Source: Pelagicoccus enzymogenes (GTDB taxonomy: Bacteria > Verrucomicrobiota > Verrucomicrobiia > Opitutales > Opitutaceae). Taken from it: a DNA stretch of 64,000 bases. Of this stretch, positions 1 through 64,000 are shown piece by piece. The position numbers were made by a program, and so were the translations under genes. The stretch covers positions 248,001 through 312,000 of the forward strand of contig NZ_JACYFG010000051.1 in NCBI RefSeq assembly GCF_014803405.1, read 5' to 3'. Position 1 is the stretch's first letter. Every line of letters starts with the position of its first letter. The notes under the pieces are model-generated. The model was not told the origin of the DNA and searched no databases. It saw nothing but the letters and a program-made list of their open reading frames with translations.

Positions 1-1090
1 CCAATGACGCGGCGGTGAAGAGGCTGGCGATAACTTTGCCCCAGAAGCCGAAACCGGCGCCGGTGTGGATGAAGCGTACCCAGACGCGTGCTCGCAAGCC
101 GGGGCTGCGTTCGTAGAAGTCAATGGCTTTGAGAATCTTGCCGGTGTAGGGATCAACCTCCACAGGAGTCCACGCTCGGTTGGGCATGTAGTCGGGCTCG
201 ACGAGATTGAGGGTGACGGGGCGGGAGACTTCGCCATCTGCAGCGGGCTTTGGGAGGGCGAAACCGATGCTGGTCCACTCGGGGTAGGCGTCTTTGGTGG
301 ATTGGATGAGCTGGTCGAGTGGGATGGGCTGCGCTCCTTCGGGAGGCGTTGGGGTTTGGGCGGGTTCGGCTTTCATCATGTTGAAGGCGCGGCCTTCGGT
401 GGCTTCTTCGCCGAAGAGGGCGAAGGGGATTTTATGGCCCCATTCGTAGGAAATGACGACGGCGGTGGCGGAGAGGACGACAAGTCCAGGCAGGCTCCAA
501 AACCCGAATACGTTGTGCCAGTTCCAGTCGCGGGCTTTTCCGGAGGACTTCTTTTTGAGAAAGAGTCCGTTTTTGAAAAGGCGCCACTTCAGGACGCGGG
601 GCGTCCAGAGGTAGAGGCCAGTGAGGCAGAGGAGAAGAAAGGCGAGGTTGGCGGCTCCGTTGATGTGGCGGCCGATGATCCACGTTTCTTCGCCGTGGAA
701 TCCGAAGAATCGGTGGAGGACTTCCATGACTTGGATGATCTCGTGTGCCGTCTCGGTTTTGGTGTAGGCGAGCTCTCCGGTGTATTGGTTGACGTAGAGC
801 GGGTCGCCGTAGCTGACCATGAATTGGTAGGCGGCGTCCGAGGCGCTGGGCACGCGGATGTAACCTGTTTTAAAGTCGGGCTCTTTTTCGGCGACGATTT
901 GCAGAAGATCTTCGAGAGGCTTGGCCTGAGCGTTGGCAGGCGCTTCGACTTGGGAGATGTCGCGGTCGATCCAAGCGAAGATCTCCTCCTCGAAGGCGAT
1001 GCCGATGCCGGTGATGGACATGACGGCGATAACGATGCCGGAGATCAAGGCGGATACGAGGTGTATCCAGAATATGGTTTTTCGGAACAT
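1..1090 (-). CDS. PepSY-associated membrane protein (3' end outside window)
   Basis: Inner-membrane PepSY-type protein, truncated by the window edge. The start at 1090 gives MFRKTIFWIHLVSALISG, the usual first helix of this family, followed by a periplasmic PepSY domain, the motif WNWHNVFGFW in the central helices, and a second PepSY-like stretch ending in WVRFIHTGAGFGFWG just before the last helix. It lies 117 bp downstream of a TonB receptor in the same direction, with a terminator between. Family members next to TonB receptors are thought to act in reduction or handling of imported iron or heme; that role is inferred from context. Closely similar in layout to the proteins at 3312-4649 and 10432-11568. 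Confidence 0.85.
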   Translation of the reverse strand, partial: MFRKTIFWIHLVSALISGIVIAVMSITGIGIAFEEEIFAWIDRDISQVEAPANAQAKPLEDLLQIVAEKEPDFKTGYIRVPSASDAAYQFMVSYGDPLYVNQYTGELAYTKTETAHEIIQVMEVLHRFFGFHGEETWIIGRHINGAANLAFLLLCLTGLYLWTPRVLKWRLFKNGLFLKKKSSGKARDWNWHNVFGFWSLPGLVVLSATAVVISYEWGHKIPFALFGEEATEGRAFNMMKAEPAQTPTPPEGAQPIPLDQLIQSTKDAYPEWTSIGFALPKPAADGEVSRPVTLNLVEPDYMPNRAWTPVEVDPYTGKILKAIDFYERSPGLRARVWVRFIHTGAGFGFWGKVIASLFTAASL

Positions 1091-1148
1091 GGAGGTTACT
1101 TGGACAGAGGATATCGCGTGGCAAGCACGCTCCTACAAGGGGTTGAAA

Positions 1149-1174
1149 AAGCCGCCTCTAAGTCGAGGCGGCTT
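1149..1174 (-). terminator. Intrinsic terminator between TonB receptor and PepSY gene
   Basis: On the minus strand a 10-bp stem (AAGCCGCCTC / GAGGCGGCTT) is followed by a T-run. It sits after the receptor stop codon and before the PepSY start, so it should reduce rather than abolish expression of the downstream gene if that gene has no promoter of its own. Confidence 0.8.
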
Positions 1175-1207
1175 GGGATCAATGAATACAGCCTAATCTG
1201 TTTCTCA

Positions 1208-3247
1208 CTAGAACTTGTAGGAGGCCGAGAGGCGGATGTCGCGGCCGGGTTCGTAGGCTCCGATGATGGACTCGTAGTCGGGGATGTGGGAGAAGTCTTC
1301 CATGCTGCCGTGGCTGCGGTAGAGCTTGTCGAAGACGTTCTTCACGGTGAGGTTGAGCGTCACGTTTTCGACGAAGCTTGGCGTCCAGCCGAGGTAGAAG
1401 TCGTGGGTGCTGTAGCCGGGCTTGTCGATGCTGCCGGTGGTGTCGCCGTAGGCGGTGGAGGGGATCAGGACTTGGATGTCGTCGACTCCTTCCACGAGGC
1501 GTACGTTCCAGCCGAGGTCGAGCTGCGGGCTGGCTTTGTAGAAAGCGTCGAGGACCCAGGTGCTGCCCATGGTGGCGGCGATGGAGCCGTACTGGTAGCG
1601 GGTGGCTTGGTGTCCGTTGACGGTTGTATCCGCATTGTCATACAGGAGGCTTATGTTGTAGTTGTCGGCGCTGTAGCTGGTGCGGGCGTAGAAGCCTTCG
1701 GTCTCGAGTTGTCCGAGGTTGGTGTAGAAGGTGCCCCAGGGGACGGAGCGGAGCGCGTCCTTGTCGGCTTCTTCGGTGTTTACGATGATGTCGTCGATCT
1801 TGTTCTTGAAGAGTCCGAACTCGAAGGAGAATCCGTCCTTGGCGTAGTTGATGGCGACTTCGTTGTTGCGGGCCGACTCGCCTTTCAGGTCGGGGTCGTT
1901 GTTGGAACCGTAGCGGCCGTTCCATTCCCAGAGCTTGAAGGCGTCGTTGATTTCTGGACCGCGGAAAGCGCTGGCTGAGCCGGCGGTGATGGTGACTTCG
2001 GGCGAGACGGTGTAGACGACGCCGAGGTTCGGGCTGAAGTCGTCGTTGCTGATCTTCTGGCCTTGCAGGTCGTTGAGCTCGTAGTCGTCGAAGCGGGCTC
2101 CGAGGGTGACGACGAGGTTTTCCGAGGCTTGGATGCGGTCTTGGATGAAGAGGCCTTTCACGTCGGCGTCCTCTTGGCCGTCGAAGCCTGCTCCGAGGGT
2201 GCCGGATACGATCTTGTCCTCACGGTAGTCGAGGCCGTAGGTGAACTCGTGGATGCCGGCGTTTTGGGAGTTGGCGAGGTAGAGCTGCTTGCTCTCGATG
2301 TTGCCGTGGTAGGGGTCCTCGGCACCTTGACGGATTTCGCCTTCGGTGAAGCTGAGGCGGGTGTCGAGGTTGAGCCATTCGTTTTGCTCGGAGTCGAGCG
2401 TGTAGCTGAGCACGGCGGTGTTGCGCTCGGATTCGAGGTAGAGGAGTGGATTTCCTGGGCCGACGAAGGACCATTCGGGGCGGCGGAGGTGGTCGCCGGA
2501 CTCGAGGATGTTTTCGTAGCTGAACTCGAGGCGCTGGCCGTTGCTGAGCTCGCCTACGATCTTGCCGAAGAGGACTTCCTGCTCGGAGTTGGAACCGGGG
2601 GAGGCGTTGCCGTCGGCGTCTTCGAGGTCTTCGTGCTCGGAGGTGACGTAGCTGGCGAGTCCGCTCCAAGCGTCGTTAAATTGTCCATACACGGTGCCGC
2701 TGGCTTTGAAGCCGTCGGTGTTGTCGAAATAGCCGTACTTGAAGAGGCCGCCGAACTGCTGGTCGTCGCGGAGGAGGTCGGACGGGTCCTTGGTGACGAA
2801 GCGGATGGCTCCGCCGAGGGCGCCGGGGCCGTCGGTGGCGTTACCGATGCCGGACTGGATTTCGACGCGCTTGAGCAGCTCGGGCTCGAGCACGTTGCGT
2901 CCGAGGTGGTGGAAGAGGGCTCCGGATTGGGACGCGCCGTCCACGCTGACGTTGAGCATGGCTTCGCCGATGCTGCGCACGTAGATTTTCTGGGCGACGG
3001 CAGTGGAGCCGCCGACGGTGATGCTCGGGTCGAGCGAGAGGGCGTCTTCCAGGTCGGTGGCCTGGCGCTGGGAGAGGTCGCGCTCGGTGATCTGGAGAAT
3101 CTTTTGCACGCCATCGGCCTGGACGGTGAAAGGAGCTAGGTCGAAGACCTCGTCGCTCTGAGCGGAAAGAAGATTCGAGAAGCCGAGCAAGGTAGCCGCT
3201 ACGAGAATTGAATTGTATTTATAGTTTGGTGACATCTGTTCAGTCAT
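1208..3247 (-). CDS. TonB-dependent outer-membrane receptor (heme/siderophore type)
   Basis: Outer-membrane active transporter. A signal peptide ends near LLSAQS, followed by a TonB-box-like segment (EVFDLAPFTV), a plug domain with IYVRSIGEAMLNVSVDGA and LLKRVEIQSGIGNATDGPG, and a beta-barrel ending in LRLSASYKF-like aromatic residues (IRLSASYKF). Substrate is not determinable; the plug resembles heme/iron receptors. It heads a pair with the PepSY gene at 1-1090. A GTG at 3265 would extend it, but the predicted -10 (3267-3272) puts transcription start near 3260, so ATG 3247 or ATG 3235 is more likely. Same subfamily as the receptor at 11676-13706. Confidence 0.9.
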   Translation of the reverse strand: MTEQMSPNYKYNSILVAATLLGFSNLLSAQSDEVFDLAPFTVQADGVQKILQITERDLSQRQATDLEDALSLDPSITVGGSTAVAQKIYVRSIGEAMLNVSVDGASQSGALFHHLGRNVLEPELLKRVEIQSGIGNATDGPGALGGAIRFVTKDPSDLLRDDQQFGGLFKYGYFDNTDGFKASGTVYGQFNDAWSGLASYVTSEHEDLEDADGNASPGSNSEQEVLFGKIVGELSNGQRLEFSYENILESGDHLRRPEWSFVGPGNPLLYLESERNTAVLSYTLDSEQNEWLNLDTRLSFTEGEIRQGAEDPYHGNIESKQLYLANSQNAGIHEFTYGLDYREDKIVSGTLGAGFDGQEDADVKGLFIQDRIQASENLVVTLGARFDDYELNDLQGQKISNDDFSPNLGVVYTVSPEVTITAGSASAFRGPEINDAFKLWEWNGRYGSNNDPDLKGESARNNEVAINYAKDGFSFEFGLFKNKIDDIIVNTEEADKDALRSVPWGTFYTNLGQLETEGFYARTSYSADNYNISLLYDNADTTVNGHQATRYQYGSIAATMGSTWVLDAFYKASPQLDLGWNVRLVEGVDDIQVLIPSTAYGDTTGSIDKPGYSTHDFYLGWTPSFVENVTLNLTVKNVFDKLYRSHGSMEDFSHIPDYESIIGAYEPGRDIRLSASYKF

Positions 3248-3295
3248 GTGGGATTGGTATCCCACTAGACTGAACTATCTTGTGCGCTTTCGCTA

Positions 3296-3329
3296 CCCCG
3301 AGCGGGATGAACTACACTCCGATCGGGAT
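3296..3329 (-). promoter_or_regulatory. Tandem 13-bp direct repeat, 21-bp spacing, upstream of TonB receptor
   Basis: Two copies (plus-strand CCCCGAGCGGGAT at 3296 and CTCCGATCGGGAT at 3317) in the same orientation and 21 bp apart. The distal copy overlaps the last codons and stop of the PepSY gene at 3312-4649. The same element precedes four other receptor genes in this window. Likely operator for an activator; the -10-like hexamer at 3267-3272 is weak here. Confidence 0.8.
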
Positions 3330-4649
3330 CTTTTCTGCTGCGGTTTTCCTGGCTTCAGTTTTAAGCTTCTTTCGTTTTGGAAAAAAGCGTCTCCAGCTGA
3401 GGGCTAAGCCCGTGTAGACAAGTACGATCCCGGCGAGGCAACCGAGAAAGGCGATTGTTTTGCCGGGTAGAAGTCCGGCTTCGCCAGTGTGTATGGCCCG
3501 GATGGATGACCGTAGTTTGGCGCTCAATGGCCACTCGGAGGCGCGATCTTCACCGAGGATTTCTCCAGAACGCGGGTCGATGAGGATGCGCGAAGGACTG
3601 AGGGGGAACCAATCGCCTGCTAGGTCAATGGAGATCGTTTGGCCGGAGGCTCCTCCGCCACCGCCGCCGCGGTTTTGGTCTTCAACGCTTCTATGAGAGT
3701 GACCTCCGCCACCTCCGTGAGAATGGCCGCCTTCACCCGCTCCTTGACCGCCGCGGCGATCTTGGCCGCCTGCAGCTCCGCCTTGACCTTCTCCCCCTCT
3801 GCCTTGTCGACTCGAGGAAGTGGGAAGGGTGATGCTCTCCCAGTTTTGATTCCAAGACTGGGCGATCTGGTAGCGACTCTCAAGCGAGAGTGGACGCCCT
3901 CTCTGGGGCGCGTCCGTTTCCGATGTTTGTTCCACCGGGGCTCTTGATCGTGAGGGGCCAAGCAGATCGGTTGCTAGATCGCGGGCCCAACCGTATGAAA
4001 AAACGGTGCCGGTGATGGCCATGATCAGAATGGGAATGAGTGCCCAGAATCCGAATACGTTGTGCCAATTGAAATCACGTGCCTTGCCTTTGGCGGAAGT
4101 CTTGAGCAGGAGTACGGAGCGAAAAATTCGCCATTTCCAAACTTTGGGGAACCAAAGGTAGAGTCCTGTGAGGCCAAGTCCGATGAAGGAGAGGTTGGCG
4201 ATGCCGGTGATGGCCTTGCCGGTGGAGCGGTGCTCTTGGCTGGAGGTGAGCCAGCGGTGCCATGCGAACATGGTTCGGAAAAACTGTCGTGTTCCGGTGG
4301 CGGGCGATTCGAAAAGCTCTCCAGTGTAGGGGTTGAGGTAGCGGAAGTCACGGCGTCCGAGCTGGATCTTCCAGACGGTGTTGGGATCCTTTTGGGCGAC
4401 GATTGCGGAGAGGCTTGCGGCTAACTCGGGGGCGAGCTGCTCTTTAGCGCGAGATAGAAGTTCGTCGATCTCGAGTGGCTGGCTGTCGGGCTGTGGGGGA
4501 GCGATGCGGGTGACGTCCCGCTCTGCCCATGCGATGACTTCGTGTTCGAAGGCGAGAGCGGCTCCAGTGGCGCAGAGGGCGCCGATGATGAGGCCGGATA
4601 CGATGCCGAATGCTAGGTGTATCCAGAAAATTATTTTTCGGAAGTTCAC
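3312..4649 (-). CDS. PepSY-associated membrane protein with His/Gly-rich insert
   Basis: 445-aa inner-membrane protein. N-terminal helix MNFRKIIFWIHLAFGIVSG, PepSY domain with the NPYTGELFES turn, central helices with FNWHNVFGFWALIP, and a last helix near LLPGKTIAFLGCLAGIVLVYTGLALSW. Around residues 280-340, in the large periplasmic domain, there is a low-complexity insert rich in Gly, Gln and His, including GHSHGGGGGHSH, which the sister proteins lack; it could bind a metal. It lies 77 bp downstream of the TonB receptor at 4727-6784 in the same direction and is probably co-transcribed with it through a terminator. Confidence 0.9.
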   Translation of the reverse strand: MNFRKIIFWIHLAFGIVSGLIIGALCATGAALAFEHEVIAWAERDVTRIAPPQPDSQPLEIDELLSRAKEQLAPELAASLSAIVAQKDPNTVWKIQLGRRDFRYLNPYTGELFESPATGTRQFFRTMFAWHRWLTSSQEHRSTGKAITGIANLSFIGLGLTGLYLWFPKVWKWRIFRSVLLLKTSAKGKARDFNWHNVFGFWALIPILIMAITGTVFSYGWARDLATDLLGPSRSRAPVEQTSETDAPQRGRPLSLESRYQIAQSWNQNWESITLPTSSSRQGRGGEGQGGAAGGQDRRGGQGAGEGGHSHGGGGGHSHRSVEDQNRGGGGGGASGQTISIDLAGDWFPLSPSRILIDPRSGEILGEDRASEWPLSAKLRSSIRAIHTGEAGLLPGKTIAFLGCLAGIVLVYTGLALSWRRFFPKRKKLKTEARKTAAEKIPIGV

Positions 4650-4674
4650 GGAATTGCGTTAGTTGTTCGGAAAG

Positions 4675-4705
4675 AGAGAAAAGGCAGAAACGTTGCTCCT
4701 GCCTT
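4675..4705 (-). terminator. Intrinsic terminator between TonB receptor and PepSY gene
   Basis: Minus-strand hairpin with AAGGCAG / CTGCCTT arms and a TTTTCTC tail, located between the receptor stop (4727) and the PepSY start (4649). Third instance in the window of the same arrangement. Confidence 0.7.
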
Positions 4706-4726
4706 CAGTGAGATTGGCGGACCGAC

Positions 4727-6784
4727 TTAGAACTTGTATTCGAAGGCGATCTTGGCGTTTCGTCCCATAGCGGTATCCAAGGTTTGGTACACTTGGTAGG
4801 ACTTATCGGCGAGATTATCGACGCGAGCGCTGACCTTGGTGGTTTCGTTGAGCTGGTAGCTGGCGAACAAGTTAACGAGCTGGTAGGAGTCGCGGACCAT
4901 GCGCTCGACGACGGTTGGATTCGTCTGGTCTGTCATGTCTTGCTCGAAAGCTCCGGAGAATTTCGTTTCGGCGCCGATGGTGAGCTTGTTTTCGGCGAGT
5001 CGCAGTCCGGCGAAGAGGAAGGCGGACCAAGGTTGGTTTTGGATGGGGTCGCCGGGTAGGCCAGTGCCGACCTTTTCACGGTCGCGCTTGTCGTAGGTGG
5101 CTCCGAGGAAGTAGCGAGGAGTGGAATAGCGTAGCTCGAACTCGATTCCTTCCAGAGAGTCTGAGCCAACGTTGGACAAGGTATTGTACTCGGGGTCGTC
5201 CGTAGCGACGCTACCGATGAGATCGAGGATGTCTTGCTGGTAGTAGGCGATACGGGCTCGCAGCATGTCCTCGTTGGTGAACAGTCCACGCACGAGGCGT
5301 TGGATGCCGAGTTCCCAGGTTTCGGAAGTTTCGGGATCAAGATTGGGATTGGGCTTGGTGCCGGGCGATAGTTGTCCGCGACGCGTGCTTGGCTCGGAGG
5401 ACAGAAAGGCTTCGCGGAGGGTAGGGATGCGGAAACCGGTTCCGTAGCTGGAGAAGAGTGTCAGGTCCTTGAGTTTATCGCGGCGGGAGAATGGCGAGTA
5501 TTCGACTCCGAAACGCCCGGAGAGGTTTCCCCCAGAGAGTTCGACTCCGCTGTTGTCCGACATTTCGAAATCGTCGTAGCGGAGCCCTGAGAATAGGGAT
5601 AGGCTCGGATTGACGATATGGCTGGTATTGAGAAATAGCCCCGCTTGCTGGCGAGTTCCGCCAGGATCCCTGCTGGCCTCGGAGTTTAGGGATTCCTCGC
5701 CTTCGAGCGATACGAGATCGTCGTGGAAAAGGTCGAAGCCATAGTTCAGGTTGTGCGAGACTTGGCCTGGTTGGAGGCGGGAAGAGTTGTGTAGGCTGAA
5801 GCCGTAGGTTTCGATGTCGTGGAAGGTTAGGGCTCCAGTGTCGAGGCGCTCTTCCATCCGCTCGTTGGTGGTGTGGTAGGCGTTGGCGTTGAGGTCGAGC
5901 CACTCGATGGCGTCGCTGGTGGCGGAATAGTTCGCGGTTAATGTTTTTGTGGATACGTCTTCAGCGCTGGTGTTTCCATAACGCAGTTGGCCGCGGGCGT
6001 AGGCTCCGCTGCCTTCGTACTCTGCTTCGTTGTTTTGGAAGCTGAGTTTGAGGCTCTGTTGATCGTTTGACTCGAACTCTGACTTGAGGAGCAGGCTGTT
6101 GGATTTCGATCCGGAGGCGAGCACCTCTTCGCCTTCGCCGTTCTCGTAGTTACCGAATTCGCGGGCGGAAAGTGCTGCGAGGAAGGACCATTTTTCGTTG
6201 GCTTGGATGGCGGATGCGATAGTGCCGTGCTTACCATCTCCGTTTTGCTCGTAGCCGCCTGAAAGGAGGCCGCCGGTAGCGCGACCGCGAAGCAAGTCGC
6301 TGGGATCGATGGTGCGGAAGGAGACGGAGCCGGCGAGGGAGCCGCCCCCTTTTTTGGAGGAAGCGGGGCCGCGGATGACGGAGGCGGACTTGAGCAGGGC
6401 TCCGTCGACCATGACGCGGGTGGTGGCGGAGCCATGGTTATGGTCGATCTGGTTCTGCAGGGCGCCGTCGACGTCGATGGCGACGCGGCCGGAACCTTCG
6501 AGTCCGCGCACGTTGATACGGAAGGCTTGGCGTCCCCCTTCGTTTAGCCCGGTGACACCGGCGGTGTAGTTGAAAAGGTCGACAGCAGTGGTGCCTTGTT
6601 GGCTCTGGATGAGCTCTTGGTCGAGATGAGTGAGGGCGTCGGTATCAGCCAAGCCTGGATTCTGGTCGGCTACAACTTGGTAGGGATCGAGCTCGACGAC
6701 ATCATTCTCTTGAGAAAAGGCCAGAGGCGCGAGGAGGAGGGCAGCTGCGAAACTCGTTTGTTTGATGTAGGAACGGTAGCTCAT
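4727..6784 (-). CDS. TonB-dependent outer-membrane receptor (hemin-receptor-like)
   Basis: 685-aa receptor. Signal peptide MSYRSYIKQTSFAAALLLAPLAFSQ, TonB box near DVVELDPYQVV, plug with INVRGLEGSGRVAIDVDGA and SASVIRGPASSKKGGGSLAG, then the barrel ending NAKIAFEYKF. The plug layout is that of heme/hemoglobin receptors (HmuR/ShuA-like), which is an assignment by general resemblance only. The ATG at 6784 fits a predicted -10 at 6811-6816 and a leader of about 20 nt. Followed by PepSY gene 3312-4649. Confidence 0.9.
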   Translation of the reverse strand: MSYRSYIKQTSFAAALLLAPLAFSQENDVVELDPYQVVADQNPGLADTDALTHLDQELIQSQQGTTAVDLFNYTAGVTGLNEGGRQAFRINVRGLEGSGRVAIDVDGALQNQIDHNHGSATTRVMVDGALLKSASVIRGPASSKKGGGSLAGSVSFRTIDPSDLLRGRATGGLLSGGYEQNGDGKHGTIASAIQANEKWSFLAALSAREFGNYENGEGEEVLASGSKSNSLLLKSEFESNDQQSLKLSFQNNEAEYEGSGAYARGQLRYGNTSAEDVSTKTLTANYSATSDAIEWLDLNANAYHTTNERMEERLDTGALTFHDIETYGFSLHNSSRLQPGQVSHNLNYGFDLFHDDLVSLEGEESLNSEASRDPGGTRQQAGLFLNTSHIVNPSLSLFSGLRYDDFEMSDNSGVELSGGNLSGRFGVEYSPFSRRDKLKDLTLFSSYGTGFRIPTLREAFLSSEPSTRRGQLSPGTKPNPNLDPETSETWELGIQRLVRGLFTNEDMLRARIAYYQQDILDLIGSVATDDPEYNTLSNVGSDSLEGIEFELRYSTPRYFLGATYDKRDREKVGTGLPGDPIQNQPWSAFLFAGLRLAENKLTIGAETKFSGAFEQDMTDQTNPTVVERMVRDSYQLVNLFASYQLNETTKVSARVDNLADKSYQVYQTLDTAMGRNAKIAFEYKF

Positions 6785-6839
6785 GTTTTGCGGATGGAAA
6801 TGAGCGTCACATCATGTATGAAATATGGCGAGAGTTCTG

Positions 6840-6873
6840 CCCCGAGCGGGATTTTTGGCGCCCCGAACAGGAT
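6840..6873 (-). promoter_or_regulatory. Tandem 13-bp direct repeat, 21-bp spacing, upstream of TonB receptor
   Basis: Plus-strand copies CCCCGAGCGGGAT (6840) and CCCCGAACAGGAT (6861). On the minus strand the -10-like CATGAT lies at 6816-6811, the same offset from the repeat as at the other receptors. No consensus -35 is present, as expected for an activator-dependent promoter. Confidence 0.85.
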
Positions 6874-7044
6874 TATCGTTTTCGCTCAGCGAAAAAGAGA
6901 GGCGGCTTCGCCGCTAGTAGGGAGCTAGAGTGAATCGCCTGTTCCGCTGTTTGAGAAGGGCTTGGAGCAGGCCCGTCCGTTGCCTTCGGCTATGGAGGGT
7001 AGACTGCTCCACGGTACAGATTCGGCTGAGGAGCGGAGCGGGGC

Positions 7045-7956
7045 TTAAATCTTCTCGATGCCGCGTAGGGTGGTGAAGCAGGTGTCGCGGTTGAGCTTGA
7101 GGAAGGCTTCCATGTAGGCGAGTTGTCCGCGGGATTTGTCGGTAGCCATGTAGAGGTTGGCGAAGAGGCCGTTGCGGCGGATTGGGAGTTGGGCAATGTA
7201 GTTGCTGTCCAAATACGGTTGTACGGCCCAAGTGGCCATGGCGGCGATGCCGCGTCCGCTGGCCACTAGCTGCAGGATGGCGACGGTGAGTTCGGTGGTG
7301 CGGCGTTTGGGAGTGACGCCAGCGGGACCGAGAACCTCGCGAAGGATGTCGAGGCGTTCGCAGTCGATGGGGTAGGTGATGAGGGTTTCGTTGCGGAAGT
7401 CTTGGGCTGTGAGGTAGTCCTTTTGCAAAAGCGGGTGTTGGTGGGGAAGGAGGGCCCGCACCTCGTAGCGGAAAAGGGGATGGTAGGCGATGCCTTTGCG
7501 GGGCTTGGCGTGGGAGACTATGGCGAGGTCGGCCTTGTCGGCGTCGATGAGATCGACGGGGTCTTCGTGGAAGCCGCCGATGAGGTCCATCTCCACTTCG
7601 GGCCAGTCGTGGCGGAAGGCGTCCATGGAAGGCATGAGCCAGTCGAAGCAGGAGTGGCACTCCACCGCAATGCGGAGTTGCCCGGCTTGGCCGTCGCGCA
7701 GGCGGGCGAGGTCCCGTTCGTTTCGGTCGAGCGCCGAGAGGACGTTGTAGGCGGTTTCGAGCAGGCGGAAGCCGAGCGGGGTGAAGCGGATGGGCTTTGT
7801 TTTGCGTTCGAAGACGAGTCCGCCGGCGTGTTCCTCGATGTCGGCCATCTGGCGGGAGACGGCAGGTTGCGAGAGGTGCAGTTCGCGTCCGGCTCGGGCG
7901 AGATTGCCGGCGTCGGCGAGTTTGGTGAGGAGGTGAAAGTGTCGGATTTCGAGCAT
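7045..7956 (-). CDS. metR: LysR-family regulator, MetR-like
   Basis: 303-aa LysR-type transcriptional regulator. N-terminal winged helix-turn-helix (residues 1-60, with LARAGRELHLSQPAVSRQMADIE) and a type 2 periplasmic-binding-like effector domain (about 90-300). Divergent from metE with 99 bp between starts and a palindromic operator in between, the classic MetR-metE arrangement, in which MetR responds to homocysteine. Identity as MetR rests on the context plus overall similarity; the effector is inferred. Confidence 0.88.
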   Translation of the reverse strand: MLEIRHFHLLTKLADAGNLARAGRELHLSQPAVSRQMADIEEHAGGLVFERKTKPIRFTPLGFRLLETAYNVLSALDRNERDLARLRDGQAGQLRIAVECHSCFDWLMPSMDAFRHDWPEVEMDLIGGFHEDPVDLIDADKADLAIVSHAKPRKGIAYHPLFRYEVRALLPHQHPLLQKDYLTAQDFRNETLITYPIDCERLDILREVLGPAGVTPKRRTTELTVAILQLVASGRGIAAMATWAVQPYLDSNYIAQLPIRRNGLFANLYMATDKSRGQLAYMEAFLKLNRDTCFTTLRGIEKI

Positions 7957-7982
7957 GGGAGGAGGCGATTGGATTCTATTAA

Positions 7983-8030
7983 CATGCGCTTAGCGCATGA
8001 GGAACATAGAAACAAACGATTTTGCGCATG
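7983..8030. promoter_or_regulatory. MetR-type operator in metR-metE intergenic region
   Basis: A perfect dyad CATGCGC-TTA-GCGCATG (7983-7999) is followed 25 bp later by a third copy of the half-site GCGCATG (8024-8030), each of the last two followed by AGG. The -10-like TAGTAT (8044-8049) places the metE transcription start at or next to its ATG at 8056, so metE mRNA may be leaderless; no Shine-Dalgarno is seen. Confidence 0.65.
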
Positions 8031-8055
8031 AGGGATTTCGCGATAGTATATTGGC

Positions 8056-10377
8056 ATGTCACAGGATAGGATTTTGACGCATAGTCTTGGATACCCTCGC
8101 ATCGGGAAGAAGCGGGAATTGAAGTTTGCCCTCGAGGCTTATTGGAGGGGCTCATCTTCGCTTGAAGATTTGCAGGCGACCGCTGGCGAGCTCCGGCGGA
8201 GGCATTGGGGGGAGCAAGAGAGCCTCGGATTGGTTCCGGTGGGCGACTTTTCTTTGTACGACCAAGTTTTGGACATGAGTGCCACTCTGGGGAATCTGCC
8301 GCAGCGCGTGCAGGGCTTGGGTGGAGATCCGCTCGATAATTACTTTCGGGTGGCACGCGGGCGTGCGGCGCAGGGGGCGGGAGCACCCGAGGAATGTGGC
8401 TGCGGAGGTGGCGTGGCTGCGGGCGAGATGACGAAGTGGTTCGATACGAACTACCATTACATCGTGCCGGAGTTCGCCGAGAACACTCGTTTCGAACTCG
8501 ATGCGAGTCGACTGATCGCACAGCTGGCGGAAGCGACGGAGGCGAGAGTGTCTGCGAAACCAGTGATCATTGGGCCGCTGAGCTATCTGGCCCTGGGCAA
8601 GTCGAAAGACGGTTCGGATAAGCTGGGGCTTTTGTCCCGCTTGTTGCCGGTGTATTCAGAATTGCTTGACGCACTTGCGAGGAGGGGAGCGGAGTGGGTA
8701 CAGGTTGACGAACCGATTTTGGTGACGGATCTCGACGAGAGATGGCAAGAGGCGTTTCGGGTGGCTTATGCGGCTCTGAGAGCTCGTCCTGTAAAACTGT
8801 TGTTGGCGACCTACTTTGGGCGCTTGAAGGAAAATTTGTCCTTGCTCGCGGACCTTCCAGTGGAGGGGGTGCATCTGGATGCAATCAATGGTCGCGAAGA
8901 AGTGAATACATTGATCGAGGCCATGCCCGAGGAGAGCGTGGTATCTCTGGGAGTGATCAATGGCCGAAACGTTTGGAAGACGGATCTTCAGGCGACTTTG
9001 GAGTGGTTGGAACCGTTGAAGGCTAGGCTAGCGGGACGGCTTTGGTTAGCACCGTCCTGCTCGCTCTTGCATGTACCGGTCGATCTGGATTCGGAGGATA
9101 GGTTGGATGCGGAGATTCGTTCCTGGTTGGCTTTTGCCAAGCAGAAGCTGAAGGAGTTGCGGGTGCTCGCTCTTGCTTTGAACGAGGGGCGAGACGCGGT
9201 GCGTGAGGAGCTGGAGGACAATAGGAAGGCGATTGAATCGCGGCGTAGCTCCGAGCGAGTTCACAATCCGAAGGTGCAAGACGCGTTGCAGGGAATCTCA
9301 CCCGAGCTGGGTCGTCGCAAGCGTCCCTTTATGGAACGTGCTCCGCGACAGGCGAAGATCTTGAAATTGCCGGAGTTTCCTACCACGACGATTGGGTCCT
9401 TTCCGCAGACTAAGGAAATTCGACGGGCTCGCAGCCAGTTCAAAAAGGGCAAGATTGGCCGTGATGTATATCTGAATACGATGCGAGAGGAGATTGCGAG
9501 TTGCGTGCGGCAGCAAGAGGAGCTCGGCTTGGATGTGTTGGTGCACGGGGAGCCGGAACGCAACGATATGGTGGAGTACTTTGGGGAGCAGCTCGACGGT
9601 TATGCGTTCACGGATTTTGGCTGGGTGCAGTCTTACGGTTCGCGTTGCGTGAAGCCACCGTTGCTCTTCGGTGACATCGCTCGTCCCAAGGCGATGACGG
9701 TCGAGTGGATCAGCTACGCCCAGTCCCTGACCGAGAAACCGATGAAGGGGATGTTGACGGGGCCGGTGACGATTTTGAATTGGTCTTTTGTGCGCGACGA
9801 CCAGCCGCGTTCCGTTTCTTGCTACCAGTTGGCCTTGGCGATCCGGGAAGAGGTTCTCGATTTGGAGCGGGCGGGTGCCCAGGTGATCCAAATTGACGAA
9901 GCGGCGTTGCGCGAAGGACTGCCGTTGCGGCGTTCGCAGTGGGGGGAGTATCTCGACTGGGCGGTAGAATCGTTTCGCATCGCGGCCAATGGCGTGCGTG
10001 ACGAAACGCAGATTCACACTCACATGTGCTATTCTGAGTTCAACGACATCATCGAGTCGATAGCGGCGATGGATGCGGACGTCATCACGATCGAGACTTC
10101 GCGTTCCGACATGGAGCTGTTGGATGTATTTGACCGCTTCCGCTATCCCAACGAAATCGGACCAGGAGTCTACGACATCCATTCGCCGAATATCCCGACC
10201 GTTGAGCACATGGTGAGTCTAATGAGGAAAGCGGCTGAACGGATTCCGAAGGAGCGACTTTGGGTGAATCCAGACTGTGGGCTCAAGACGCGCGGGTGGA
10301 GGGAAGTGGATTTGGCCCTCGAAAATATGGTTGAAGCCGCCAAGCAATTGCGGGCCGAGGTCGCTGTATCCGTTTAG
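8056..10377 (+). CDS. metE: Cobalamin-independent methionine synthase
   Basis: 773-aa 5-methyltetrahydropteroyltriglutamate-homocysteine methyltransferase, cytosolic, last step of methionine synthesis. Full length for the family (E. coli 753 aa). The C-terminal barrel has the zinc ligands His656 and Cys658 (HMCYSEF) and Cys741 (NPDCGLKTR), and [13 protein letters not shown] for homocysteine binding. The N-terminal barrel has the [12 protein letters not shown] motif, preceded by a short Gly/Cys insert with Cys114 and Cys116 (EECGCGGG). Divergent from metR, which probably activates it. Confidence 0.97.
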
Positions 10378-10431
10378 CGGTCGCGAAATCTTTGAACTTT
10401 AGGCGGGGCGTTTAGGAGTGGTTTTTCGGTT

Positions 10432-11568
10432 TCAGAAGAAGCGGCGGTAGCTGAGGGCGAAGCCCGTGTATACAAGAATCAATGACGCGGCGGTTGCTAG
10501 GGTTGCAACGATCTTGCCGAAGAGGCCGAAGGCTTCGCCGGTGTGCAGGAAGCGGACCCAGACGCGGGCTTTCATGCCAGGGGAGCGGTCTTCGAAGCGG
10601 GTGGCTTGCAGGACTTCTCCGGTGAAGGGGTCGACGGAAACGGGGGTGTAGCGTTCGCGCTCGAAGAAACCGGGCAGGTAGAGACCGACGTTGAGCGGCT
10701 GAACTGCTTGGCCCGGCTGTAGCGGACGAGGGAAATTGACCCAGAGCAACTGGTAATCGGGAAAGGCCGCAATCGCTTTGTCAGCGATTTCCTGATACGG
10801 AAGCGGTTGGGCGTCGGCGGGGTGCTCGGGCATGGCGGGGGCTTTGACCATGAGCATGCGGAAGTCGCGGAATTGGGGCGGTTCTTCGCCGAAGACCTGG
10901 AAGACGAGCTTGTGGCCCCAGTTGAAGGAAATGACGACCCCGGTGGCGACGAGAACGATCAACACAGGCAGGTTCCAGATTCCGAATACGTTGTGCCAAT
11001 TGAAGTCACGGGCTTTGCCTCGGGCCTTTTTGTTGAAGAAGAGAGCCTTTTTGAAGAGACGGCTCTTGAGGACTCGGGGGAACCAAAGGTAGAGGCCGGT
11101 GAGGCAAAGGATGAGGAAGGCGAAGTTGGAGATGCCGGTGATGAGGCGTCCTGTGGAGTTCGTACCCTCGCTCGCTCCCAGCCAACGATGCCAGTCTTCG
11201 AGCCTGTGGAGAACGTGGTGGGCGGGCCCAGCTTGGGACTCGGAGAACTCACCGGTGTAGGGGTTGGCGTAGAGTATGCGGTCGCGGCCTTGGAGGAACC
11301 TGTAGGCTTGGTCTTCCGCGGGGTAGGTTTGGAAAGCGGTGGTCTTGAAATCTGGGTAGGCCTCGGGGATGCGAGCGAGTAGCTCGTCGATGGTGAGTTT
11401 GGTGGAGGCGTCGGCTGGGACTTCGACCTTGCTGAGGTCGCGGTCGACCCAGTCGAGGATTTCTGTCTCGAAGGCGATGGCGATGCCGGTGGCGGACATG
11501 ATCGCTATAACGGCGCCTGCGATCAGGCCGGAGAGGAGGTGTATCCAGAAAATGGTTTTGCGGAGCAT
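10432..11568 (-). CDS. PepSY-associated membrane protein
   Basis: 378-aa inner-membrane protein with N-terminal helix MLRKTIFWIHLLSGLIAG, PepSY motif ANPYTGEFSES, central FNWHNVFGIW helices and C-terminal VWVRFLHTGEAFGLFGKI plus last helix. Same architecture as 1-1090 but shorter than 3312-4649 and without the His/Gly insert. Converges with metE (54 bp). Lies 107 bp downstream of the TonB receptor 11676-13706 with a terminator between; likely its partner in iron or heme handling (inferred). Confidence 0.9.
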   Translation of the reverse strand: MLRKTIFWIHLLSGLIAGAVIAIMSATGIAIAFETEILDWVDRDLSKVEVPADASTKLTIDELLARIPEAYPDFKTTAFQTYPAEDQAYRFLQGRDRILYANPYTGEFSESQAGPAHHVLHRLEDWHRWLGASEGTNSTGRLITGISNFAFLILCLTGLYLWFPRVLKSRLFKKALFFNKKARGKARDFNWHNVFGIWNLPVLIVLVATGVVISFNWGHKLVFQVFGEEPPQFRDFRMLMVKAPAMPEHPADAQPLPYQEIADKAIAAFPDYQLLWVNFPRPLQPGQAVQPLNVGLYLPGFFERERYTPVSVDPFTGEVLQATRFEDRSPGMKARVWVRFLHTGEAFGLFGKIVATLATAASLILVYTGFALSYRRFF

Positions 11569-11621
11569 GTCATTTTACCCACGAAGGGCACTAAGGGACG
11601 CGAAGCTGATGTTTGATGGAA

Positions 11622-11647
11622 AAGCCGCCTCGGAGGGCGAGGCGGCT
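11622..11647 (-). terminator. Intrinsic terminator between TonB receptor and PepSY gene
   Basis: Minus-strand stem AAGCCGCCTCG / CGAGGCGGCTT with TTTTCC tail. Its arms are nearly identical to those of the terminator at 1149-1174, suggesting the two receptor-PepSY units descend from one duplicated cassette. Confidence 0.8.
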
Positions 11648-11675
11648 TCGAAGATCAATGAAAAATTGTGTCTGT

Positions 11676-13706
11676 TTAGAACTTGATGGAGGTGGAGAGG
11701 CGGATGTCGCGGCCGGGGGCGGCGAGTCCGGCGACTCGGGCGAGCTGACCGTTGTAGCCGGCGGTGGCTTGGTCGACGTAGTACTTGTCGAAGGCGTTGT
11801 CGATGGTGAGGGTGATGGCTATGTTCTCGTCCTCGCCGGTGACCCACTGGGCGTAGAAGTCGTGCACGGAGTAGGAGGGCTTGTGGGCGAGGGGCTCGGG
11901 GGATTCGTCGTACTTCTCGACGAGGTTGAGGGACCAACCGAGGTTGAGCTTAAGGTCCGGGAAGGCGTAGGCTGTATTGACGTTCCAAGTACGGCCGTAG
12001 GAGCTGCCGAGTCCGAAGTCGGTGTCGACGAGGGCTTGCCCGTTGAGCTCGGGGTTGGAGTGGGAGACGCCGAGGCTGGAGGTGAGCTCGCCTTGGCGGA
12101 GGCCCAAGGTGAAGTCGTAGCCGTCGACTTCGAGGTCGCCGCCGTTGTCGCGGAAGGTGGCGCTGCCGCGGGGCAGGCCGGTGAGGATGACGTCTTCGAT
12201 GCGCTGCTTGTAGAGGGTACCGTTGGCGAAGTAGGTGCCGTTGTCGTACTGGAAGCCGATTTCGGCGTTTTGGGCCCACTCGGGATCCATGGAGTCGTGG
12301 TTGGTGACGCCGCCTTCGTTGGCGGTGATGAGGTCGATGGGCGTGACGCCGCGGAAGGCGGTGCCGTAGCTTACGTTGAGGTCGAGCTCTTCGGTGGCGG
12401 CGAAGCTGATGCCGAGGTTGGGCGAGAAGCCGGAGTCCTTGAAGCTTTGGCCGTCCTTGTCGTTGTACTTGTATTCGTCCCAGCGGATACCGAAGGAGGC
12501 TTGGACTTGGTTGGTGACTTGCCACTCGTCTTGGGCGAAGAAGCCGAAGATCTCGATGGTTTCGTCAGGGATGGTGTTGTACACGAGAGGTGGGAGGAAG
12601 TTGGAGAAGGGCGGGCGCAGGGTGGTTTGGCCCTTGCCGGTGAAGTAGGCGGTGTCGTCGCGGTAGTTGAGGCCGTAGTTTACGGTGTGGTCGCCGTAGG
12701 CGGAGGAGTTGGAGAGGTCGAAGCCGAGGCTCTCGTAGCCCATCTCGTATTGGCCGGTGCGGTCGATGCTGTTGTCGGTGTGGTAGAGCTTGGCGTTGAG
12801 GTCGACGTTGCGGTCGCTGGCGACGTAGCCGTAGCCGAGGGTGGCGGTTTGGCGGTCGAAAGCCATGTAGACCGGGTCGTTCGGGGCGCGCGGGTGGTTG
12901 AAGTCGCCGTAGAAGTTAGGGCGGTGTCGGAAAGTACCTTCGTTACTGCGGTCTTCGAAGCTGAAGTCGAGCGTCTGGTTGGCGTCGATCTGGGAGTCGA
13001 GCTTGAGGAAGGCGCGGTTAGTGTCGCTGCTGGTGAGCTCTACGGTGTCGCCGTTGCCGTCCTTGTAGTCGTTGGATCCTGAATACGTGTAGGCGAAGAC
13101 TCCGGAGATCGTGGAGCTGAGGTTTCCGTAGAGGGCGCCGGTGAGCTTGATCTGGTCGCCGTTGCTGCCGTAGCTGGCTTTGGCGAAGGAGCCGAAGGTG
13201 TCGTCGCCTTCGAGGAAGTCGGCGGCGCCCTTGTTTTCGAAGCGGATCACGCCAGCGAGGGCGCCTGGTCCGGCGGAAGCGGCTCCGGCGCCCGGCTCGG
13301 CTTCGGCGAACTTCAGGAGCTCGGGCTCGATGGAGTACTGTCCCTGGTGGTGGGAGAGGTAGCCCGCTTGGGTGGCTCCGTCGATGGAGACGTTGAGCAT
13401 CTTGTCTTCGATGCCGCGCACGTAAATTTTTTCGGCGGCGGAGATGCCTCCGCCCACCATGATGGAGGGGTCTTGGGAGAAGATGTCGGCGAGGTCGACG
13501 GCCTGCAGGCGCTCGAGGTCCTTATCGGTGACGTGTACGATCTTCTGGGCTCCGAAGGCGTAGGTTTCGCCGGAAACGACGAAGGGGGCAAGGTCGATGA
13601 CCTCTTCGGAGCCGCTTTGGGCGAAGCTGAGGGTCGCAGCGCCGAGGAATCCGCAAGCGGTCGCGAGAGAGTTGAATGCGAGTTTGGTAGTCATGATTTT
13701 AGCCAT
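11676..13706 (-). CDS. TonB-dependent outer-membrane receptor
   Basis: Receptor of the same subfamily as 1208-3247: signal peptide through ATLSFAQS, TonB box EVIDLAPFVV, plug with IYVRGIEDKMLNVSIDGAT, LSHHQGQYSIEPELLK and SAGPGALAGVIRFENK, barrel ending DIRLSTSIKF. An upstream ATG at 13727 exists, but it lies inside the predicted -10 (CATAAT, 13731-13726), so ATG 13706 or 13694 is preferred. Partner PepSY gene follows at 10432-11568. Substrate unknown. Confidence 0.9.
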   Translation of the reverse strand: MAKIMTTKLAFNSLATACGFLGAATLSFAQSGSEEVIDLAPFVVSGETYAFGAQKIVHVTDKDLERLQAVDLADIFSQDPSIMVGGGISAAEKIYVRGIEDKMLNVSIDGATQAGYLSHHQGQYSIEPELLKFAEAEPGAGAASAGPGALAGVIRFENKGAADFLEGDDTFGSFAKASYGSNGDQIKLTGALYGNLSSTISGVFAYTYSGSNDYKDGNGDTVELTSSDTNRAFLKLDSQIDANQTLDFSFEDRSNEGTFRHRPNFYGDFNHPRAPNDPVYMAFDRQTATLGYGYVASDRNVDLNAKLYHTDNSIDRTGQYEMGYESLGFDLSNSSAYGDHTVNYGLNYRDDTAYFTGKGQTTLRPPFSNFLPPLVYNTIPDETIEIFGFFAQDEWQVTNQVQASFGIRWDEYKYNDKDGQSFKDSGFSPNLGISFAATEELDLNVSYGTAFRGVTPIDLITANEGGVTNHDSMDPEWAQNAEIGFQYDNGTYFANGTLYKQRIEDVILTGLPRGSATFRDNGGDLEVDGYDFTLGLRQGELTSSLGVSHSNPELNGQALVDTDFGLGSSYGRTWNVNTAYAFPDLKLNLGWSLNLVEKYDESPEPLAHKPSYSVHDFYAQWVTGEDENIAITLTIDNAFDKYYVDQATAGYNGQLARVAGLAAPGRDIRLSTSIKF

Positions 13707-13754
13707 GTGGGTTTTCAAGTCCACCATTATGGGCTAAAGGATGAAGCAGTTCAG

Positions 13755-13788
13755 CTCCGAGAGGGAATATCAGCGCTCCAAACGGGAT
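13755..13788 (-). promoter_or_regulatory. Tandem 13-bp direct repeat, 21-bp spacing, upstream of TonB receptor
   Basis: Plus-strand copies CTCCGAGAGGGAA (13755) and CTCCAAACGGGAT (13776). A good -10 (CATAAT) lies at 13731-13726 on the minus strand, at the same offset as in the other four copies. Confidence 0.85.
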
Positions 13789-13826
13789 CTTTTGCTGGCT
13801 TGGACTAGGCGTTGGCGCGGAGGCCT

Positions 13827-14477
13827 TTAGAGCTCTATCGAACGCGCCCAGTCGGTTTGCGGGCTGCGTGAAGGGCGAAGCGAACCGCTCTTGAGGGTGG
13901 CGTTCGAAAGCTCTTTAGGGAAAAGGAAGAGTGAACCGAGCAGAACTTGAGAGCTGGGAATTCCCATCAACTCGAACACTTCTGGGCTACGGAGAGCCCC
14001 TCCGCTAGACCAGTAGTTTGGGATCTCCAATGCGGTGGCTGCCAGAAGCATATTTTGGATGGCTGCGGAAGCTCCGGCGATGTGCTCCATGTTTTGGATA
14101 CTAGGTTCGAAAAGGGTTTCCTCGGGAGATTCCTTGGGGTTGGGAAGCCATGTCGCTTGTATCAAGTAGTCGGCTACGGCGAGGAGCTTGGGGATCTTTG
14201 TGGTGTCGCCCGCATCCAACAGATGTTGGCGCAGCTTGCGGCATTGTCGGGCGTCGAGGGTGTAGCAACGCCATGGCTGGATACCCGGCAAATCGATTTT
14301 ACGAAGGTCCCTTGAGGCAGGTTTGTGGAAAGGAGCCTCCCCTGCAGCGGCGATGATCCGATCCAGAAGCTGCGGATCCTGCGGGGGAACTGGCCAGGCT
14401 TGCTCGTCCATCGCTTTGGTTGTTACCCGTTGGCAGAGGATTTCGTTTAGGTTCTTGAGTCTGGTGTTTGTAGGCAT
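13827..14477 (-). CDS. Nitroreductase-family flavoprotein
   Basis: 216-aa protein of the FMN-dependent nitroreductase fold: N-terminal LNEILCQRVTTKAMD (family usually R-x-S/T), a middle helix and C-terminal HIAGASAAIQNMLLAATALEIPNYWSSGGALRSP that builds the flavin site. Substrate unknown. Converges on nothing; it lies 99 bp downstream in coordinate terms of the receptor promoter at 13755-13788 and is preceded on its own strand by the small genes at 14544-14648 and 14645-14989, possibly one transcript. Could reduce quinones, nitro compounds or iron chelates; no evidence to choose. Confidence 0.8.
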   Translation of the reverse strand: MPTNTRLKNLNEILCQRVTTKAMDEQAWPVPPQDPQLLDRIIAAAGEAPFHKPASRDLRKIDLPGIQPWRCYTLDARQCRKLRQHLLDAGDTTKIPKLLAVADYLIQATWLPNPKESPEETLFEPSIQNMEHIAGASAAIQNMLLAATALEIPNYWSSGGALRSPEVFELMGIPSSQVLLGSLFLFPKELSNATLKSGSLRPSRSPQTDWARSIEL

Positions 14478-14543
14478 GTCGGATGGCTTTTAGACTCATT
14501 GAAGGACGAAGGTTGTCCGATGAGTCAATTCGATTGAAACCCC

Positions 14544-14648
14544 TTAGACATGCAGGAGCGCCATAAAAATGAACAATAGGCATAGCGGGCCTAGGTAGCA
14601 AAGGGCAGTTCTTCCCAAGGTTTCGTAGCGGTCGGGCGGGGTGTTCAT
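14544..14648 (-). CDS. 34-aa single-helix membrane protein
   Basis: Small gene MNTPPDRYETLGRTALCYLG... ending FMALLHV, 34 aa, with a polar N-terminus and one hydrophobic helix of about 20 residues. Its ATG overlaps the TGA of the upstream gene (ATGA, 14645-14648), which argues for translational coupling and for both being real. No family recognised. Nitroreductase gene follows 66 bp downstream. Confidence 0.5.
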   Translation of the reverse strand: MNTPPDRYETLGRTALCYLGPLCLLFIFMALLHV

Positions 14649-14989
14649 GCGTTTAGCGCCGATGGAAGTTGGTCTTTGGGAACAATGTGAGTGCTCACCC
14701 CGGCTTGAGGACAAAACGAGGCGATACGGCTGGCGAGTTTCCAGATCGTATGTTGGGAAAGGGCGAATTCGATATCCACGGTGAGGGTAACGTGAGGGCT
14801 TCGTCCGACGGTTTCCCGTATGCTCAGAGGATTGGGCAACTTCAGGTCGATGGCGCAGTTCTTGGCGATCTTGCCGATGTCGCGAGCAAGCGAGCGCTTT
14901 GCTGACTGGATAGTGCAGTGTATTCTAGATTTGGGTACGGTATTCTGCTGGCTTGGCTGGATCATGAGGGTGATCTTAGCGCGAAGCAT
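14645..14989 (-). CDS. Hypothetical protein, about 106-114 aa
   Basis: Unrecognised soluble protein. Start could be ATG 14989 or ATG 14965 (MIQPSQQ); neither has a clear ribosome binding site. The segment SPHVTLTVDIEFALSQHTIW looks like alternating beta strands and helix. It follows the histidine kinase gene (15046-17814) on the same strand with 56 bp between, and overlaps the start of the 34-aa membrane protein by 4 bp. Confidence 0.5.
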   Translation of the reverse strand: MLRAKITLMIQPSQQNTVPKSRIHCTIQSAKRSLARDIGKIAKNCAIDLKLPNPLSIRETVGRSPHVTLTVDIEFALSQHTIWKLASRIASFCPQAGVSTHIVPKDQLPSALNA

Positions 14990-15045
14990 TCAGGAGCGGC
15001 TACCCTGCGCAGGATTCAGCCGACCCCGAGAAGGATTATTGGGAT

Positions 15046-17814
15046 CTAATTCTTTCCGGAGTAGGCAAGGCACCAGCGATCTACGGCGCCTTTGAGGGCG
15101 GTGGTCTTGAGGGGCTTGGTCAAATAGTCGTCCATGCCTGCTTGCACGCAAATTTCTCGATCGCCTTCCATCGCACCGGCTGTGATGGCGATGATGGGGA
15201 TACGTTTCTTTTCCCCGCTGCCGGGCAGTCCCTGTTCGGATTCGATTTCGCGGATCTTGCGGGTCGCTTCCAGACCGCCCATTTCCGGCATTTGGCAATC
15301 CATGAAGATGGCGTCGTAGCGATTGCGGGTGGCGAGTTCGACGGCTTCGATGCCGTTGTTGGCGATTTCGATATCGCAATCGATTTTGTTGAGGAGGCGC
15401 TTGGCCAGCTTTTGGTTCACCGGATGGTCCTCCGCGAGTAGGACCTTGAATTTTTTGGCGGTCTCTTCGGCTAGCGGCTGGCTGGGCTTGGGGTTCGCCT
15501 TTCGCGATGTGGTCTTGGTGACTTTTCCGAGGGGCTTCGCGTCGGAGGCGAGGGCTTGGGTGAGCGCTTGGGCCAGAAGGTGCGGACGGATGAGCGGTTT
15601 GAAGAGGTGTGATTGGAATCCGTTCTCCAACATGCTCTTGATCTGCATTCGATAGGCGGTGGATCCGAGCGCGATGAAGAGCGGGTTTGGGATTGTCTCT
15701 TCTGTATGGATACGCTCCTTAAGCTCGTTGCTGTTTATGTCTGGAAGGAGATAGTCCAGGATCGCGATGTCGAAGGCTTTGCCTTGGTCAGCTGCCTTTC
15801 GCAAGGCGTCCAATGCTTCCTCTCCGTTCGCGGCGGTGACGGATTCGATCGACCAGTCTGTGAGTTGATCTTGGAGCAGCTTGCAGTTGATCTCATGGTC
15901 GTCGACCACGAGCACTCGAAGATCTCGTAGCTTTGCAGGAAGTTCGATGGGAGCTTGCTCCTGAGGGGCTGCGTTTTTTGGGATGGTGAACCAGAAGGTC
16001 GAGCCTTCCCCTTCGGTACTGACGATGCCGATGTCTCCTCCCATGAGCTTGACAAGGTGTTTGGAGATGGCGAGTCCGAGGCCTGTCCCCCCGTAGCGCC
16101 GCGTCGTGGAGGAGTCAGCTTGGGTGAAGCTGGTGAAGAGCTGTTTTTGCTGCTCCTGGGAAATTCCGATTCCGGTATCTTCAATTTCGATGCGTATTTT
16201 CTTTTCGTCTCCCGTATCGGTTCCAATCCTGATGAAGACGTGGCCTTTTTCGGTGAACTTGACCGCGTTGTTCGCGATGTTCGTAATGACTTGTCGAATA
16301 CGACTGGGGTCACCAACCACAGCGGGACAGAAGTCCTTTTCGAATTTGACGGCCAGTTCCACTCCCTTGTCCTCGGCTGCTGGCGAGAGGAGGATTGCGA
16401 CGTCGTCTATGGCCTGGCGTAGGTCGTAGTCGATGTTTTCTACGACCAGCTTGCCTGCCTCGATCTTCGAGATGTCGAGAATGTCGTTGATGATATTGAG
16501 GAGAACGTTGCTCGAGTTTTGGATCGAGGTGGCGAATTCTTCCTGCTCGCTGTCGAGGGAAGACTCCAGGAGGAGGTTGGTGAAGCCGATCACACCGTTC
16601 ATGGGGGTGCGAATTTCGTGGCTCATGGTTGCCAGGAATTTGCTTTTGGCGATGTTGGCGGATTGGGCTTCCTTTTCGAGTCGTTTGGATTCGTTGAGAG
16701 ACTCCACGAGAAGCTCGTTGGCTTCCTCGACGGCTTCCTTGGCGGCCCGCAGTTCGGCTTCGCCTTTCTTGCGGTCGTCGATATCGAACATCACGCCGCG
16801 GAGCAATACGGGCTTGCCCGCGTCGTCGGTTTCGACGGTGACGAGGTCCTGCAACCAAACGTAGTTTCCATTCTTGGTCAGCAGCCTGTATTCGAAATCG
16901 TGCGACTCGCCGTTTTCGGTGTGCTTGCGGCAAAGGTCGACGATCTTCTCCCTGTCCTCTGGATGGAGGTGGTCTTGCCAGAAAGTGGGACTCTCGGTCC
17001 AGTCGTTGATGGGGTATCCCGCTATGCGTTCGGCTTGCATGCTGACGAAGCTGAACTGGAAGGTGTGTGGATCTGCCTCCCATACGATACCGTTGATGTG
17101 GTTGACGATGTCGGAGAATCGTTTTTCGCTTTGGCGAAGTTGGGTGGTGCGTTCGAGTACGATGCGTTCGGTGCGCTCGTGAGCGTTTTCCAATTCAGCT
17201 TGCTGGTGGGCTTGGATTTTCATCTCGCGGATGCTTTCGATGCAATTGCGAAGGATGAAGATGTCCTCGAAGATTACCCATGCGGCGTGCTCGACCCAAC
17301 GCCAGGGCGAGGAGGTGAGGATGCCGAAAACGGAACTGGGCCACCAGACGCCGCGCACGAAGTGGTCGACGGCGATAACGAGGGTGGCGGAAACGATGAC
17401 GCGCCAATCGCGGTAAAAGCTGAGGAAGGCGAGGGAACCGAAAACGTGAAAATGGGTTTCCAGGCGCCCACCGGTGAGGTGGATGAGCAAGGCGGAGAAG
17501 AGGGCTTGCGATACGGCGATGACGTGCCGAGTGGAAGTTTCGCCGGGGCGAGAGTAGCTGAGGTAGACGGGGAGGCTGGCGATGGCTCCGCCTAGGAATA
17601 TGGCAGCCCAGACGTTGATGTGGATGGCGCTCGCGTCTCCCGTCCATTCGAGTGGCGTAAAGATGAGGGCTGCGATGACGCCGCCGACCCACTGGGCTAT
17701 CATGAGCTTGGCGAACAGCCGGTCGGTTCGCTTGAGGATGGCCAGATGGTTTTTCTGGAAGATCCCGTGAGCCTGGTCGTCGATCCGTTTTTCTAGGGCT
17801 TTGGTTGTAGGCAT
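15046..17814 (-). CDS. Membrane hybrid histidine kinase: TM sensor-PAS-HisKA-HATPase-REC-REC
   Basis: 922 aa. Residues about 35-200 form a multi-helix membrane sensor with conserved-looking His residues ([45 protein letters not shown]). A PAS/PAC domain follows (about 240-350), a HisKA domain with phospho-acceptor His399 in [13 protein letters not shown], an ATPase domain with DTGIGI and GGTGLGLAI, then two receiver domains with phospho-acceptor Asp687 (ILDYLLPD) and Asp839 (FMDCQMPE). In the first receiver the usual switch Thr/Ser sits in ALGSTAYR. The gene begins directly after the stop of the RedB-like gene (TAAATG), so the pair is surely one operon. No separate output regulator is adjacent. 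Confidence 0.93.
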
Positions 17815-18447
17815 TTAGAAAGGGATAGAGTCGTTTTCGAGAGCGCAGCCGAAGGTAGGCGTTGTGCAGAGTTCCAGCGGAGCGGATTGTCGGGCGATGG
17901 ATTCCAGCTCGGTGAGGGCGTGGCTAGGCCCGGCGTGGCCTCGGGAAGCCGTCAATCCGCCCTGAAAGCGAAGGTTGCCCGATTGATCGTAGGCAATGGT
18001 GGCGCCCGACGCATGGGTACCAAGCAGGCGAGCGAGAGTTCCGTTTGCGTCGGCCACTGGTTGGGCGTTTGGCATAGCCGACAAGCGCTTCCAGTAGGTG
18101 CCGGTTTGGAAGTCGTGCTTGGAATGGGCTGCGGATTCTTCGCCACCCCGGACCAAGCCGACAAGGCGAATGGAGTCTGGATTGCGGGCGATGAGGCGGT
18201 CGACTTGCTCGAGGCTGGCCCCTGTGCAAGGGCAGTCGGGATGCACGGCCATGAAGAGGGTGATCGGCTTCTCCGCGGAGGCGAAGGTTTGAAGCTGCGG
18301 AGGGAGGGAAAGGGGGGCGTCGTTGGGCTCCGCAGAAGAGTATTCATGATTCCACATCGCAATCGATCCGGCGGCGATGCCCCCAACCCAAAGGCTTGCG
18401 ACGAGAAGCAGGGTCGCGGGGGTTCGCTTCTTGTTTTTTGCGGTCAT
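17815..18447 (-). CDS. Membrane-anchored thioredoxin-fold protein, RedB-like
   Basis: 210 aa. One N-terminal helix (residues about 11-33, TLLLVASLWVGGIAAGSIAM) anchors a periplasmic thioredoxin-like domain with the motif HPDCPCTGASLEQVDR, i.e. a CPC pair instead of CxxC, and a C-terminal LCTTPTFGC pair. Proteins of this type are annotated RedB in Planctomycetes and Verrucomicrobia. Its stop codon abuts the start of the sensor kinase gene, which suggests that it delivers or reads a redox or metal signal for that kinase (inference). Confidence 0.75.
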   Translation of the reverse strand: MTAKNKKRTPATLLLVASLWVGGIAAGSIAMWNHEYSSAEPNDAPLSLPPQLQTFASAEKPITLFMAVHPDCPCTGASLEQVDRLIARNPDSIRLVGLVRGGEESAAHSKHDFQTGTYWKRLSAMPNAQPVADANGTLARLLGTHASGATIAYDQSGNLRFQGGLTASRGHAGPSHALTELESIARQSAPLELCTTPTFGCALENDSIPF

Positions 18448-18666
18448 GCTCGTGGGATTGCGGTGTCAGGATATTCGTGTAGGTTGGCGGTTCCACGCTG
18501 CTCATAAGGGTGGACATTCAGTGATCGGTGCTGCCTGCCCTAGATTTAGCGATATTTTTAGGCAATAGGGTGAATTCCTCTGAAGCGCTTCGGATTCGAG
18601 ATGCGCGAATTAGAATTCGGGTGTTTGTACGGAGGTAATAGCGCGGGCTGGTTGTCGTTTTTCGCG

Positions 18667-18700
18667 TATAAAAAAGGCGTCCCGTCGTGTGGGACGCCTT
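18667..18700 (-). terminator. Intrinsic terminator after PepSY gene
   Basis: Minus-strand stem AAGGCGTCCC / GGGACGCCTT with a seven-base loop and TTTTTTATA tail, 11 bp after the PepSY stop codon. The strongest terminator of the receptor region, ending the receptor-PepSY operon 22132 to 18711. Confidence 0.88.
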
Positions 18701-18710
18701 GGCAAGCTGT

Positions 18711-19841
18711 TCAGGAAACGAGCGCTTTCGCTCTTTCCGGCCGCGTTTCTTCGAGCGAGCGTTTCTTCTTTTTGCGGCGGCCGCGCTTGAAGAACATGAT
18801 GGTGCCGGTGAGGGAGAGGGCAGCGGGGCTGAGTCCGGCGAGGCACCAGACGATTTGCGAGCCGAGGCCGGCGAAGCTGCCGAAGTGCAGGGGCTCGAAG
18901 GAGTCGAGGACTTGGGCCCAGAATCCGGCTTGGCTGAGGTCGGAGGAGTGGGTGACTTCGCCGCTTTCCGCTTTGACCCAAACGGAGCTGCCGTAGGGGC
19001 TGTTGAGGACGCCGGCTCCGGGGTGTTGGCCGTAGAGATAGAAGGTGGGATCTTCTTCGGTGGGGAAGTAGATGTAGTTGAGGGAGTAGCCGGGGATGCT
19101 GTTGTCGGCGATAGTTGCGAGGGACTCGAGCTGGTCGGCTCGGCCTGGGTACTCGACGGCGATGGCGTGCTCCTCTTCGTGGGCGTGCTCGATGAGCTCG
19201 TGCAGCACGTGGCTGATGTTCCAGTAGGCGCCGGTGATCCCGAAGATGAGGTTCATGGGGATGGTGGCGATGCCGATGGCTTTATGCAGGTCGGAGCAGA
19301 AGATGCGGGCGCTGGCTCCCCAGCGGAGCTTGAAGAGGGTTTTGAAGAAGGGGCGGTGCAGGTAGATGCCGGTGATCGCTAAAAAGAGGAAGCCGAGGGC
19401 AAAGATGCCGGCGATTGCCATGCCGACGTGGTCGGCGAAGAAGGTGTAGTGCAGGTTGATGAACCAGCCGTAGAGGGTCTCGTTGTAGCCGTAGGGGCGC
19501 TCCGCGGTTTCGCCGGTGTAGGGATCGACGTAGAGGATGTGCCACTCGTCTCCGCCGCGTTCCATAACGTAGGCTTTGTCGCGGTGGGGGGACTGGTGGT
19601 TGAAGAGCCAGCCGCGTATCCAGAAATTGGGGAACTTGGACTCGACGGTTTGGGTGAGCTGGGTGACGGGGAGGCGTTGGGCGTCCGGGTTGTAGTTTTG
19701 GTTGAGGGTGGTCTCGGGAGCGAGGGCGTCGGAGATTTCCTGGTGGAAGACGAGAACGCTGCCGGTGAGTCCGATGACCGTGAGGGCGAGGGCGCAAAAG
19801 AGGCCGATCCAGGAGTGGAGTTTCCAGATTCTTTTTTTCAT
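18711..19841 (-). CDS. PepSY-associated membrane protein (reductase-like subfamily)
   Basis: 376-aa inner-membrane protein starting MKKRIWKLHSWIGLFCALAL. PepSY motif VDPYTGETAERPYG, His-containing helices (INLHYTFFADHVGMAIAG, DLHKAIGIATIPMNLIFG) and a C-terminal FEPLHFGSFAG helix pair; a lysine/arginine-rich tail is cytoplasmic. A more distant subfamily from the three others here. The alternative ATG at 19868 falls inside the hairpin 19863-19889, so 19841 is preferred. Partner of the siderophore receptor upstream; members of this subfamily near ferric-siderophore receptors are thought to reduce the imported iron (family knowledge, not shown here). Confidence 0.88.
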   Translation of the reverse strand: MKKRIWKLHSWIGLFCALALTVIGLTGSVLVFHQEISDALAPETTLNQNYNPDAQRLPVTQLTQTVESKFPNFWIRGWLFNHQSPHRDKAYVMERGGDEWHILYVDPYTGETAERPYGYNETLYGWFINLHYTFFADHVGMAIAGIFALGFLFLAITGIYLHRPFFKTLFKLRWGASARIFCSDLHKAIGIATIPMNLIFGITGAYWNISHVLHELIEHAHEEEHAIAVEYPGRADQLESLATIADNSIPGYSLNYIYFPTEEDPTFYLYGQHPGAGVLNSPYGSSVWVKAESGEVTHSSDLSQAGFWAQVLDSFEPLHFGSFAGLGSQIVWCLAGLSPAALSLTGTIMFFKRGRRKKKKRSLEETRPERAKALVS

Positions 19842-19862
19842 GTGTTTTCGGAAAACAGAAGA

Positions 19863-19889
19863 GTCCACCCGCGGAGGACGCGGGTGGAC
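19863..19889 (-). terminator. Terminator-like hairpin between TonB receptor and PepSY gene
   Basis: GTCCACCCGC / GCGGGTGGAC stem without a clear T-run on the minus strand (tail TCTTCTG). Position is the same as that of the true terminators in the sister units; it may act as a weak attenuator or mRNA-stabilising hairpin. Confidence 0.5.
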
Positions 19890-19969
19890 GGGGGAGAAGT
19901 TGTTGAGCGTGGTTCTGAGAAGGGCGTCTTCGGAGAAGCCGCGCCACCTTGGTTGAGATTACTTGGGAG

Positions 19970-22132
19970 CTAGTACTTCCACTTGAAGGAGAGCAGGAAG
20001 TTTTGCGGCTCGCCGAATTGCGGGTAGTCGAGGTTGGCGAGGTAGATCTCGTCGAGGGCGTTCTTGGCGCTGAGGGTGGCGGAGAAGCGCTCGTTGATGG
20101 CGTAGTTCACGTGGAGGTTCACGAGGGTGTAGGCGCCTTGGCTGATTTCTACGTTTCCTTGGCCGGGGATGAATTGGCTGCCGATGATCTCGCTTTGCCA
20201 GGTGGCTCCGCCGCCGATGGCGAGGCGGCTCCACTCTCCAGGGAACTGGTAGTGGGTGGAGAGCTGCACGAGGTCTTCGGGGAGGTTGGTCCATATGGGG
20301 TCGCCTGCATGGCGATTGGTGTTGTTGTGGGTGTATCCAAAAATCATGGACCAGTCGTCGGTGACCTTGCCGCTGAGCTGCAGTTCGAGGCCTTCGGCTT
20401 TGGTGCCGTCGACTCCGATGCTGGGGAACTTGCCGCTCTCGAGGGGATCCGGGTTGAGCGGGTCGGCGACGGCGAAGTTGTCTTGCTCGGTTTGGAAGAG
20501 GGCGGCGGTGAAGGTGGCGCGACCTTCGGCGAAGCTGGACTTGAGGCCGATCTCGTAGTTGTTGCCTTCGACGGGGCCGAGGATGTTTCCGGACGCGTCG
20601 ACGCTATCCTGCGGCTCGAAGATGGTGGTGTAGCTGCCGTAAAAGGTGAAGTTTTGATTCAGGTCGTAGGTGAAGCCGACGTAGGGAGTGAACTCGTTGT
20701 CAATCTCGTATTGGCTGTTTACGAAGGCGGTTGCTCCTGCGTCGTCTCGTCCGTAGTCGATGGTATCCCATTTCGTGATACGGCCGCCGAGGACTGCGGA
20801 GAAGGCGTCGGTGAGGCGGAGGCGAGTGGAGGAGTAGATACCGGTTTGCTTGGTGCGGACGACGCCTTGGCCGGGAAGGTAGGCGAGTTCCATGGCGGGC
20901 TCGGCGCTGCCGTCCCAGGTGTAGAAGTTGTCTATGGCGTAGTTCCAGGGAGTGCCTGCGAAGCCGGAGGCGGTGTTGAGGGCGATGCTTTCGTACTCGG
21001 CGTGGCTGGTGCCGAAGACGATGTCGTGCTCGCGCTCGAAGAGGTCGAATTTGCCGTTTAGGTAGAGGTCGATGCTGTTGCGCTCGTCGGAGCTGTCCCA
21101 GGAGTAGCCGGTGATGATGACGCCGGAGCCGTCTTCCTTGTTGAGCCAGGTTTCAGCGTAGGCGTTGGCGTAGGTGCTGAGGCTTTCTTCGTCGCCAGTG
21201 GTGTGGTTGAGGGCGGCCTTGAGCTGCCAGCGGTTGTTGAGCTGGTGCTCGAGGTTGACGAAGGCGGTGCTGGAGTGACGGTGCCAGTAGGCCCAGTCGG
21301 TGGCGAAGTTGGTGGTGTGCGGAAGCTCGGAGGGCGTGCCGTCGGCCGCCAGCGGCGGAATGGTGCCCCAGACGGAGGCGGTGGGCTCGTTGTCTTGGCG
21401 TTGGAAGCCGAAGGTGAGGGTGGAGTTTTGTGCGAGGTCGGCGGAGAAGGTGGCGAGGTAGGCGAGCTTGTCCTCGTGGTAGCGGTCGCGGAAGCTGTCG
21501 CGGTCTGTTAGGGCGGCGACGAAGCGGCTGCGGAATTTGCCGTCAGCGGTGATGGGGGTGTTCACGTCGACTTGAGTGCGGAAGTAATCCCAGGAGCCGA
21601 CGGTTTGCGTGACGGAGGCGGCGAAGGTTTTGCCTGCTTGCTTGCGGTGGAGGTTAACGGTGCCGGAGGGCTTGCCGGAGCCGCTGAAAAGCCCGTTGGC
21701 GCCGCGGAGGATTTCCACGCGTTGGTAGAGGGCGGTGTCGAACTCTTGGTTGGTGTCGCCGCTGTAGGTGGGGATGCCGTCGACTTGGAAGTCGGTGATC
21801 TGGAAGCCGCGGGAGAAGTAGAGCGGGCGTTGCGTGTCGTACATGGAGACGTTGACGCCGGTGACGTTGCGCATGACGTCGTCCATGTTGTACATGGATT
21901 CCGCTTCGAGGCGGGAGCTGTCGATCAGGCTGATCGTTTGCGGCGTCTCGCGGTCGGAGAGCGGGAGGCGGGTGGCGGCTCCGATGGTGTCGTAGTGGTC
22001 GCCGAAGACGGTGAAGCCGCTGAGCTCGAAGGCTTGGTCGCCGGTGACGGGCGCGTCGACGCTGTTTTGGGCGCTGGCTGTGGCGGCGAGGCCGAGGGCG
22101 CTTCCTGCGAGGAGAGTTTTCAGGTAGTTCAT
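19970..22132 (-). CDS. TonB-dependent siderophore receptor (FoxA/FhuE-like)
   Basis: 720 aa. Signal peptide MNYLKTLLAGSALGLAATASA, TonB-box region FELSGFTVFG, and a plug typical of ferric-siderophore receptors: DRETPQTISLIDSSRLEAE, DVMRNVTGVNVSMYD, FSRGFQITDFQVDGIPTY, VEILRGANGLFSGSGKPSGTVNLHRKQ. The barrel ends NFLLSFKWKY. The plug motif order places it in the hydroxamate/mixed siderophore class; the actual ligand is unknown. Downstream PepSY gene is the probable reductase partner. Tandem repeat element lies 98 bp upstream. Confidence 0.93.
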   Translation of the reverse strand: MNYLKTLLAGSALGLAATASAQNSVDAPVTGDQAFELSGFTVFGDHYDTIGAATRLPLSDRETPQTISLIDSSRLEAESMYNMDDVMRNVTGVNVSMYDTQRPLYFSRGFQITDFQVDGIPTYSGDTNQEFDTALYQRVEILRGANGLFSGSGKPSGTVNLHRKQAGKTFAASVTQTVGSWDYFRTQVDVNTPITADGKFRSRFVAALTDRDSFRDRYHEDKLAYLATFSADLAQNSTLTFGFQRQDNEPTASVWGTIPPLAADGTPSELPHTTNFATDWAYWHRHSSTAFVNLEHQLNNRWQLKAALNHTTGDEESLSTYANAYAETWLNKEDGSGVIITGYSWDSSDERNSIDLYLNGKFDLFEREHDIVFGTSHAEYESIALNTASGFAGTPWNYAIDNFYTWDGSAEPAMELAYLPGQGVVRTKQTGIYSSTRLRLTDAFSAVLGGRITKWDTIDYGRDDAGATAFVNSQYEIDNEFTPYVGFTYDLNQNFTFYGSYTTIFEPQDSVDASGNILGPVEGNNYEIGLKSSFAEGRATFTAALFQTEQDNFAVADPLNPDPLESGKFPSIGVDGTKAEGLELQLSGKVTDDWSMIFGYTHNNTNRHAGDPIWTNLPEDLVQLSTHYQFPGEWSRLAIGGGATWQSEIIGSQFIPGQGNVEISQGAYTLVNLHVNYAINERFSATLSAKNALDEIYLANLDYPQFGEPQNFLLSFKWKY

Positions 22133-22229
22133 TTTTGAATCCAGTTTGTGCTTGCTTGTGTACGGCGGCGCTGGCGTGCGCAGCGGGACAAGAGGCCGGA
22201 GAATAGCGCAAGGGGTGGCTCGCCCGCCG

Positions 22230-22263
22230 CTCCGTCAGGGATTCTGAATGCTCCAAGAGGGAT
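22230..22263 (-). promoter_or_regulatory. Tandem 13-bp direct repeat, 21-bp spacing, upstream of siderophore receptor
   Basis: Plus-strand copies CTCCGTCAGGGAT (22230) and CTCCAAGAGGGAT (22251). Minus-strand -10-like TATTCT at 22205-22200. The predicted leader (about 60 nt) is longer than at the other receptors. Confidence 0.8.
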
Positions 22264-22356
22264 TTTTTTGGTTCGTTCGCAAATCAAGTGAAGGCCAGGG
22301 CTAGACTGCTCCTATCCTTCGAGTGGCGGCCGGTGCCGGCTTTGTCTGTCGTCCAA

Positions 22357-23298
22357 CTAAAGAAAGGGGAGTTGCTGGTGGAGCTCGCCGAGGCGTTGGG
22401 AGAGTTGGGCAAGGCTGTCTTGATCCTGGGGGCTGGTGTGCGGGGATTTGGCGGTTTTGCTGATCTCTTGCAGAGCCAGCTGGATGGCTTCTCGCGATGT
22501 ATTGATGAGTTGGGTACGCGTTCTCTCATCTTGAAGATCTTGGAAGTGGTGGGCGATGAGGTGGGGGAGTTCAGCCGGGAGGAGAGTAGCGAGGAGAAGG
22601 CAGCCGAAGTGGAATAGGCGTTGGCTGGCTTGGGCGAAGGGTTCGTGGGGGAGGTAGGGACGTAGAGCGCGGATGTGGGCGAGGGCGCTTTGCGAATGCT
22701 TATTCGCTTGTTGGGCGAGCCTGTCTTGTTCGGGTGGAGGGAGTGTGGGAAGGAGTTGACCGACCGCGTCGCAGTAGGAACGGGCGGCTAGGACCGCGAG
22801 TTCGGTGTCGGTCGGGTCGGCGTGGCGCTCGAAGCGAACGGTTTCGATGGCGGTGTTGGCAACATGGAGGGCGTCGCTGGGGAGTTGGAGGTCAAGCAGC
22901 AGATTGGCTTGGTTGAGAAGGACGCCGTTTAGGTTGCGGCGGGGCCAGGTGGCTCGTTTTAGCGGGGTGAGCAGACGGGCGGCTCGTTGGAAGTCTTGCA
23001 GGGCGCGTTCGGCTTGTTCGAGACCGTGGCATTGGTGCAGCAATTGCCCACGGTTCATAAGGGCGGCTCCGAGGGAATTGCTCGTTTCCTGAGAAGGGGG
23101 GAGCGTATCGAGAATTCGGATAGCTTCTGAGTAGGCGTCTATTGCTTCGGCGAGGGCAGAGGATGTTGCGAGGGAGTGGCCGCGGTTCATGGCGGCTTTT
23201 GCCTCTTGGTAGTTGGAAGAAATCGCGTCGCTCCTTGAACTATGGCGGACTTGCGAAGGCTGCTTCCCTCCCGTTGGTTGCTCTACATCTCGGCCCAT
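22357..23298 (-). CDS. Tetratricopeptide-like protein, third gene of receptor-PiuC operon
   Basis: 313 aa, start MGRDVEQPTGG at 23298, overlapping the PiuC-type gene end by 16 bp. Mostly helical with TPR-like repeats (AIDAYSEAIRILDTLP, GAALMNRGQLLHQCHGLEQAERALQDFQRAARLL, NANLLLDLQLPSDALHVANTAIETVRFE-like). No signal peptide or membrane helix, so cytoplasmic. No known function; its overlap with piuC suggests a role linked to iron-responsive protein handling. The protein family is not recognised beyond the TPR character. Confidence 0.75.
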   Translation of the reverse strand: MGRDVEQPTGGKQPSQVRHSSRSDAISSNYQEAKAAMNRGHSLATSSALAEAIDAYSEAIRILDTLPPSQETSNSLGAALMNRGQLLHQCHGLEQAERALQDFQRAARLLTPLKRATWPRRNLNGVLLNQANLLLDLQLPSDALHVANTAIETVRFERHADPTDTELAVLAARSYCDAVGQLLPTLPPPEQDRLAQQANKHSQSALAHIRALRPYLPHEPFAQASQRLFHFGCLLLATLLPAELPHLIAHHFQDLQDERTRTQLINTSREAIQLALQEISKTAKSPHTSPQDQDSLAQLSQRLGELHQQLPFL

Positions 23299-23963
23299 TG
23301 GCGGAGGAGGTTGTGGTAGACACCGGTGAGCTGGACGTTGGAGGGATGCTCGGGGTGGTCGGCTCCGAGGCGTTGGATTGCCATGTCCATGTCGAAAAGC
23401 ATGGAACGTTGGCTGTTGTCGCGGACCATGCTTTGTATCCAGAAAAAGGAACAGAGGCGGGTGCCTTCGGTGACGGGAGTGACGTGGTGCAGGCTGGTGG
23501 AAGGGTAGAGGATCGCGTGCCCGGCGGGGAGCTTGACGCGTTGGGTGCCGTAGGTGTCTTCGATGCAGAGCTCGCCGCCTGCGTATTCGTTGGGGTCGGC
23601 GAAGAATACGGTGCAGGAGAGGTCGGTGCGGATTTGTTTTTGGGTTCCGGGGATGACGCGTATGGAGCCGTCCACGTGAGTGCCGAAGGTTTGGCCGCCG
23701 GAGTAGCTGTTGAACATGGGAGGCAGGATATGCAGGGGCAGGGCGGCTGCCATGAAGAGGGGATTGCTGCCGAGGGCATGGAGGATGAGGTCGCCGACTT
23801 GCTGGGCGGCTGGGTCTTCGGGGAGGAGTTGGGCGTTGTCTTTGACCTTGGCCCCTTGGTGGCCGGCGGATGCTTTTCCGTCGACCCAATTGGCGGTTTC
23901 GAGGAGCCGGCGGGAGGTGGCGATTTGTGCGAGACTGAGTAGATTTGGGATGGAGATGAGCAT
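23283..23963 (-). CDS. piuC: Fe(II)/2-oxoglutarate-dependent PKHD-type hydroxylase, PiuC/YbiX-like
   Basis: 226-aa cytoplasmic oxygenase of the prolyl-4-hydroxylase alpha-subunit type. Iron ligands His96 and Asp98 (FGTHVDGSIR) and His159 (YPSTSLHHVTPV), with Arg169 for 2-oxoglutarate. The full-length E. coli homologue YbiX is 225 aa. Sits 97 bp after the catecholate-type receptor gene, as fiu-ybiX does in E. coli and piuA-piuC in Pseudomonas; the substrate of these enzymes is unknown. Next gene overlaps by 16 bp. Confidence 0.93.
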   Translation of the reverse strand: MLISIPNLLSLAQIATSRRLLETANWVDGKASAGHQGAKVKDNAQLLPEDPAAQQVGDLILHALGSNPLFMAAALPLHILPPMFNSYSGGQTFGTHVDGSIRVIPGTQKQIRTDLSCTVFFADPNEYAGGELCIEDTYGTQRVKLPAGHAILYPSTSLHHVTPVTEGTRLCSFFWIQSMVRDNSQRSMLFDMDMAIQRLGADHPEHPSNVQLTGVYHNLLRQWAEM

Positions 23964-24002
23964 GTGCTTCGGGCGTTGGAGGGAGAGGGGAAGAACGAAA
24001 GG

Positions 24003-24028
24003 GGGCGCCCTGAGTGACCAGGGCGCCC
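24003..24028 (-). terminator. Terminator-like hairpin between receptor and piuC
   Basis: Perfect 10-bp stem GGGCGCCCTG / CAGGGCGCCC; the minus-strand tail is CCTTTCG, so termination is probably partial. Same location as the hairpins in the receptor-PepSY units. Confidence 0.55.
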
Positions 24029-24060
24029 GTGTGCTTTCTGAGATGTGAGTGTTTCTGGGC

Positions 24061-26211
24061 CTAGAATTTGTAGTAGGCGGAGAGCTTGGCGGAGCGGGAG
24101 GCGCCGGGGACGGAGCGGTTGGAGCTGCCGCGTTCGATGTATCGCTCGTCGGCGGCGTTGTCGACGTTGAGGCGGAAGGAAAGGCGGTCGTTGAGGACGT
24201 AGCTTGCGGTCAGGTCCATGAGCCAGTAGGAGGCGTCGTCAGGGGCTTCGACGCTGGAGCTGTATGCTTGTGAGCCGGAGTAGGTGGCGCCGCCGCCGAA
24301 GCTGAGTTTTGGGGTGGCCTGATAGTCGAGCCAGAGATTGAAGGATTCGGAGGGCGAGTAGGAGAGTTCGGTTCCGATTTCGTCGAGGTTTGGTGAGTCG
24401 GTAATCTCGGTGTCGAGCTGGCTGTATCCACCGAATACGGACAGGCGGTCGGTGATTTTGCCGGATAGGCCGAGCTCAAAGCCTTCGACACTTTGTTTGC
24501 CAAGGTTGGTGTACTCGGTGCCACGACCGCCGAGGCTGGCCCGGGCGTTGTGCTTTTCGGACTGGAAGACGGCAGCAGCGAAAGAAGCTCGGCTTTCGAA
24601 GAGGTCCCATTTGGTGCCGAGCTCGAGGGTTTTGGTTTCCTCCGGATCTAGGTTCACGTTGGAGCTGGAAGTTTCGGAGTCGCTAAGCGAGAAGTTTTCG
24701 GCGGTAGGGTTGAAGGAATTTCCGGCACCGAAGTAGAGGCTGCCTTCGCGAAGGGGCTTGTAGACGAGTCCGAAGCGGTAGCTGGTCATCTCTTCTTTTT
24801 GGGAGAGCTCGGAGGTGGCGACGCCGTTGGTGGAGTCGAGGTAGTCGGAGTCGAAGCTCTCCCAACGCAAGCCGGCGTTGGCTTGCCATTTTTCTCCGAT
24901 GGAGAGGGTGTCGAAGGCGTAGAGGGAAATTGTATCCGATGTTCCGCTACGGACGCGTCCGCTACGCTCGTTGGGAGTGAAGGTGAAGGGGCCGTCGGAG
25001 TAGGGATCGATGGCATTGCGTTCGGGGTCGGGCGAAATGGAGTGATGCGAGAAATTGTCGGCGGTTTCTCTGTTGAGCTCGATGCCAGTGGAGAAGGAGT
25101 GGGTGAGCTCTCCGACGCGGAAGGATCCTGAAAGGGTGGTGTGGTTGGCGAGGTTTTCGTTGTATTTGTCCTTCGCCTTGTCGCTGGTGCGGATGTAGCC
25201 TTCGGTGGTGCTGTCGTTGGGCCCTGCGGGCGCGGTATAGATTGCGTCCGTCTTCGAGGTGTAGTGGGAAGACACGTTACGCAGGGTAAGGCCGTTGGCG
25301 AAGTTGTGTCCGATGGATAGGGTGGCACGGTCGTTGTCTACTTCTGAAAAGTCGCGATCAGGATAGCCATAGAAATTTGAATACGAGACTTGAGGGTTGC
25401 CGAACAAGCCGGTCCACATGCCGAAGTCAGCCATGTCATCTTGCTTTAGCTTTTCGTAGCTGAGGGTAACTTGGGTGTCTTTACCGAGGCCGAAGGAAAG
25501 GCTGGGGTTGAGGGCCCAAGCTCTCTTGTAAACGAAGTCGCGGCCGGGAACGTCCTCGTCGGTAGCCATGCCGGTGAGGCGGAAGGCGATGCCGTTTTCC
25601 TTGTCGAGTACGGAGTTTGTGTCGAATACGAGTCGCTTATGGTTGTGGGTGCCGAGCGAGAGCGAGAGGCTGTCGGATTCGCTGAGGTTGGCCTGTTTCG
25701 TTACGAGGTTGACGGATCCGCCGGTGCTGCCGCGGCCGTAGGTGGCAGAGGCTGGGCCTTTTGAGACTTCGACTTGTTCGAGGTTGTATGCGTCGCGTGA
25801 ATACTCGCCGCGATCGCGTACGCCGTTTACGAAGATATCATTGGCGGCGGAGAATCCGCGCACGAAGAGGTTGTCGCCTGGGGCCGCTCCGCCTTCGCCG
25901 GCCCGGAAGGTGATGCCCGGGGAATTGCGCAAGACGTCCTGGAGGCTTGTAGCTCCTTGCGCTTCGAGGATTTCCTCTGGGATGACGTTGATGGTCTGGG
26001 GAGTGTCGCGGAGGGCGACGGTGAACTTGGGCGAAGAGAGAGCGAAGTTGTCGCCTTTTACCGCGAATGGGTCGAGCTCTACGGCGTCGGTGTCTTCGAC
26101 GGCAGCGTTCGTTTGCGCGTTTGCGGCTCCGGCGACGAGGAAGGTCTGGGCGATCGCGGTGGCGCGGAGTCCGAAGTTTTGAGAAGGAGAGGTGGTCAGG
26201 TGGGAGGTCAT
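24061..26211 (-). CDS. TonB-dependent catecholate-type siderophore receptor (Fiu/PiuA-like)
   Basis: 716 aa. Signal region ends near GAANAQT, TonB box AVELDPFAV, plug with LRDTPQTINVIPEEILEAQG, LQDVLRNSPGITFRAGEGG, GDNLFVRGFSAANDIFVNGVRDRGEYSRD, VEVSKGPASATYGRGSTGGSVNLVTK; barrel ends RSAKLSAYYKF. The plug motifs and the downstream piuC are those of Fiu/PiuA receptors, which transport monomeric catechol iron complexes and catechol-conjugated antibiotics. Ligand is inferred. Tandem repeat element lies 86 bp upstream of the ATG. Confidence 0.94.
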   Translation of the reverse strand: MTSHLTTSPSQNFGLRATAIAQTFLVAGAANAQTNAAVEDTDAVELDPFAVKGDNFALSSPKFTVALRDTPQTINVIPEEILEAQGATSLQDVLRNSPGITFRAGEGGAAPGDNLFVRGFSAANDIFVNGVRDRGEYSRDAYNLEQVEVSKGPASATYGRGSTGGSVNLVTKQANLSESDSLSLSLGTHNHKRLVFDTNSVLDKENGIAFRLTGMATDEDVPGRDFVYKRAWALNPSLSFGLGKDTQVTLSYEKLKQDDMADFGMWTGLFGNPQVSYSNFYGYPDRDFSEVDNDRATLSIGHNFANGLTLRNVSSHYTSKTDAIYTAPAGPNDSTTEGYIRTSDKAKDKYNENLANHTTLSGSFRVGELTHSFSTGIELNRETADNFSHHSISPDPERNAIDPYSDGPFTFTPNERSGRVRSGTSDTISLYAFDTLSIGEKWQANAGLRWESFDSDYLDSTNGVATSELSQKEEMTSYRFGLVYKPLREGSLYFGAGNSFNPTAENFSLSDSETSSSNVNLDPEETKTLELGTKWDLFESRASFAAAVFQSEKHNARASLGGRGTEYTNLGKQSVEGFELGLSGKITDRLSVFGGYSQLDTEITDSPNLDEIGTELSYSPSESFNLWLDYQATPKLSFGGGATYSGSQAYSSSVEAPDDASYWLMDLTASYVLNDRLSFRLNVDNAADERYIERGSSNRSVPGASRSAKLSAYYKF

Positions 26212-26297
26212 GGCTCGTTTCAGTTGGGGCCTTCTGAAGGAAGGCTTCCCATTGGATTAGGAGCCGAGACTATAGTCGGAATAGGATGGAGAGTCTG

Positions 26298-26331
26298 CCC
26301 CGATAGGGATTAGGGGCGCCCCGAGCGGGAT
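26298..26331 (-). promoter_or_regulatory. Tandem 13-bp direct repeat, 21-bp spacing, upstream of Fiu/PiuA-like receptor
   Basis: Plus-strand copies CCCCGATAGGGAT (26298) and CCCCGAGCGGGAT (26319). Minus-strand -10 TATAGT at 26274-26269, again at the shared offset. Best-conserved copy together with 6840-6873. Confidence 0.87.
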
Positions 26332-26372
26332 TTTTTGGATTTGGAAGAAGGGCTTGGACAGCGTTGCTGTGG

Positions 26373-28529
26373 CTACCAGCTCAAACCCGCCCGGAGGATG
26401 ACGCTGCGGGGAAAACGGGGACCATAGAAGTAGGTGGTGTCGCGGTCGGGGCCGGAGGTGATGTCTTGTTGACGCTCGTCGAAGATGTTTTTGACGCCTG
26501 CCATGAGATCGATGTGTCGTTCTTTTCCGAATACATCGAGGTGGATGTGCTTGGTGGCGGTGAGGTCGACGACGAAGAATGACTCAGTGGATTCGTTGAG
26601 GGTACCTTCGACTTCGCGGGCGGCGATCATAGGGCCGGTGTAGACGAGGCCGAGGAAGAGGTCGAAGAGCTCTTCGTTTTCGTATTTGAGTTTGGCGACG
26701 CCGCTCCACTGAGGCGTTTCGAGGTAGCGTCTCTCGAAGATGCCGGGGAGGACTTCTGGGGCTTCGTCGAAGGTAGCGTCGACGTGGGTAAGGCCTAGGT
26801 CGGCTTTCCAGCGTTCGCTGAGGCGGTAGGCGGCGTTGAGCTCGAAGCCTTGCACGGTGGAGCCGCCGGCGTTTATGCGTTCCTTGTAGGCAGTGCCGTC
26901 ACTCGCGGTGTATACGATATCGGATACGTTGAAGGTGTCGCGCAGTTCGGTGCGGTAGAGTTCACCCTCCAACTGGAATTGGTCGTCCGCGAAGCTTGGC
27001 GTCCAGACGAATCCGGCGGAGTAGGAGATCGACTTTTCTTCTTTGAGACCGTGGGCGTTGCGGGTGCGGGTGGGGTCGTCGAGGATTTCGATGTGAAAGT
27101 CTTCGTCGAAGATTTCGGGAGCTCGAAAGCCGGTGGCGATCGAGGCGCGCCAGGTCCAGTCCGGGCTGGAGCTGTGGCGAAGGGCGATACGGGGCGAGAG
27201 TACCCAATTCTCAATTTCGGAATGCTTGTCTAGCCGGAGGCCGGTGATGAGGGTAGTGTCTTGCTTGTGTATCCACTCGTCTTGTACGAAGAAACCAAGG
27301 TTGTCGAAAGATCCGTCGGCGATGGGGTCTTGGCCGCTGAAGTCGGCGAGCTCTCCGTTGGAGCGGAGGGCTTTGCCGCGTTCGTTTCGCTTTTCGTCGA
27401 AGACATGGTCGAGCTGATACTGGGCTCCCCAAGAGAAGTGGTGCTCGCCGAAGCTTTGGGAAAAGAGCGTGTCGAGGTAGTAGCGCATCGTATCGGAATA
27501 TCCATACAGCAACTTGGAGTCAGCGAGGGCTTCTTGGTAGGCTTCGTCATCGAAGTCGGATTGGCCAGGCAGGGCGACGGAGCCGACGCCGCCGTAGTAG
27601 CTGTTGCGGGTCACGTAGGAGGCGGAGGCGCTGAGGCGGTAGTCGATTTCGTTGAAGGAGCTGTCCCATGCGATGCCGCCGCGGTGCCAGCGGTGCTCGA
27701 GCTGCTCGGTGGTTTGGGCTTCGTGGGGGAGGAGGTCGAGAGCGTTGCCGCCGCGTCGTTCTTCCCAGCTGTAGGAGTAGTTGAGGCTGAGTTTGCCTGT
27801 TTCGGTCGGGTAGAGCCAACCGTTGGCGCCCAGGGTATGGAAGCGTTTTTGCGTGATCTCGCTGAAGCCGTCGCCGTTGATGTCTACTGCGTCGTTGTCG
27901 TTGAATTGTCCATACAGAGATAGAGCCAGGTCTCCGTCTTCGGAGGACCAGTCGCGCAGGAGGGAGGCGCTGCGGAACTGTTCGCCGTCCACGCTTTCGA
28001 TAGAGGTGTCGTAGCGTTGCTTGTTGGTTACGGGCTCCTTGGGCAGGATGTTGATCACACCCGCTACGGCTCCGGGGCCGTAGAGGCTGGAGGCTCCGCC
28101 CTTGACGACTTCGACGCGGGAGATGAAGGCGGTGGGCACGTGTTCGATGCCGTAGACGGAGGCGAGTCCGGAGAAGAGCGGTTGGCCGTCGAAGAGCAGG
28201 CGGTTGTAGCCCGAGCCGAGCCCGAGCATCTTGATTTCGGCGGTGCCGCAGTTCTGGCAATTGGCCTCCGTGCGGATGCCCGACATGTACTCGAGGGCGG
28301 AAGCCAGATCGCGGGAGCCGGAGGCGAGGAAGAGGTCGGCGCCCAGCAGCTCGGTGCGGATGGGTAGTTCGCGGGCCATCCGTTCGCTGCGGGTACCCGT
28401 GGACACGACTTGGAAGGCGTCCAGCTCGATGACCGGGGATCGGTGTTCGTGCTCCTGCCCGGACCGAGGGAGGGCGCTTTGCGACAAGGCGAGGAGTATG
28501 ATGGCTGAAGCGAGTAGTCGAATTTTCAT
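26373..28529 (-). CDS. TonB-dependent receptor, FepA/colicin-I-receptor type, with CxxC in plug
   Basis: 718 aa from ATG 28529 (MKIRLLASAIILLALSQSAL signal peptide); a TTG at 28565 would extend it but overlaps the likely -10 (TATATT). Plug: DLASALEYMSGIRTEANCQNCGTAEIKMLGLGSGYN-type segment with a Cys-x-x-Cys pair, LLFDGQPLFSGLASVYG, VEVVKGGASSLYGPGAVAGVINI. Short conserved barrel end VILRAGLSW. Unlike the other five receptors it has no tandem repeat element and no adjacent PepSY gene; upstream sequence is AT-rich. Related receptors with this Cys pair occur in Bacteroidota; substrate unknown. Confidence 0.9.
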   Translation of the reverse strand: MKIRLLASAIILLALSQSALPRSGQEHEHRSPVIELDAFQVVSTGTRSERMARELPIRTELLGADLFLASGSRDLASALEYMSGIRTEANCQNCGTAEIKMLGLGSGYNRLLFDGQPLFSGLASVYGIEHVPTAFISRVEVVKGGASSLYGPGAVAGVINILPKEPVTNKQRYDTSIESVDGEQFRSASLLRDWSSEDGDLALSLYGQFNDNDAVDINGDGFSEITQKRFHTLGANGWLYPTETGKLSLNYSYSWEERRGGNALDLLPHEAQTTEQLEHRWHRGGIAWDSSFNEIDYRLSASASYVTRNSYYGGVGSVALPGQSDFDDEAYQEALADSKLLYGYSDTMRYYLDTLFSQSFGEHHFSWGAQYQLDHVFDEKRNERGKALRSNGELADFSGQDPIADGSFDNLGFFVQDEWIHKQDTTLITGLRLDKHSEIENWVLSPRIALRHSSSPDWTWRASIATGFRAPEIFDEDFHIEILDDPTRTRNAHGLKEEKSISYSAGFVWTPSFADDQFQLEGELYRTELRDTFNVSDIVYTASDGTAYKERINAGGSTVQGFELNAAYRLSERWKADLGLTHVDATFDEAPEVLPGIFERRYLETPQWSGVAKLKYENEELFDLFLGLVYTGPMIAAREVEGTLNESTESFFVVDLTATKHIHLDVFGKERHIDLMAGVKNIFDERQQDITSGPDRDTTYFYGPRFPRSVILRAGLSW

Positions 28530-28698
28530 TTTAGCAAAATCAAGCAATATACTTTGAGTAATCAAAATTAATATTTGGAGGTCAAGCGTCTTTCATGCGG
28601 TTCCTCGAAGGGGCGTGCTTCGATTCCCTTGCAGGGAGGCTTTTTTTGGGGGGGCTGGGAGGGGGCGACCTGCGAGGGGCTTGGGCTGGATCGCGGCT

Positions 28699-29284
28699 CT
28701 ATTCCGCTTGGATTACGAAGTAGTCGAGATTCTGACGCTCGTTGCGAATGGCTTTGAGGGAGGAGCGGGAGCGAGCAGGTAGGGAGTGGGTGAGCAGTTC
28801 TCGGATGTCGTCCACGATGCTGGCGGTTTCGACGAAGCGTTTTATCGGGTCGGGCCGTTCTTGCATGGCGGAGGCGACTGCATTTGAGAGGCCTCGAGTG
28901 CCCGTGGAGTGCGCGATGAGGGAGAGCTTTTCAGCTTCGGTGTCATCGGCAACTTGGAGGAGGAACTCCTTGAGGTGCGAGTAGGTCCAGTTGGCGTTGG
29001 TTTCGTCGTGGGGGTAGGAAGTGAGGGGGATTTCGCCTTGGGAAGGCCGGCTGAAGAAGATGGGACCTCCGTCGAAGTTGAGGTCGTGGTGGGTTAGGGC
29101 GGTGCGTCGGGCGGCATCTTTGAAGCTTACGTTGTATCCATGAACGAATACGAAAGCGTTGATTCCCTCGGATTGCTAGAGGGGGCCGTCGATCTATTGG
29201 CTGAGCTTGCTCCAGTCTGAGGGCGCGGGTGGCGCCATGGAAGACCTCTACCTCATGGTATCCGCGTTCTTCGGGGGAGAGCAC
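28699..29284 (-). pseudogene. Decayed alpha/beta hydrolase (DUF900-like)
   Basis: Minus-strand reading from about 29165 to the stop at 28699 gives GINAFVFVHGYNVSFKDAA..., a TNANWTYSHLKEFLLQ stretch and the nucleophile motif LIAHSTGTRG, which matches DUF900 alpha/beta hydrolases. Upstream, the reading frame holds two stop codons (around 29170 and 29195) and the probable N-terminal part (EERGYHEVEVFHGATRA) is in another frame, so the gene is broken by at least one frameshift and nonsense changes. The 285 bp between this and the peroxiredoxin hold no intact gene. Confidence 0.7.
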
Positions 29285-29570
29285 GTGGGAGCGGACTGCG
29301 GCTTGGCTTGCAGCGGCTCTGGTTGTTTTTGGGAGCTGCGGGCGGCGAGGAGCACGGAAGGGGCGCTGTTAGATCGCGGCTCGTTGGCAAGGGTTGCGGA
29401 TATGCGGCACTTGGATGGCGGGCAGCGATGTGAAGCCCCAATTAGGGAAGTTGGTCGAATTTCCCGAGCTTTTCGGGGTCTGGGGCTCACTTTCGATTTG
29501 CCCCGCATAGGGATTGCTCAATGCTTTTCGGTTCCTCGTTAACATCATCCAACGACAACACATCAAGACT

Positions 29571-30041
29571 ATGGCTATAGCGACAGGAACTAAGGCACCG
29601 GATTTCACTTTGAAGAGCAAAAATGACGAAGGCCTGGCCGACGTCACGCTGAGCGCAAACTACGGTTCGTCCGCGACCGTACTTTTGTTTTTCCCGCTTG
29701 CCTTCACCAGCGTATGCGAAGCTGAGCTTTGCGACATCCGCGATTCATTGGCGGACTATTCCAGCCTCGATGCCAAGGTTTACGGCATCAGCGTGGACAG
29801 TCCTTTCTCCCAGGAAGCTTTTGCGAAGGCGAATGGCTTGAACTTCCCGCTCTTGAGCGACTTCAACAAGGAGGTTTCCAAGGCTTACGACGTGCTTTTC
29901 GAAGACCTTCTCGGTTTCAAGGGCGTTTCGAAGCGTTCCGCCTTTGTGATCAACAAGGAAGGGGAGGTCGTCTACTCCGAGTCGAGCGACGATCCCAAGA
30001 AGCTTCCTGACTTTGCCGCAATTAAGGCAGCCCTCGCCTAA
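29571..30041 (+). CDS. Peroxiredoxin (AhpE/BCP type)
   Basis: 156-aa thiol peroxidase that reduces hydrogen peroxide and organic peroxides in the cytoplasm. Peroxidatic Cys49 in PLAFTSVCEAELC, with Cys54 five residues later, the spacing of alpha-type resolving cysteines in BCP proteins. Start MAIATGTKAPDF at 29571; an ATG at 29514 would add 19 residues with no family counterpart. A weak hairpin with T-run (about 30063-30095) follows. Monocistronic on present evidence. Confidence 0.9.
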   Translation: MAIATGTKAPDFTLKSKNDEGLADVTLSANYGSSATVLLFFPLAFTSVCEAELCDIRDSLADYSSLDAKVYGISVDSPFSQEAFAKANGLNFPLLSDFNKEVSKAYDVLFEDLLGFKGVSKRSAFVINKEGEVVYSESSDDPKKLPDFAAIKAALA

Positions 30042-30149
30042 GGCGCGGATTACGCTTTGACCGGGGCGGCTCTCCACTGGGCCGTCCTGTTTTTGTAGGC
30101 ACGCATTTCCACAATTCCATTCCGAAATAAAAAGACCGACGCGATTCAA

Positions 30150-32876
30150 ATGAGCGAACTTCCGAACCCGCTGAACTCCCTGAAATCTTTTGACTCTGGC
30201 CTCGACGGCAAGTCGTACTACTACTCGCTTCCGTCTCTGGAGGAGAGCGGAATCGGCCCGATTTCCAAGCTGCCGGTATCCATCCGGGTCGTACTTGAAT
30301 CGGTGCTTCGCAATTGCGACGGCAAGCGGGTCAAGGAGGAGGACGTCAAGACCTTGGCTAACTGGAACGCCGCAGATCCTGCCAAGGTTGAAATTCCATT
30401 CGTGCTTTCTCGCATTGTCCTGCAGGACTTCACGGGAGTGCCGCTTTTGGTGGACTTGGCTGCCATGCGCTCCGCGGTGGCGGATCTCGGCAAGGACTCG
30501 TCGATGATCGAACCGCTCGTGCCAGTCGATCTCGTGGTTGACCACTCCGTGCAGGTGGACAAGTCCGGCACGGCGGACTCGTTCCTGCAAAACATGGCCA
30601 TCGAGTTTCAGCGCAACATGGAGCGCTACGAGTTCCTGAAGTGGGGCCAGCAAGCGTTTGAGACCTTCCAAGTCGTTCCGCCGGGGATTGGCATCGTCCA
30701 CCAAGTCAATCTCGAGTACCTTGCGAAGGTTGTTCACGCCAAGGAAGTGGAGGGAGGGCAGGTCTTCTTCCCTGACACCCTTGTGGGAACCGATTCGCAC
30801 ACGACCATGATCAATGGACTAGGGGTCGTCGGCTGGGGCGTTGGCGGTATCGAGGCTGAGTCCGGCATGCTCGGGCAGCCGGTCTACTTCCTAACTCCGG
30901 AGGTGATTGGGGTGAATCTCAGTGGCGAGCTGAAGGAAGGCGTCACCGCGACCGACCTGACGCTGCGTATCACCCAGGTGCTGCGCGAGCAAAAGGTGGT
31001 CGGCAAGTTTGTAGAGTTTCACGGAGCTGGGGCTCGCAACCTATCGCTGGCCGACCGGGCCACCATCGCCAACATGGCTCCCGAGTATGGGGCAACCATG
31101 GGGTATTTCCCGGTAGACGAGAAGTCCTTGCAATACTTGGAATCCACCGGGCGAGACCCTCGGCACGTCGCTTCGGTGAAGGCTTACCTCGAAGCCCAGG
31201 ATTTGTTTGGCATTCCGGCTGCGGGCGAGCTCGACTACACGCAGGTGGTCGATATCGATATGTCCTCCATCGAGCCAAGCGTGGCGGGCCCGAAGCGTCC
31301 GCAAGACCGGATCGACGTCAAGGATCTCAAGGGAGCCTTCGAACGTCTCTTTACCCAAAGCGCGAGCGACGGAGGTTTCGGTCGCGATGCTGCGGATCGC
31401 GACGTGAAAGTGACTGTCGAATCTGACGACGCGATGAACGGTCATCAGATCGGACATGGGTCCGTGTTGATCGCGGCGATCACTTCTTGTACTAATACTT
31501 CGAACCCAAGCGTCATGTTGGCTGCGGGCCTGCTGGCGAAGAAGGCTGTTGAAAAAGGGCTTTCCGTCGCTCCCACGGTGAAGACCTCCTTGGCCCCGGG
31601 GTCGCGCGTGGTGACCGATTACTTGGCGGAGACTGACCTTCAATCCTCGCTGGACGCGCTCGGATTTAACCTGGTGGGCTACGGTTGCACGACTTGTATC
31701 GGCAATTCCGGACCGCTGGCCGATCCCATCGAGACGGCGATCGCCAAGGGCGAGCTGGTGGCGGCATCCGTTCTCTCGGGTAATCGCAACTTCGAGGCTC
31801 GCGTGCACGGTTCCATCAAGTCGAACTTCCTCATGTCGCCCCCTCTGGTAGTGGCCTACGCCCTAGCGGGGCGGGTGGACATCGATCTCTTCGAAGACCC
31901 CCTTGGTGAGGACAAGGATGGCAAGCCCGTCTACTTGAAAGAGATTTGGCCGACCAATGCTGAAATCGAGGCCGAAGTTGCCAAGGGGCTGAAGCCGGAG
32001 ATGTTCCAGCGACAGTACTCGGACGTGGCAAGCGCCAATCCCGAGTGGCTGAAGATCGAGTCCTCCACTGGAGACCTTTACGATTGGGACGACAGCTCCA
32101 CCTATATCCATCGCCCGCCGTTCTTCGATGGATTTTCCATGGAAGTGGGCTCCATCCAGCCGATCAAGGGCATGAGGCCACTTGCAATCCTAGGCGATTC
32201 GGTCACGACCGACCACATTTCTCCGGCGGGCGCCTTCAAGGCAGAAACGCCGGCCGGCCAGTTCCTGCAGTCGCGTGGCGTGGAGCCCAAGGATTTCAAT
32301 TCCTACGGCAGCCGTCGCGGCAACGACTTGATCATGACTCGGGGAACGTTCGCAAACGTTCGCGTCAAGAACCTCATGGCGGACGGCAAGGAAGGCGGAT
32401 TCACCAAAGTCATGCCGGAAGGCGAGCCGGCCACCATTTTCGACGCCAGCAAGGTTTACCAGGAACGGGGCACGCCCTTGATTGTATTCGCCGGAATCGA
32501 CTACGGCATGGGCAGTTCGCGCGACTGGGCGGCGAAAGGGACGAACCTGCTAGGCGTCAAAGCGGTCGTGGCCCGTAGCTACGAGCGTATCCACCGCTCG
32601 AACCTGATTGGCATGGGAGTGCTCCCGCTCGAGTTTTTCGACGGGCAAAGCGCCCAGTCATTGGGGCTGGACGGCAGCGAAATCGTTTCCCTTCCGGGCC
32701 TCGGCGACGACCTCAAGCCAGGGCAGTCTCTCACCGCAGTTATCGAACGCGCCAACGGCGACGTCGAAGAAGTTGAAATGAAGGTGCGAGTGGATACAGA
32801 TATTGAGGTAGAATATATTCGCAACGGTGGTATTCTCCCGTATGTTTTGCGGGACATCATCAAAGCGGCCAACTAA
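30150..32876 (+). CDS. acnA: Aconitate hydratase A
   Basis: 908-aa citrate/isocitrate interconverting enzyme of the TCA cycle, aconitase A/IRP1 type, cytoplasmic. [4Fe-4S] ligands Cys447 (SCTNTSNPS), Cys513 and Cys516 (YGCTTCIGN). C-terminal swivel domain with [23 protein letters not shown] and [12 protein letters not shown]. Length and domain order are those of E. coli AcnA (891 aa). STAS gene follows 50 bp downstream. Confidence 0.98.
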
Positions 32877-32926
32877 ACATCACATAGAGTCGTCACCTGC
32901 GTTACCCATATTGCGCGTTTGAAGTC

Positions 32927-33439
32927 ATGCCTGAAGACAATCCTGTTTTTCTAGTCGATCCTTATTCATCCCCCGTCGCCGTACGGATCGCTGGTCGTGC
33001 CTCTTTCCAGAACGTAGTTCCTCTCAAGGAATTCCTCAAGAACTCCTACGCGGCTGGCAAGAGGGACTTCGTCTTCGATTTCAGTCAGTGTACGGGAATG
33101 GACAGTACCGTTCTTGGCGTATTGGCGGGTTGCGCTTTGGAGCTGCGACGTTTGGAGCCGAAGGGGTCGCTGGTGCTTTCTCGGCTCAACGATAGGAATC
33201 TCGAGCTGGTGAAGAATCTTGGCCTGCATCGGATTGCCACAGTCGATGCGGGTGAGGAGGGGCTTGCGACGGGAGTTGGCGCTACGACCGCTCTCAGCGC
33301 GAAGCAGCTCAACGAGTTGGAAAACGCTCGCCTCTGCCTCGAGGCTCACGAGAACTTGATCGCTGCGGATTCGGAGAATCAGGAGAAATTCCAGGACGTC
33401 ATCGCCTATTTGAAGAACCGGGTCGAAGACGAAGCCTAA
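32927..33439 (+). CDS. STAS-domain protein (anti-anti-sigma type)
   Basis: 170 aa. Residues about 10-110 form a STAS domain of the RsbV/SpoIIAA type: VRIAGRASFQNVVPLKEFL, VFDFSQCTGMDSTVLGVLAG with the Ser/Thr that would be phosphorylated (MDST). The remaining residues up to 170 are a helical extension (KQLNELENARLCLEAHENLI). Followed 121 bp later by a PP2C phosphatase, the natural enzyme for dephosphorylating such a protein. No RsbW-type kinase lies nearby. Confidence 0.85.
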   Translation: MPEDNPVFLVDPYSSPVAVRIAGRASFQNVVPLKEFLKNSYAAGKRDFVFDFSQCTGMDSTVLGVLAGCALELRRLEPKGSLVLSRLNDRNLELVKNLGLHRIATVDAGEEGLATGVGATTALSAKQLNELENARLCLEAHENLIAADSENQEKFQDVIAYLKNRVEDEA

Positions 33440-33560
33440 AGAGGCTTTTCCACTGTTTGCGGGGCTGCGGGCTCATCCGCGGTGGCGCGCAATTCAGTTT
33501 CGCTTTCTCTCGACCTCATGCGATCGGCTGTCACGCTCGCAGGCTGTCAATTGCACCCCA

Positions 33561-35003
33561 ATGAGCCTGCTGTTTCCCTTCGTTTTGCTTGTCGTCGGTT
33601 GCCTGTTTGGCTGGCTCTACTTTCGCGAGGTCAAACGGAGTTCCGAATATTTGGAGCGTGCTCAGCTTGCTCAGCAGGAGAAGCTGATCGTGGCGGATTT
33701 CATGCACGACATGGTGCAGGCCCTAGGTGACGAGCTTACGAAAGAAGAGCTGTTTCAGCGAATCGTGCACGCGGCCGTGGTGGGCACGGGAGCATTGAGC
33801 GCATGCGTTTTCGAGAAAACGGACCGGGGAACGCTCCGCAGCGTAGCGGTAGAAGGCTTGTTTCCGCCGCATCGCCCCTTGCCTCCACATGTGCGAGACA
33901 AGATCGCCACGCGGGCCAAGTTCATCGAAAGCGTGCTGAAAACGGAGGAATTTCCGGTCACAGAAGGCGTGGCTGGGGAGGTCTTCCGAACGCGGACAAC
34001 GGTTTTGGTCAAGGACGGGAGGACGGACGAGCGGGTGGTGCGGCACAGCGATTCGTCGCTACGCGTCACGACAGCCATTTGCGCTCCCATCGTCTTTCGC
34101 GACGAAGTTCTGGGGGTGCTCGCCGTTTGCAATTCTGCTGACGGGGCTCCGTTTACCCCCACCGACCAATCCGTTGTTCAATCGCTTGGGGAGCAGGCCG
34201 GCATCGCTATTCGCAACAACACCTTCCTCAGGCTGATGATGGAGCGCAAGCAGATCGATATCGACCTAGGCTTGGCGAGAAGTATCCAGCTGATGCTTTT
34301 GCCTCAAGAGCTGCCGGAGATCGAGGGGGTGCAAATCGATGCTCAGTACGTATCCTCCCATACAATCGGAGGCGACTTGTATGATGTGATCTCGTTGGGA
34401 CAGCGTAGGTTCGCTGTTGCAGTGGCCGATGTATCTGGAAAGGGGATACCGGCTTCCATCGTCATGGCGATTTGCCGTACCAATTTGCACCGCATCGCCC
34501 AAATGGAAGAATCTCCAAAGAAGGTTTTGGGACTTCTCAATGATGTGATGGTGGAGGAGATTAAAGGGGACGTCTATGTGACCGTTCTTTATGCTGTGGT
34601 GGATCTCGAGGTCGGAATGATCACCTACGCTCGAGCGGGCCATGAGCGTCCTTTGCTCTGCTCCCACGATAAGGCTCGAGGCCTATCTAACGCGGTATTT
34701 CCTGATAGCGAGGGGTTTCCGGTCGGGATGGTCTCTAGCGACGCTTTTCGGGATTTCATCGAAGAGAAAACGCTTCCGTTCAGTGAGGGGGACATCTTTA
34801 TGGCATTCACTGACGGGGTGATCGAAACTTCCAACGCGAGTGGCAAGGAGTTCTCTGCTGCTCGCTTGGCTGACTCCGTTAAGTCGAATCGTAGGGAAGC
34901 CGCCTCGGAGGTGAGCCGAAAGTTGTTGGAGTCGTTGAGGGGGTTCAGCGGAAAGGGAAGTTACGATGACGACCTCACGCTGGTTACCGTCAAGCGACTT
35001 TAG
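33561..35003 (+). CDS. Membrane GAF-PP2C (SpoIIE-type) serine phosphatase
   Basis: 480 aa. One N-terminal membrane helix (LLFPFVLLVVGCLFGWLYF), a short coiled linker, a GAF domain (about 60-215) and a PPM/SpoIIE phosphatase domain with the metal-binding Asp motifs GGDLYD, VADVSGKG, FTDGVIE and DDLTLV. An RsbU-like output enzyme of a partner-switching system; the probable substrate is the STAS protein encoded upstream. Signal sensed by GAF unknown. Confidence 0.92.
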   Translation: MSLLFPFVLLVVGCLFGWLYFREVKRSSEYLERAQLAQQEKLIVADFMHDMVQALGDELTKEELFQRIVHAAVVGTGALSACVFEKTDRGTLRSVAVEGLFPPHRPLPPHVRDKIATRAKFIESVLKTEEFPVTEGVAGEVFRTRTTVLVKDGRTDERVVRHSDSSLRVTTAICAPIVFRDEVLGVLAVCNSADGAPFTPTDQSVVQSLGEQAGIAIRNNTFLRLMMERKQIDIDLGLARSIQLMLLPQELPEIEGVQIDAQYVSSHTIGGDLYDVISLGQRRFAVAVADVSGKGIPASIVMAICRTNLHRIAQMEESPKKVLGLLNDVMVEEIKGDVYVTVLYAVVDLEVGMITYARAGHERPLLCSHDKARGLSNAVFPDSEGFPVGMVSSDAFRDFIEEKTLPFSEGDIFMAFTDGVIETSNASGKEFSAARLADSVKSNRREAASEVSRKLLESLRGFSGKGSYDDDLTLVTVKRL

Positions 35004-35048
35004 TTTTCTTTTGTTGTACCCGTAGCCTGAATACTCCAGCTGATCTTT

Positions 35049-36125
35049 ATGAAAAAAGCCGCGATATGTATGCTTTCCTCTGTAATCGCCTGCGTCTCCC
35101 AGGTCCGTTCCCAGTCAGTGAGCGAGTCCGGTGAGATGGACGATGATCCACCCTCTTGGAAAGACGTGGTTAGGACCTATGAGCCTTTGTATGTTGGATA
35201 CACCTTTGACGAGGACGACCAGGCGTTCTTGGACTTCTCTCTCTCCGTCATCACTCCAGCTTCCATCGTGTTTCCGTGGGAGTCGTGGAATCCTAGCAAC
35301 AAGTTCCCCGTTGAAGGGCAGGATTATGACAAACCCGACCTGTTCCCGTATCAGCCGAGACTCTATCTAGCGTTTAGCGGGAGGGCGGGGCAGTACATTG
35401 GAACGCGTGAATCTTCGCCTGTTGTGGGAAAGCGCTTCAATCCTCTGCTGAGCGCTCGCTGGTGGCAGAAGCGGGGCGATTTGACTTCTACGGAGGACGC
35501 TGGCTACGGCTTGCATGACTATTTTGAGTTGTCTTACGGGCACGAGTCCAATGGTCAGCGCATCGGCGACCTCGTTGACCCGCAGACTCCGGAGGAAGCT
35601 GCCATGGGGCGGGAGCGTTTTGAGGCTTTGCAGCAGGAGTATCTGCTGGTTGACGGAGATGCCAGCATTGCTCGAGATGAGCTCAGCCGAGGATGGGATT
35701 ATTTGGGAGCCCGTTGGGCGAGTAGTTGGAAGGTTGATACGGGACGCTTCTTTCTCCTGCTCGACGGCCGCTACTACTTGAAAGACGGGCTGCTGCAGGA
35801 CGGTACGGAAGAATACAACCTGTGGGAAAACGATAGCGATTGGTTGGCTCGGTACGATGGGGAGATTCGGCGTAACAAGGTGGACGGCCTGAGGGCTAGC
35901 ATTCGTTACCAGTCGAAGAGCTTGGATTGGTTTTTCGATGCCAACGAGATCATGCTCGAATTGAGGACGGGTTACAACGATCCCTTCGAGCGGGTCACAG
36001 CGCGGATTGAACTTGGTTTTAAATATACCTCCTTGTGGTATCGTTACGGATACAACAGCGATCTCGTCGATTACTATCGCAAGGACAGCTCTTGGGGAGT
36101 GGCGATTAAGATACGCTCCTTTTGA
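35049..36125 (+). CDS. pldA: Outer-membrane phospholipase A (OMPLA/PldA)
   Basis: 358 aa, signal peptide MKKAAICMLSSVIACVSQVRSQS, 12-strand barrel enzyme that hydrolyses phospholipids in the outer leaflet. The catalytic motif is FELSYGHESNGQR with His165 and Ser167. E. coli OMPLA uses His142, Ser144 and Asn156 (SRSWN); here the equivalent SRGWD has Asp217 in place of Asn, and about 40 extra residues lie between the two motifs. Follows the phosphatase gene by 45 bp. Ends in a bidirectional-looking terminator. Confidence 0.85.
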   Translation: MKKAAICMLSSVIACVSQVRSQSVSESGEMDDDPPSWKDVVRTYEPLYVGYTFDEDDQAFLDFSLSVITPASIVFPWESWNPSNKFPVEGQDYDKPDLFPYQPRLYLAFSGRAGQYIGTRESSPVVGKRFNPLLSARWWQKRGDLTSTEDAGYGLHDYFELSYGHESNGQRIGDLVDPQTPEEAAMGRERFEALQQEYLLVDGDASIARDELSRGWDYLGARWASSWKVDTGRFFLLLDGRYYLKDGLLQDGTEEYNLWENDSDWLARYDGEIRRNKVDGLRASIRYQSKSLDWFFDANEIMLELRTGYNDPFERVTARIELGFKYTSLWYRYGYNSDLVDYYRKDSSWGVAIKIRSF

Positions 36126-36212
36126 GGGCGTCAGGCTGGAGTTGCTCTTGGCCGGCAATCAGAGTCCTTTTTGCTGAGGGGCCAAGCTGTCATTTATGTT
36201 GGGTGGCGGGAC

Positions 36213-36250
36213 AATAAAAAAGCCCCCACCGCGAGGTGGAGGCTTCTTTG
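36213..36250 (-). terminator. Intrinsic terminator after first porin gene
   Basis: Stem AGCCCCCACC / GGTGGAGGCTT with A-run on the left and TTCTTT on the right, between the convergent pldA and porin genes; it could serve both. Confidence 0.8.
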
Positions 36251-36274
36251 AAAAAGCTTTGCTAGTTGCGAGGA

Positions 36275-37219
36275 CTAGAAAGTGAAGAGCGCTTCGAGCG
36301 CGAACTCGGTAGCGTCGCCACTCCAGTAGTCGACTTGGCTCACTTCAGAGACGATAGCGAGGTTATCGTTAACGGCGTGGATGTAAGCGGCGGTGTACTT
36401 CTTGAAGTCTTGGTTATCCAAGCTAGTGCCTTCGCGAACGTCGTTTGCGCTGGCGCGAGCGGTGAAGGTACCCTTGTCGCCAACTGCAACCGAGTACATC
36501 AGGAGCCACTGGTCGATTTCTGTCCAACCGTCGGAGTAGTCGTTGTACTCGAACGCGAAAGTGGAGGAACCAACTTCGTAGGAGCTCCAGAAGTTGATGA
36601 GCTCGCGGTCTTCCATGCCAGCGTTGGCGGAGTCAATCGCGTAGCCGAGGAAGAAAGTCCAACCATCGGCAGGAGTGAGAACGAGCTTGGTCTCGATGCC
36701 CATGTCGAAGTCGTCGGCGTCGTTGTTGATGGAACCGTCGTCGTCGTAGACAGAGTCGACGAGGGCGAGTCCGAGGGATCCCCAGTCGTCGCTGAAGTCG
36801 ATGGTCACACCGTTGTGGTAACCTGGGATGGTTGTGCCGTAGGCGTAGGAGTACTGGTAGAGGCCAGTTGGCTCCGCCGTTTCCCAGCCCATATAGCTGA
36901 GGAACTTACCAGCGGTGATGGATGTGCCTTCGCCGAGGTCGTAGGTGATGAAGGCTTGCTCGAGGTCGATCTCGTTGGCGTCGCCGCGCTGGTAGTCGAG
37001 GTCGACTTGTCCTGTGATCTCGTCGAAGGAGAAGAGGAAGTCGAGTTCCATCTGGTCAAGGTCGAACGATGTGGAATCACCGTCGTCCGTGTCAGCGTGG
37101 AAGAGCGACATGTCTAGGAAACCTGTCACGGACAGGTTGTCGTTGATTTCGATCTGGCCGTAAAGGGCAGAGCTAGATAGCAGCGCGCCGGCCGCAGTTA
37201 CACTTAGTAGTTTGTTCAT
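36275..37219 (-). CDS. Outer-membrane beta-barrel porin, copy 1
   Basis: 314 aa. Signal peptide MNKLLSVTAAGALLSSSALYGQ, then a barrel built of alternating strands with conserved repeats of acidic residues (FDLDQMELDFLFSFDEITGQ, QAFITYDLGEGTSITAGKFLSYMGWE), ending in ALEALFTF with a C-terminal Phe as in porins. This is the bbp2-type porin fold. Residues 1 to about 190 are near-identical to copy 2; the C-terminal third differs. An upstream TTG-like extension is unsupported. A sigma-54 promoter lies 105-121 bp upstream. Confidence 0.9.
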   Translation of the reverse strand: MNKLLSVTAAGALLSSSALYGQIEINDNLSVTGFLDMSLFHADTDDGDSTSFDLDQMELDFLFSFDEITGQVDLDYQRGDANEIDLEQAFITYDLGEGTSITAGKFLSYMGWETAEPTGLYQYSYAYGTTIPGYHNGVTIDFSDDWGSLGLALVDSVYDDDGSINNDADDFDMGIETKLVLTPADGWTFFLGYAIDSANAGMEDRELINFWSSYEVGSSTFAFEYNDYSDGWTEIDQWLLMYSVAVGDKGTFTARASANDVREGTSLDNQDFKKYTAAYIHAVNDNLAIVSEVSQVDYWSGDATEFALEALFTF

Positions 37220-37323
37220 TGATCTGAGTTTTTTAGGTAGTGACGCTTGTAGCTGGGCTACTCGCGAAGAGGTCGTAGAATTAACAGTTTGTAAGTGCTC
37301 GTTTCCGAACGAGTCGCCGTTCA

Positions 37324-37340
37324 AGCAAATTGATTGCCAA
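37324..37340 (-). promoter_or_regulatory. Sigma-54-type promoter of porin copy 1
   Basis: On the minus strand TTGGCAATCAATTTGCT: -24 GG and -12 GC separated by exactly 10 nt, which fits the consensus TGGCAC-N5-TTGC. Predicted leader to the ATG is about 95 nt. Confidence 0.7.
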
Positions 37341-37389
37341 CCCAAGGGTTTGATAAAATTTCTCCTAAAAATTTTAGATATGAAAATTT

Positions 37390-37407
37390 CTGCTCAAATT
37401 CATGCAG
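37390..37407. promoter_or_regulatory. Inverted repeat upstream of porin copy 1 promoter
   Basis: CTGC-N10-GCAG within a roughly 40-bp block (GAAAATTTCTGCTCAAATT and following) that is conserved at both porin genes, about 50 bp upstream of the -24 element. Candidate enhancer-binding protein site. Confidence 0.55.
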
Positions 37408-37612
37408 AGCATAAAGGATATTTTTCACATTCTGGCGATAGAGAGCAGGAATTAGAAAGCCTAATGAAAGCAATCAAATGAAGTTATGTATTCCCCTGGT
37501 ATCTTTTTGCATGTCAGCGAGTTGAGTTATCTGCCCTTGGCTGGATGCTTTGCTTTCTCTCGTTTGCGTCGGGATGCGAATCGCTAGCGAGGCAGGGGGC
37601 TTTTCCGGCAAG

Positions 37613-37643
37613 CAAAAGGCCTCCACCGACAGCGGTGAAGGCC
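37613..37643 (-). terminator. Intrinsic terminator after second porin gene
   Basis: Minus-strand GGCCTTCACCGC / GCGGTGGAGGCC-like hairpin with TTTTGC tail, 30 bp after the stop codon. Confidence 0.8.
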
Positions 37644-37672
37644 AATTTTGAAACTCGTGCTAGTTGCGAGGA

Positions 37673-38650
37673 CTAGAAGGTGAAGAGAGCTTCGAGAGCG
37701 AACTCAGTGGAGTCGCCTCTCCAAGTGCCCATATCGACTTGGCTCACTTCGGAGACGATGGCGAGGTTGTCGTTAACCGCGTGGATGTAGGCTGCGGTGT
37801 ACTTGGTGTCCTCGTCTTCGCGTTGGCCGGAACCGACCATTGCGGAAGCGGCGAGGCTGGTGTAGTCGCGCTTGTCATTGCTGATACGAGCGGTGAAGGT
37901 ACCCTTGTCGCCAACTGCAACGGAGTACATCAGGAGCCACTGGTCGATATCGCGGTAACCGTCGGAGTAGTTGTTGTATTCAGCTGCGAAGGTGGAAGCT
38001 CCAACTTCGTAGGATCCCCAGAAGTTGATGAGCTCGCGGTCCTCAACGCCAGCGTTTGCGGAGTCGATGCCGTAGCCGAGGAAGAAGGTCCAGCCGTCCG
38101 CGGGAGTGAGAACGAGCTTGGTCTCGATGCCCATGTCGAAGTCGTCGTCGTCGTTGTTGATGGAACCGTCGTCGTCGTAGACGGAGTCTACGAGAGCGAG
38201 TCCGAGGGATCCCCAGTCATCGCTGAAATCGATGCTAACGCCATTGTGGTAACCTGGGATAGTTGTGCCGTAGGCGTAGGAGTACTGGTAGAGGCCAGTT
38301 GGCTCCGCCGTTTCCCAGCCCATATAGCTGAGGAACTTGCCAGCGGTGATGGATGTGCCTTCGCCGAGGTCGTAGGTGATGAAGGCTTGCTCGAGGTCGA
38401 TCTCGTTGGCGTCGCCGCGCTGGTAGTCGAGGTCGACTTGTCCTGTGATCTCGTCGAAGGAGAAGAGGAAGTCGAGTTCCATCTGGTCAAGGTCGAACGA
38501 TGTGGAATCGCCGTCATTGTTGTCAGCGTGGAAGAGCGACATGTCTAGGAAGCCTGTCACCGACAGGTTGTCGTTGATTTCGATTTGGCCGTAGAGAGCG
38601 GAGCTGGAGAGCAGTGCGCCGGCCGCAGTTACACTTAGTAGTTTGTTCAT
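37673..38650 (-). CDS. Outer-membrane beta-barrel porin, copy 2
   Basis: 325-aa paralogue of 36275-37219. Same signal peptide and nearly the same N-terminal two-thirds, including the DNA of the leader (TTGATCTGAGTTTTTTAGG region). The two differ in one extracellular-loop region near the C-terminus (SLAASAMVGSGQREDED insert) and in a WRGDSTEF stretch. Recent tandem duplication with divergence focused on a loop, as expected if the loop is exposed to phage or other selection. Confidence 0.9.
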   Translation of the reverse strand: MNKLLSVTAAGALLSSSALYGQIEINDNLSVTGFLDMSLFHADNNDGDSTSFDLDQMELDFLFSFDEITGQVDLDYQRGDANEIDLEQAFITYDLGEGTSITAGKFLSYMGWETAEPTGLYQYSYAYGTTIPGYHNGVSIDFSDDWGSLGLALVDSVYDDDGSINNDDDDFDMGIETKLVLTPADGWTFFLGYGIDSANAGVEDRELINFWGSYEVGASTFAAEYNNYSDGYRDIDQWLLMYSVAVGDKGTFTARISNDKRDYTSLAASAMVGSGQREDEDTKYTAAYIHAVNDNLAIVSEVSQVDMGTWRGDSTEFALEALFTF

Positions 38651-38751
38651 TGATCTGAGTTTTTTAGGTAGTGACGCTCGCAGCTAGGCTACTCGCGAGG
38701 AGATTGGGTGAAGGTAGGTGCTTGTGACCGTATGTCGGGCTGTTCGGTATC

Positions 38752-38768
38752 AGCAAATTAATTGCCAA
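38752..38768 (-). promoter_or_regulatory. Sigma-54-type promoter of porin copy 2
   Basis: Minus strand TTGGCAATTAATTTGCT, GG and GC again 10 nt apart. Conserved in copy 1 with one base changed in the spacer. Confidence 0.7.
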
Positions 38769-38818
38769 TAAGGGTGTTTGATAAAAAAATCAGAAAGATA
38801 AGGAGGTCATGAAAATTT

Positions 38819-38836
38819 CTGCTCAATTTCATGCAG
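38819..38836. promoter_or_regulatory. Inverted repeat upstream of porin copy 2 promoter
   Basis: CTGC-N10-GCAG at the same place, 51 bp upstream of the -24 element, in a block shared with copy 1. Confidence 0.55.
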
Positions 38837-38897
38837 AAGATAAAGGGTATTTGTCATACAACTTGCCTCTGGGACGCGGAAGTTAGGTACAAAGCAC

Positions 38898-38929
38898 TAG
38901 ATGATCAAGCATTAACGCTTGATCATCTA
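38898..38929. terminator. Perfect 13-bp inverted repeat downstream of gyrA
   Basis: Arms TAGATGATCAAGC and GCTTGATCATCTA with a six-base loop, about 55 bp after the gyrA stop. No T-run, so it is not a standard terminator; with the following AGGGG/CCCCT hairpin it may end gyrA transcription, or be a protein site. The 334 bp 38651-38984 hold this, the second sigma-54 promoter and no gene. Confidence 0.5.
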
Positions 38930-38984
38930 AGGGGTTCGGGACGGTGCCCCTAACTTACAGTTGAGTAAGCTTATCGGGGATCGA

Positions 38985-41495
38985 TTATTCTTCGCTTGCG
39001 GCAGTGTCCCCGGTCGCTTCAGGGGTGGTTTCGCCCTCTGTCGTCGCGTTTGGGTCGGCTGCCTCCTCGGCGTTTTCCTCTTCGTCTTCGACGATTCGAG
39101 CAATTCCGAGCAGCTTGTCACCTTCGTTGAGGTTGATGCAACGTACGCCCTTGGTGATGCGGCCAATCAGGTTGATGTCGGCAACGCGAGTGCGGACAGC
39201 TTGCCCGTTTTTGGTAAGCATCATGATCTCGTCGTTTTCGCGGACGGCGAGGGCTCCAGCGACACCGGAAGTCTTGGCGGCGATCACGCCGCTGCCGCCG
39301 CGTTTCTGGAGCGGGAACTCGTCGAACACGGTGCGCTTGCCTTGGCCGTTGATGCCGCAGATGAGCAGGGCGGATTCGTTGTCGACCACTTCCATCGCTT
39401 GAGCGTAGTCCTTGTCGGACAGCTTTACGCCGCGAACGCCGCGGGTGGCGCGGCCTTGCTCGCGCAGGTCCGACTCGTGGAAGCGGATGGACTTTCCGAG
39501 GTGGGTGACGATGACGAGCTCGCTGTCGCGATTGGTCAGCTTAACTGTGATGAGGGAATCGCCCTCGTCGATGTTGATGCCGATGATGCCGCCCTTGCGG
39601 AAGTTCTTGTAGGCCGCTAGATTGGTTTTCTTAACCGTGCCGTGCTTGGTGCACATGACCAAGTTAAAGTCCTCTGAGATCTCCTTCACGCAGATCATGG
39701 CGGCGATCTGCTCGTCCTTCTGCAACTGTAGCACGTTGTTGATGCTGCGGCCCTTGGAGGTGCGGGAGCCTTCGGGGAGCTCGTATACTTTTTCCACATA
39801 CACGCGGCCGTTGTTCATGAAGAACATGATGGTGTCGTGCGTGTTAGCGGTGAAGATATGCTCGATGAAGTCTTCGTCGTAGGTGTTGCCGCCTTGTACG
39901 CCCTTGCCGCCACGTTTCTGGGTGCGGAACTCGGAGTCGGAGACGCGCTTGATGAAGCCCTTGTGGGAGATGGTGATGAAGCACCCTTCCTTGGGCGTCA
40001 TGTCCGCCTTGGAGATGTCACCTTCGTAGGGGACGATTTCGCACTTGCGAGGGCTGGTGTACTTCTCCTTCAGCTCGAGCAGCTCATCCTTGATGATGGA
40101 GAGGAGCTTGTATTCATTTTCCAATATGGAACGGAGCTCTTCGATGAGCTTGAGGAGTTCGGCGTACTCTTCCTCGATCTTGTCTCGTTCCATGCCGGTG
40201 AGCTGGTAGAGGCGCAGGTCGAGGATGGCCGTTACCTGGCGGTCGGAGAGCGGGTACTTTTCTTGGAGGCGAGTCTTGGCTTCGTCGCGGTTGGCGGACG
40301 AACGGATGATCTTGATGAAATCGTCCAGGTTATCGAGGGCGATCTTGTAGCCTTCGAGGATGTGGGCGCGGTCTTCGGCCTTCTTGAGACGGAAGGCGGT
40401 GCGGCGATAGATGACGTCGCGGCGATGATCGATGTAGCAGTTGATCATCTCCTTCATGTTCATCTGCTTGGGCCGCTTGTTGTCGAGGGCCAGCATGTTG
40501 ACGCCGAAGGAAGACTCGAGGGCGGTCTTCTTGTACAGCTTGGAGATGATGACCTCGGGGAATTCGCCACGCTTGAGCTCGATGACGATGCGGGTGTTTT
40601 CGTCGGACTCGTCGCGCAGGTCGGAGATGCCTTCGATTTCCTTGGTGGATACGAGTTCGGCGATCTTGGTGACGAGGGAGGCTCGGTTTACGTTGTAGGG
40701 GATCGTCGAGATGATGATTCGCTCGCGATCACCACTATCCATTGGCTCGGATGTAACCGCTCCGCGCATACGCACGATACCGCGGCCGGTGTGCATGTAT
40801 TCGTCGATGCCCTTGCGTCCAATAATGCGGCCGCCGGTCGGGAAGTCGGGGCCTTGGATGAGCTCGCCGAGTTCGCCAATGGTGATGTTCGGGTTGTCGA
40901 TCTGGGCGCAGATGCCGTCGATGAGCTCGTCGAGGTTATGCGGCGGAATGTTGGTCGCCATGCCGACCGCGATACCGGTGGAACCGTTCATGAGAAGGTT
41001 CGGTAGTCCTGCGGGCAATACAGAGGGTTCAGTGGTGGACTCCTTGTAGTTGGGCACGAAGTCGACGGTGTCTTCGTCGATGTTGCGGAGGAGGTCCTCG
41101 GCGATCGCGGTGAGGCGAGCTTCGGTGTAACGGTAAGCCGCTGGGGAGTCGCCGTCGACAGACCCGAAGTTGCCTTGCGGATCGATGAGCGGGTAGCGCA
41201 TGACCCAATTTTGAGCCATGCGGACGAGGGTGTCGTACACGGAGGAGTCGCCGTGCGGGTGGTAGTTCTTCAGAACTTCACCGACTACACCGGCGCACTT
41301 GTCGAAGGCACGATTGTGGAGCAAGCCTTCGCGAAGCATAGCGTAGAGGATGCGGCGCTGTACGGGCTTGAGGCCGTCCCGGGCATCGGGGAGAGCGCGG
41401 CTGACGATGACCGACATCGAGTAGTCGATGTAGGCGGTCTGCATGATGTCCGTGATGCTAGTGGATGAGATTCTTTCGTTGGAAATGTTTTCCAT
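38985..41495 (-). CDS. gyrA: DNA gyrase subunit A
   Basis: 836-aa type II topoisomerase subunit, cytoplasmic. Catalytic Tyr123 in AYRYTEARL; quinolone-determining positions are Ser84 and Asp88, the wild-type sensitive residues. C-terminal pinwheel with the GyrA box TQKRGGKG. A tail of about 25 acidic and Ala/Thr residues (EEENAEEAADPNATTEGE) ends the protein. Follows gyrB by 66 bp on the same strand; the two form one operon. Confidence 0.98.
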   Translation of the reverse strand: MENISNERISSTSITDIMQTAYIDYSMSVIVSRALPDARDGLKPVQRRILYAMLREGLLHNRAFDKCAGVVGEVLKNYHPHGDSSVYDTLVRMAQNWVMRYPLIDPQGNFGSVDGDSPAAYRYTEARLTAIAEDLLRNIDEDTVDFVPNYKESTTEPSVLPAGLPNLLMNGSTGIAVGMATNIPPHNLDELIDGICAQIDNPNITIGELGELIQGPDFPTGGRIIGRKGIDEYMHTGRGIVRMRGAVTSEPMDSGDRERIIISTIPYNVNRASLVTKIAELVSTKEIEGISDLRDESDENTRIVIELKRGEFPEVIISKLYKKTALESSFGVNMLALDNKRPKQMNMKEMINCYIDHRRDVIYRRTAFRLKKAEDRAHILEGYKIALDNLDDFIKIIRSSANRDEAKTRLQEKYPLSDRQVTAILDLRLYQLTGMERDKIEEEYAELLKLIEELRSILENEYKLLSIIKDELLELKEKYTSPRKCEIVPYEGDISKADMTPKEGCFITISHKGFIKRVSDSEFRTQKRGGKGVQGGNTYDEDFIEHIFTANTHDTIMFFMNNGRVYVEKVYELPEGSRTSKGRSINNVLQLQKDEQIAAMICVKEISEDFNLVMCTKHGTVKKTNLAAYKNFRKGGIIGINIDEGDSLITVKLTNRDSELVIVTHLGKSIRFHESDLREQGRATRGVRGVKLSDKDYAQAMEVVDNESALLICGINGQGKRTVFDEFPLQKRGGSGVIAAKTSGVAGALAVRENDEIMMLTKNGQAVRTRVADINLIGRITKGVRCINLNEGDKLLGIARIVEDEEENAEEAADPNATTEGETTPEATGDTAASEE

Positions 41496-41561
41496 GGAGA
41501 GTGATTATAAAGTGGATACGGTTTTGGGTTAATCGCGGCGCAAGGCCGCATCCCACAAGGT

Positions 41562-44726
<3,165 letters not shown>

Positions 44727-44823
44727 GGGGATTCGGCGAGACTGCCGCTGGCGCAAGAATCGCGTGGCGCGTGGAATCTGGGTTTGACGCTGGGCCTGTG
44801 GAGAAGCTGAATGCAGTTCCCTT

Positions 44824-45531
44824 ATGGTTTCCGATGCCCTGACCAAGATGCTGATCCTGCAGGATCGCGACATGAAATTGCAGCAAGTCGAGGATGCGTT
44901 GCAAACGATCCCGCAGGAGCGGAAGGCGGCGGAGGCGAAGATCGCCTCGATCAACGCTGGTATCGAGGCGGCCCGGCAGCGTATCAAGGAGTTGGAGACG
45001 AAGGGAAAAACCATCGAGACGGAGATGGCCTCCATCGAAGCGCAAATCGTCAAGTACAAGAACCAGCAGTTGCAGGTTAAGAAAAACGAGGAGTACCAGG
45101 CCCTGATCCACGAGATCGACAACGCTGGGCAAAAGATTTCGGACTTGGAGTCCGACGAGTTGGAAGTCCTCTACGAATTGGACGAGGAGCGAAAGCGGTT
45201 CGCTGAGTCGGAGGCTAAGTCCAAGGAGGAAATCGCCTTGGAGGAAAAAACGATCGCTCGGCTCAACGAGCGAGAGGAAGAGGTGAAGGGCGAGCTGGAC
45301 GCGGCTCGCGAGGCGAAGGAGAAGGCGGACGCTGCTTTGGACAATCCGAGCCGCTCCAAGTACACGCAAGTGGCTCGCGGCTTGAAGTTTCCGGTGATCG
45401 TCGAGCTCTCCGGCAGTTCCTGCAAAGGCTGTCACATGAAGGTTTCCAACGCGATTTTGTCGGAGGTAAAGGCAGCCAAGGAAATTACGACTTGCGACAA
45501 CTGCGGTCGCATCCTCTATTACGCGGACTAG
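44824..45531 (+). CDS. Zinc-ribbon coiled-coil protein (CT398/DUF164-like)
   Basis: 235 aa. Residues about 10-180 form a long coiled coil (KAAEAKIASINAGIEAARQR, DSEALQ-like heptads) and residues about 195-235 a C4 zinc ribbon with CKGCHMKVSN and CDNCGRILYY. A widespread Chlamydiota/Verrucomicrobiota family with suggested roles in type III or flagellar/sigma-54 interactions; here no such partners are adjacent. Its stop codon is the base at which rnpB begins. Confidence 0.85.
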   Translation: MVSDALTKMLILQDRDMKLQQVEDALQTIPQERKAAEAKIASINAGIEAARQRIKELETKGKTIETEMASIEAQIVKYKNQQLQVKKNEEYQALIHEIDNAGQKISDLESDELEVLYELDEERKRFAESEAKSKEEIALEEKTIARLNEREEEVKGELDAAREAKEKADAALDNPSRSKYTQVARGLKFPVIVELSGSSCKGCHMKVSNAILSEVKAAKEITTCDNCGRILYYAD

Positions 45532-45926
45532 TTTCGGAGCCGCGCGTTCGCTCCGTTGTTCTTTTTGAGAATCTCCGGGGAGGAAAGTCCGGACGCCGTA
45601 GGGCAGGATTCCTCGCGAAAGCGGGGGAGGGCCGCTTCAAGGCGGTTCGACGGCCAGTGCCACAGAGAATATACCGCCTCGGCTTCGGTTGGGGTAAGGG
45701 TGAAAAGGTGGGGTAAGAGCCCACCGCGGTTCGAGCAATCGGACCGGCAGGGTAAACCCATTCCGGCGCAAGGTTAAATAGGGGACCTGGGCTGCTCGTC
45801 CATCAAGGGTTCCGGGTAAACCGCGCTACTTCGCAAGAAGGGGCTCCCGCTTCGGCGGGATGCAGATAAATGAACGCGACCTTGGTTTCGGCCAAGGTAC
45901 AGGATCCGGCTTACAGGCTCCGAAAC
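45531..45926 (+). ncRNA. rnpB: RNase P RNA (bacterial type A)
   Basis: Matches conserved blocks of type A RNase P RNA: GAGGAAAGTCCGGAC near the 5' end, GGGTGAAAAGGTGGGGTAAG with AGAGCCCACCG, AAGGTTAAATAGGGG, and the 3' ACAGGATCCGGCTTACAGG. The ends pair perfectly as P1 (GTTTCGGAGCC with GGCTCCGAAAC), which fixes 45531-45926. It begins at the last base of the zinc-ribbon gene stop codon. Confidence 0.95.
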
Positions 45927-46108
45927 TAGTTGCTTCAAAGGAGTTTTTCCTAATGGGAGCTTAGGTTTCATCACTCATTAGGGTTGCGGGGCACGGCCAT
46001 GTTTCGGCGCTGGGGGTGAGGTCTGTTCTCACATTGATGAAAGTCGAGAAAGGCCTGCCGTTGTGGAGGGTGGCCTGCGCGCATCCGCCGGGCGTACCAC
46101 AACTCCGC

Positions 46109-46573
46109 ATGAAACCTTCCCATCCAAACCGAATCGGCAGAAAGAAACCGTCAAAGCAGTCTGGCTTCACCTTGGTCGAGGCGATGGTGGCGATGGTGAT
46201 CGCCTCCGTCGCGCTGGTCGGTGTTTTCGGTGGGCTAGGGCGTAGTTTCGAGTTGATCGAAGAGTCTCGAGACAGCACCCGCGTAGCCCAGATCATCCAG
46301 AGCGAGCTGGAAGACTTGAGGACCTTGAGCTGGTCGGAGGTTGCGGCGCTGCCGGAGAATTCGGGCTGGTTCACGCCGAGCTCAAGCTTCGCTTCCGAGT
46401 TTGGAACGCGCTACAGCTGCTACCGACAAATTTTCGCCAGAGGCACGGGCGATCAGTTTGTGATGAGGGTTTGGGTCAAGTGGACCAACAGCGATGGGCA
46501 CACCAAGCTCGATAACTTTATGACCCTCTACACGAAAGGAGGATTCAATGACTATTACTACCGATCTTTCTAG
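46109..46573 (+). CDS. pilV: Type IV pilin-like protein (PilV-type)
   Basis: 154 aa from MKPSHPNRIGRKKPSKQSG; an earlier in-frame start would add 31 residues of unlikely sequence. Type III prepilin signal: cleavage at SG/FTLVEAMVAM with Glu at +5, then one hydrophobic helix. Minor pilin role. Overlaps the next gene by 26 bp, so the three prepilin genes form one operon. Confidence 0.8.
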   Translation: MKPSHPNRIGRKKPSKQSGFTLVEAMVAMVIASVALVGVFGGLGRSFELIEESRDSTRVAQIIQSELEDLRTLSWSEVAALPENSGWFTPSSSFASEFGTRYSCYRQIFARGTGDQFVMRVWVKWTNSDGHTKLDNFMTLYTKGGFNDYYYRSF

Positions 46574-47147
46574 GAAGGCCAAGAGTCTGCGTGCCCGTTC
46601 GGGCTTTACGCTCGTCGAGGTGATGGTGGGCCTCGTCCTCGGAGGCCTTGTACTGGCTGCGAGCACTGGAAGCCTGCTTTTTATTTCCCGAGGAGCTGCG
46701 GGCTTGGGGAACTACCATGACATGAACATGCGCAGTCGTTTCATGTTGGACAAGTTTGCGTCAGACGCCCGCATGACTGTGGATGTCAATTCTGCCAGCT
46801 CGACCGCTGTTTCGTTGGATGTCTACAACAGTACTGGAGGACTGGATACGATTGTTTACAGCTATGACCCCGATGCTCTGCTGTTTTCGAGAATCGTATA
46901 CCCTGACCAGGACATGGCAGCAGGCGTATCGGACGTTATTTTGGAGAATGTGGAAGCTCTGACTTTTACCTATTTCAACATGATATACGACAGCTCGACC
47001 GGAGAGCTGGAGGAGACTACGAACCTCCTAGAAATCAAGGAGATCCAATTGGAAGCTTTGATGGAGATGAGTGCTTTGAATACGCTCAATACCAACCAAA
47101 TCATTTCGGCGAGATACATGATGCGTAACAAGAAAGTGAGCACTTGA
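46548..47147 (+). CDS. pilW: Type IV prepilin-like protein (PilW-type)
   Basis: 199 aa. Cleavage motif SG/FTLVEVMVGLVLG, hydrophobic helix, periplasmic domain rich in YFNMIYDSSTG-like beta strands. The next gene begins 2 bp after its stop codon. Member of the minor-pilin set needed for pilus assembly or priming. Confidence 0.8.
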   Translation: MTITTDLSRKAKSLRARSGFTLVEVMVGLVLGGLVLAASTGSLLFISRGAAGLGNYHDMNMRSRFMLDKFASDARMTVDVNSASSTAVSLDVYNSTGGLDTIVYSYDPDALLFSRIVYPDQDMAAGVSDVILENVEALTFTYFNMIYDSSTGELEETTNLLEIKEIQLEALMEMSALNTLNTNQIISARYMMRNKKVST

Positions 47148-47149
47148 TT

Positions 47150-48538
47150 ATGAGGCAGAAAACCACTTCCAAAAGAGGGTCCGCTATGATCGGGGCCCTC
47201 ATAATCGCCATATTGGCGGGAGCAATCGGCGCTTCGATCTTGGACTCTGCGTTTACGGAGATGAAGATGTCTCGCCGTCACATGGAGCAGCAGCATGCGG
47301 TGACGCTGGCGGAAGCCGGTCTGGAGGAGGGGGTTCGAGCCATGATCGCTGGCGATTGGACTGGATGGACATCGTATGGGACATATGGATACTACAAAAA
47401 TATTACTTCGGTGAGCAATGTCGTCCTCAGCGGCATATCTGGAAATTTCAGCCTCGGCCTCGGAGGTCGTGGGCGAACGGGAGAAATCAAGGTCTACGTG
47501 CATGCGGACCCTTCGGATCCGGTGATTGCGGCGGAAGCGAGCATCTTCAATCGAGGAGCGGGAAGCACTATCAGCCGCCAGATTCGAGTCGATATGGAAT
47601 CGGGCTCGCTTTTCGAGAATGGGGTCGTTTCCCGCGAGAGCACGACTTTCAAGGGGGGGAACGTTTTGGTTGATAGCTACGATTCCCGTCTGGGGGGCTA
47701 CACCGAATCCTCCTATGTGAACCGCTTTGCGAACGGAACCGTGGCAACCCTAGCCGTGCTAAACGATTTGCTAGATATCGGAAACGGTGCAGTGCGCGGC
47801 TATATCGCGACCGCTGGCGGAACGGTCGATATCGGTTCCCAGGGGACGATTCATGATTACCTAGGAGGTCCGTATCCGGCCAAGTACAAGGACATGTCGC
47901 GCGTGACGAACGACTTTTATGCCGACCTGCCGGACATTTCAGCTCCTAGCTCCACGGGTTACACGAATTTGGGGAGCATAACGGGGACGACGACGATTGG
48001 AGGCGCGGGAACTCAAGGCTACATTATCGACAATATCACTCTTAGCGGGGGCGCGACTCTAACCATTGCAGGCGATGTTAAGCTCATTGTCACCGGGGAT
48101 GTCGCGGTCACGGGCACGGGCAAGATAGACATCGACAATACGGCCTCGATGGAGATGTACGTGGACGGGAACGTGAAGATCGCCGGCAACGGTATGGCGA
48201 ACGGCACTGGAAAAGCTGAAAACGCTTTGATCTTCGGCATGGACTCGACCGACGGGAATAAGTCCATAACCCTCGGCGGAAACGCGGTGCTGCACGCGGC
48301 GGTCTATGCTCCGGCCTACGATTTTACGGTGAACGGAGGAGGTGCGGATGGCCATATCCATGGAGCGATCGTAGGGTACCGCATTACGATGAATGGCGGC
48401 GCCCAGTTCCATTACGACGAAGCTCTTTCCGATCTCAAGATGGGCGATAACTTCACGATCGAGTCGTGGAGAGAGCTGAAGGGGGTCGGCGAGCTGTTGC
48501 CTTTCCACACGCCTGCGGACCTTCCGAGCCATTTTTAG
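47150..48538 (+). CDS. PilX-N-type pilus-associated protein
   Basis: 463 aa from MRQKTTSKRG. N-terminal type IV-pilin-like helix (SAMIGALIIAILAGAIGASIL) without a classical GFTLE motif, then a long domain of repeated Gly-rich beta turns (GGTVDIGSQG, ATLTIAGDVKL, ITLGGNAVLHAAVYAPAYDFTVNGGG) like an adhesive beta-helix. Probable minor pilin or pilus-tip protein. Confidence 0.75.
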   Translation: MRQKTTSKRGSAMIGALIIAILAGAIGASILDSAFTEMKMSRRHMEQQHAVTLAEAGLEEGVRAMIAGDWTGWTSYGTYGYYKNITSVSNVVLSGISGNFSLGLGGRGRTGEIKVYVHADPSDPVIAAEASIFNRGAGSTISRQIRVDMESGSLFENGVVSRESTTFKGGNVLVDSYDSRLGGYTESSYVNRFANGTVATLAVLNDLLDIGNGAVRGYIATAGGTVDIGSQGTIHDYLGGPYPAKYKDMSRVTNDFYADLPDISAPSSTGYTNLGSITGTTTIGGAGTQGYIIDNITLSGGATLTIAGDVKLIVTGDVAVTGTGKIDIDNTASMEMYVDGNVKIAGNGMANGTGKAENALIFGMDSTDGNKSITLGGNAVLHAAVYAPAYDFTVNGGGADGHIHGAIVGYRITMNGGAQFHYDEALSDLKMGDNFTIESWRELKGVGELLPFHTPADLPSHF

Positions 48539-48618
48539 GGGACCAATCCATTTATCTTCTTATCTCGCAGCCTAAAGCCTTGACAATGGCTTTGTCGGCG
48601 GGAATATCCGCTCCCCTT

Positions 48619-48879
48619 ATGGCAAATACCAAGTCAGCAATTAAGAACAACCGCAAGACGATCGCTCGCACACTGCACAATCGTTCTCGCAAGACTCGTA
48701 TCAAGACGCTGGCCAAGAAGGTAGCAGCTCTCGCTGCCGACGGTTCTGACAAAGAAGCGCTCAAGGCCGCCGCGATCGATTACGTTTCCGCAATGGACAA
48801 GGCTGCGAAAACCAACCTCGTACACAACAACAAGGCAAGCCGCGCGAAGGCTTCCGTTGCGAAGTACATCGCCGGTTAA
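48619..48879 (+). CDS. rpsT: 30S ribosomal protein S20
   Basis: 86 aa, lysine/alanine-rich: MANTKSAIKNNRKTIART, helical, ends AKASVAKYIAG. Binds 16S rRNA early in 30S assembly. Standard length (E. coli 87). Followed by a terminator at 48904. Confidence 0.97.
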   Translation: MANTKSAIKNNRKTIARTLHNRSRKTRIKTLAKKVAALAADGSDKEALKAAAIDYVSAMDKAAKTNLVHNNKASRAKASVAKYIAG

Positions 48880-48903
48880 TCCATTTTTTCCTCCTCCCAT
48901 CAT

Positions 48904-48941
48904 GAACCCCCATGCGTTTCCGACGATGGGGGTTCTTTCTT
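48904..48941 (+). terminator. Intrinsic terminator after rpsT
   Basis: Stem GAACCCCCAT / ATGGGGGTTC with a 12-base loop and TTTCTTTTCC tail. Confidence 0.88.
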
Positions 48942-48961
48942 TTCCGAACTGAGCCGAAAAC

Positions 48962-49774
48962 ATGAGCAGCAAGAAAGAGTTCATTTCCTTCCCTCCTGGC
49001 TATTTGGGCAGCCGACCGGAGAAGTTTCCCTTGATCGCCAACAACGATCGCTATTTCGCGGTGAACAAGCCGTCCGGGCTGGCCTGTTTCCAGCATGAGT
49101 GGACGCTGGGGAAGCCGGACCTTTCCATGGCCTTGCGCCGCGAGCTGCTCAACGAGAAGCCCCAGCTCAAGAAGCTCGGCGTGGAGGGGCTCTTTCGTGC
49201 TTACAACCTCGACCCGGAGCTGAGCGGCGCTCTCGTTTTCGCCAAGAACGAGGAGAGCGAAGCCTTGCTGAAGAACGCTGTCGGCTCCTCGCAGCTCGTC
49301 TTTCGCTTCCATTTGTTGGTGAAGGCGGAAACGGAGGACCGGGAGTTCGTTTGCGATTTGCCTCTGGCCAAGCATTTCCACTCGAAGTGCATGGTGGTGT
49401 CCCATCGCACGGGAAAAAAGAGCGAAACGCGCTTTCGCTTTTTGAGGAGTTTCGGTCAGTACCAGCTTTGGGAGGCGGAGACGAACTACTTGCGGGCTCA
49501 TCAGGTGCGAGTGCACGCTGCCGAGCGAGGCCTCACTATCGTGGGCGAGGATTTCTACAGCGAGGGAGACCTCGTCTACCTCTCTCGCATCAAGCGAGGC
49601 TACTTGCCCAGCAAAGGGAGGGAGAAGCCGCTTTACGACCGTCTCTGCGTGCATTTGGTCGAAGTTGAGTTCCAGATCCCCGAGGTCCAGCTCGAGCCTG
49701 TTCTCGCTCCCTTGCCGAGCCGATTCGAGACCTTGCTTAAACGGTTGGACGAATACCGGGGCGGACGGGGCTAG
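48962..49774 (+). CDS. RluA-like pseudouridine synthase with variant active-site motif
   Basis: 270 aa. Overall the RluA fold: AVNKPSGLACFQ, VEGLFRAYNLDPELSGALVFAKN and a C-terminal barrel with YLRAHQVRVHAA (family: RTHQIRVH). The catalytic Asp84 sits in YNLDPELSG, where the family normally has HRLDxxTSG; the Asp is kept but the Arg is Asn. Target RNA unknown. There is no S4 domain. Confidence 0.8.
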   Translation: MSSKKEFISFPPGYLGSRPEKFPLIANNDRYFAVNKPSGLACFQHEWTLGKPDLSMALRRELLNEKPQLKKLGVEGLFRAYNLDPELSGALVFAKNEESEALLKNAVGSSQLVFRFHLLVKAETEDREFVCDLPLAKHFHSKCMVVSHRTGKKSETRFRFLRSFGQYQLWEAETNYLRAHQVRVHAAERGLTIVGEDFYSEGDLVYLSRIKRGYLPSKGREKPLYDRLCVHLVEVEFQIPEVQLEPVLAPLPSRFETLLKRLDEYRGGRG

Positions 49775-49862
49775 CGGTTGAATTTCTGCAATTTCTGCTT
49801 TACAGGAATCGGGCGAAGGCCCACGTTCTCGGGCTTTTCCAAAATTTCAAGGGACAAAAACA

Positions 49863-49958
49863 ATGGGTAATCTCAAAAAGAAACGCAGACTTAAGATGTC
49901 AAAGCACAAGCGTCGCAAGCGCTTGAAGTCGAACCGCCACAAGAAGAAGGTTTGGTAG
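49863..49958 (+). CDS. bS22/mS38-like small ribosomal protein (AURKAIP1/COX24 domain)
   Basis: 31 aa, [21 protein letters not shown] and ending NRHKKKVW, 60% basic. It contains the motif [17 protein letters not shown] shared by mitochondrial mS38 (AURKAIP1) and actinobacterial bS22, which sit on the 30S subunit. Independent start, stop and terminator (50076-50104) argue that it is a gene. Confidence 0.8.
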
Positions 49959-50075
49959 GCTGAGTTTTCGACTCGGGGCGCCAATTCGTCCAGGCTGCGG
50001 CCTGCGATAAGCTCCAAAGCTGAAAACCGTCGACTTGTCCCCAATCCGGCTGGCGCCCGACTGAATCGCTTTTCG

Positions 50076-50104
50076 AGCCCGAACTCCAGGAGTTCGGGCT
50101 TTTT
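50076..50104 (+). terminator. Intrinsic terminator after bS22-like gene
   Basis: Stem AGCCCGAACT / AGTTCGGGCT with a 5-base loop followed by TTTTTCG. Strong. Confidence 0.92.
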
Positions 50105-50106
50105 CG

Positions 50107-50430
50107 TGTCTGGAAACCTCAAGCCTGCCCCTACGTGGTTTTTTGCAAGTTTACCATAAGGGAAGCTTTGTTCGAAAACTTTTCCGCGAGCCGCGAAGCT
50201 GCCCTCTTAGGGGGACGAACCGAGGAACGATTGAGCTCCGGCTAGCTCTTCCCGTGGGGGAGAGCGCCTACCCGTCAAGTTTCTCTTAGGGTGGAAAGTG
50301 CGCATCGCCCGATAGTGGATGCCGGCGGTTCCGCATTAGATCACTCTATTCGCCTCAATACCAGCTGGGCGCGTCCGATAGCGTCATATGCACCTCTAGG
50401 CGGACAGCGCCTAGGGGAGGCGAAACGACA
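50107..50430 (+). promoter_or_regulatory. Structured 5' leader of pilMNOPQ operon, SD-sequestering hairpin
   Basis: 324 bp without a gene. Several nested hairpins can be drawn: GCGCCTACCC with GGGTGG...GCGC (50264-50302), AGTGGATGC with GCAT...CACT (50315-50344), and next to the start codon a 10-bp stem CCTCTAGGCG (50393-50402) / CGCCTAGGGG (50408-50417). The last one contains the GGGG of the Shine-Dalgarno sequence GGGGAGG (50414-50420), 10 nt before the ATG at 50431. It does not match a c-di-GMP (GEMM), glycine, SAM, TPP or cobalamin riboswitch by eye. Confidence 0.55.
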
Positions 50431-51459
50431 ATGATCTCAGCTAAAAAGAACAATTTCATCGTAGAATACCGTCCTTCTGCGATTCGGGCTGCCCGCATCA
50501 GCTCGGAGACCGCCCCCACGGTCGTCGAGGAGGTCGTGGAGATCGACCTCGCGAAGGACGATTCCCCGGCCGAAACGATTCGCAAGTTCGCTCGGGCTAA
50601 GGCGAACGCCCACATGCATGCCTCCAGTTCGATCTACCCGGAAGATCGGCTTGTGCGCCAGGTGATGCTTGATGCCCAGAGGGGAAAGGAGGTCGATTTC
50701 GTAATGGATTTCCTCCGCAAATCGGGCGGCGTCAATCCCGAGACTTTCTCTGCGTATTGCCTGTCCGCTGCCGATGGAAGCGAGATCGATCTGGCTGCCT
50801 ACAACAAGAAGGACATTTTGGTCTGCGGAGTTTCGAAGCAAAGCGTGTCCGACACTCAAAGCCTTTTGTTGGAGCATGGGATTTATCCTCGCCGTCTCGA
50901 ACTTGGGACCTTGGGAACGATCGGGGCGCTGAAGGATGCGATTGGAACGGATGCGGGTCGCTCGCCAGTGCTGTTTCTAGAGATCGACAAGCAATCCACC
51001 AACGCTGTCATCGTGGGGCCGAGAGGGGTCGAGATGGCGCGTCGCATCGATTGCGGAGCGAACCATATCGCTCAAGCGCTCAAGGAGGAGATGAGTTTGA
51101 AGGACGAAGCCGCTGCGGAAAAAATCCTGCAGTCGAAAGACTTCGATTTGGGACCGATCGCTCCGAAGCTGTTGCGCAAGTTGCTTCGTGAGCTGCAAAG
51201 CTCGATTGGATTCTTCGAGGTCCAGACGGGGAGTTCCGTCTCCGAGCTCTACTGCTTAAAGGACGGTCGCTTTTTGCCATGGTTGGAGGCGAGTATCTGC
51301 GATTTGCTCAACTTGGTGCCCTTTCCGTTGGATTTGGGCGTTTGGCTGGAAAGCAAGGGGGTGACCTTTGCTTCCGAGGAAACGAAAAGCCAGGTGGACA
51401 ACACTTGGATCAGCCTCTTCTCGCTTGTCTTGGAGCTTGGAAAGGGAGGTGAGTCATGA
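50431..51459 (+). CDS. pilM: PilM-like type IV pilus inner-membrane-complex protein
   Basis: 342 aa, actin-like PilM fold: N-terminal FIVEYRPSAIRAARIS, FLEIDKQSTNAVIVGPRGVEMARRIDCGANHIAQAL segment as in FtsA/PilM nucleotide sites. Cytoplasmic platform that recruits PilN. ATGA overlap with the next gene (51456-51459) shows translational coupling. A diverged family member; the assignment is supported by gene order. Confidence 0.85.
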   Translation: MISAKKNNFIVEYRPSAIRAARISSETAPTVVEEVVEIDLAKDDSPAETIRKFARAKANAHMHASSSIYPEDRLVRQVMLDAQRGKEVDFVMDFLRKSGGVNPETFSAYCLSAADGSEIDLAAYNKKDILVCGVSKQSVSDTQSLLLEHGIYPRRLELGTLGTIGALKDAIGTDAGRSPVLFLEIDKQSTNAVIVGPRGVEMARRIDCGANHIAQALKEEMSLKDEAAAEKILQSKDFDLGPIAPKLLRKLLRELQSSIGFFEVQTGSSVSELYCLKDGRFLPWLEASICDLLNLVPFPLDLGVWLESKGVTFASEETKSQVDNTWISLFSLVLELGKGGES

Positions 51460-52064
51460 TCAAGCTGCCCAAGAAATCCGGTTCGGCTAGGAGCTACAAT
51501 TGGCGTCCGAATTTTCGGGACCTTGAAAGCCTTCCTGAGTCTCGAGTCGTACGCACACGCTTTTTCCTTCCCACTTTCGCGGTGGTCGTGGCATCGCTAT
51601 TTTCAGCCTACATTCTTTTCCAGGAGTACCGTGCCATGCGAATCGGCGAGGACATCAAGGTGCTCGAGGCGGAAATCGCCACCTACGAGGAGCGCCATGA
51701 CGAAAAGGTGAAGTACAATGCTGAATTCATGGAAATCAGCCGGAGGCTGAGCGAGGTCGTGGAGTTCAAGCAAGGACGGCTTGTCGCGAGCGACCTGCTC
51801 CTAAGCCTGTCTTCCCGCTTGCTGGATGGAATGTACCTGGAGCAGGTGGACTACATGGAGGGTAGGGCGAACATCCAAGGCAACGTTCTCGTTTCAGCTG
51901 AGGAAGCCTCTCGCCTCGTTAACGAGTATTTAAAGTCCATCGAAGAAGCGGATGTGATGCAGGGCTTGTTGGATGAGTACAAACTGACCTCCCTTGAGCG
52001 AGCTGGCGCAGGGAATGGAATCGTATTCCGGATCGAGGTCACCAAGAAGGAGGAAAAGAAATGA
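51456..52064 (+). CDS. pilN: PilN-like protein
   Basis: 202 aa. Short cytoplasmic N-terminus, one membrane helix (FFLPTFAVVVASLFSAYILF), coiled coil (DIKVLEAEIATYEERHDEKV) and a ferredoxin-like periplasmic domain. PilN dimerises with PilO. ATGA overlap with the next gene at 52061. Confidence 0.85.
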   Translation: MIKLPKKSGSARSYNWRPNFRDLESLPESRVVRTRFFLPTFAVVVASLFSAYILFQEYRAMRIGEDIKVLEAEIATYEERHDEKVKYNAEFMEISRRLSEVVEFKQGRLVASDLLLSLSSRLLDGMYLEQVDYMEGRANIQGNVLVSAEEASRLVNEYLKSIEEADVMQGLLDEYKLTSLERAGAGNGIVFRIEVTKKEEKK

Positions 52065-52651
52065 CCTTTTTATCGCTCTTTTCGTATTTGAAAAAGAACT
52101 ACATTGTTTCGATCTGCTCTTTGGTCGCGATTGTGTGCCTCGGTGTGTACCTCGTTCGTAGCGACCAGATTACACGGCTCGCCGCTGATTACGATGACTT
52201 GTCGGTGAGGCACTCGCGCATTCTCAAAAACTTGAAGTTCGGATCAGATATCGAAGCGGATCTGGACCGATTGAAAACGATGAGCGAGGAGATTGAAGCG
52301 CGTTTGTTTTCGCCTGAAGACCTCGCTACGAATCAACGATATTTCTATCAGATCGAATCTGCCACGGGGGTGGAGATGGCGAGTATTCAGCAGATCATTA
52401 AGCCGCTTCCAGAAGGGAAAAACAACAAGCAGGCGCGTATGAAAGCTGAGAGGTCTCCCTATCAGGAGATTATATATGATATGAGTGTTCAAGGTACGTA
52501 CACTGAGGTTTTGTCATTCCTGCGAGAAATAGAAGGCGGTGAAGCGTTCGCGGTACTAGATGGTTTCACCATAATGGATTCCAAAAGCAAGGAAGCTGAC
52601 CCTGAGGTCGACATACGTCTCTCAGTTAACGTTCTGGGGAGGAAGTCATAA
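52061..52651 (+). CDS. pilO: PilO-like protein
   Basis: 196 aa. One membrane helix (YIVSICSLVAIVCLGVYLV), coiled coil, then a periplasmic domain with ATGVEMASIQQIIKPLP and TEVLSFLREIEGGEAFAVLDGF, as in PilO. Shares one base with the next gene (TAATG, 52651). Base composition from here to 54861 is slightly more AT-rich than the genes around it. Confidence 0.85.
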   Translation: MTFLSLFSYLKKNYIVSICSLVAIVCLGVYLVRSDQITRLAADYDDLSVRHSRILKNLKFGSDIEADLDRLKTMSEEIEARLFSPEDLATNQRYFYQIESATGVEMASIQQIIKPLPEGKNNKQARMKAERSPYQEIIYDMSVQGTYTEVLSFLREIEGGEAFAVLDGFTIMDSKSKEADPEVDIRLSVNVLGRKS

Positions 52652-53115
52652 TGCAATTGGTTCGAAAATTGTCGTTAGTCGCAATTGCCCTTTCCTGTTT
52701 CTTGGGGGGCTTGCAGTCAGCCATCATGTCAGCCGAAGCCCGTATGAAAGCTTTGGATGATATCCAAGAAACGCTGAATAATAAGGTTCTTCCGATAGAG
52801 GAGGAGCTGATCGCAGTCGCGCCAAGTCCATTTGTTCCAGATAGCGGAAAGAAGGTTGTCGTAGAGGAGGAGGTCGAAGTCGTTCTAACCGATGAAGAAC
52901 TTCTCAAGGAATTAGCTAACTACGTAAACCCCACTGGCATATTCATGTTCGGTGGAGAATTTTATCTGATCTTCAAGGAGAAGAAGCTAAAGGTCGGTTC
53001 CGAATTGGGAATCACGTACAACGGCGCGAATTACAGTGTCGTTATAACAGAAATCACAGGATCTACATACAAAATCAGCCGTGGTGATTCGGAACTACAA
53101 CTAAAACTTAAGTAA
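52651..53115 (+). CDS. pilP: PilP-like periplasmic protein
   Basis: 154 aa. Signal-like N-terminus MQLVRKLSLVAIALSCFLGGLQS, then an acidic linker and a small beta-domain (VNPTGIFMFGGEFYLIFKEKKLKVGSE, ISRGDSELQLKLK) similar in shape to the PilP HP domain that contacts the secretin. Sequence similarity is weak; the position between pilO and pilQ is the main support. No lipobox is seen, unlike E. coli-type PilP. Confidence 0.7.
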   Translation: MQLVRKLSLVAIALSCFLGGLQSAIMSAEARMKALDDIQETLNNKVLPIEEELIAVAPSPFVPDSGKKVVVEEEVEVVLTDEELLKELANYVNPTGIFMFGGEFYLIFKEKKLKVGSELGITYNGANYSVVITEITGSTYKISRGDSELQLKLK

Positions 53116-54861
53116 ATGCGTTATATGAAGTCCAACATTATAAAATCAATTGCAGCGACCTCGATCGCTCTGGGTATTCCGCTTCTGCATGGTCAGGAAG
53201 CTCCGCCAGCTGGGACCGTTCGTGACGGTCTGGAAAAGTCGGCGTCGGTGGTCAAGGAACAGGAACCTTCCGGACCCAAGATAACCGATATTGACCGTTT
53301 GTTCGACAATCCAGCTGACAACCAGGTAGAGTCTGCGGAAGAGGGGAACGGCGTTTCAACGATTGATGATTCCTTTGCCTCTCCTATTGGAAATGAGATG
53401 GTTTTGGACGCGTCGGATTTGATATCGGTGGATTATCCCAACGAGGAGATTCGTACTGTTCTTCGGAATGTTGCGGATCTCTATATGTTGAATATCGTGG
53501 TGCCAGACACCCTTGTTGGAACTACGTCCATTAAGCTGCGTGACGTCACTTGGCGTCAGATCTATTCTGTTGTTTTGGAGCCTGTCGGGTATTCGTTTAT
53601 CGAGGAGGGCTCTATCATCAAGGTCGTTAGTCGCGACTCTTTGAACATCGAGCCGCCGATCACTGAGATCTTCATGGTTAATTACGCTGAGGCAGACTCG
53701 ATCGCTGTCACTCTTCGCAATCTTGTCGATTCGAGCAAGGGCGGCGCGGTACAAGTGGATCAGCGCAGCAACGCCCTGATCGTCTCGGAGCGCGCTTCCA
53801 AAATGGACAACATTCGTGCTGTGGTTGAGCGCTTGGATAAGCCTACTCAGCAGGTTTTTATCGAAACCCGCTTTATCGAAGTAACTGACACGGACGTAAA
53901 GAATATCGGTGTGAACTGGTCTACCTTGCGAAACTACGGTGTGGGCGTTGGCAACATTAACAAGCAGTGGGGGAGCTCTTTCGACAGGGCTCGCAGTGAA
54001 GGCGGAGATAGCGAGATCTCAAATCAACGTAACTTGGGTGATGTTGCTTTTACGAGCGGAGGTGCGGAGACGAGCGGTATGGGCGTGAATCGTGGTACTC
54101 TGACCAATAACTTGTCAGGAGAAACCTTGATCGATATGACCTCTACTGGGGAAAGCACTCTGATGACGCATGCTGTTAATAACCTGTATTCCCTTGTGGA
54201 TACGAAGGGAGTTACTCGTTCTGCGTCTGCTGTATTCTCAGCGGATCAATTCGGATTCGTTCTCAGCGCGTTGAAGGAGCAGGGTGGCAGCAAGCTGGTA
54301 TCTAACCCAACGGTCGTAACGCTCAACAACCAAGAGGCGACCATTAACGTGGGTGAAGAGTTTCCGATACCAAACTACCAATACAACGAAGAAACAGGTG
54401 GTTTCGAAGTAAGCAATTTTGAATACAAGCAGATTGGTGTGAACCTCAAGGTTACTCCCTCTGTGAACAATGCTGGCCTCATCAACCTCAAGGTTGTGCC
54501 GGAAGTTAGCAGCCGTACGGGGGTCGTGAGTTTCGGCGGCTCAGGCGGCGCTTCCATTCCGCTGATCTCTACCCGCAAGACGGAGACGCAAATTGCCCTG
54601 AAGGATGGCTTTACGATGGGTATTGGAGGCTTGATGGAGAGCTCTGACAACTCGGATGACAGCCAAGTGCCGGTTCTGGGCAAGGTTCCCGGTCTGGGAC
54701 GTTTGTTCAAGCATGAGTCCAAGCGTGAGACGAAGCGCAATCTACTCATCTTCATCACTGCAAAAATCCTTCCAAGCGAGGAAGCTGACTTTGAGGACGT
54801 ATTCTCGCAGGAAATGATGGAAGCGTCTGGAGTCGACCCGGTTGCCTTGAGGAACCGCTAG
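53116..54861 (+). CDS. pilQ: PilQ-like type IV pilus secretin
   Basis: 581 aa. Signal peptide MRYMKSNIIKSIAATSIALGIPLLHGQ, a flexible N-terminus, an N0/N1 region (VDYPNEEIRTVLRNVADLYMLNIVVPDTLVGTTS), an N1/N3 region (DSIAVTLRNLVDSSKGGAVQVDQRSNALIVSER) and the secretin domain with SKLVSNPTVVTLNNQEATINVGEEFPIP and VPVLGKVPGLGRLFKH. Outer-membrane pore for the pilus. Shorter than proteobacterial PilQ, lacking AMIN domains. Terminator at 54898-54931 ends the operon. Confidence 0.95.
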   Translation: MRYMKSNIIKSIAATSIALGIPLLHGQEAPPAGTVRDGLEKSASVVKEQEPSGPKITDIDRLFDNPADNQVESAEEGNGVSTIDDSFASPIGNEMVLDASDLISVDYPNEEIRTVLRNVADLYMLNIVVPDTLVGTTSIKLRDVTWRQIYSVVLEPVGYSFIEEGSIIKVVSRDSLNIEPPITEIFMVNYAEADSIAVTLRNLVDSSKGGAVQVDQRSNALIVSERASKMDNIRAVVERLDKPTQQVFIETRFIEVTDTDVKNIGVNWSTLRNYGVGVGNINKQWGSSFDRARSEGGDSEISNQRNLGDVAFTSGGAETSGMGVNRGTLTNNLSGETLIDMTSTGESTLMTHAVNNLYSLVDTKGVTRSASAVFSADQFGFVLSALKEQGGSKLVSNPTVVTLNNQEATINVGEEFPIPNYQYNEETGGFEVSNFEYKQIGVNLKVTPSVNNAGLINLKVVPEVSSRTGVVSFGGSGGASIPLISTRKTETQIALKDGFTMGIGGLMESSDNSDDSQVPVLGKVPGLGRLFKHESKRETKRNLLIFITAKILPSEEADFEDVFSQEMMEASGVDPVALRNR

Positions 54862-54897
54862 TACCCAGCAACAGAAACGCAAATTTACTTCAGTTGG

Positions 54898-54931
54898 ACG
54901 CTCCTCGGTTTTCGGGGAGCGTTTTCTGTTT
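54898..54931 (+). terminator. Intrinsic terminator after pilQ
   Basis: Stem ACGCTCC / GGGAGCG with a 10-base loop and TTTTCTGTTTTT tail. Confidence 0.85.
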
Positions 54932-54936
54932 TTGTC

Positions 54937-55356
54937 CTACTCGCCGATCACGGTCACGATCAAGGAGCGGGAGTGGGGAGCGGTACGATGTTCCCAGAGG
55001 AAGATTCCTTGCCAGGTGCCAAGGAGGAGGCGGCCTTCGGCGAAGGGCACGACCTCTGCGCTGCGTGTTAGTGCCATTTTTATGTGGCTTGGCATGTCGT
55101 CTGGACCCTCGTAGGTATGGGTGAAGTGCCGGTCGTTTTCCGGAACGAGCCGACTCATGAAGCCTTCCAGGTCATGTCTGGCGCTCGGATCGGCGTTCTC
55201 CATGAGCACGAGGCTGCAGCTTGTGTGTCGGCAAAAGACGGTGACGGTACCGTTTTTGAGGCCGCTCTCGCGAATCGCATTACGAGCTTGGTCGGTGATC
55301 TCCAAGGTTCCCTGACCTTGGGTACGGACATTGATCTCGGAGTGGTAAACTGCCAT
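54937..55356 (-). CDS. yjbQ: YjbQ/UPF0047 protein
   Basis: 139 aa small barrel-like enzyme with QARNAIRESGLKNGTVTVFCRHTSCSLVLMENAD and HTYEGPDDMPSHIK motifs, the conserved His residues of the family. E. coli YjbQ has weak thiamine-phosphate synthase activity. Last gene of the ECF-sigma operon, 18 bp after the HtrA-like gene; the link to envelope stress is unknown. Confidence 0.9.
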   Translation of the reverse strand: MAVYHSEINVRTQGQGTLEITDQARNAIRESGLKNGTVTVFCRHTSCSLVLMENADPSARHDLEGFMSRLVPENDRHFTHTYEGPDDMPSHIKMALTRSAEVVPFAEGRLLLGTWQGIFLWEHRTAPHSRSLIVTVIGE

Positions 55357-55374
55357 AGGCGGAATGCTTGCCGC

Positions 55375-56376
55375 TTATCCGTCCGTGAGCAACAACGCGA
55401 TTTCCGATTCTGTCTCGCCCCTTTGAACCGTAATGCTGACGAACTGTTCGGCTTGGCTGGAGAATAGGGCGTCTCGCCATTCGTTGATGCTGGAAATGGG
55501 CTTGCTTTCGAAACTTAGGATCTGATCGCCTCGTTTTAAGCCGCTCTTTTTAGCCGCGCTGCCTGTCTCGATCTCGGAGACCACCAAGCTGCGCTCCAGT
55601 GTGATTGGGTCGATTCTCTCGATGATCTTGGCATCAAGACTTGGGTGAAAGACTTTCCCCTTTGCCAGGAGCTGGTCCACTATGTGTTTCAGCGAGGCGT
55701 TCGGGACAATGTAGCTTGAATTCACGTCTGGCAGCGATGCGACGCTCATTCCCATGAGGGATCCGTCGCTGGCGAAGACGGGCGAACCTCCCTCTGCAGG
55801 TCCGGATGAGATTCCGATGCGAAGGTAGGAGCAGGGGAAGTCAATCTGGCTGAAGCTGCTTTCTCTGCCGGTGACGATTCCGAGTTTTGGCGTGGGCGCG
55901 AGGTCAAGCGGGCTTGTGATCGCGTAGGCGAGGGAGCCGATGGCGGGTGGCGGAAGGGCGTTGGCTAGATCGACGTATTGTATGCCAGCGGGTGGTTTTG
56001 CGACCTGAAGCAAAGCGATGTTGCTTCGCGCGTCCGAAGCGATGGGAACGGCCAGCATCTGCAAGCCGTCCTTCTCCACTCTCAGGCGAGGCCCTTTTTG
56101 GGTGGGTACCGCATTGGTGAGAACGGTGCCTTTGGCGTCGATGTAAAATCCGGATTGGACGGTGAGAGCTATCTTTTCCTTGCCGTTCTCGTCTGTCGTT
56201 TGAGTGGCGAACTTAACCTTTACGACCGTCGGGCGATAGTCGCGGTAGAGTTGGATGAGGCGGTTTTCGCCGGGGACGAGCTCTTGGCTGGCTAGGGCTG
56301 GATTGGGCGGTGCACCACTCGCAGCCGCGACGAGCGTGACGCTCGTCAAAGCGATTAGTCCGACGCGGCGAAGCAT
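55375..56376 (-). CDS. HtrA-like protein with lost catalytic triad
   Basis: 333 aa. Signal peptide MLRRVGLIALTSVTLVAAASGA, trypsin-like domain and a C-terminal PDZ domain (GSAAKKSGLKRGDQILSFESKPISSINEWRD). In HtrA the His lies in TNxHVV, the Asp in D-x-x-D-L/I-A and the Ser in GNSGGP. Here these are LTNAVPTQ (no His), SDARSNIALL (Asn for Asp) and GPAEGGSPVF (no GNSGG), so it should not be a protease. Likely a regulatory or chaperone relic in the stress operon, 4 bp after the preceding gene. Confidence 0.8.
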   Translation of the reverse strand: MLRRVGLIALTSVTLVAAASGAPPNPALASQELVPGENRLIQLYRDYRPTVVKVKFATQTTDENGKEKIALTVQSGFYIDAKGTVLTNAVPTQKGPRLRVEKDGLQMLAVPIASDARSNIALLQVAKPPAGIQYVDLANALPPPAIGSLAYAITSPLDLAPTPKLGIVTGRESSFSQIDFPCSYLRIGISSGPAEGGSPVFASDGSLMGMSVASLPDVNSSYIVPNASLKHIVDQLLAKGKVFHPSLDAKIIERIDPITLERSLVVSEIETGSAAKKSGLKRGDQILSFESKPISSINEWRDALFSSQAEQFVSITVQRGETESEIALLLTDG

Positions 56377-56380
56377 TCTG

Positions 56381-56941
56381 CTAGTAGTTTGGCTGCTGGC
56401 GTAGGACGTTTGCCCCGTTCGTGAGCCCGACGGAGTCGCGGGAGTAAGTGACTGGCGTCGCGTTGAGCAAGTACCCTTCGTCTTTGCTGCCGAGGCTGCT
56501 GAGAGCGTTGACTTGGTAGATCGTATTGCGGTTAGGCGCTTCGTCCTGCGCGGGGACGGCGACTTCTGTGTTTACGACGAAGTAGGCGGGGGGCGTCTCG
56601 TTCTTTTCGGCCGACGCCAAGGGGATGCGCTCTGGTTTGAGCTCTGCCTCAGTCGAATCTGCCAGGTAGGGCGAATTCGTGACTGCGAAAAAGGTGATCG
56701 CTACAGCGCCGGCGGCCGCCACCGGGGGAGCTGCCTTGCGGGCCAAGATCATGCAGGCGCGGCGGAGGCGCGTGCTGACGGGTTGGATTTGCACGAAGGT
56801 GGTGAGCTGCCGGCTGCGAAACTCTTGGTCGAAGCGTTGCCAGTAGGCTGCGTCCGGACGCTCCAGCTGCTTGAGCTTTATGAGTTGGCTCAGGCGTTGG
56901 TCGGCGTTGGTTGCGGAAGCGGTTTGTGGGTGGGCGCTCAT
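56381..56941 (-). CDS. Single-pass membrane protein, putative anti-sigma factor
   Basis: 186 aa. Cytoplasmic N-terminus with helices (DQRLSQLIKLKQLERPDAAYWQRFDQEFRS), one membrane helix (KAAPPVAAAGAVAITFFAV, residues about 70-88) and a periplasmic tail. Located 10 bp after the ECF sigma factor and 4 bp before the HtrA-like gene, which is the position of an anti-sigma factor, though no zinc-finger (HxxxCxxC) or RseA-like motif is seen. Function inferred from position only. Confidence 0.6.
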   Translation of the reverse strand: MSAHPQTASATNADQRLSQLIKLKQLERPDAAYWQRFDQEFRSRQLTTFVQIQPVSTRLRRACMILARKAAPPVAAAGAVAITFFAVTNSPYLADSTEAELKPERIPLASAEKNETPPAYFVVNTEVAVPAQDEAPNRNTIYQVNALSSLGSKDEGYLLNATPVTYSRDSVGLTNGANVLRQQPNY

Positions 56942-56951
56942 CGATGTCGGG

Positions 56952-57581
56952 CTACTGCACGTAGTCTTTCAGTTCGGCTTGCAAAAATTGTTTGGCGTAG
57001 TGGAGGCGGGAGCGGACGGTCCCGACAGAGGTGCCGACGATTTCGGCGATTTCCTTGTGGCTGAGTCCGTCGATTTCGTAGAGGGTGATGACGGTTCGGT
57101 GCTTGACGGAGAGCTTTTGGAAGGCGTCGTTGAGCTTTTCTTGAAGCTCGTTCATCAGCGTATTCTTATCCGAGTCGGAGTCGGTCTTCAATTGCTCGAT
57201 GAAGCCTGCGGAGTGGTCCTCTTCGTTCATCTTCTCGAAGCTGAAGAAGCGGCGCAGCTTGTTTTTGCGAAGATGGGTAAGGGTTGTGTTCAGGGCGATG
57301 CGGTAGAGCCAGGTGAAGAAACTGGATTTGCCTTTGAACCTGCCGATCGATTGGAAGGCCTTGATGAACGCGTCTTGGGTGAGGTCCGAGGCGTCTTCGC
57401 GATTGGAGGTGAGGTTGTAGACGACAGAGTAGATGCGTTCGCGGTATTTCGTGACAAGCTCGTCGAAGGCGTCGACGTCGCCGGCCTGAACCTTGTGCAC
57501 GATAGCAAGGTCCTCGTCGGCCTCCTGACGCCTTTCCGGCGTGGAAACCAAGGTCTGTTTTATGGCCTTGCTGATGCTCAT
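56952..57581 (-). CDS. ECF-type RNA polymerase sigma factor
   Basis: 209 aa. Region 2 (VQAGDVDAFDELVTKYRERIYSVVYNLTSNREDASDLTQDAFIKAF) with the -10-recognition helix, and region 4 (KLSVKHRTVITLYEIDGLSHKEIAEIVGTSVGTVRSRLHYAKQFLQ). RpoE-like. First gene of a four-gene operon with the membrane protein, the HtrA-like protein and YjbQ. Likely autoregulated; no promoter was proven. Confidence 0.95.
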   Translation of the reverse strand: MSISKAIKQTLVSTPERRQEADEDLAIVHKVQAGDVDAFDELVTKYRERIYSVVYNLTSNREDASDLTQDAFIKAFQSIGRFKGKSSFFTWLYRIALNTTLTHLRKNKLRRFFSFEKMNEEDHSAGFIEQLKTDSDSDKNTLMNELQEKLNDAFQKLSVKHRTVITLYEIDGLSHKEIAEIVGTSVGTVRSRLHYAKQFLQAELKDYVQ

Positions 57582-57676
57582 CTAGGGGTTGCAGGGATAA
57601 GTTAGTATCCTGAAGTTATAGGGAAACTGGCGTGAATTTGAAGCCGCTTTTTTACTTTTACGAAGTTTTGGGCGAC

Positions 57677-58693
57677 CTAGAGGGCGTCCACTTGGTTCCA
57701 TAGGAGTTCGCTGATGGTTCGCAGATGGGCGGCGGAGGGGTTGTCCTCGAACGATTGGATGGCGGCGCGGCCTTTGGCGATCTCGTCGAAAATGGCTTGG
57801 CGAACCTCCTCGAAGATTCCCATCTCGCGGAGCTTGGCGAGCCAGTAGGGAACGTCGGCCTCGGTTTTTCCGGCCAGCGCGTCGCGGAGGGCTTGGGATT
57901 CCTCGGCTGGCAGCCGGTCTCGCATGAGGATGAGCGGCATGGTGGGTTTGCCGGTGGCGATGTCCGTTCCGAGCGTCTTGCCTATCTTTTCTTGCGATCC
58001 GAAAAGGTCGGTCATGTCGTCGTAGATCTGGTAGGCGATGCCGAGGTGGCGTCCGAAGGAACCGGCTGCCTTCACGTATTCGTCGCTGAAACCAGCGAGT
58101 CGGGCTCCGAGGTGACAGGAGACGCGAAAGAGCTCTGCGGTTTTGAGATCGATGACGCGGAAGTAGGTTTCCATGTCGAGGTTCGGGTCGCCTCGCTGCA
58201 TGGTTTGCAGGATTTCGCCGGTGCAGACTTGGCGCATGGAAACAGCGATGTCGCGGCAGACTTCCGTGGTGGGGAACTGGGTGGCGAGGTAGACCGCATG
58301 GGAAAAGAGGGCGTCGCCCAGGAGAACGGCCGTGGCGTTGTTGTATTTCTTGGCGACGGTGGCTCGGTTGCGGCGGATCTCCGCTTCGTCCATGATGTCG
58401 TCGTGCACGAGGGTGGCGAGGTGGATGGTTTCCACGACCGCTGCGAGGCGGACGAGCTTTTCGTCGACTTCCGAATTTTTGTTCCAGCCGCTGAAGAAGA
58501 TGAGGGAGGGGCGGATGCGCTTGCCTCCGGTGTCCATGCTGTAGGCGACGTGCTCGCGAATCTCAGGCTCGAAAGCGGCGATCTGCTGCTCGAGGAAAGC
58601 GTCCAGCGCCTTCAAGTGCGGCTGGAGTAGCTGGAAGAGCTCGGGCAGTTGCTTTGAGGTATCCGAGCCTTGGGTCTGAGTCGTGTTTTGCAT
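57677..58693 (-). CDS. ispB: Long-chain polyprenyl diphosphate synthase
   Basis: 338 aa, all-helical prenyltransferase. First Asp-rich motif LVHDDIMDEAEIRRNRAT and second IYDDMTDLFGSQEKIGK, plus GGKRIRPSL. The residues before the first motif (HLATLVHDD) have no bulky block, so a chain of 40 carbons or more is expected, for quinones. E. coli IspB makes octaprenyl. Monocistronic, with KdsD-type gene upstream on the same strand. Confidence 0.9.
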   Translation of the reverse strand: MQNTTQTQGSDTSKQLPELFQLLQPHLKALDAFLEQQIAAFEPEIREHVAYSMDTGGKRIRPSLIFFSGWNKNSEVDEKLVRLAAVVETIHLATLVHDDIMDEAEIRRNRATVAKKYNNATAVLLGDALFSHAVYLATQFPTTEVCRDIAVSMRQVCTGEILQTMQRGDPNLDMETYFRVIDLKTAELFRVSCHLGARLAGFSDEYVKAAGSFGRHLGIAYQIYDDMTDLFGSQEKIGKTLGTDIATGKPTMPLILMRDRLPAEESQALRDALAGKTEADVPYWLAKLREMGIFEEVRQAIFDEIAKGRAAIQSFEDNPSAAHLRTISELLWNQVDAL

Positions 58694-58804
58694 CGATCGA
58701 AATGGGAGTCAGTATGCATCGCATACGACGTGTCCATTGCAAACCCGAATGCGTTTGCGAGCTCTCTTGGGTTCGGGCGGAGTGCGAGCCGTGGGAGCGA
58801 AGGC

Positions 58805-59785
58805 CTAAACGACGCGGACCTTGGTAAGGTCCTGCCCGTCTATGATGCCGATCGGGCGGTTGGCATCGTCCACAACGATCAAATCGTCGATGCTGTGCTT
58901 TTCGAAGGTTTTGAGTGCTTGTGCGGCGTAGGATCCGCTGGCGATGGTGATGGGCTTGGAAGTCATCACGGTGCTCGCGGGACTCTCTAGGAAATTGGGG
59001 TGGCTGAGGATGTAGCGACGGATGTCTCCGTCGGTCATGATGCCGGCGAGGGTGCCGTCCTGCTCCATCAAGGCGACGCAGCCGGAGCTCTTGGCGGACA
59101 TTTCCGCGAGGCACTCCTTGCAGGTGGCGGTCTTGGGGAGGGCGGCGAGTCGATGGGTCGGACGCATTATTTCGTCGACCTTGGGGGAGAGCACGCGGCC
59201 TAGGGCGCCGCCAGGGTGGAACTTGGCGAAATCTTCGCGGGAAATGGAATTGAGTTCCAGAAGCACCATGGCGACGGCGTCGCCGATGGCCATGGCGGCG
59301 CTGGTGCTGGCGGTGGGGGCGAGCTCGAGGGGGCAGGCCTCGCGATCGGCGATGTAGGCGAGGGTGGCGTCGCAGAGTTGGGATAGGCTGGATTCGGTCT
59401 TGGCAGTGACGGCGATGGTTTGCACGTCGAAGCGCTGTACCATGGGAAGGAAGCGCAGGAGTTCGGCGGTTTCGCCGCTGTTGCTGAATGCGATCACGGT
59501 GTCGCCTTGGCGGCAGAGGCCGAGGTCGCCGTGCAGGGCTTGCACGGGGTCGAGGAAAGTGGAAGGGGCTCCGGTAGAGTTCAGGGTGCCGACTAGCTTT
59601 TGGCAGATGTGGGCATTCTTGCCGACGCCGCTGAGGATGAGCTTGTTCCCGCGGGCGAGGGTCCGGTGGAGGATGGAAACGACTTCGGCGAATCCGACCC
59701 CGAGGGCGTCGCGGGTGGCTTGCAGGGCGGCGATTTCGATATCGAGGCAGCGTTGGCCTTTGGCGATGATTTCAGTTGTTTCCAT
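58805..59785 (-). CDS. kdsD: Arabinose-5-phosphate isomerase, KdsD/KpsF type
   Basis: 326 aa, start METTEIIAKGQ at 59785. SIS domain (residues about 40-170; [48 protein letters not shown]) followed by two CBS domains (VDEIMRPTHRLAALPK, STVMTSKPITIASGS). Converts ribulose 5-phosphate to arabinose 5-phosphate for Kdo synthesis in lipopolysaccharide. Usual length 320-330. Confidence 0.93.
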   Translation of the reverse strand: METTEIIAKGQRCLDIEIAALQATRDALGVGFAEVVSILHRTLARGNKLILSGVGKNAHICQKLVGTLNSTGAPSTFLDPVQALHGDLGLCRQGDTVIAFSNSGETAELLRFLPMVQRFDVQTIAVTAKTESSLSQLCDATLAYIADREACPLELAPTASTSAAMAIGDAVAMVLLELNSISREDFAKFHPGGALGRVLSPKVDEIMRPTHRLAALPKTATCKECLAEMSAKSSGCVALMEQDGTLAGIMTDGDIRRYILSHPNFLESPASTVMTSKPITIASGSYAAQALKTFEKHSIDDLIVVDDANRPIGIIDGQDLTKVRVV

Positions 59786-59874
59786 GAGGAGGGGGCTCAA
59801 TTCTGTGTATTCGTTATTTAGGACTTGGAAACGGGCGGCGGGTTGCTGTCTTATGCACGGAGAGACGATACTAA

Positions 59875-60681
59875 ATGACGCTAAGGGCAAAGGCTTCCAG
59901 ATTTTTTTTGATGACCCTCGTGGGCTTCCTCTTTGCGGCGGGCTGTTCCCAGCAGAGTTCGCTCGAAGTGTTGAATGAGGACGAAGATCCGATCTTTCGC
60001 CGCGCTCGCGACTTGTACGCTCGTGGCATGGAGAACGAAGCCTTGGAGAATTTTCTGAAATTGATCCAACGTCGCAACGGCAATGCTCCCGAGTCGCATT
60101 TGGATGCGGGCAACATTTACCTGAAGCACCTGCGCGACCCGGTTTCCGCAATCTACCATTTCAAGCACTACGAGGCTTTGCTTAAGCGAAGCGATCGCGA
60201 GGATGCTTCCGAGCGAATCGAGCTCGTGCAAGAGAGGATCAAGGCGGCCAAGAAAGAATTCGCCATGACTTTCGACGCCAAGGTCTACAAGGATCCTCTT
60301 GAGCGTCTCAAGCTTTTGGATACGATTGAGGCGCTGCGATCGGAGAACGAGGTGCTCAAGCGGCAATTGGTGTCCGCGCGCAATCGTTTGAACGATGGCG
60401 CGAGCGAGCAAGTGGCTTACGAGCCGCCTGCGGAGTCGGTGCCTGTCCGTACCCTGAGAGCGGATACGTCGCCGCGGATGGAAACGCCGCGTTCCGAGCC
60501 GGTGAGTCAGGTTGAGGACTCTCAGCGTCGTTACACGATCCAAGCGGGTGATTCCTTGTACAAGATTTCCCGTCTCGTTTACGGGGATGGAAGCCGTTGG
60601 CGGGAGATACTGAACGCGAATCGGGACGTGATCCCCGACGAGAGCAGCTTGCGGGTGGGCGCGACAATCCGTATTCCGTAG
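59875..60681 (+). CDS. LysM-domain lipoprotein with TPR-like helices
   Basis: 268 aa. Lipobox LFAAGC near residue 23 shows a lipid anchor. Helices with a TPR pattern (ARDLYARGMENEALENFLKLIQ, HLDAGNIYLKHLRDPVSAIYHFKHYEALL), a coiled coil (LEALRSENEVLKRQLVSARNRL-like) and a C-terminal LysM domain RYTIQAGDSLYKISRLVYGDGSRWREILNANR that binds peptidoglycan. Envelope-tethering role inferred. Divergent from the kdsD gene by 89 bp. Confidence 0.88.
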   Translation: MTLRAKASRFFLMTLVGFLFAAGCSQQSSLEVLNEDEDPIFRRARDLYARGMENEALENFLKLIQRRNGNAPESHLDAGNIYLKHLRDPVSAIYHFKHYEALLKRSDREDASERIELVQERIKAAKKEFAMTFDAKVYKDPLERLKLLDTIEALRSENEVLKRQLVSARNRLNDGASEQVAYEPPAESVPVRTLRADTSPRMETPRSEPVSQVEDSQRRYTIQAGDSLYKISRLVYGDGSRWREILNANRDVIPDESSLRVGATIRIP

Positions 60682-60714
60682 GGATTGGCGAGCGCTTCTT
60701 GGAAGCCCGTCCGT

Positions 60715-61170
60715 TTATTCGACGCGCAGGATGCGTCGGTCCCCGGCGCTGCCGCCCAGTGACTTGCCGATGAGCTGATGGCCGAGCGGCGACTTGGGCG
60801 TCAGTACGGTGATGGAGCCGGCCTCGGTCGCGATTTCGAGTCCGCCGCGAGCGGGGCCAATGAAGAACTGCTCGCGGCCGGCGTTGCCCAGCGTGGTAAC
60901 CAGCGAACCGATCGCGGCGGGTCCGCTGTGGGGTTCCTTGGGAAGGCTGAGGTTTCGGTAGGCTTGGAGAGCGGCCTTGAGGTCCTTGGCGTATCCGGCT
61001 TGAGCGCTGGCGACATAGGACGTTTCGAGGGCTCGGGTATCGTATTTGTTTTCTGGGCGCGATTCTTCGTCGGTCGCTTCGTGGGCGCTTTCGAGAGCTG
61101 CTTTGGAGGCGGAATCGAGCTCTTGCGCGATGGTCTTGATAATGAGGTCGACTATTTCTTGCTTTTGCAT
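60715..61170 (-). CDS. GreA/GreB-family elongation-factor-like protein
   Basis: 151 aa, start MQKQEIVDLIIKTIAQELD. The C-terminal half has the GreA FKBP-like domain: GLEIATEAGSITVLTPKSPLGHQLIGKSLGG. The N-terminal half is helical and probably a coiled coil but does not show the acidic tip of true GreA, so transcript-cleavage activity is doubtful. Convergent with the LysM gene. Confidence 0.82.
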   Translation of the reverse strand: MQKQEIVDLIIKTIAQELDSASKAALESAHEATDEESRPENKYDTRALETSYVASAQAGYAKDLKAALQAYRNLSLPKEPHSGPAAIGSLVTTLGNAGREQFFIGPARGGLEIATEAGSITVLTPKSPLGHQLIGKSLGGSAGDRRILRVE

Positions 61171-61211
61171 GGACGCAGTTTGGGTGGGGAGTCCGAGCGT
61201 GGAGCTGGGAG

Positions 61212-61679
61212 CTATGCGGGATCCAAGTCGCGCGTGTCGTATTCGCAAGTCAACTTCGAGGTCTCGCCTAGTTCGTCGCTTAGGGTGGTGACGAGACTGA
61301 CCTTTGCTCGCGCCTTGCGGGAGAGCATGCGAAGGAACTGCTGCCATTCCTTGTCTCCGGGCAAGGTGCAGGTGGCGTATATGTTTCCTGAGTTCGAGTC
61401 GATTTCCCGGTTTTTGGAGAGATTGGCTTGGGTCAGGCTGGTGAAGGGCTTGTAGTTGAGTCGTTGCAGGGAGATTTGCAGGAAAGCCCAGCTGGCGAGA
61501 TTGCAAAGGTTGAGCACGCTAGTGTCCGAGAATCCGTCGTCGGTGACGGTGTTTACGAATTTGGGTGCGGATAGTTTTAGCGCTTTGTCGGTAGCTTCGA
61601 CGACTTGGCAATTGATCGCTTTGGAGAGTGGGACTCGGGTATGGAGAAATTCTTCGACGCGTTTTAAAGGCAGTTCCAT
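61212..61679 (-). CDS. YiiD C-terminal/hot-dog thioesterase-like protein
   Basis: 155 aa. MELPLKRVEEFLHTRVPLSKAINCQVVEATDKALKLSAP and VTDDGFSDTSVLNLCNLASWAFL correspond to the hot-dog fold of the putative thioesterase domain at the C-terminus of YiiD, with the NTHGTxFGGS region replaced by a different loop. Located 41 bp upstream of the GreA-like gene on the same strand. Substrate unknown. Confidence 0.7.
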   Translation of the reverse strand: MELPLKRVEEFLHTRVPLSKAINCQVVEATDKALKLSAPKFVNTVTDDGFSDTSVLNLCNLASWAFLQISLQRLNYKPFTSLTQANLSKNREIDSNSGNIYATCTLPGDKEWQQFLRMLSRKARAKVSLVTTLSDELGETSKLTCEYDTRDLDPA

Positions 61680-61771
61680 TGAAGGTAAATAATGGCGCAG
61701 GCTGCGTAAGTTGTCGAATGGCTAAAGCGATATTTGCTGATGGAAATGCCAGTCAGCCGGAGCTTTATGCG

Positions 61772-63343
61772 CTAATCGCGTTGTATCCACAGAACCCAGT
61801 CACCCGGCTCGGGCGTGAGAAATATGGTGGACGCCTTGGTGATCTCCACCTGTCCGTTCCATTCGCCTGTCGTGGGCGAGAACCAGCGAGCGGTTCCGTT
61901 TGCGAAGGGGAGCTCCAAATTGAACGTGGTGAAGATGTCGCTGGCGCCCGCATTTTGGTCGGAATAGAAGCCTTCGCCCTTTTTGCCGGAGTGCCCCTCG
62001 TGGGCGTCGGGGTTGGAGATGTATATGATGCACTGGTCGCTGTTGGGCGAGCGCATGCCTTTGGCGAGCAGGGGCTTGTTGCCGCCGAGGGCATCGTCGG
62101 GGATCCAGCCGACGAGGGAGCCGCAGGTTTCGCGGATGAAAGTTTGGATGTGCAGGAGGTCGTGCGCTCCGGATTTGAGGCGAGCGGAGTGGCAGGCGTC
62201 GTAGTAGCCGACGATGCCGGCGTGGTGGCCGCGCCCTTGGCCGCTGGTGTCGAGACCTTGGTAGGTGGGGTGTCCGCCGGAAAGCAGCACGCCCCAGAAT
62301 AGGCGGCGAAAGTAGTAGCGTGGTTGCAGTGGGGCGAGCTGGTACTCGGCTCTGTCCTGGTCGAGGACGAGTGGCTTGCGGGTGAGGCTGGCGTTTTGGG
62401 CGACGTAGGAGCCATCCACTTGTCCCAGAGAGGAAAGGGAGGCGTAGGCGCACCACTTTTCCCTGTCGAAGAGGAAGTTGGCGTACCGAGGTTGTCCGCA
62501 GGTGATGAGCGAGTGCCAAGGCGATTGCTCGTAGATCGTTTTGCCCAAGCGGGAGAGGGCTTGCAGGGTGACGGCGCTGTCCTTCGCGGGGTCGATTTTC
62601 GAGGCCAAGTTCCAGTGGACGTTTGCCAGCGAACTGTAACGTTCGGTGATGTAGCTCACGGCGAGATGCGTGAGCGGGTCGCCCTCCTCGAAGCGGTCCA
62701 GCTCGTCGCGATCCTCGGCGAAGAGGTCGAGCTGGAACTGCATGCGTGGGTAGCGGTTGAGGGCGTAGAGCAGTCTCTTTTCGACCTCGTCCCAGAAGGG
62801 CAGGTTCAGCTGTTTGCGATGAGTGTCGTAGAAGTTTGCGGCTGAGTCCGCGGCTGCTGCGAGCCGGACACGCAGCTTGGTAAAGCCGGCTTGAGCGGCT
62901 TGGTCGATGTAGGCTCGCCAATTTTCTTCGCCGGCTTGGAGGAGCGTTTCCGCGATGTCGCCGCTGTGGAGAAAGTAGCTGCCGTTGTCGTAGACGAATT
63001 GGCGCGGGTCTTGTTGGGAAGCGCGGAGCTTGCCTGGCAGGTCGGTTTCGTCGACTTGTATGTGTCCGCTGGCGACGCCTTTGCCTGCGGAGCTCTTGGC
63101 CTCCCATTTCCATTCGCCGGCCTCGGGCAGGTAGCAGCGAGCCACGGCTTTGCCGTCGCTTGTGGCGAAGGCTTTTGCGGAGATGCGGGCCCCGGACGGA
63201 AGGGTGAAGGTGAGGTGGAGAGGGAGGACGGGAACGCGGGCGGTGACCACGTGATCTCCTGCGAATTCCAGTTGGTGGCAGCCTCCGCGTTTTGCGTTTT
63301 GGCTGCCGATGCTTAGTAGGTCCTTTTCGGAGTTTGCTGGCAT
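61772..63343 (-). CDS. DUF5060/DUF4038-like glycoside hydrolase-type protein
   Basis: 523 aa from MPANSEKDLLSIGSQ. N-terminal beta-sandwich (VPVLPLHLTFTLPSGARIS, AEAGEWKWE-like) of the DUF5060 kind, a TIM-barrel domain with the entry motif FVYDNGSYFLHSGDIAETLLQAGEENW and IDQAAQAGFTKLRVRL, and a C-terminal collagen-binding-like beta-domain (TARWFSPTTGEWNG). Resembles GH140-type enzymes. No signal peptide, so it would act in the cytoplasm or be exported by another route. An ATG at 63427 is possible but overlaps the next gene. Confidence 0.8.
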   Translation of the reverse strand: MPANSEKDLLSIGSQNAKRGGCHQLEFAGDHVVTARVPVLPLHLTFTLPSGARISAKAFATSDGKAVARCYLPEAGEWKWEAKSSAGKGVASGHIQVDETDLPGKLRASQQDPRQFVYDNGSYFLHSGDIAETLLQAGEENWRAYIDQAAQAGFTKLRVRLAAAADSAANFYDTHRKQLNLPFWDEVEKRLLYALNRYPRMQFQLDLFAEDRDELDRFEEGDPLTHLAVSYITERYSSLANVHWNLASKIDPAKDSAVTLQALSRLGKTIYEQSPWHSLITCGQPRYANFLFDREKWCAYASLSSLGQVDGSYVAQNASLTRKPLVLDQDRAEYQLAPLQPRYYFRRLFWGVLLSGGHPTYQGLDTSGQGRGHHAGIVGYYDACHSARLKSGAHDLLHIQTFIRETCGSLVGWIPDDALGGNKPLLAKGMRSPNSDQCIIYISNPDAHEGHSGKKGEGFYSDQNAGASDIFTTFNLELPFANGTARWFSPTTGEWNGQVEITKASTIFLTPEPGDWVLWIQRD

Positions 63344-63404
63344 GAATACAAGAGGCGAGGGGTGGAGGAGTTGGTTGGAGAGTCGCTCCCGTTTGTTGTG
63401 TATG

Positions 63405-63845
63405 CTAGGGGATCCTCTCCTCGTCAAACTCGATCATGTCGGCGAAGGTCATGAGGTCTTCGCGGTCCTCGATTCCCATTTTCTTTTTCGCGGCGTCGAG
63501 GGCTTCGCGGCCCATGGGGCTGAGTCCTTTTTGCACGACTTCACGGTTCCATTTGGCGACTTTGAGGTCCTCGGGAAGGATTGCTGCAAGGCGGCGTTCG
63601 ATTTCCTCGTCGTCGGCGCTCTCGCGGACAATGTTTTCCACATCGTCAGGATCGATGCCGAGGTGGAGGCAAAGAAAGCGGTCGAAGCCTTTCTTGTAGT
63701 TGCGTTGGTAGGACTTCCCGAGTTCGCCTTTGACGGCCTTCTTGGCCTTGGCGATGAAGCGAGGAAGGTGCAGCAGGCCGCACGGGTGAGGGATGTAGGG
63801 AGATGGGAGGTCGTAGTGGACGACGCCGGTATCTGGTCGTGACAT
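63405..63845 (-). CDS. DUF5069 family protein
   Basis: 146 aa: MSRPDTGVVHYDLPSPYIPHP, GDKSYQRNYKKGFDRFLCLHLGI-like core and a helical C-terminus. A Verrucomicrobia/Planctomycetes family of unknown function, cytosolic. 61 bp upstream of the glycosidase-like gene. Confidence 0.75.
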   Translation of the reverse strand: MSRPDTGVVHYDLPSPYIPHPCGLLHLPRFIAKAKKAVKGELGKSYQRNYKKGFDRFLCLHLGIDPDDVENIVRESADDEEIERRLAAILPEDLKVAKWNREVVQKGLSPMGREALDAAKKKMGIEDREDLMTFADMIEFDEERIP

Positions 63846-63868
63846 GCGATTTTCGATGGGTGGAAGGC

Positions 63869-64000
63869 TTACGAATCTAGCCCCTGTTTGAGGGCGGAAA
63901 TAATTTCTGAAACGGGCTCGTCTCCGACCGCGAGTCGCATGAGCTCTGGAGTGATGCCTGCTTTCTCGAGTGTTTTTAGACCCTCTTCCGTGTTGACCAA
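63869..64000 (-). CDS. Cys/Met-metabolism PLP enzyme, C-terminal fragment
   Basis: Partial gene. The last 43 codons, ending LKTLEKAGITPELMRLAVGDEPVSEIISALKQGLDS-stop at 63869, match the C-terminal helix motif of cystathionine gamma-synthase/O-acetylhomoserine sulfhydrylase enzymes (TPELxRLSVGxEdxxdLixDL). The rest lies outside the window. Confidence 0.7.
   Translation of the reverse strand: MVNTEEGLKTLEKAGITPELMRLAVGDEPVSEIISALKQGLDS

Follow-up and report, generated by a model that had tools for sequence, protein, structure and literature searches.

A protease-dead HtrA-like protein encoded with an ECF sigma factor and a presumed anti-sigma factor that ends in a conserved aromatic residue

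What could an HtrA protein that is unable to cut contribute to a sigma factor operon? The question is raised by a locus of Pelagicoccus enzymogenes (GCF_014803405.1, contig NZ_JACYFG010000051.1) that occupies positions 54937-57581 of a 64,000-nucleotide stretch of the contig, from 248,001 to 312,000; this whole stretch is referred to below as the window. In known envelope-stress pathways, the PDZ domains of AlgW and DegS bind the aromatic C-termini of misplaced outer-membrane proteins, after which the anti-sigma factor is cut, and MucB/RseB shields the anti-sigma factor (PMC8545111). An earlier note on the locus had proposed that the HtrA-like protein, being non-cleaving, could sense and regulate by binding, with the adjacent single-pass protein as the anti-sigma factor.

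The three genes form a tight operon on the minus strand (window positions 55375-57581), in the order ECF sigma factor, single-pass protein, HtrA-like protein, with a gap of 10 bases between the first pair and of 4 bases between the second (Table 1). Gene positions and strand were confirmed as the earlier note had given them. The sigma protein is a member of the ECF group, scoring 126.9 bits with the sigma70-ECF model TIGR02937 (cut-off 42.9), and falls outside RpoE proper, scoring 149.8 bits with the RpoE model TIGR02939, below the cut-off of 236.15. Two-box word counts over the regions upstream of the sigma gene revealed no conserved ECF promoter before the operon. The pattern GAAC-N14-18-[CG]GTC was present in 13 of 101 such regions, against 2.46 expected in shuffles; all 13 occurrences lie within the window's own family and none in the remaining regions. 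As an indication of autoregulation this pattern was discounted, because the first box in the window falls inside the last codons of the polyprenyl synthetase gene and coding may therefore explain it.

Table 1. Features of the operon and its neighbours, in window positions.
Feature	Position	Strand	Basis
ECF sigma factor, 209 aa	56952-57581	-	Sigma70_r2 and r4_2 over cut-off
Single-pass protein, 186 aa, presumed anti-sigma factor	56381-56941	-	linkage, build
Hydrophobic segment, residues 70-88 of presumed anti-sigma factor	56678-56734	-	peak 19-residue hydropathy 1.69
C-terminal Tyr186 of presumed anti-sigma factor	56384-56386	-	F/Y end in relatives
Protease-dead HtrA-like protein, 333 aa	55375-56376	-	Trypsin_2, PDZ, model, fold matches, triad absent
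Val90 codon at catalytic His place	56107-56109	-	alignment
Asn119 codon at catalytic Asp place	56020-56022	-	alignment
Gly196 codon at catalytic Ser place	55789-55791	-	alignment
PDZ domain, residues 259-328 of HtrA-like protein	55393-55602	-	PDZ_2 match
YjbQ (UPF0047), neighbour 3' of HtrA-like gene	54937-55356	-	family match
Polyprenyl synthetase gene, upstream of sigma gene	57677-58693		gene match

The HtrA-like protein was characterized by domain searches and structure prediction. It matched Trypsin_2 with 46.6 bits (cut-off 27.6) and PDZ_2 with 40.4 bits (cut-off 27), and its predicted model (pLDDT 88.3, pTM 0.82) resembled DegP, DegQ, DegS and other HtrAs, with E-values of 2.4e-23 to 5.1e-19 in Foldseek and Z scores of 29.8 to 24.5 in a fold comparison, in both cases among the matches listed. 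The fold is that of the HtrA (Do) family, a trypsin-like domain followed by a PDZ domain. Matches to the NCBIfam models for the Do family, DegP, DegQ and DegS lay far below their cut-offs, the DegS equivalog giving 56.6 bits against a cut-off of 422.95. DegP and DegQ, the closest solved structures by profile and fold among the matches listed, carry two PDZ domains and the catalytic triad, whereas the HtrA-like protein has one PDZ domain and no triad. Its N-terminus contains a hydrophobic segment (residues 5-23) that by eye looks like a signal peptide. Five named relatives of the protein belong to Pelagicoccus (four) and to Verrucomicrobiae bacterium DG1235.

The earlier note had described a trypsin fold with a PDZ domain that lacks His, Asp and Ser of the triad, and the domain matches, the model and the alignment agree on this: Val90 stands at the His place, Asn119 at the Asp place and Gly196 at the Ser place (motifs NAVPTQ, SNIALL and AEGGSP). 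Orthologues were aligned to follow the loss through the family, and a complete triad was absent from every orthologue examined. None of 112 scored orthologues has His at its place, one of 113 has Asp (Asn in 89), and nine of 112 have Ser (Gly in 77); these counts take in partial ORFs (such as those of L024, L048 and L084) and exclude the distant loci L027-L030 as well as HtrA rows that duplicate another over their last 100 residues. (We use L for locus, G for genome and f for family; f1 is the window's own family.) Triad residues in orthologues, the finding that the note had named as speaking against its reading, were looked for, and in none of the 113, which come from several orders, did two of them occur together. 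In the same alignment, 23 of 27 other loci, one gene being counted twice, have a complete H-D-S; the remaining four are the unlinked dead HtrAs L203 and L204, the unscorable L029, and L227, a PDZ protein without a protease part. Nine of 15 further proteins also have a complete triad; second PDZ proteins and fragments make up the remaining six.

In a tree of 72 rows, one branch with support 100/98 split 40 dead from 32 active HtrAs. The dead rows are representatives only, 38 of the 113 orthologues together with L203 and L204, and the tree leaves out L029, L227 and five triad-less second PDZ proteins (L258-L262). Judged by alignment and tree, the triad loss is an old event in a single clade, and the gene was kept afterwards. 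It might instead be supposed that the protein is a decaying protease, or a catalytically odd one that uses other residues, with no part in sigma control; the Ser kept in nine relatives would fit, as would L012, a locus in which the HtrA gene has been kept without sigma and single-pass genes beside it. We rejected this reading as highly improbable, since two triad residues are never found together, the dead proteins form one old clade kept in the operon across several orders, and a single branch with such support is not that of a decaying gene.

Two observations on active HtrAs were made alongside. Four f33 genomes and G614 encode a separate active/inactive pair (L258-L262), in which an active HtrA, 321 to 361 residues long, adjoins a second PDZ protein whose protease-like domain is partial and lacks the triad. 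The unlinked active HtrAs L205 and L206, from f50, outside the class, are nearer to the dead-family profile than the usual DegP-like ones and grouped with the active HtrAs in the tree; the anti-sigma-like proteins of their genomes end in Y and F, respectively.

The earlier note had treated the sigma, single-pass and HtrA genes as one set, and their linkage is well conserved. A search of 57 genomes, including the window's, returned 26 close HtrA orthologues (L001-L026, E 3e-30 or better), and in 25 of these 26 loci the HtrA gene has the sigma and single-pass genes as neighbours. The exception is L012, where the HtrA-like gene directly follows the polyprenyl synthetase gene; no sigma or anti-sigma hit was found in the locus, and the genome has no match to the profile of the single-pass protein. 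That profile matched in 229 of the 372 genomes of the window's order at E 0.01. Among 80 further loci, picked for the single-pass gene with HtrA-less ones included on purpose, 79 have the sigma gene beside the single-pass gene, the exception being L130, where the contig breaks off, and 55 have a linked HtrA gene. Across a draw of 387 genomes of the phylum, 85 matched the profile at E 0.001, 32 of them from outside the order; 37 loci were fetched, five being orphan paralogues of the order and 32 coming from outside it. The latter were again picked for the single-pass gene, which lies beside a sigma gene in 31 of the 32, with an HtrA linked in 21 of those 31. Loci L141-L160 were left out of the analysis.

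The nature of the single-pass protein was approached through its family and its build. Searches of Pfam and NCBIfam at E 1 gave no match for it; 77 of its relatives match 24 Pfam families weakly, none of these being an anti-sigma family, and neither RseA nor any other curated anti-sigma model matched the protein or these relatives. Assignment to a family by sequence was abandoned, as Pfam, NCBIfam and solved structures had yielded nothing usable. The predicted model (pTM 0.32) has helices at residues 7-26, 31-49 and 55-88 and no structure beyond, and one hydrophobic segment is present in 120 of 132 relatives. K24, E27, P29, W34 and F37 are invariant in 24 aligned relatives; invariant residues are quoted from this alignment only, because the 77-row and 132-protein sets were picked with a motif, four proteins without it being dropped. 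Class II anti-sigma factors of the CnrY type have a short, two-helix sigma-binding part, and two helices precede the membrane helix in the single-pass model, at its pTM of 0.32. From gene linkage and from a build of helical N-terminal part, one membrane segment and unstructured tail, we presume that the protein is a membrane anti-sigma factor. Linkage and build fit the earlier proposal for this protein, and inhibition of the sigma factor is presumed.

A longer relative of the presumed anti-sigma factor is also encoded, as an orphan, in the window's genome (L161:3627-4454, contig C5, near 102156); the 8 kb that were read contain no sigma hit, and the tail of this protein, ..DALTVKF, is like a beta-signal. 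Orphan paralogues of this kind are present in four other genomes as well (L162-L165).

The tail of the presumed anti-sigma factor is unconserved except for its last residue. Among 91 distinct proteins of the order with a linked HtrA, after removal of duplicates over the last 60 residues and of ORFs cut off by a contig end, 86 end in F or Y (F 48, Y 38, N 2, and L, K and M one each). In each of the seven positions before the last, no residue occurs in more than 28 of the 91. Outside the order, all 21 proteins with a linked HtrA end in F. Background levels of F, Y or W ends were 26 of 377 for neighbouring ORFs, 4 of 139 for sigma proteins and 0 of 113 for HtrA proteins. With family labels assigned by hand, 16 of the order's 17 families (93 proteins) show an aromatic end; f14, whose one member ends ..FSYK, does not. 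Aromatic ends are also common among the receptors of the window's genome, which has 31 TonB-type receptor matches: 26 of 30 ORFs taken for receptors end in F, Y or W, a tally that includes L246, probably read on the wrong strand. The constraint on this one residue, beside an HtrA that has lost its triad, suggests that the dead HtrA may work by gripping the anti-sigma tail instead of cutting it.

Most of the dead HtrAs keep the carboxylate loop of the PDZ domain. Of 111 scored loops, 96 read hydrophobic-G-hydrophobic, 80 of them in the form W-hydrophobic-G-hydrophobic. The 15 loops without hydrophobic-G-hydrophobic comprise 14 from f1 and L092, and in the f1 loci L008 and L010 the match depends on a G that is shifted. 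The loop has therefore decayed across the whole of the window's family, beyond its genus alone. Despite this, 15 of 17 f1 tails are still aromatic, which weakens the PDZ–tail reading for the window's own protein.

Loci and genomes with and without the dead HtrA were then compared. Tails are aromatic in 109 of 114 cases with a dead HtrA versus 2 of 7 without (Fisher 2e-5, kinship ignored), a contrast that leaves out a branch of 23 loci described below; with that branch added, the count without a dead HtrA becomes 24 of 30 (Fisher 0.011, kinship again ignored). L197, whose contig ends after the gene, was omitted from the contrast. Two f16 genomes have no linked HtrA, a tail ending in F, and a dead HtrA elsewhere (L203, L204). 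In six f33 genomes the tails end in R, R, Q, R, R and Y, five of six not being aromatic, and the HtrA hits inspected there include no dead member of this clade. Both the f16 and the f33 cases fit a PDZ–tail pair. The two f50 genomes, outside the class, have tails ending in F and Y together with the unlinked active HtrAs L206 (352 residues) and L205 (384 residues). In G614 (f29), with a tail ending in F, no dead HtrA was met among the hits inspected, and none was met in G566, whose tail ends in Y.

An alternative is that the dead HtrA acts on an active HtrA, through mixed trimers, recruitment or activation, as MamO does for MamE, and that the tail is a ligand of the active PDZ domain. The window's genome does encode active, full-triad HtrAs (L224, L225 and L264), and an active partner would explain aromatic tails in loci that lack the dead HtrA or have it with a decayed PDZ loop. 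We consider this quite unlikely, however: the HtrAs met next to the operon, as far as flanks of about 1.5 to 3 kb reach, belong to the dead type, and active HtrAs are present in f33, the family whose tails are mostly not aromatic.

An HtrA-less branch of f1 is a natural experiment on the loss of HtrA. Its 23 loci (L131 and L140 stand outside the 23) encode long anti-sigma factors with tails that end in F in 22 cases and in L in one. In every one of these tails, positions -1, -3 and -5 are taken by large hydrophobic residues and position -2 by K or R. This arrangement is like the outer-membrane beta-signal, and the tails resemble the ends of the outer-membrane receptors of the window's genome. 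Where an HtrA is linked, the -1/-3/-5 hydrophobic pattern occurs in 4 of 91 proteins in the order and in 0 of 21 outside it. Six genomes of the branch and three more of f1 were searched whole for HtrA and the best hit of each was inspected; in all nine it was an active enzyme. Homology of the branch's long periplasmic part with the orphan paralogues or with the short anti-sigma factors was considered and set aside, a profile search having found none.

The HtrA-less branch and G614 show that an aromatic end can have another reader. Such a reader might be BamA, or the tail might be a degron for a tail-specific protease, with the dead HtrA put to a different use, for example as an RseB-like shield acting through its protease-like domain. 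The RseB gene comes after the sigma and anti-sigma genes in its operon; the HtrA gene holds that place here, and no match to MucB/RseB (PF03888) was found in the window's genome (completeness 95.92). These points favour a shield, as the beta-signal-like tails throughout the branch and the persistence of aromatic tails beside a decayed f1 loop favour a reader other than the PDZ domain. Against it stands the rarity of the -1/-3/-5 pattern in tails with a linked HtrA; the last residue alone is constrained there, which a PDZ domain fits better than BamA, and we regard this alternative as unlikely.

The explanation that we prefer, and to which we give an even chance, is that the dead HtrA is a non-cleaving regulator in the operon position of RseB whose PDZ domain holds the aromatic tail of the anti-sigma factor. 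In this model, the ECF sigma factor would be held at the membrane by the single-pass anti-sigma factor, whose periplasmic tail carries the aromatic end. The periplasmic pseudoprotease from the same operon would bind that tail, most likely via its PDZ domain, and binding would set the stability of the anti-sigma factor or its accessibility to other proteases. Cutting would be left to two enzymes whose genes lie outside the operon, an active protease and the site-2 protease RseP; an RseP gene is present in the window's genome. Envelope stress would displace the HtrA-like protein, the aromatic C-termini of unfolded outer-membrane proteins being obvious competitors. The retained PDZ domain and the aromatic end of its partner fit the earlier proposal of regulation by binding; the direction of the effect and the signal we infer, the misfolded porins of that proposal being a candidate for the latter.

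Gene order in 25 of 26 loci, triad loss in one clade, retained carboxylate loops and a constrained tail together suggest PDZ-mediated holding as the best explanation. It is weakened by the HtrA-less aromatic tails (G614 and G566 among them), the decayed f1 loop, the five of 91 tails that end in N, N, L, K and M, the solitary HtrA of L012 and the lack of a conserved ECF promoter. A bolder version, which we put forward as rather doubtful, makes the anti-sigma tail a mimic of an outer-membrane protein C-terminus: the dead HtrA would hold it, misfolded proteins would compete and thereby free the anti-sigma factor, and the branch that dropped HtrA would have turned its tail into a full beta-signal, perhaps read by the assembly machine.

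The locus has the same succession of ECF sigma factor, single-pass protein and periplasmic protein in one operon as the RpoE-RseA-RseB-DegS and AlgU-MucA-MucB-AlgW pathways; it likewise includes an HtrA-type PDZ domain possibly reading aromatic C-termini, in a genome with an RseP gene. In contrast to those pathways, the HtrA here is not expected to cut and sits at the operon place of RseB, RseA and RseB are without a match, and the aromatic C-terminus belongs to the presumed anti-sigma factor itself. The comparison with DegS made in the earlier note is therefore a loose one, given the missing catalysis, the N-terminus that by eye resembles a signal peptide, and an operon place that is RseB's, not DegS's.

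MamO of magnetotactic bacteria likewise combines an HtrA scaffold and a degenerate active site with non-catalytic roles; it works in magnetite formation and binds metal, and its abstract names no sigma factor (PMC4794232). It thus resembles the HtrA-like protein in scaffold and degenerate active site and differs in that the latter belongs to a sigma operon. HtrA pseudoproteases such as MamO are thus already known, as are pairs of ECF sigma factor and membrane anti-sigma factor. In the open-access literature we met no description of a sigma operon that contains a dead HtrA, and none of an anti-sigma factor whose C-terminus is conserved as aromatic. With its three genes the operon is a defined system, and what it predicts is sharp, a single terminal residue and a single PDZ domain. 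If the preferred model is true, the pathway would have a DegS-like sensor that holds instead of cutting, and the dead clade would be an old, stably kept addition to the few known HtrA pseudoproteases.

Two other gene groups were noted in the window. A plus-strand run of ORFs at 50431-54861, ending in a PilQ/GspD-like secretin (53116-54861), probably serves the assembly of a type IV pilus or a type II secretion system. Six TonB-dependent receptor matches, all on the minus strand, lie within 27 kb at 1334-27827.
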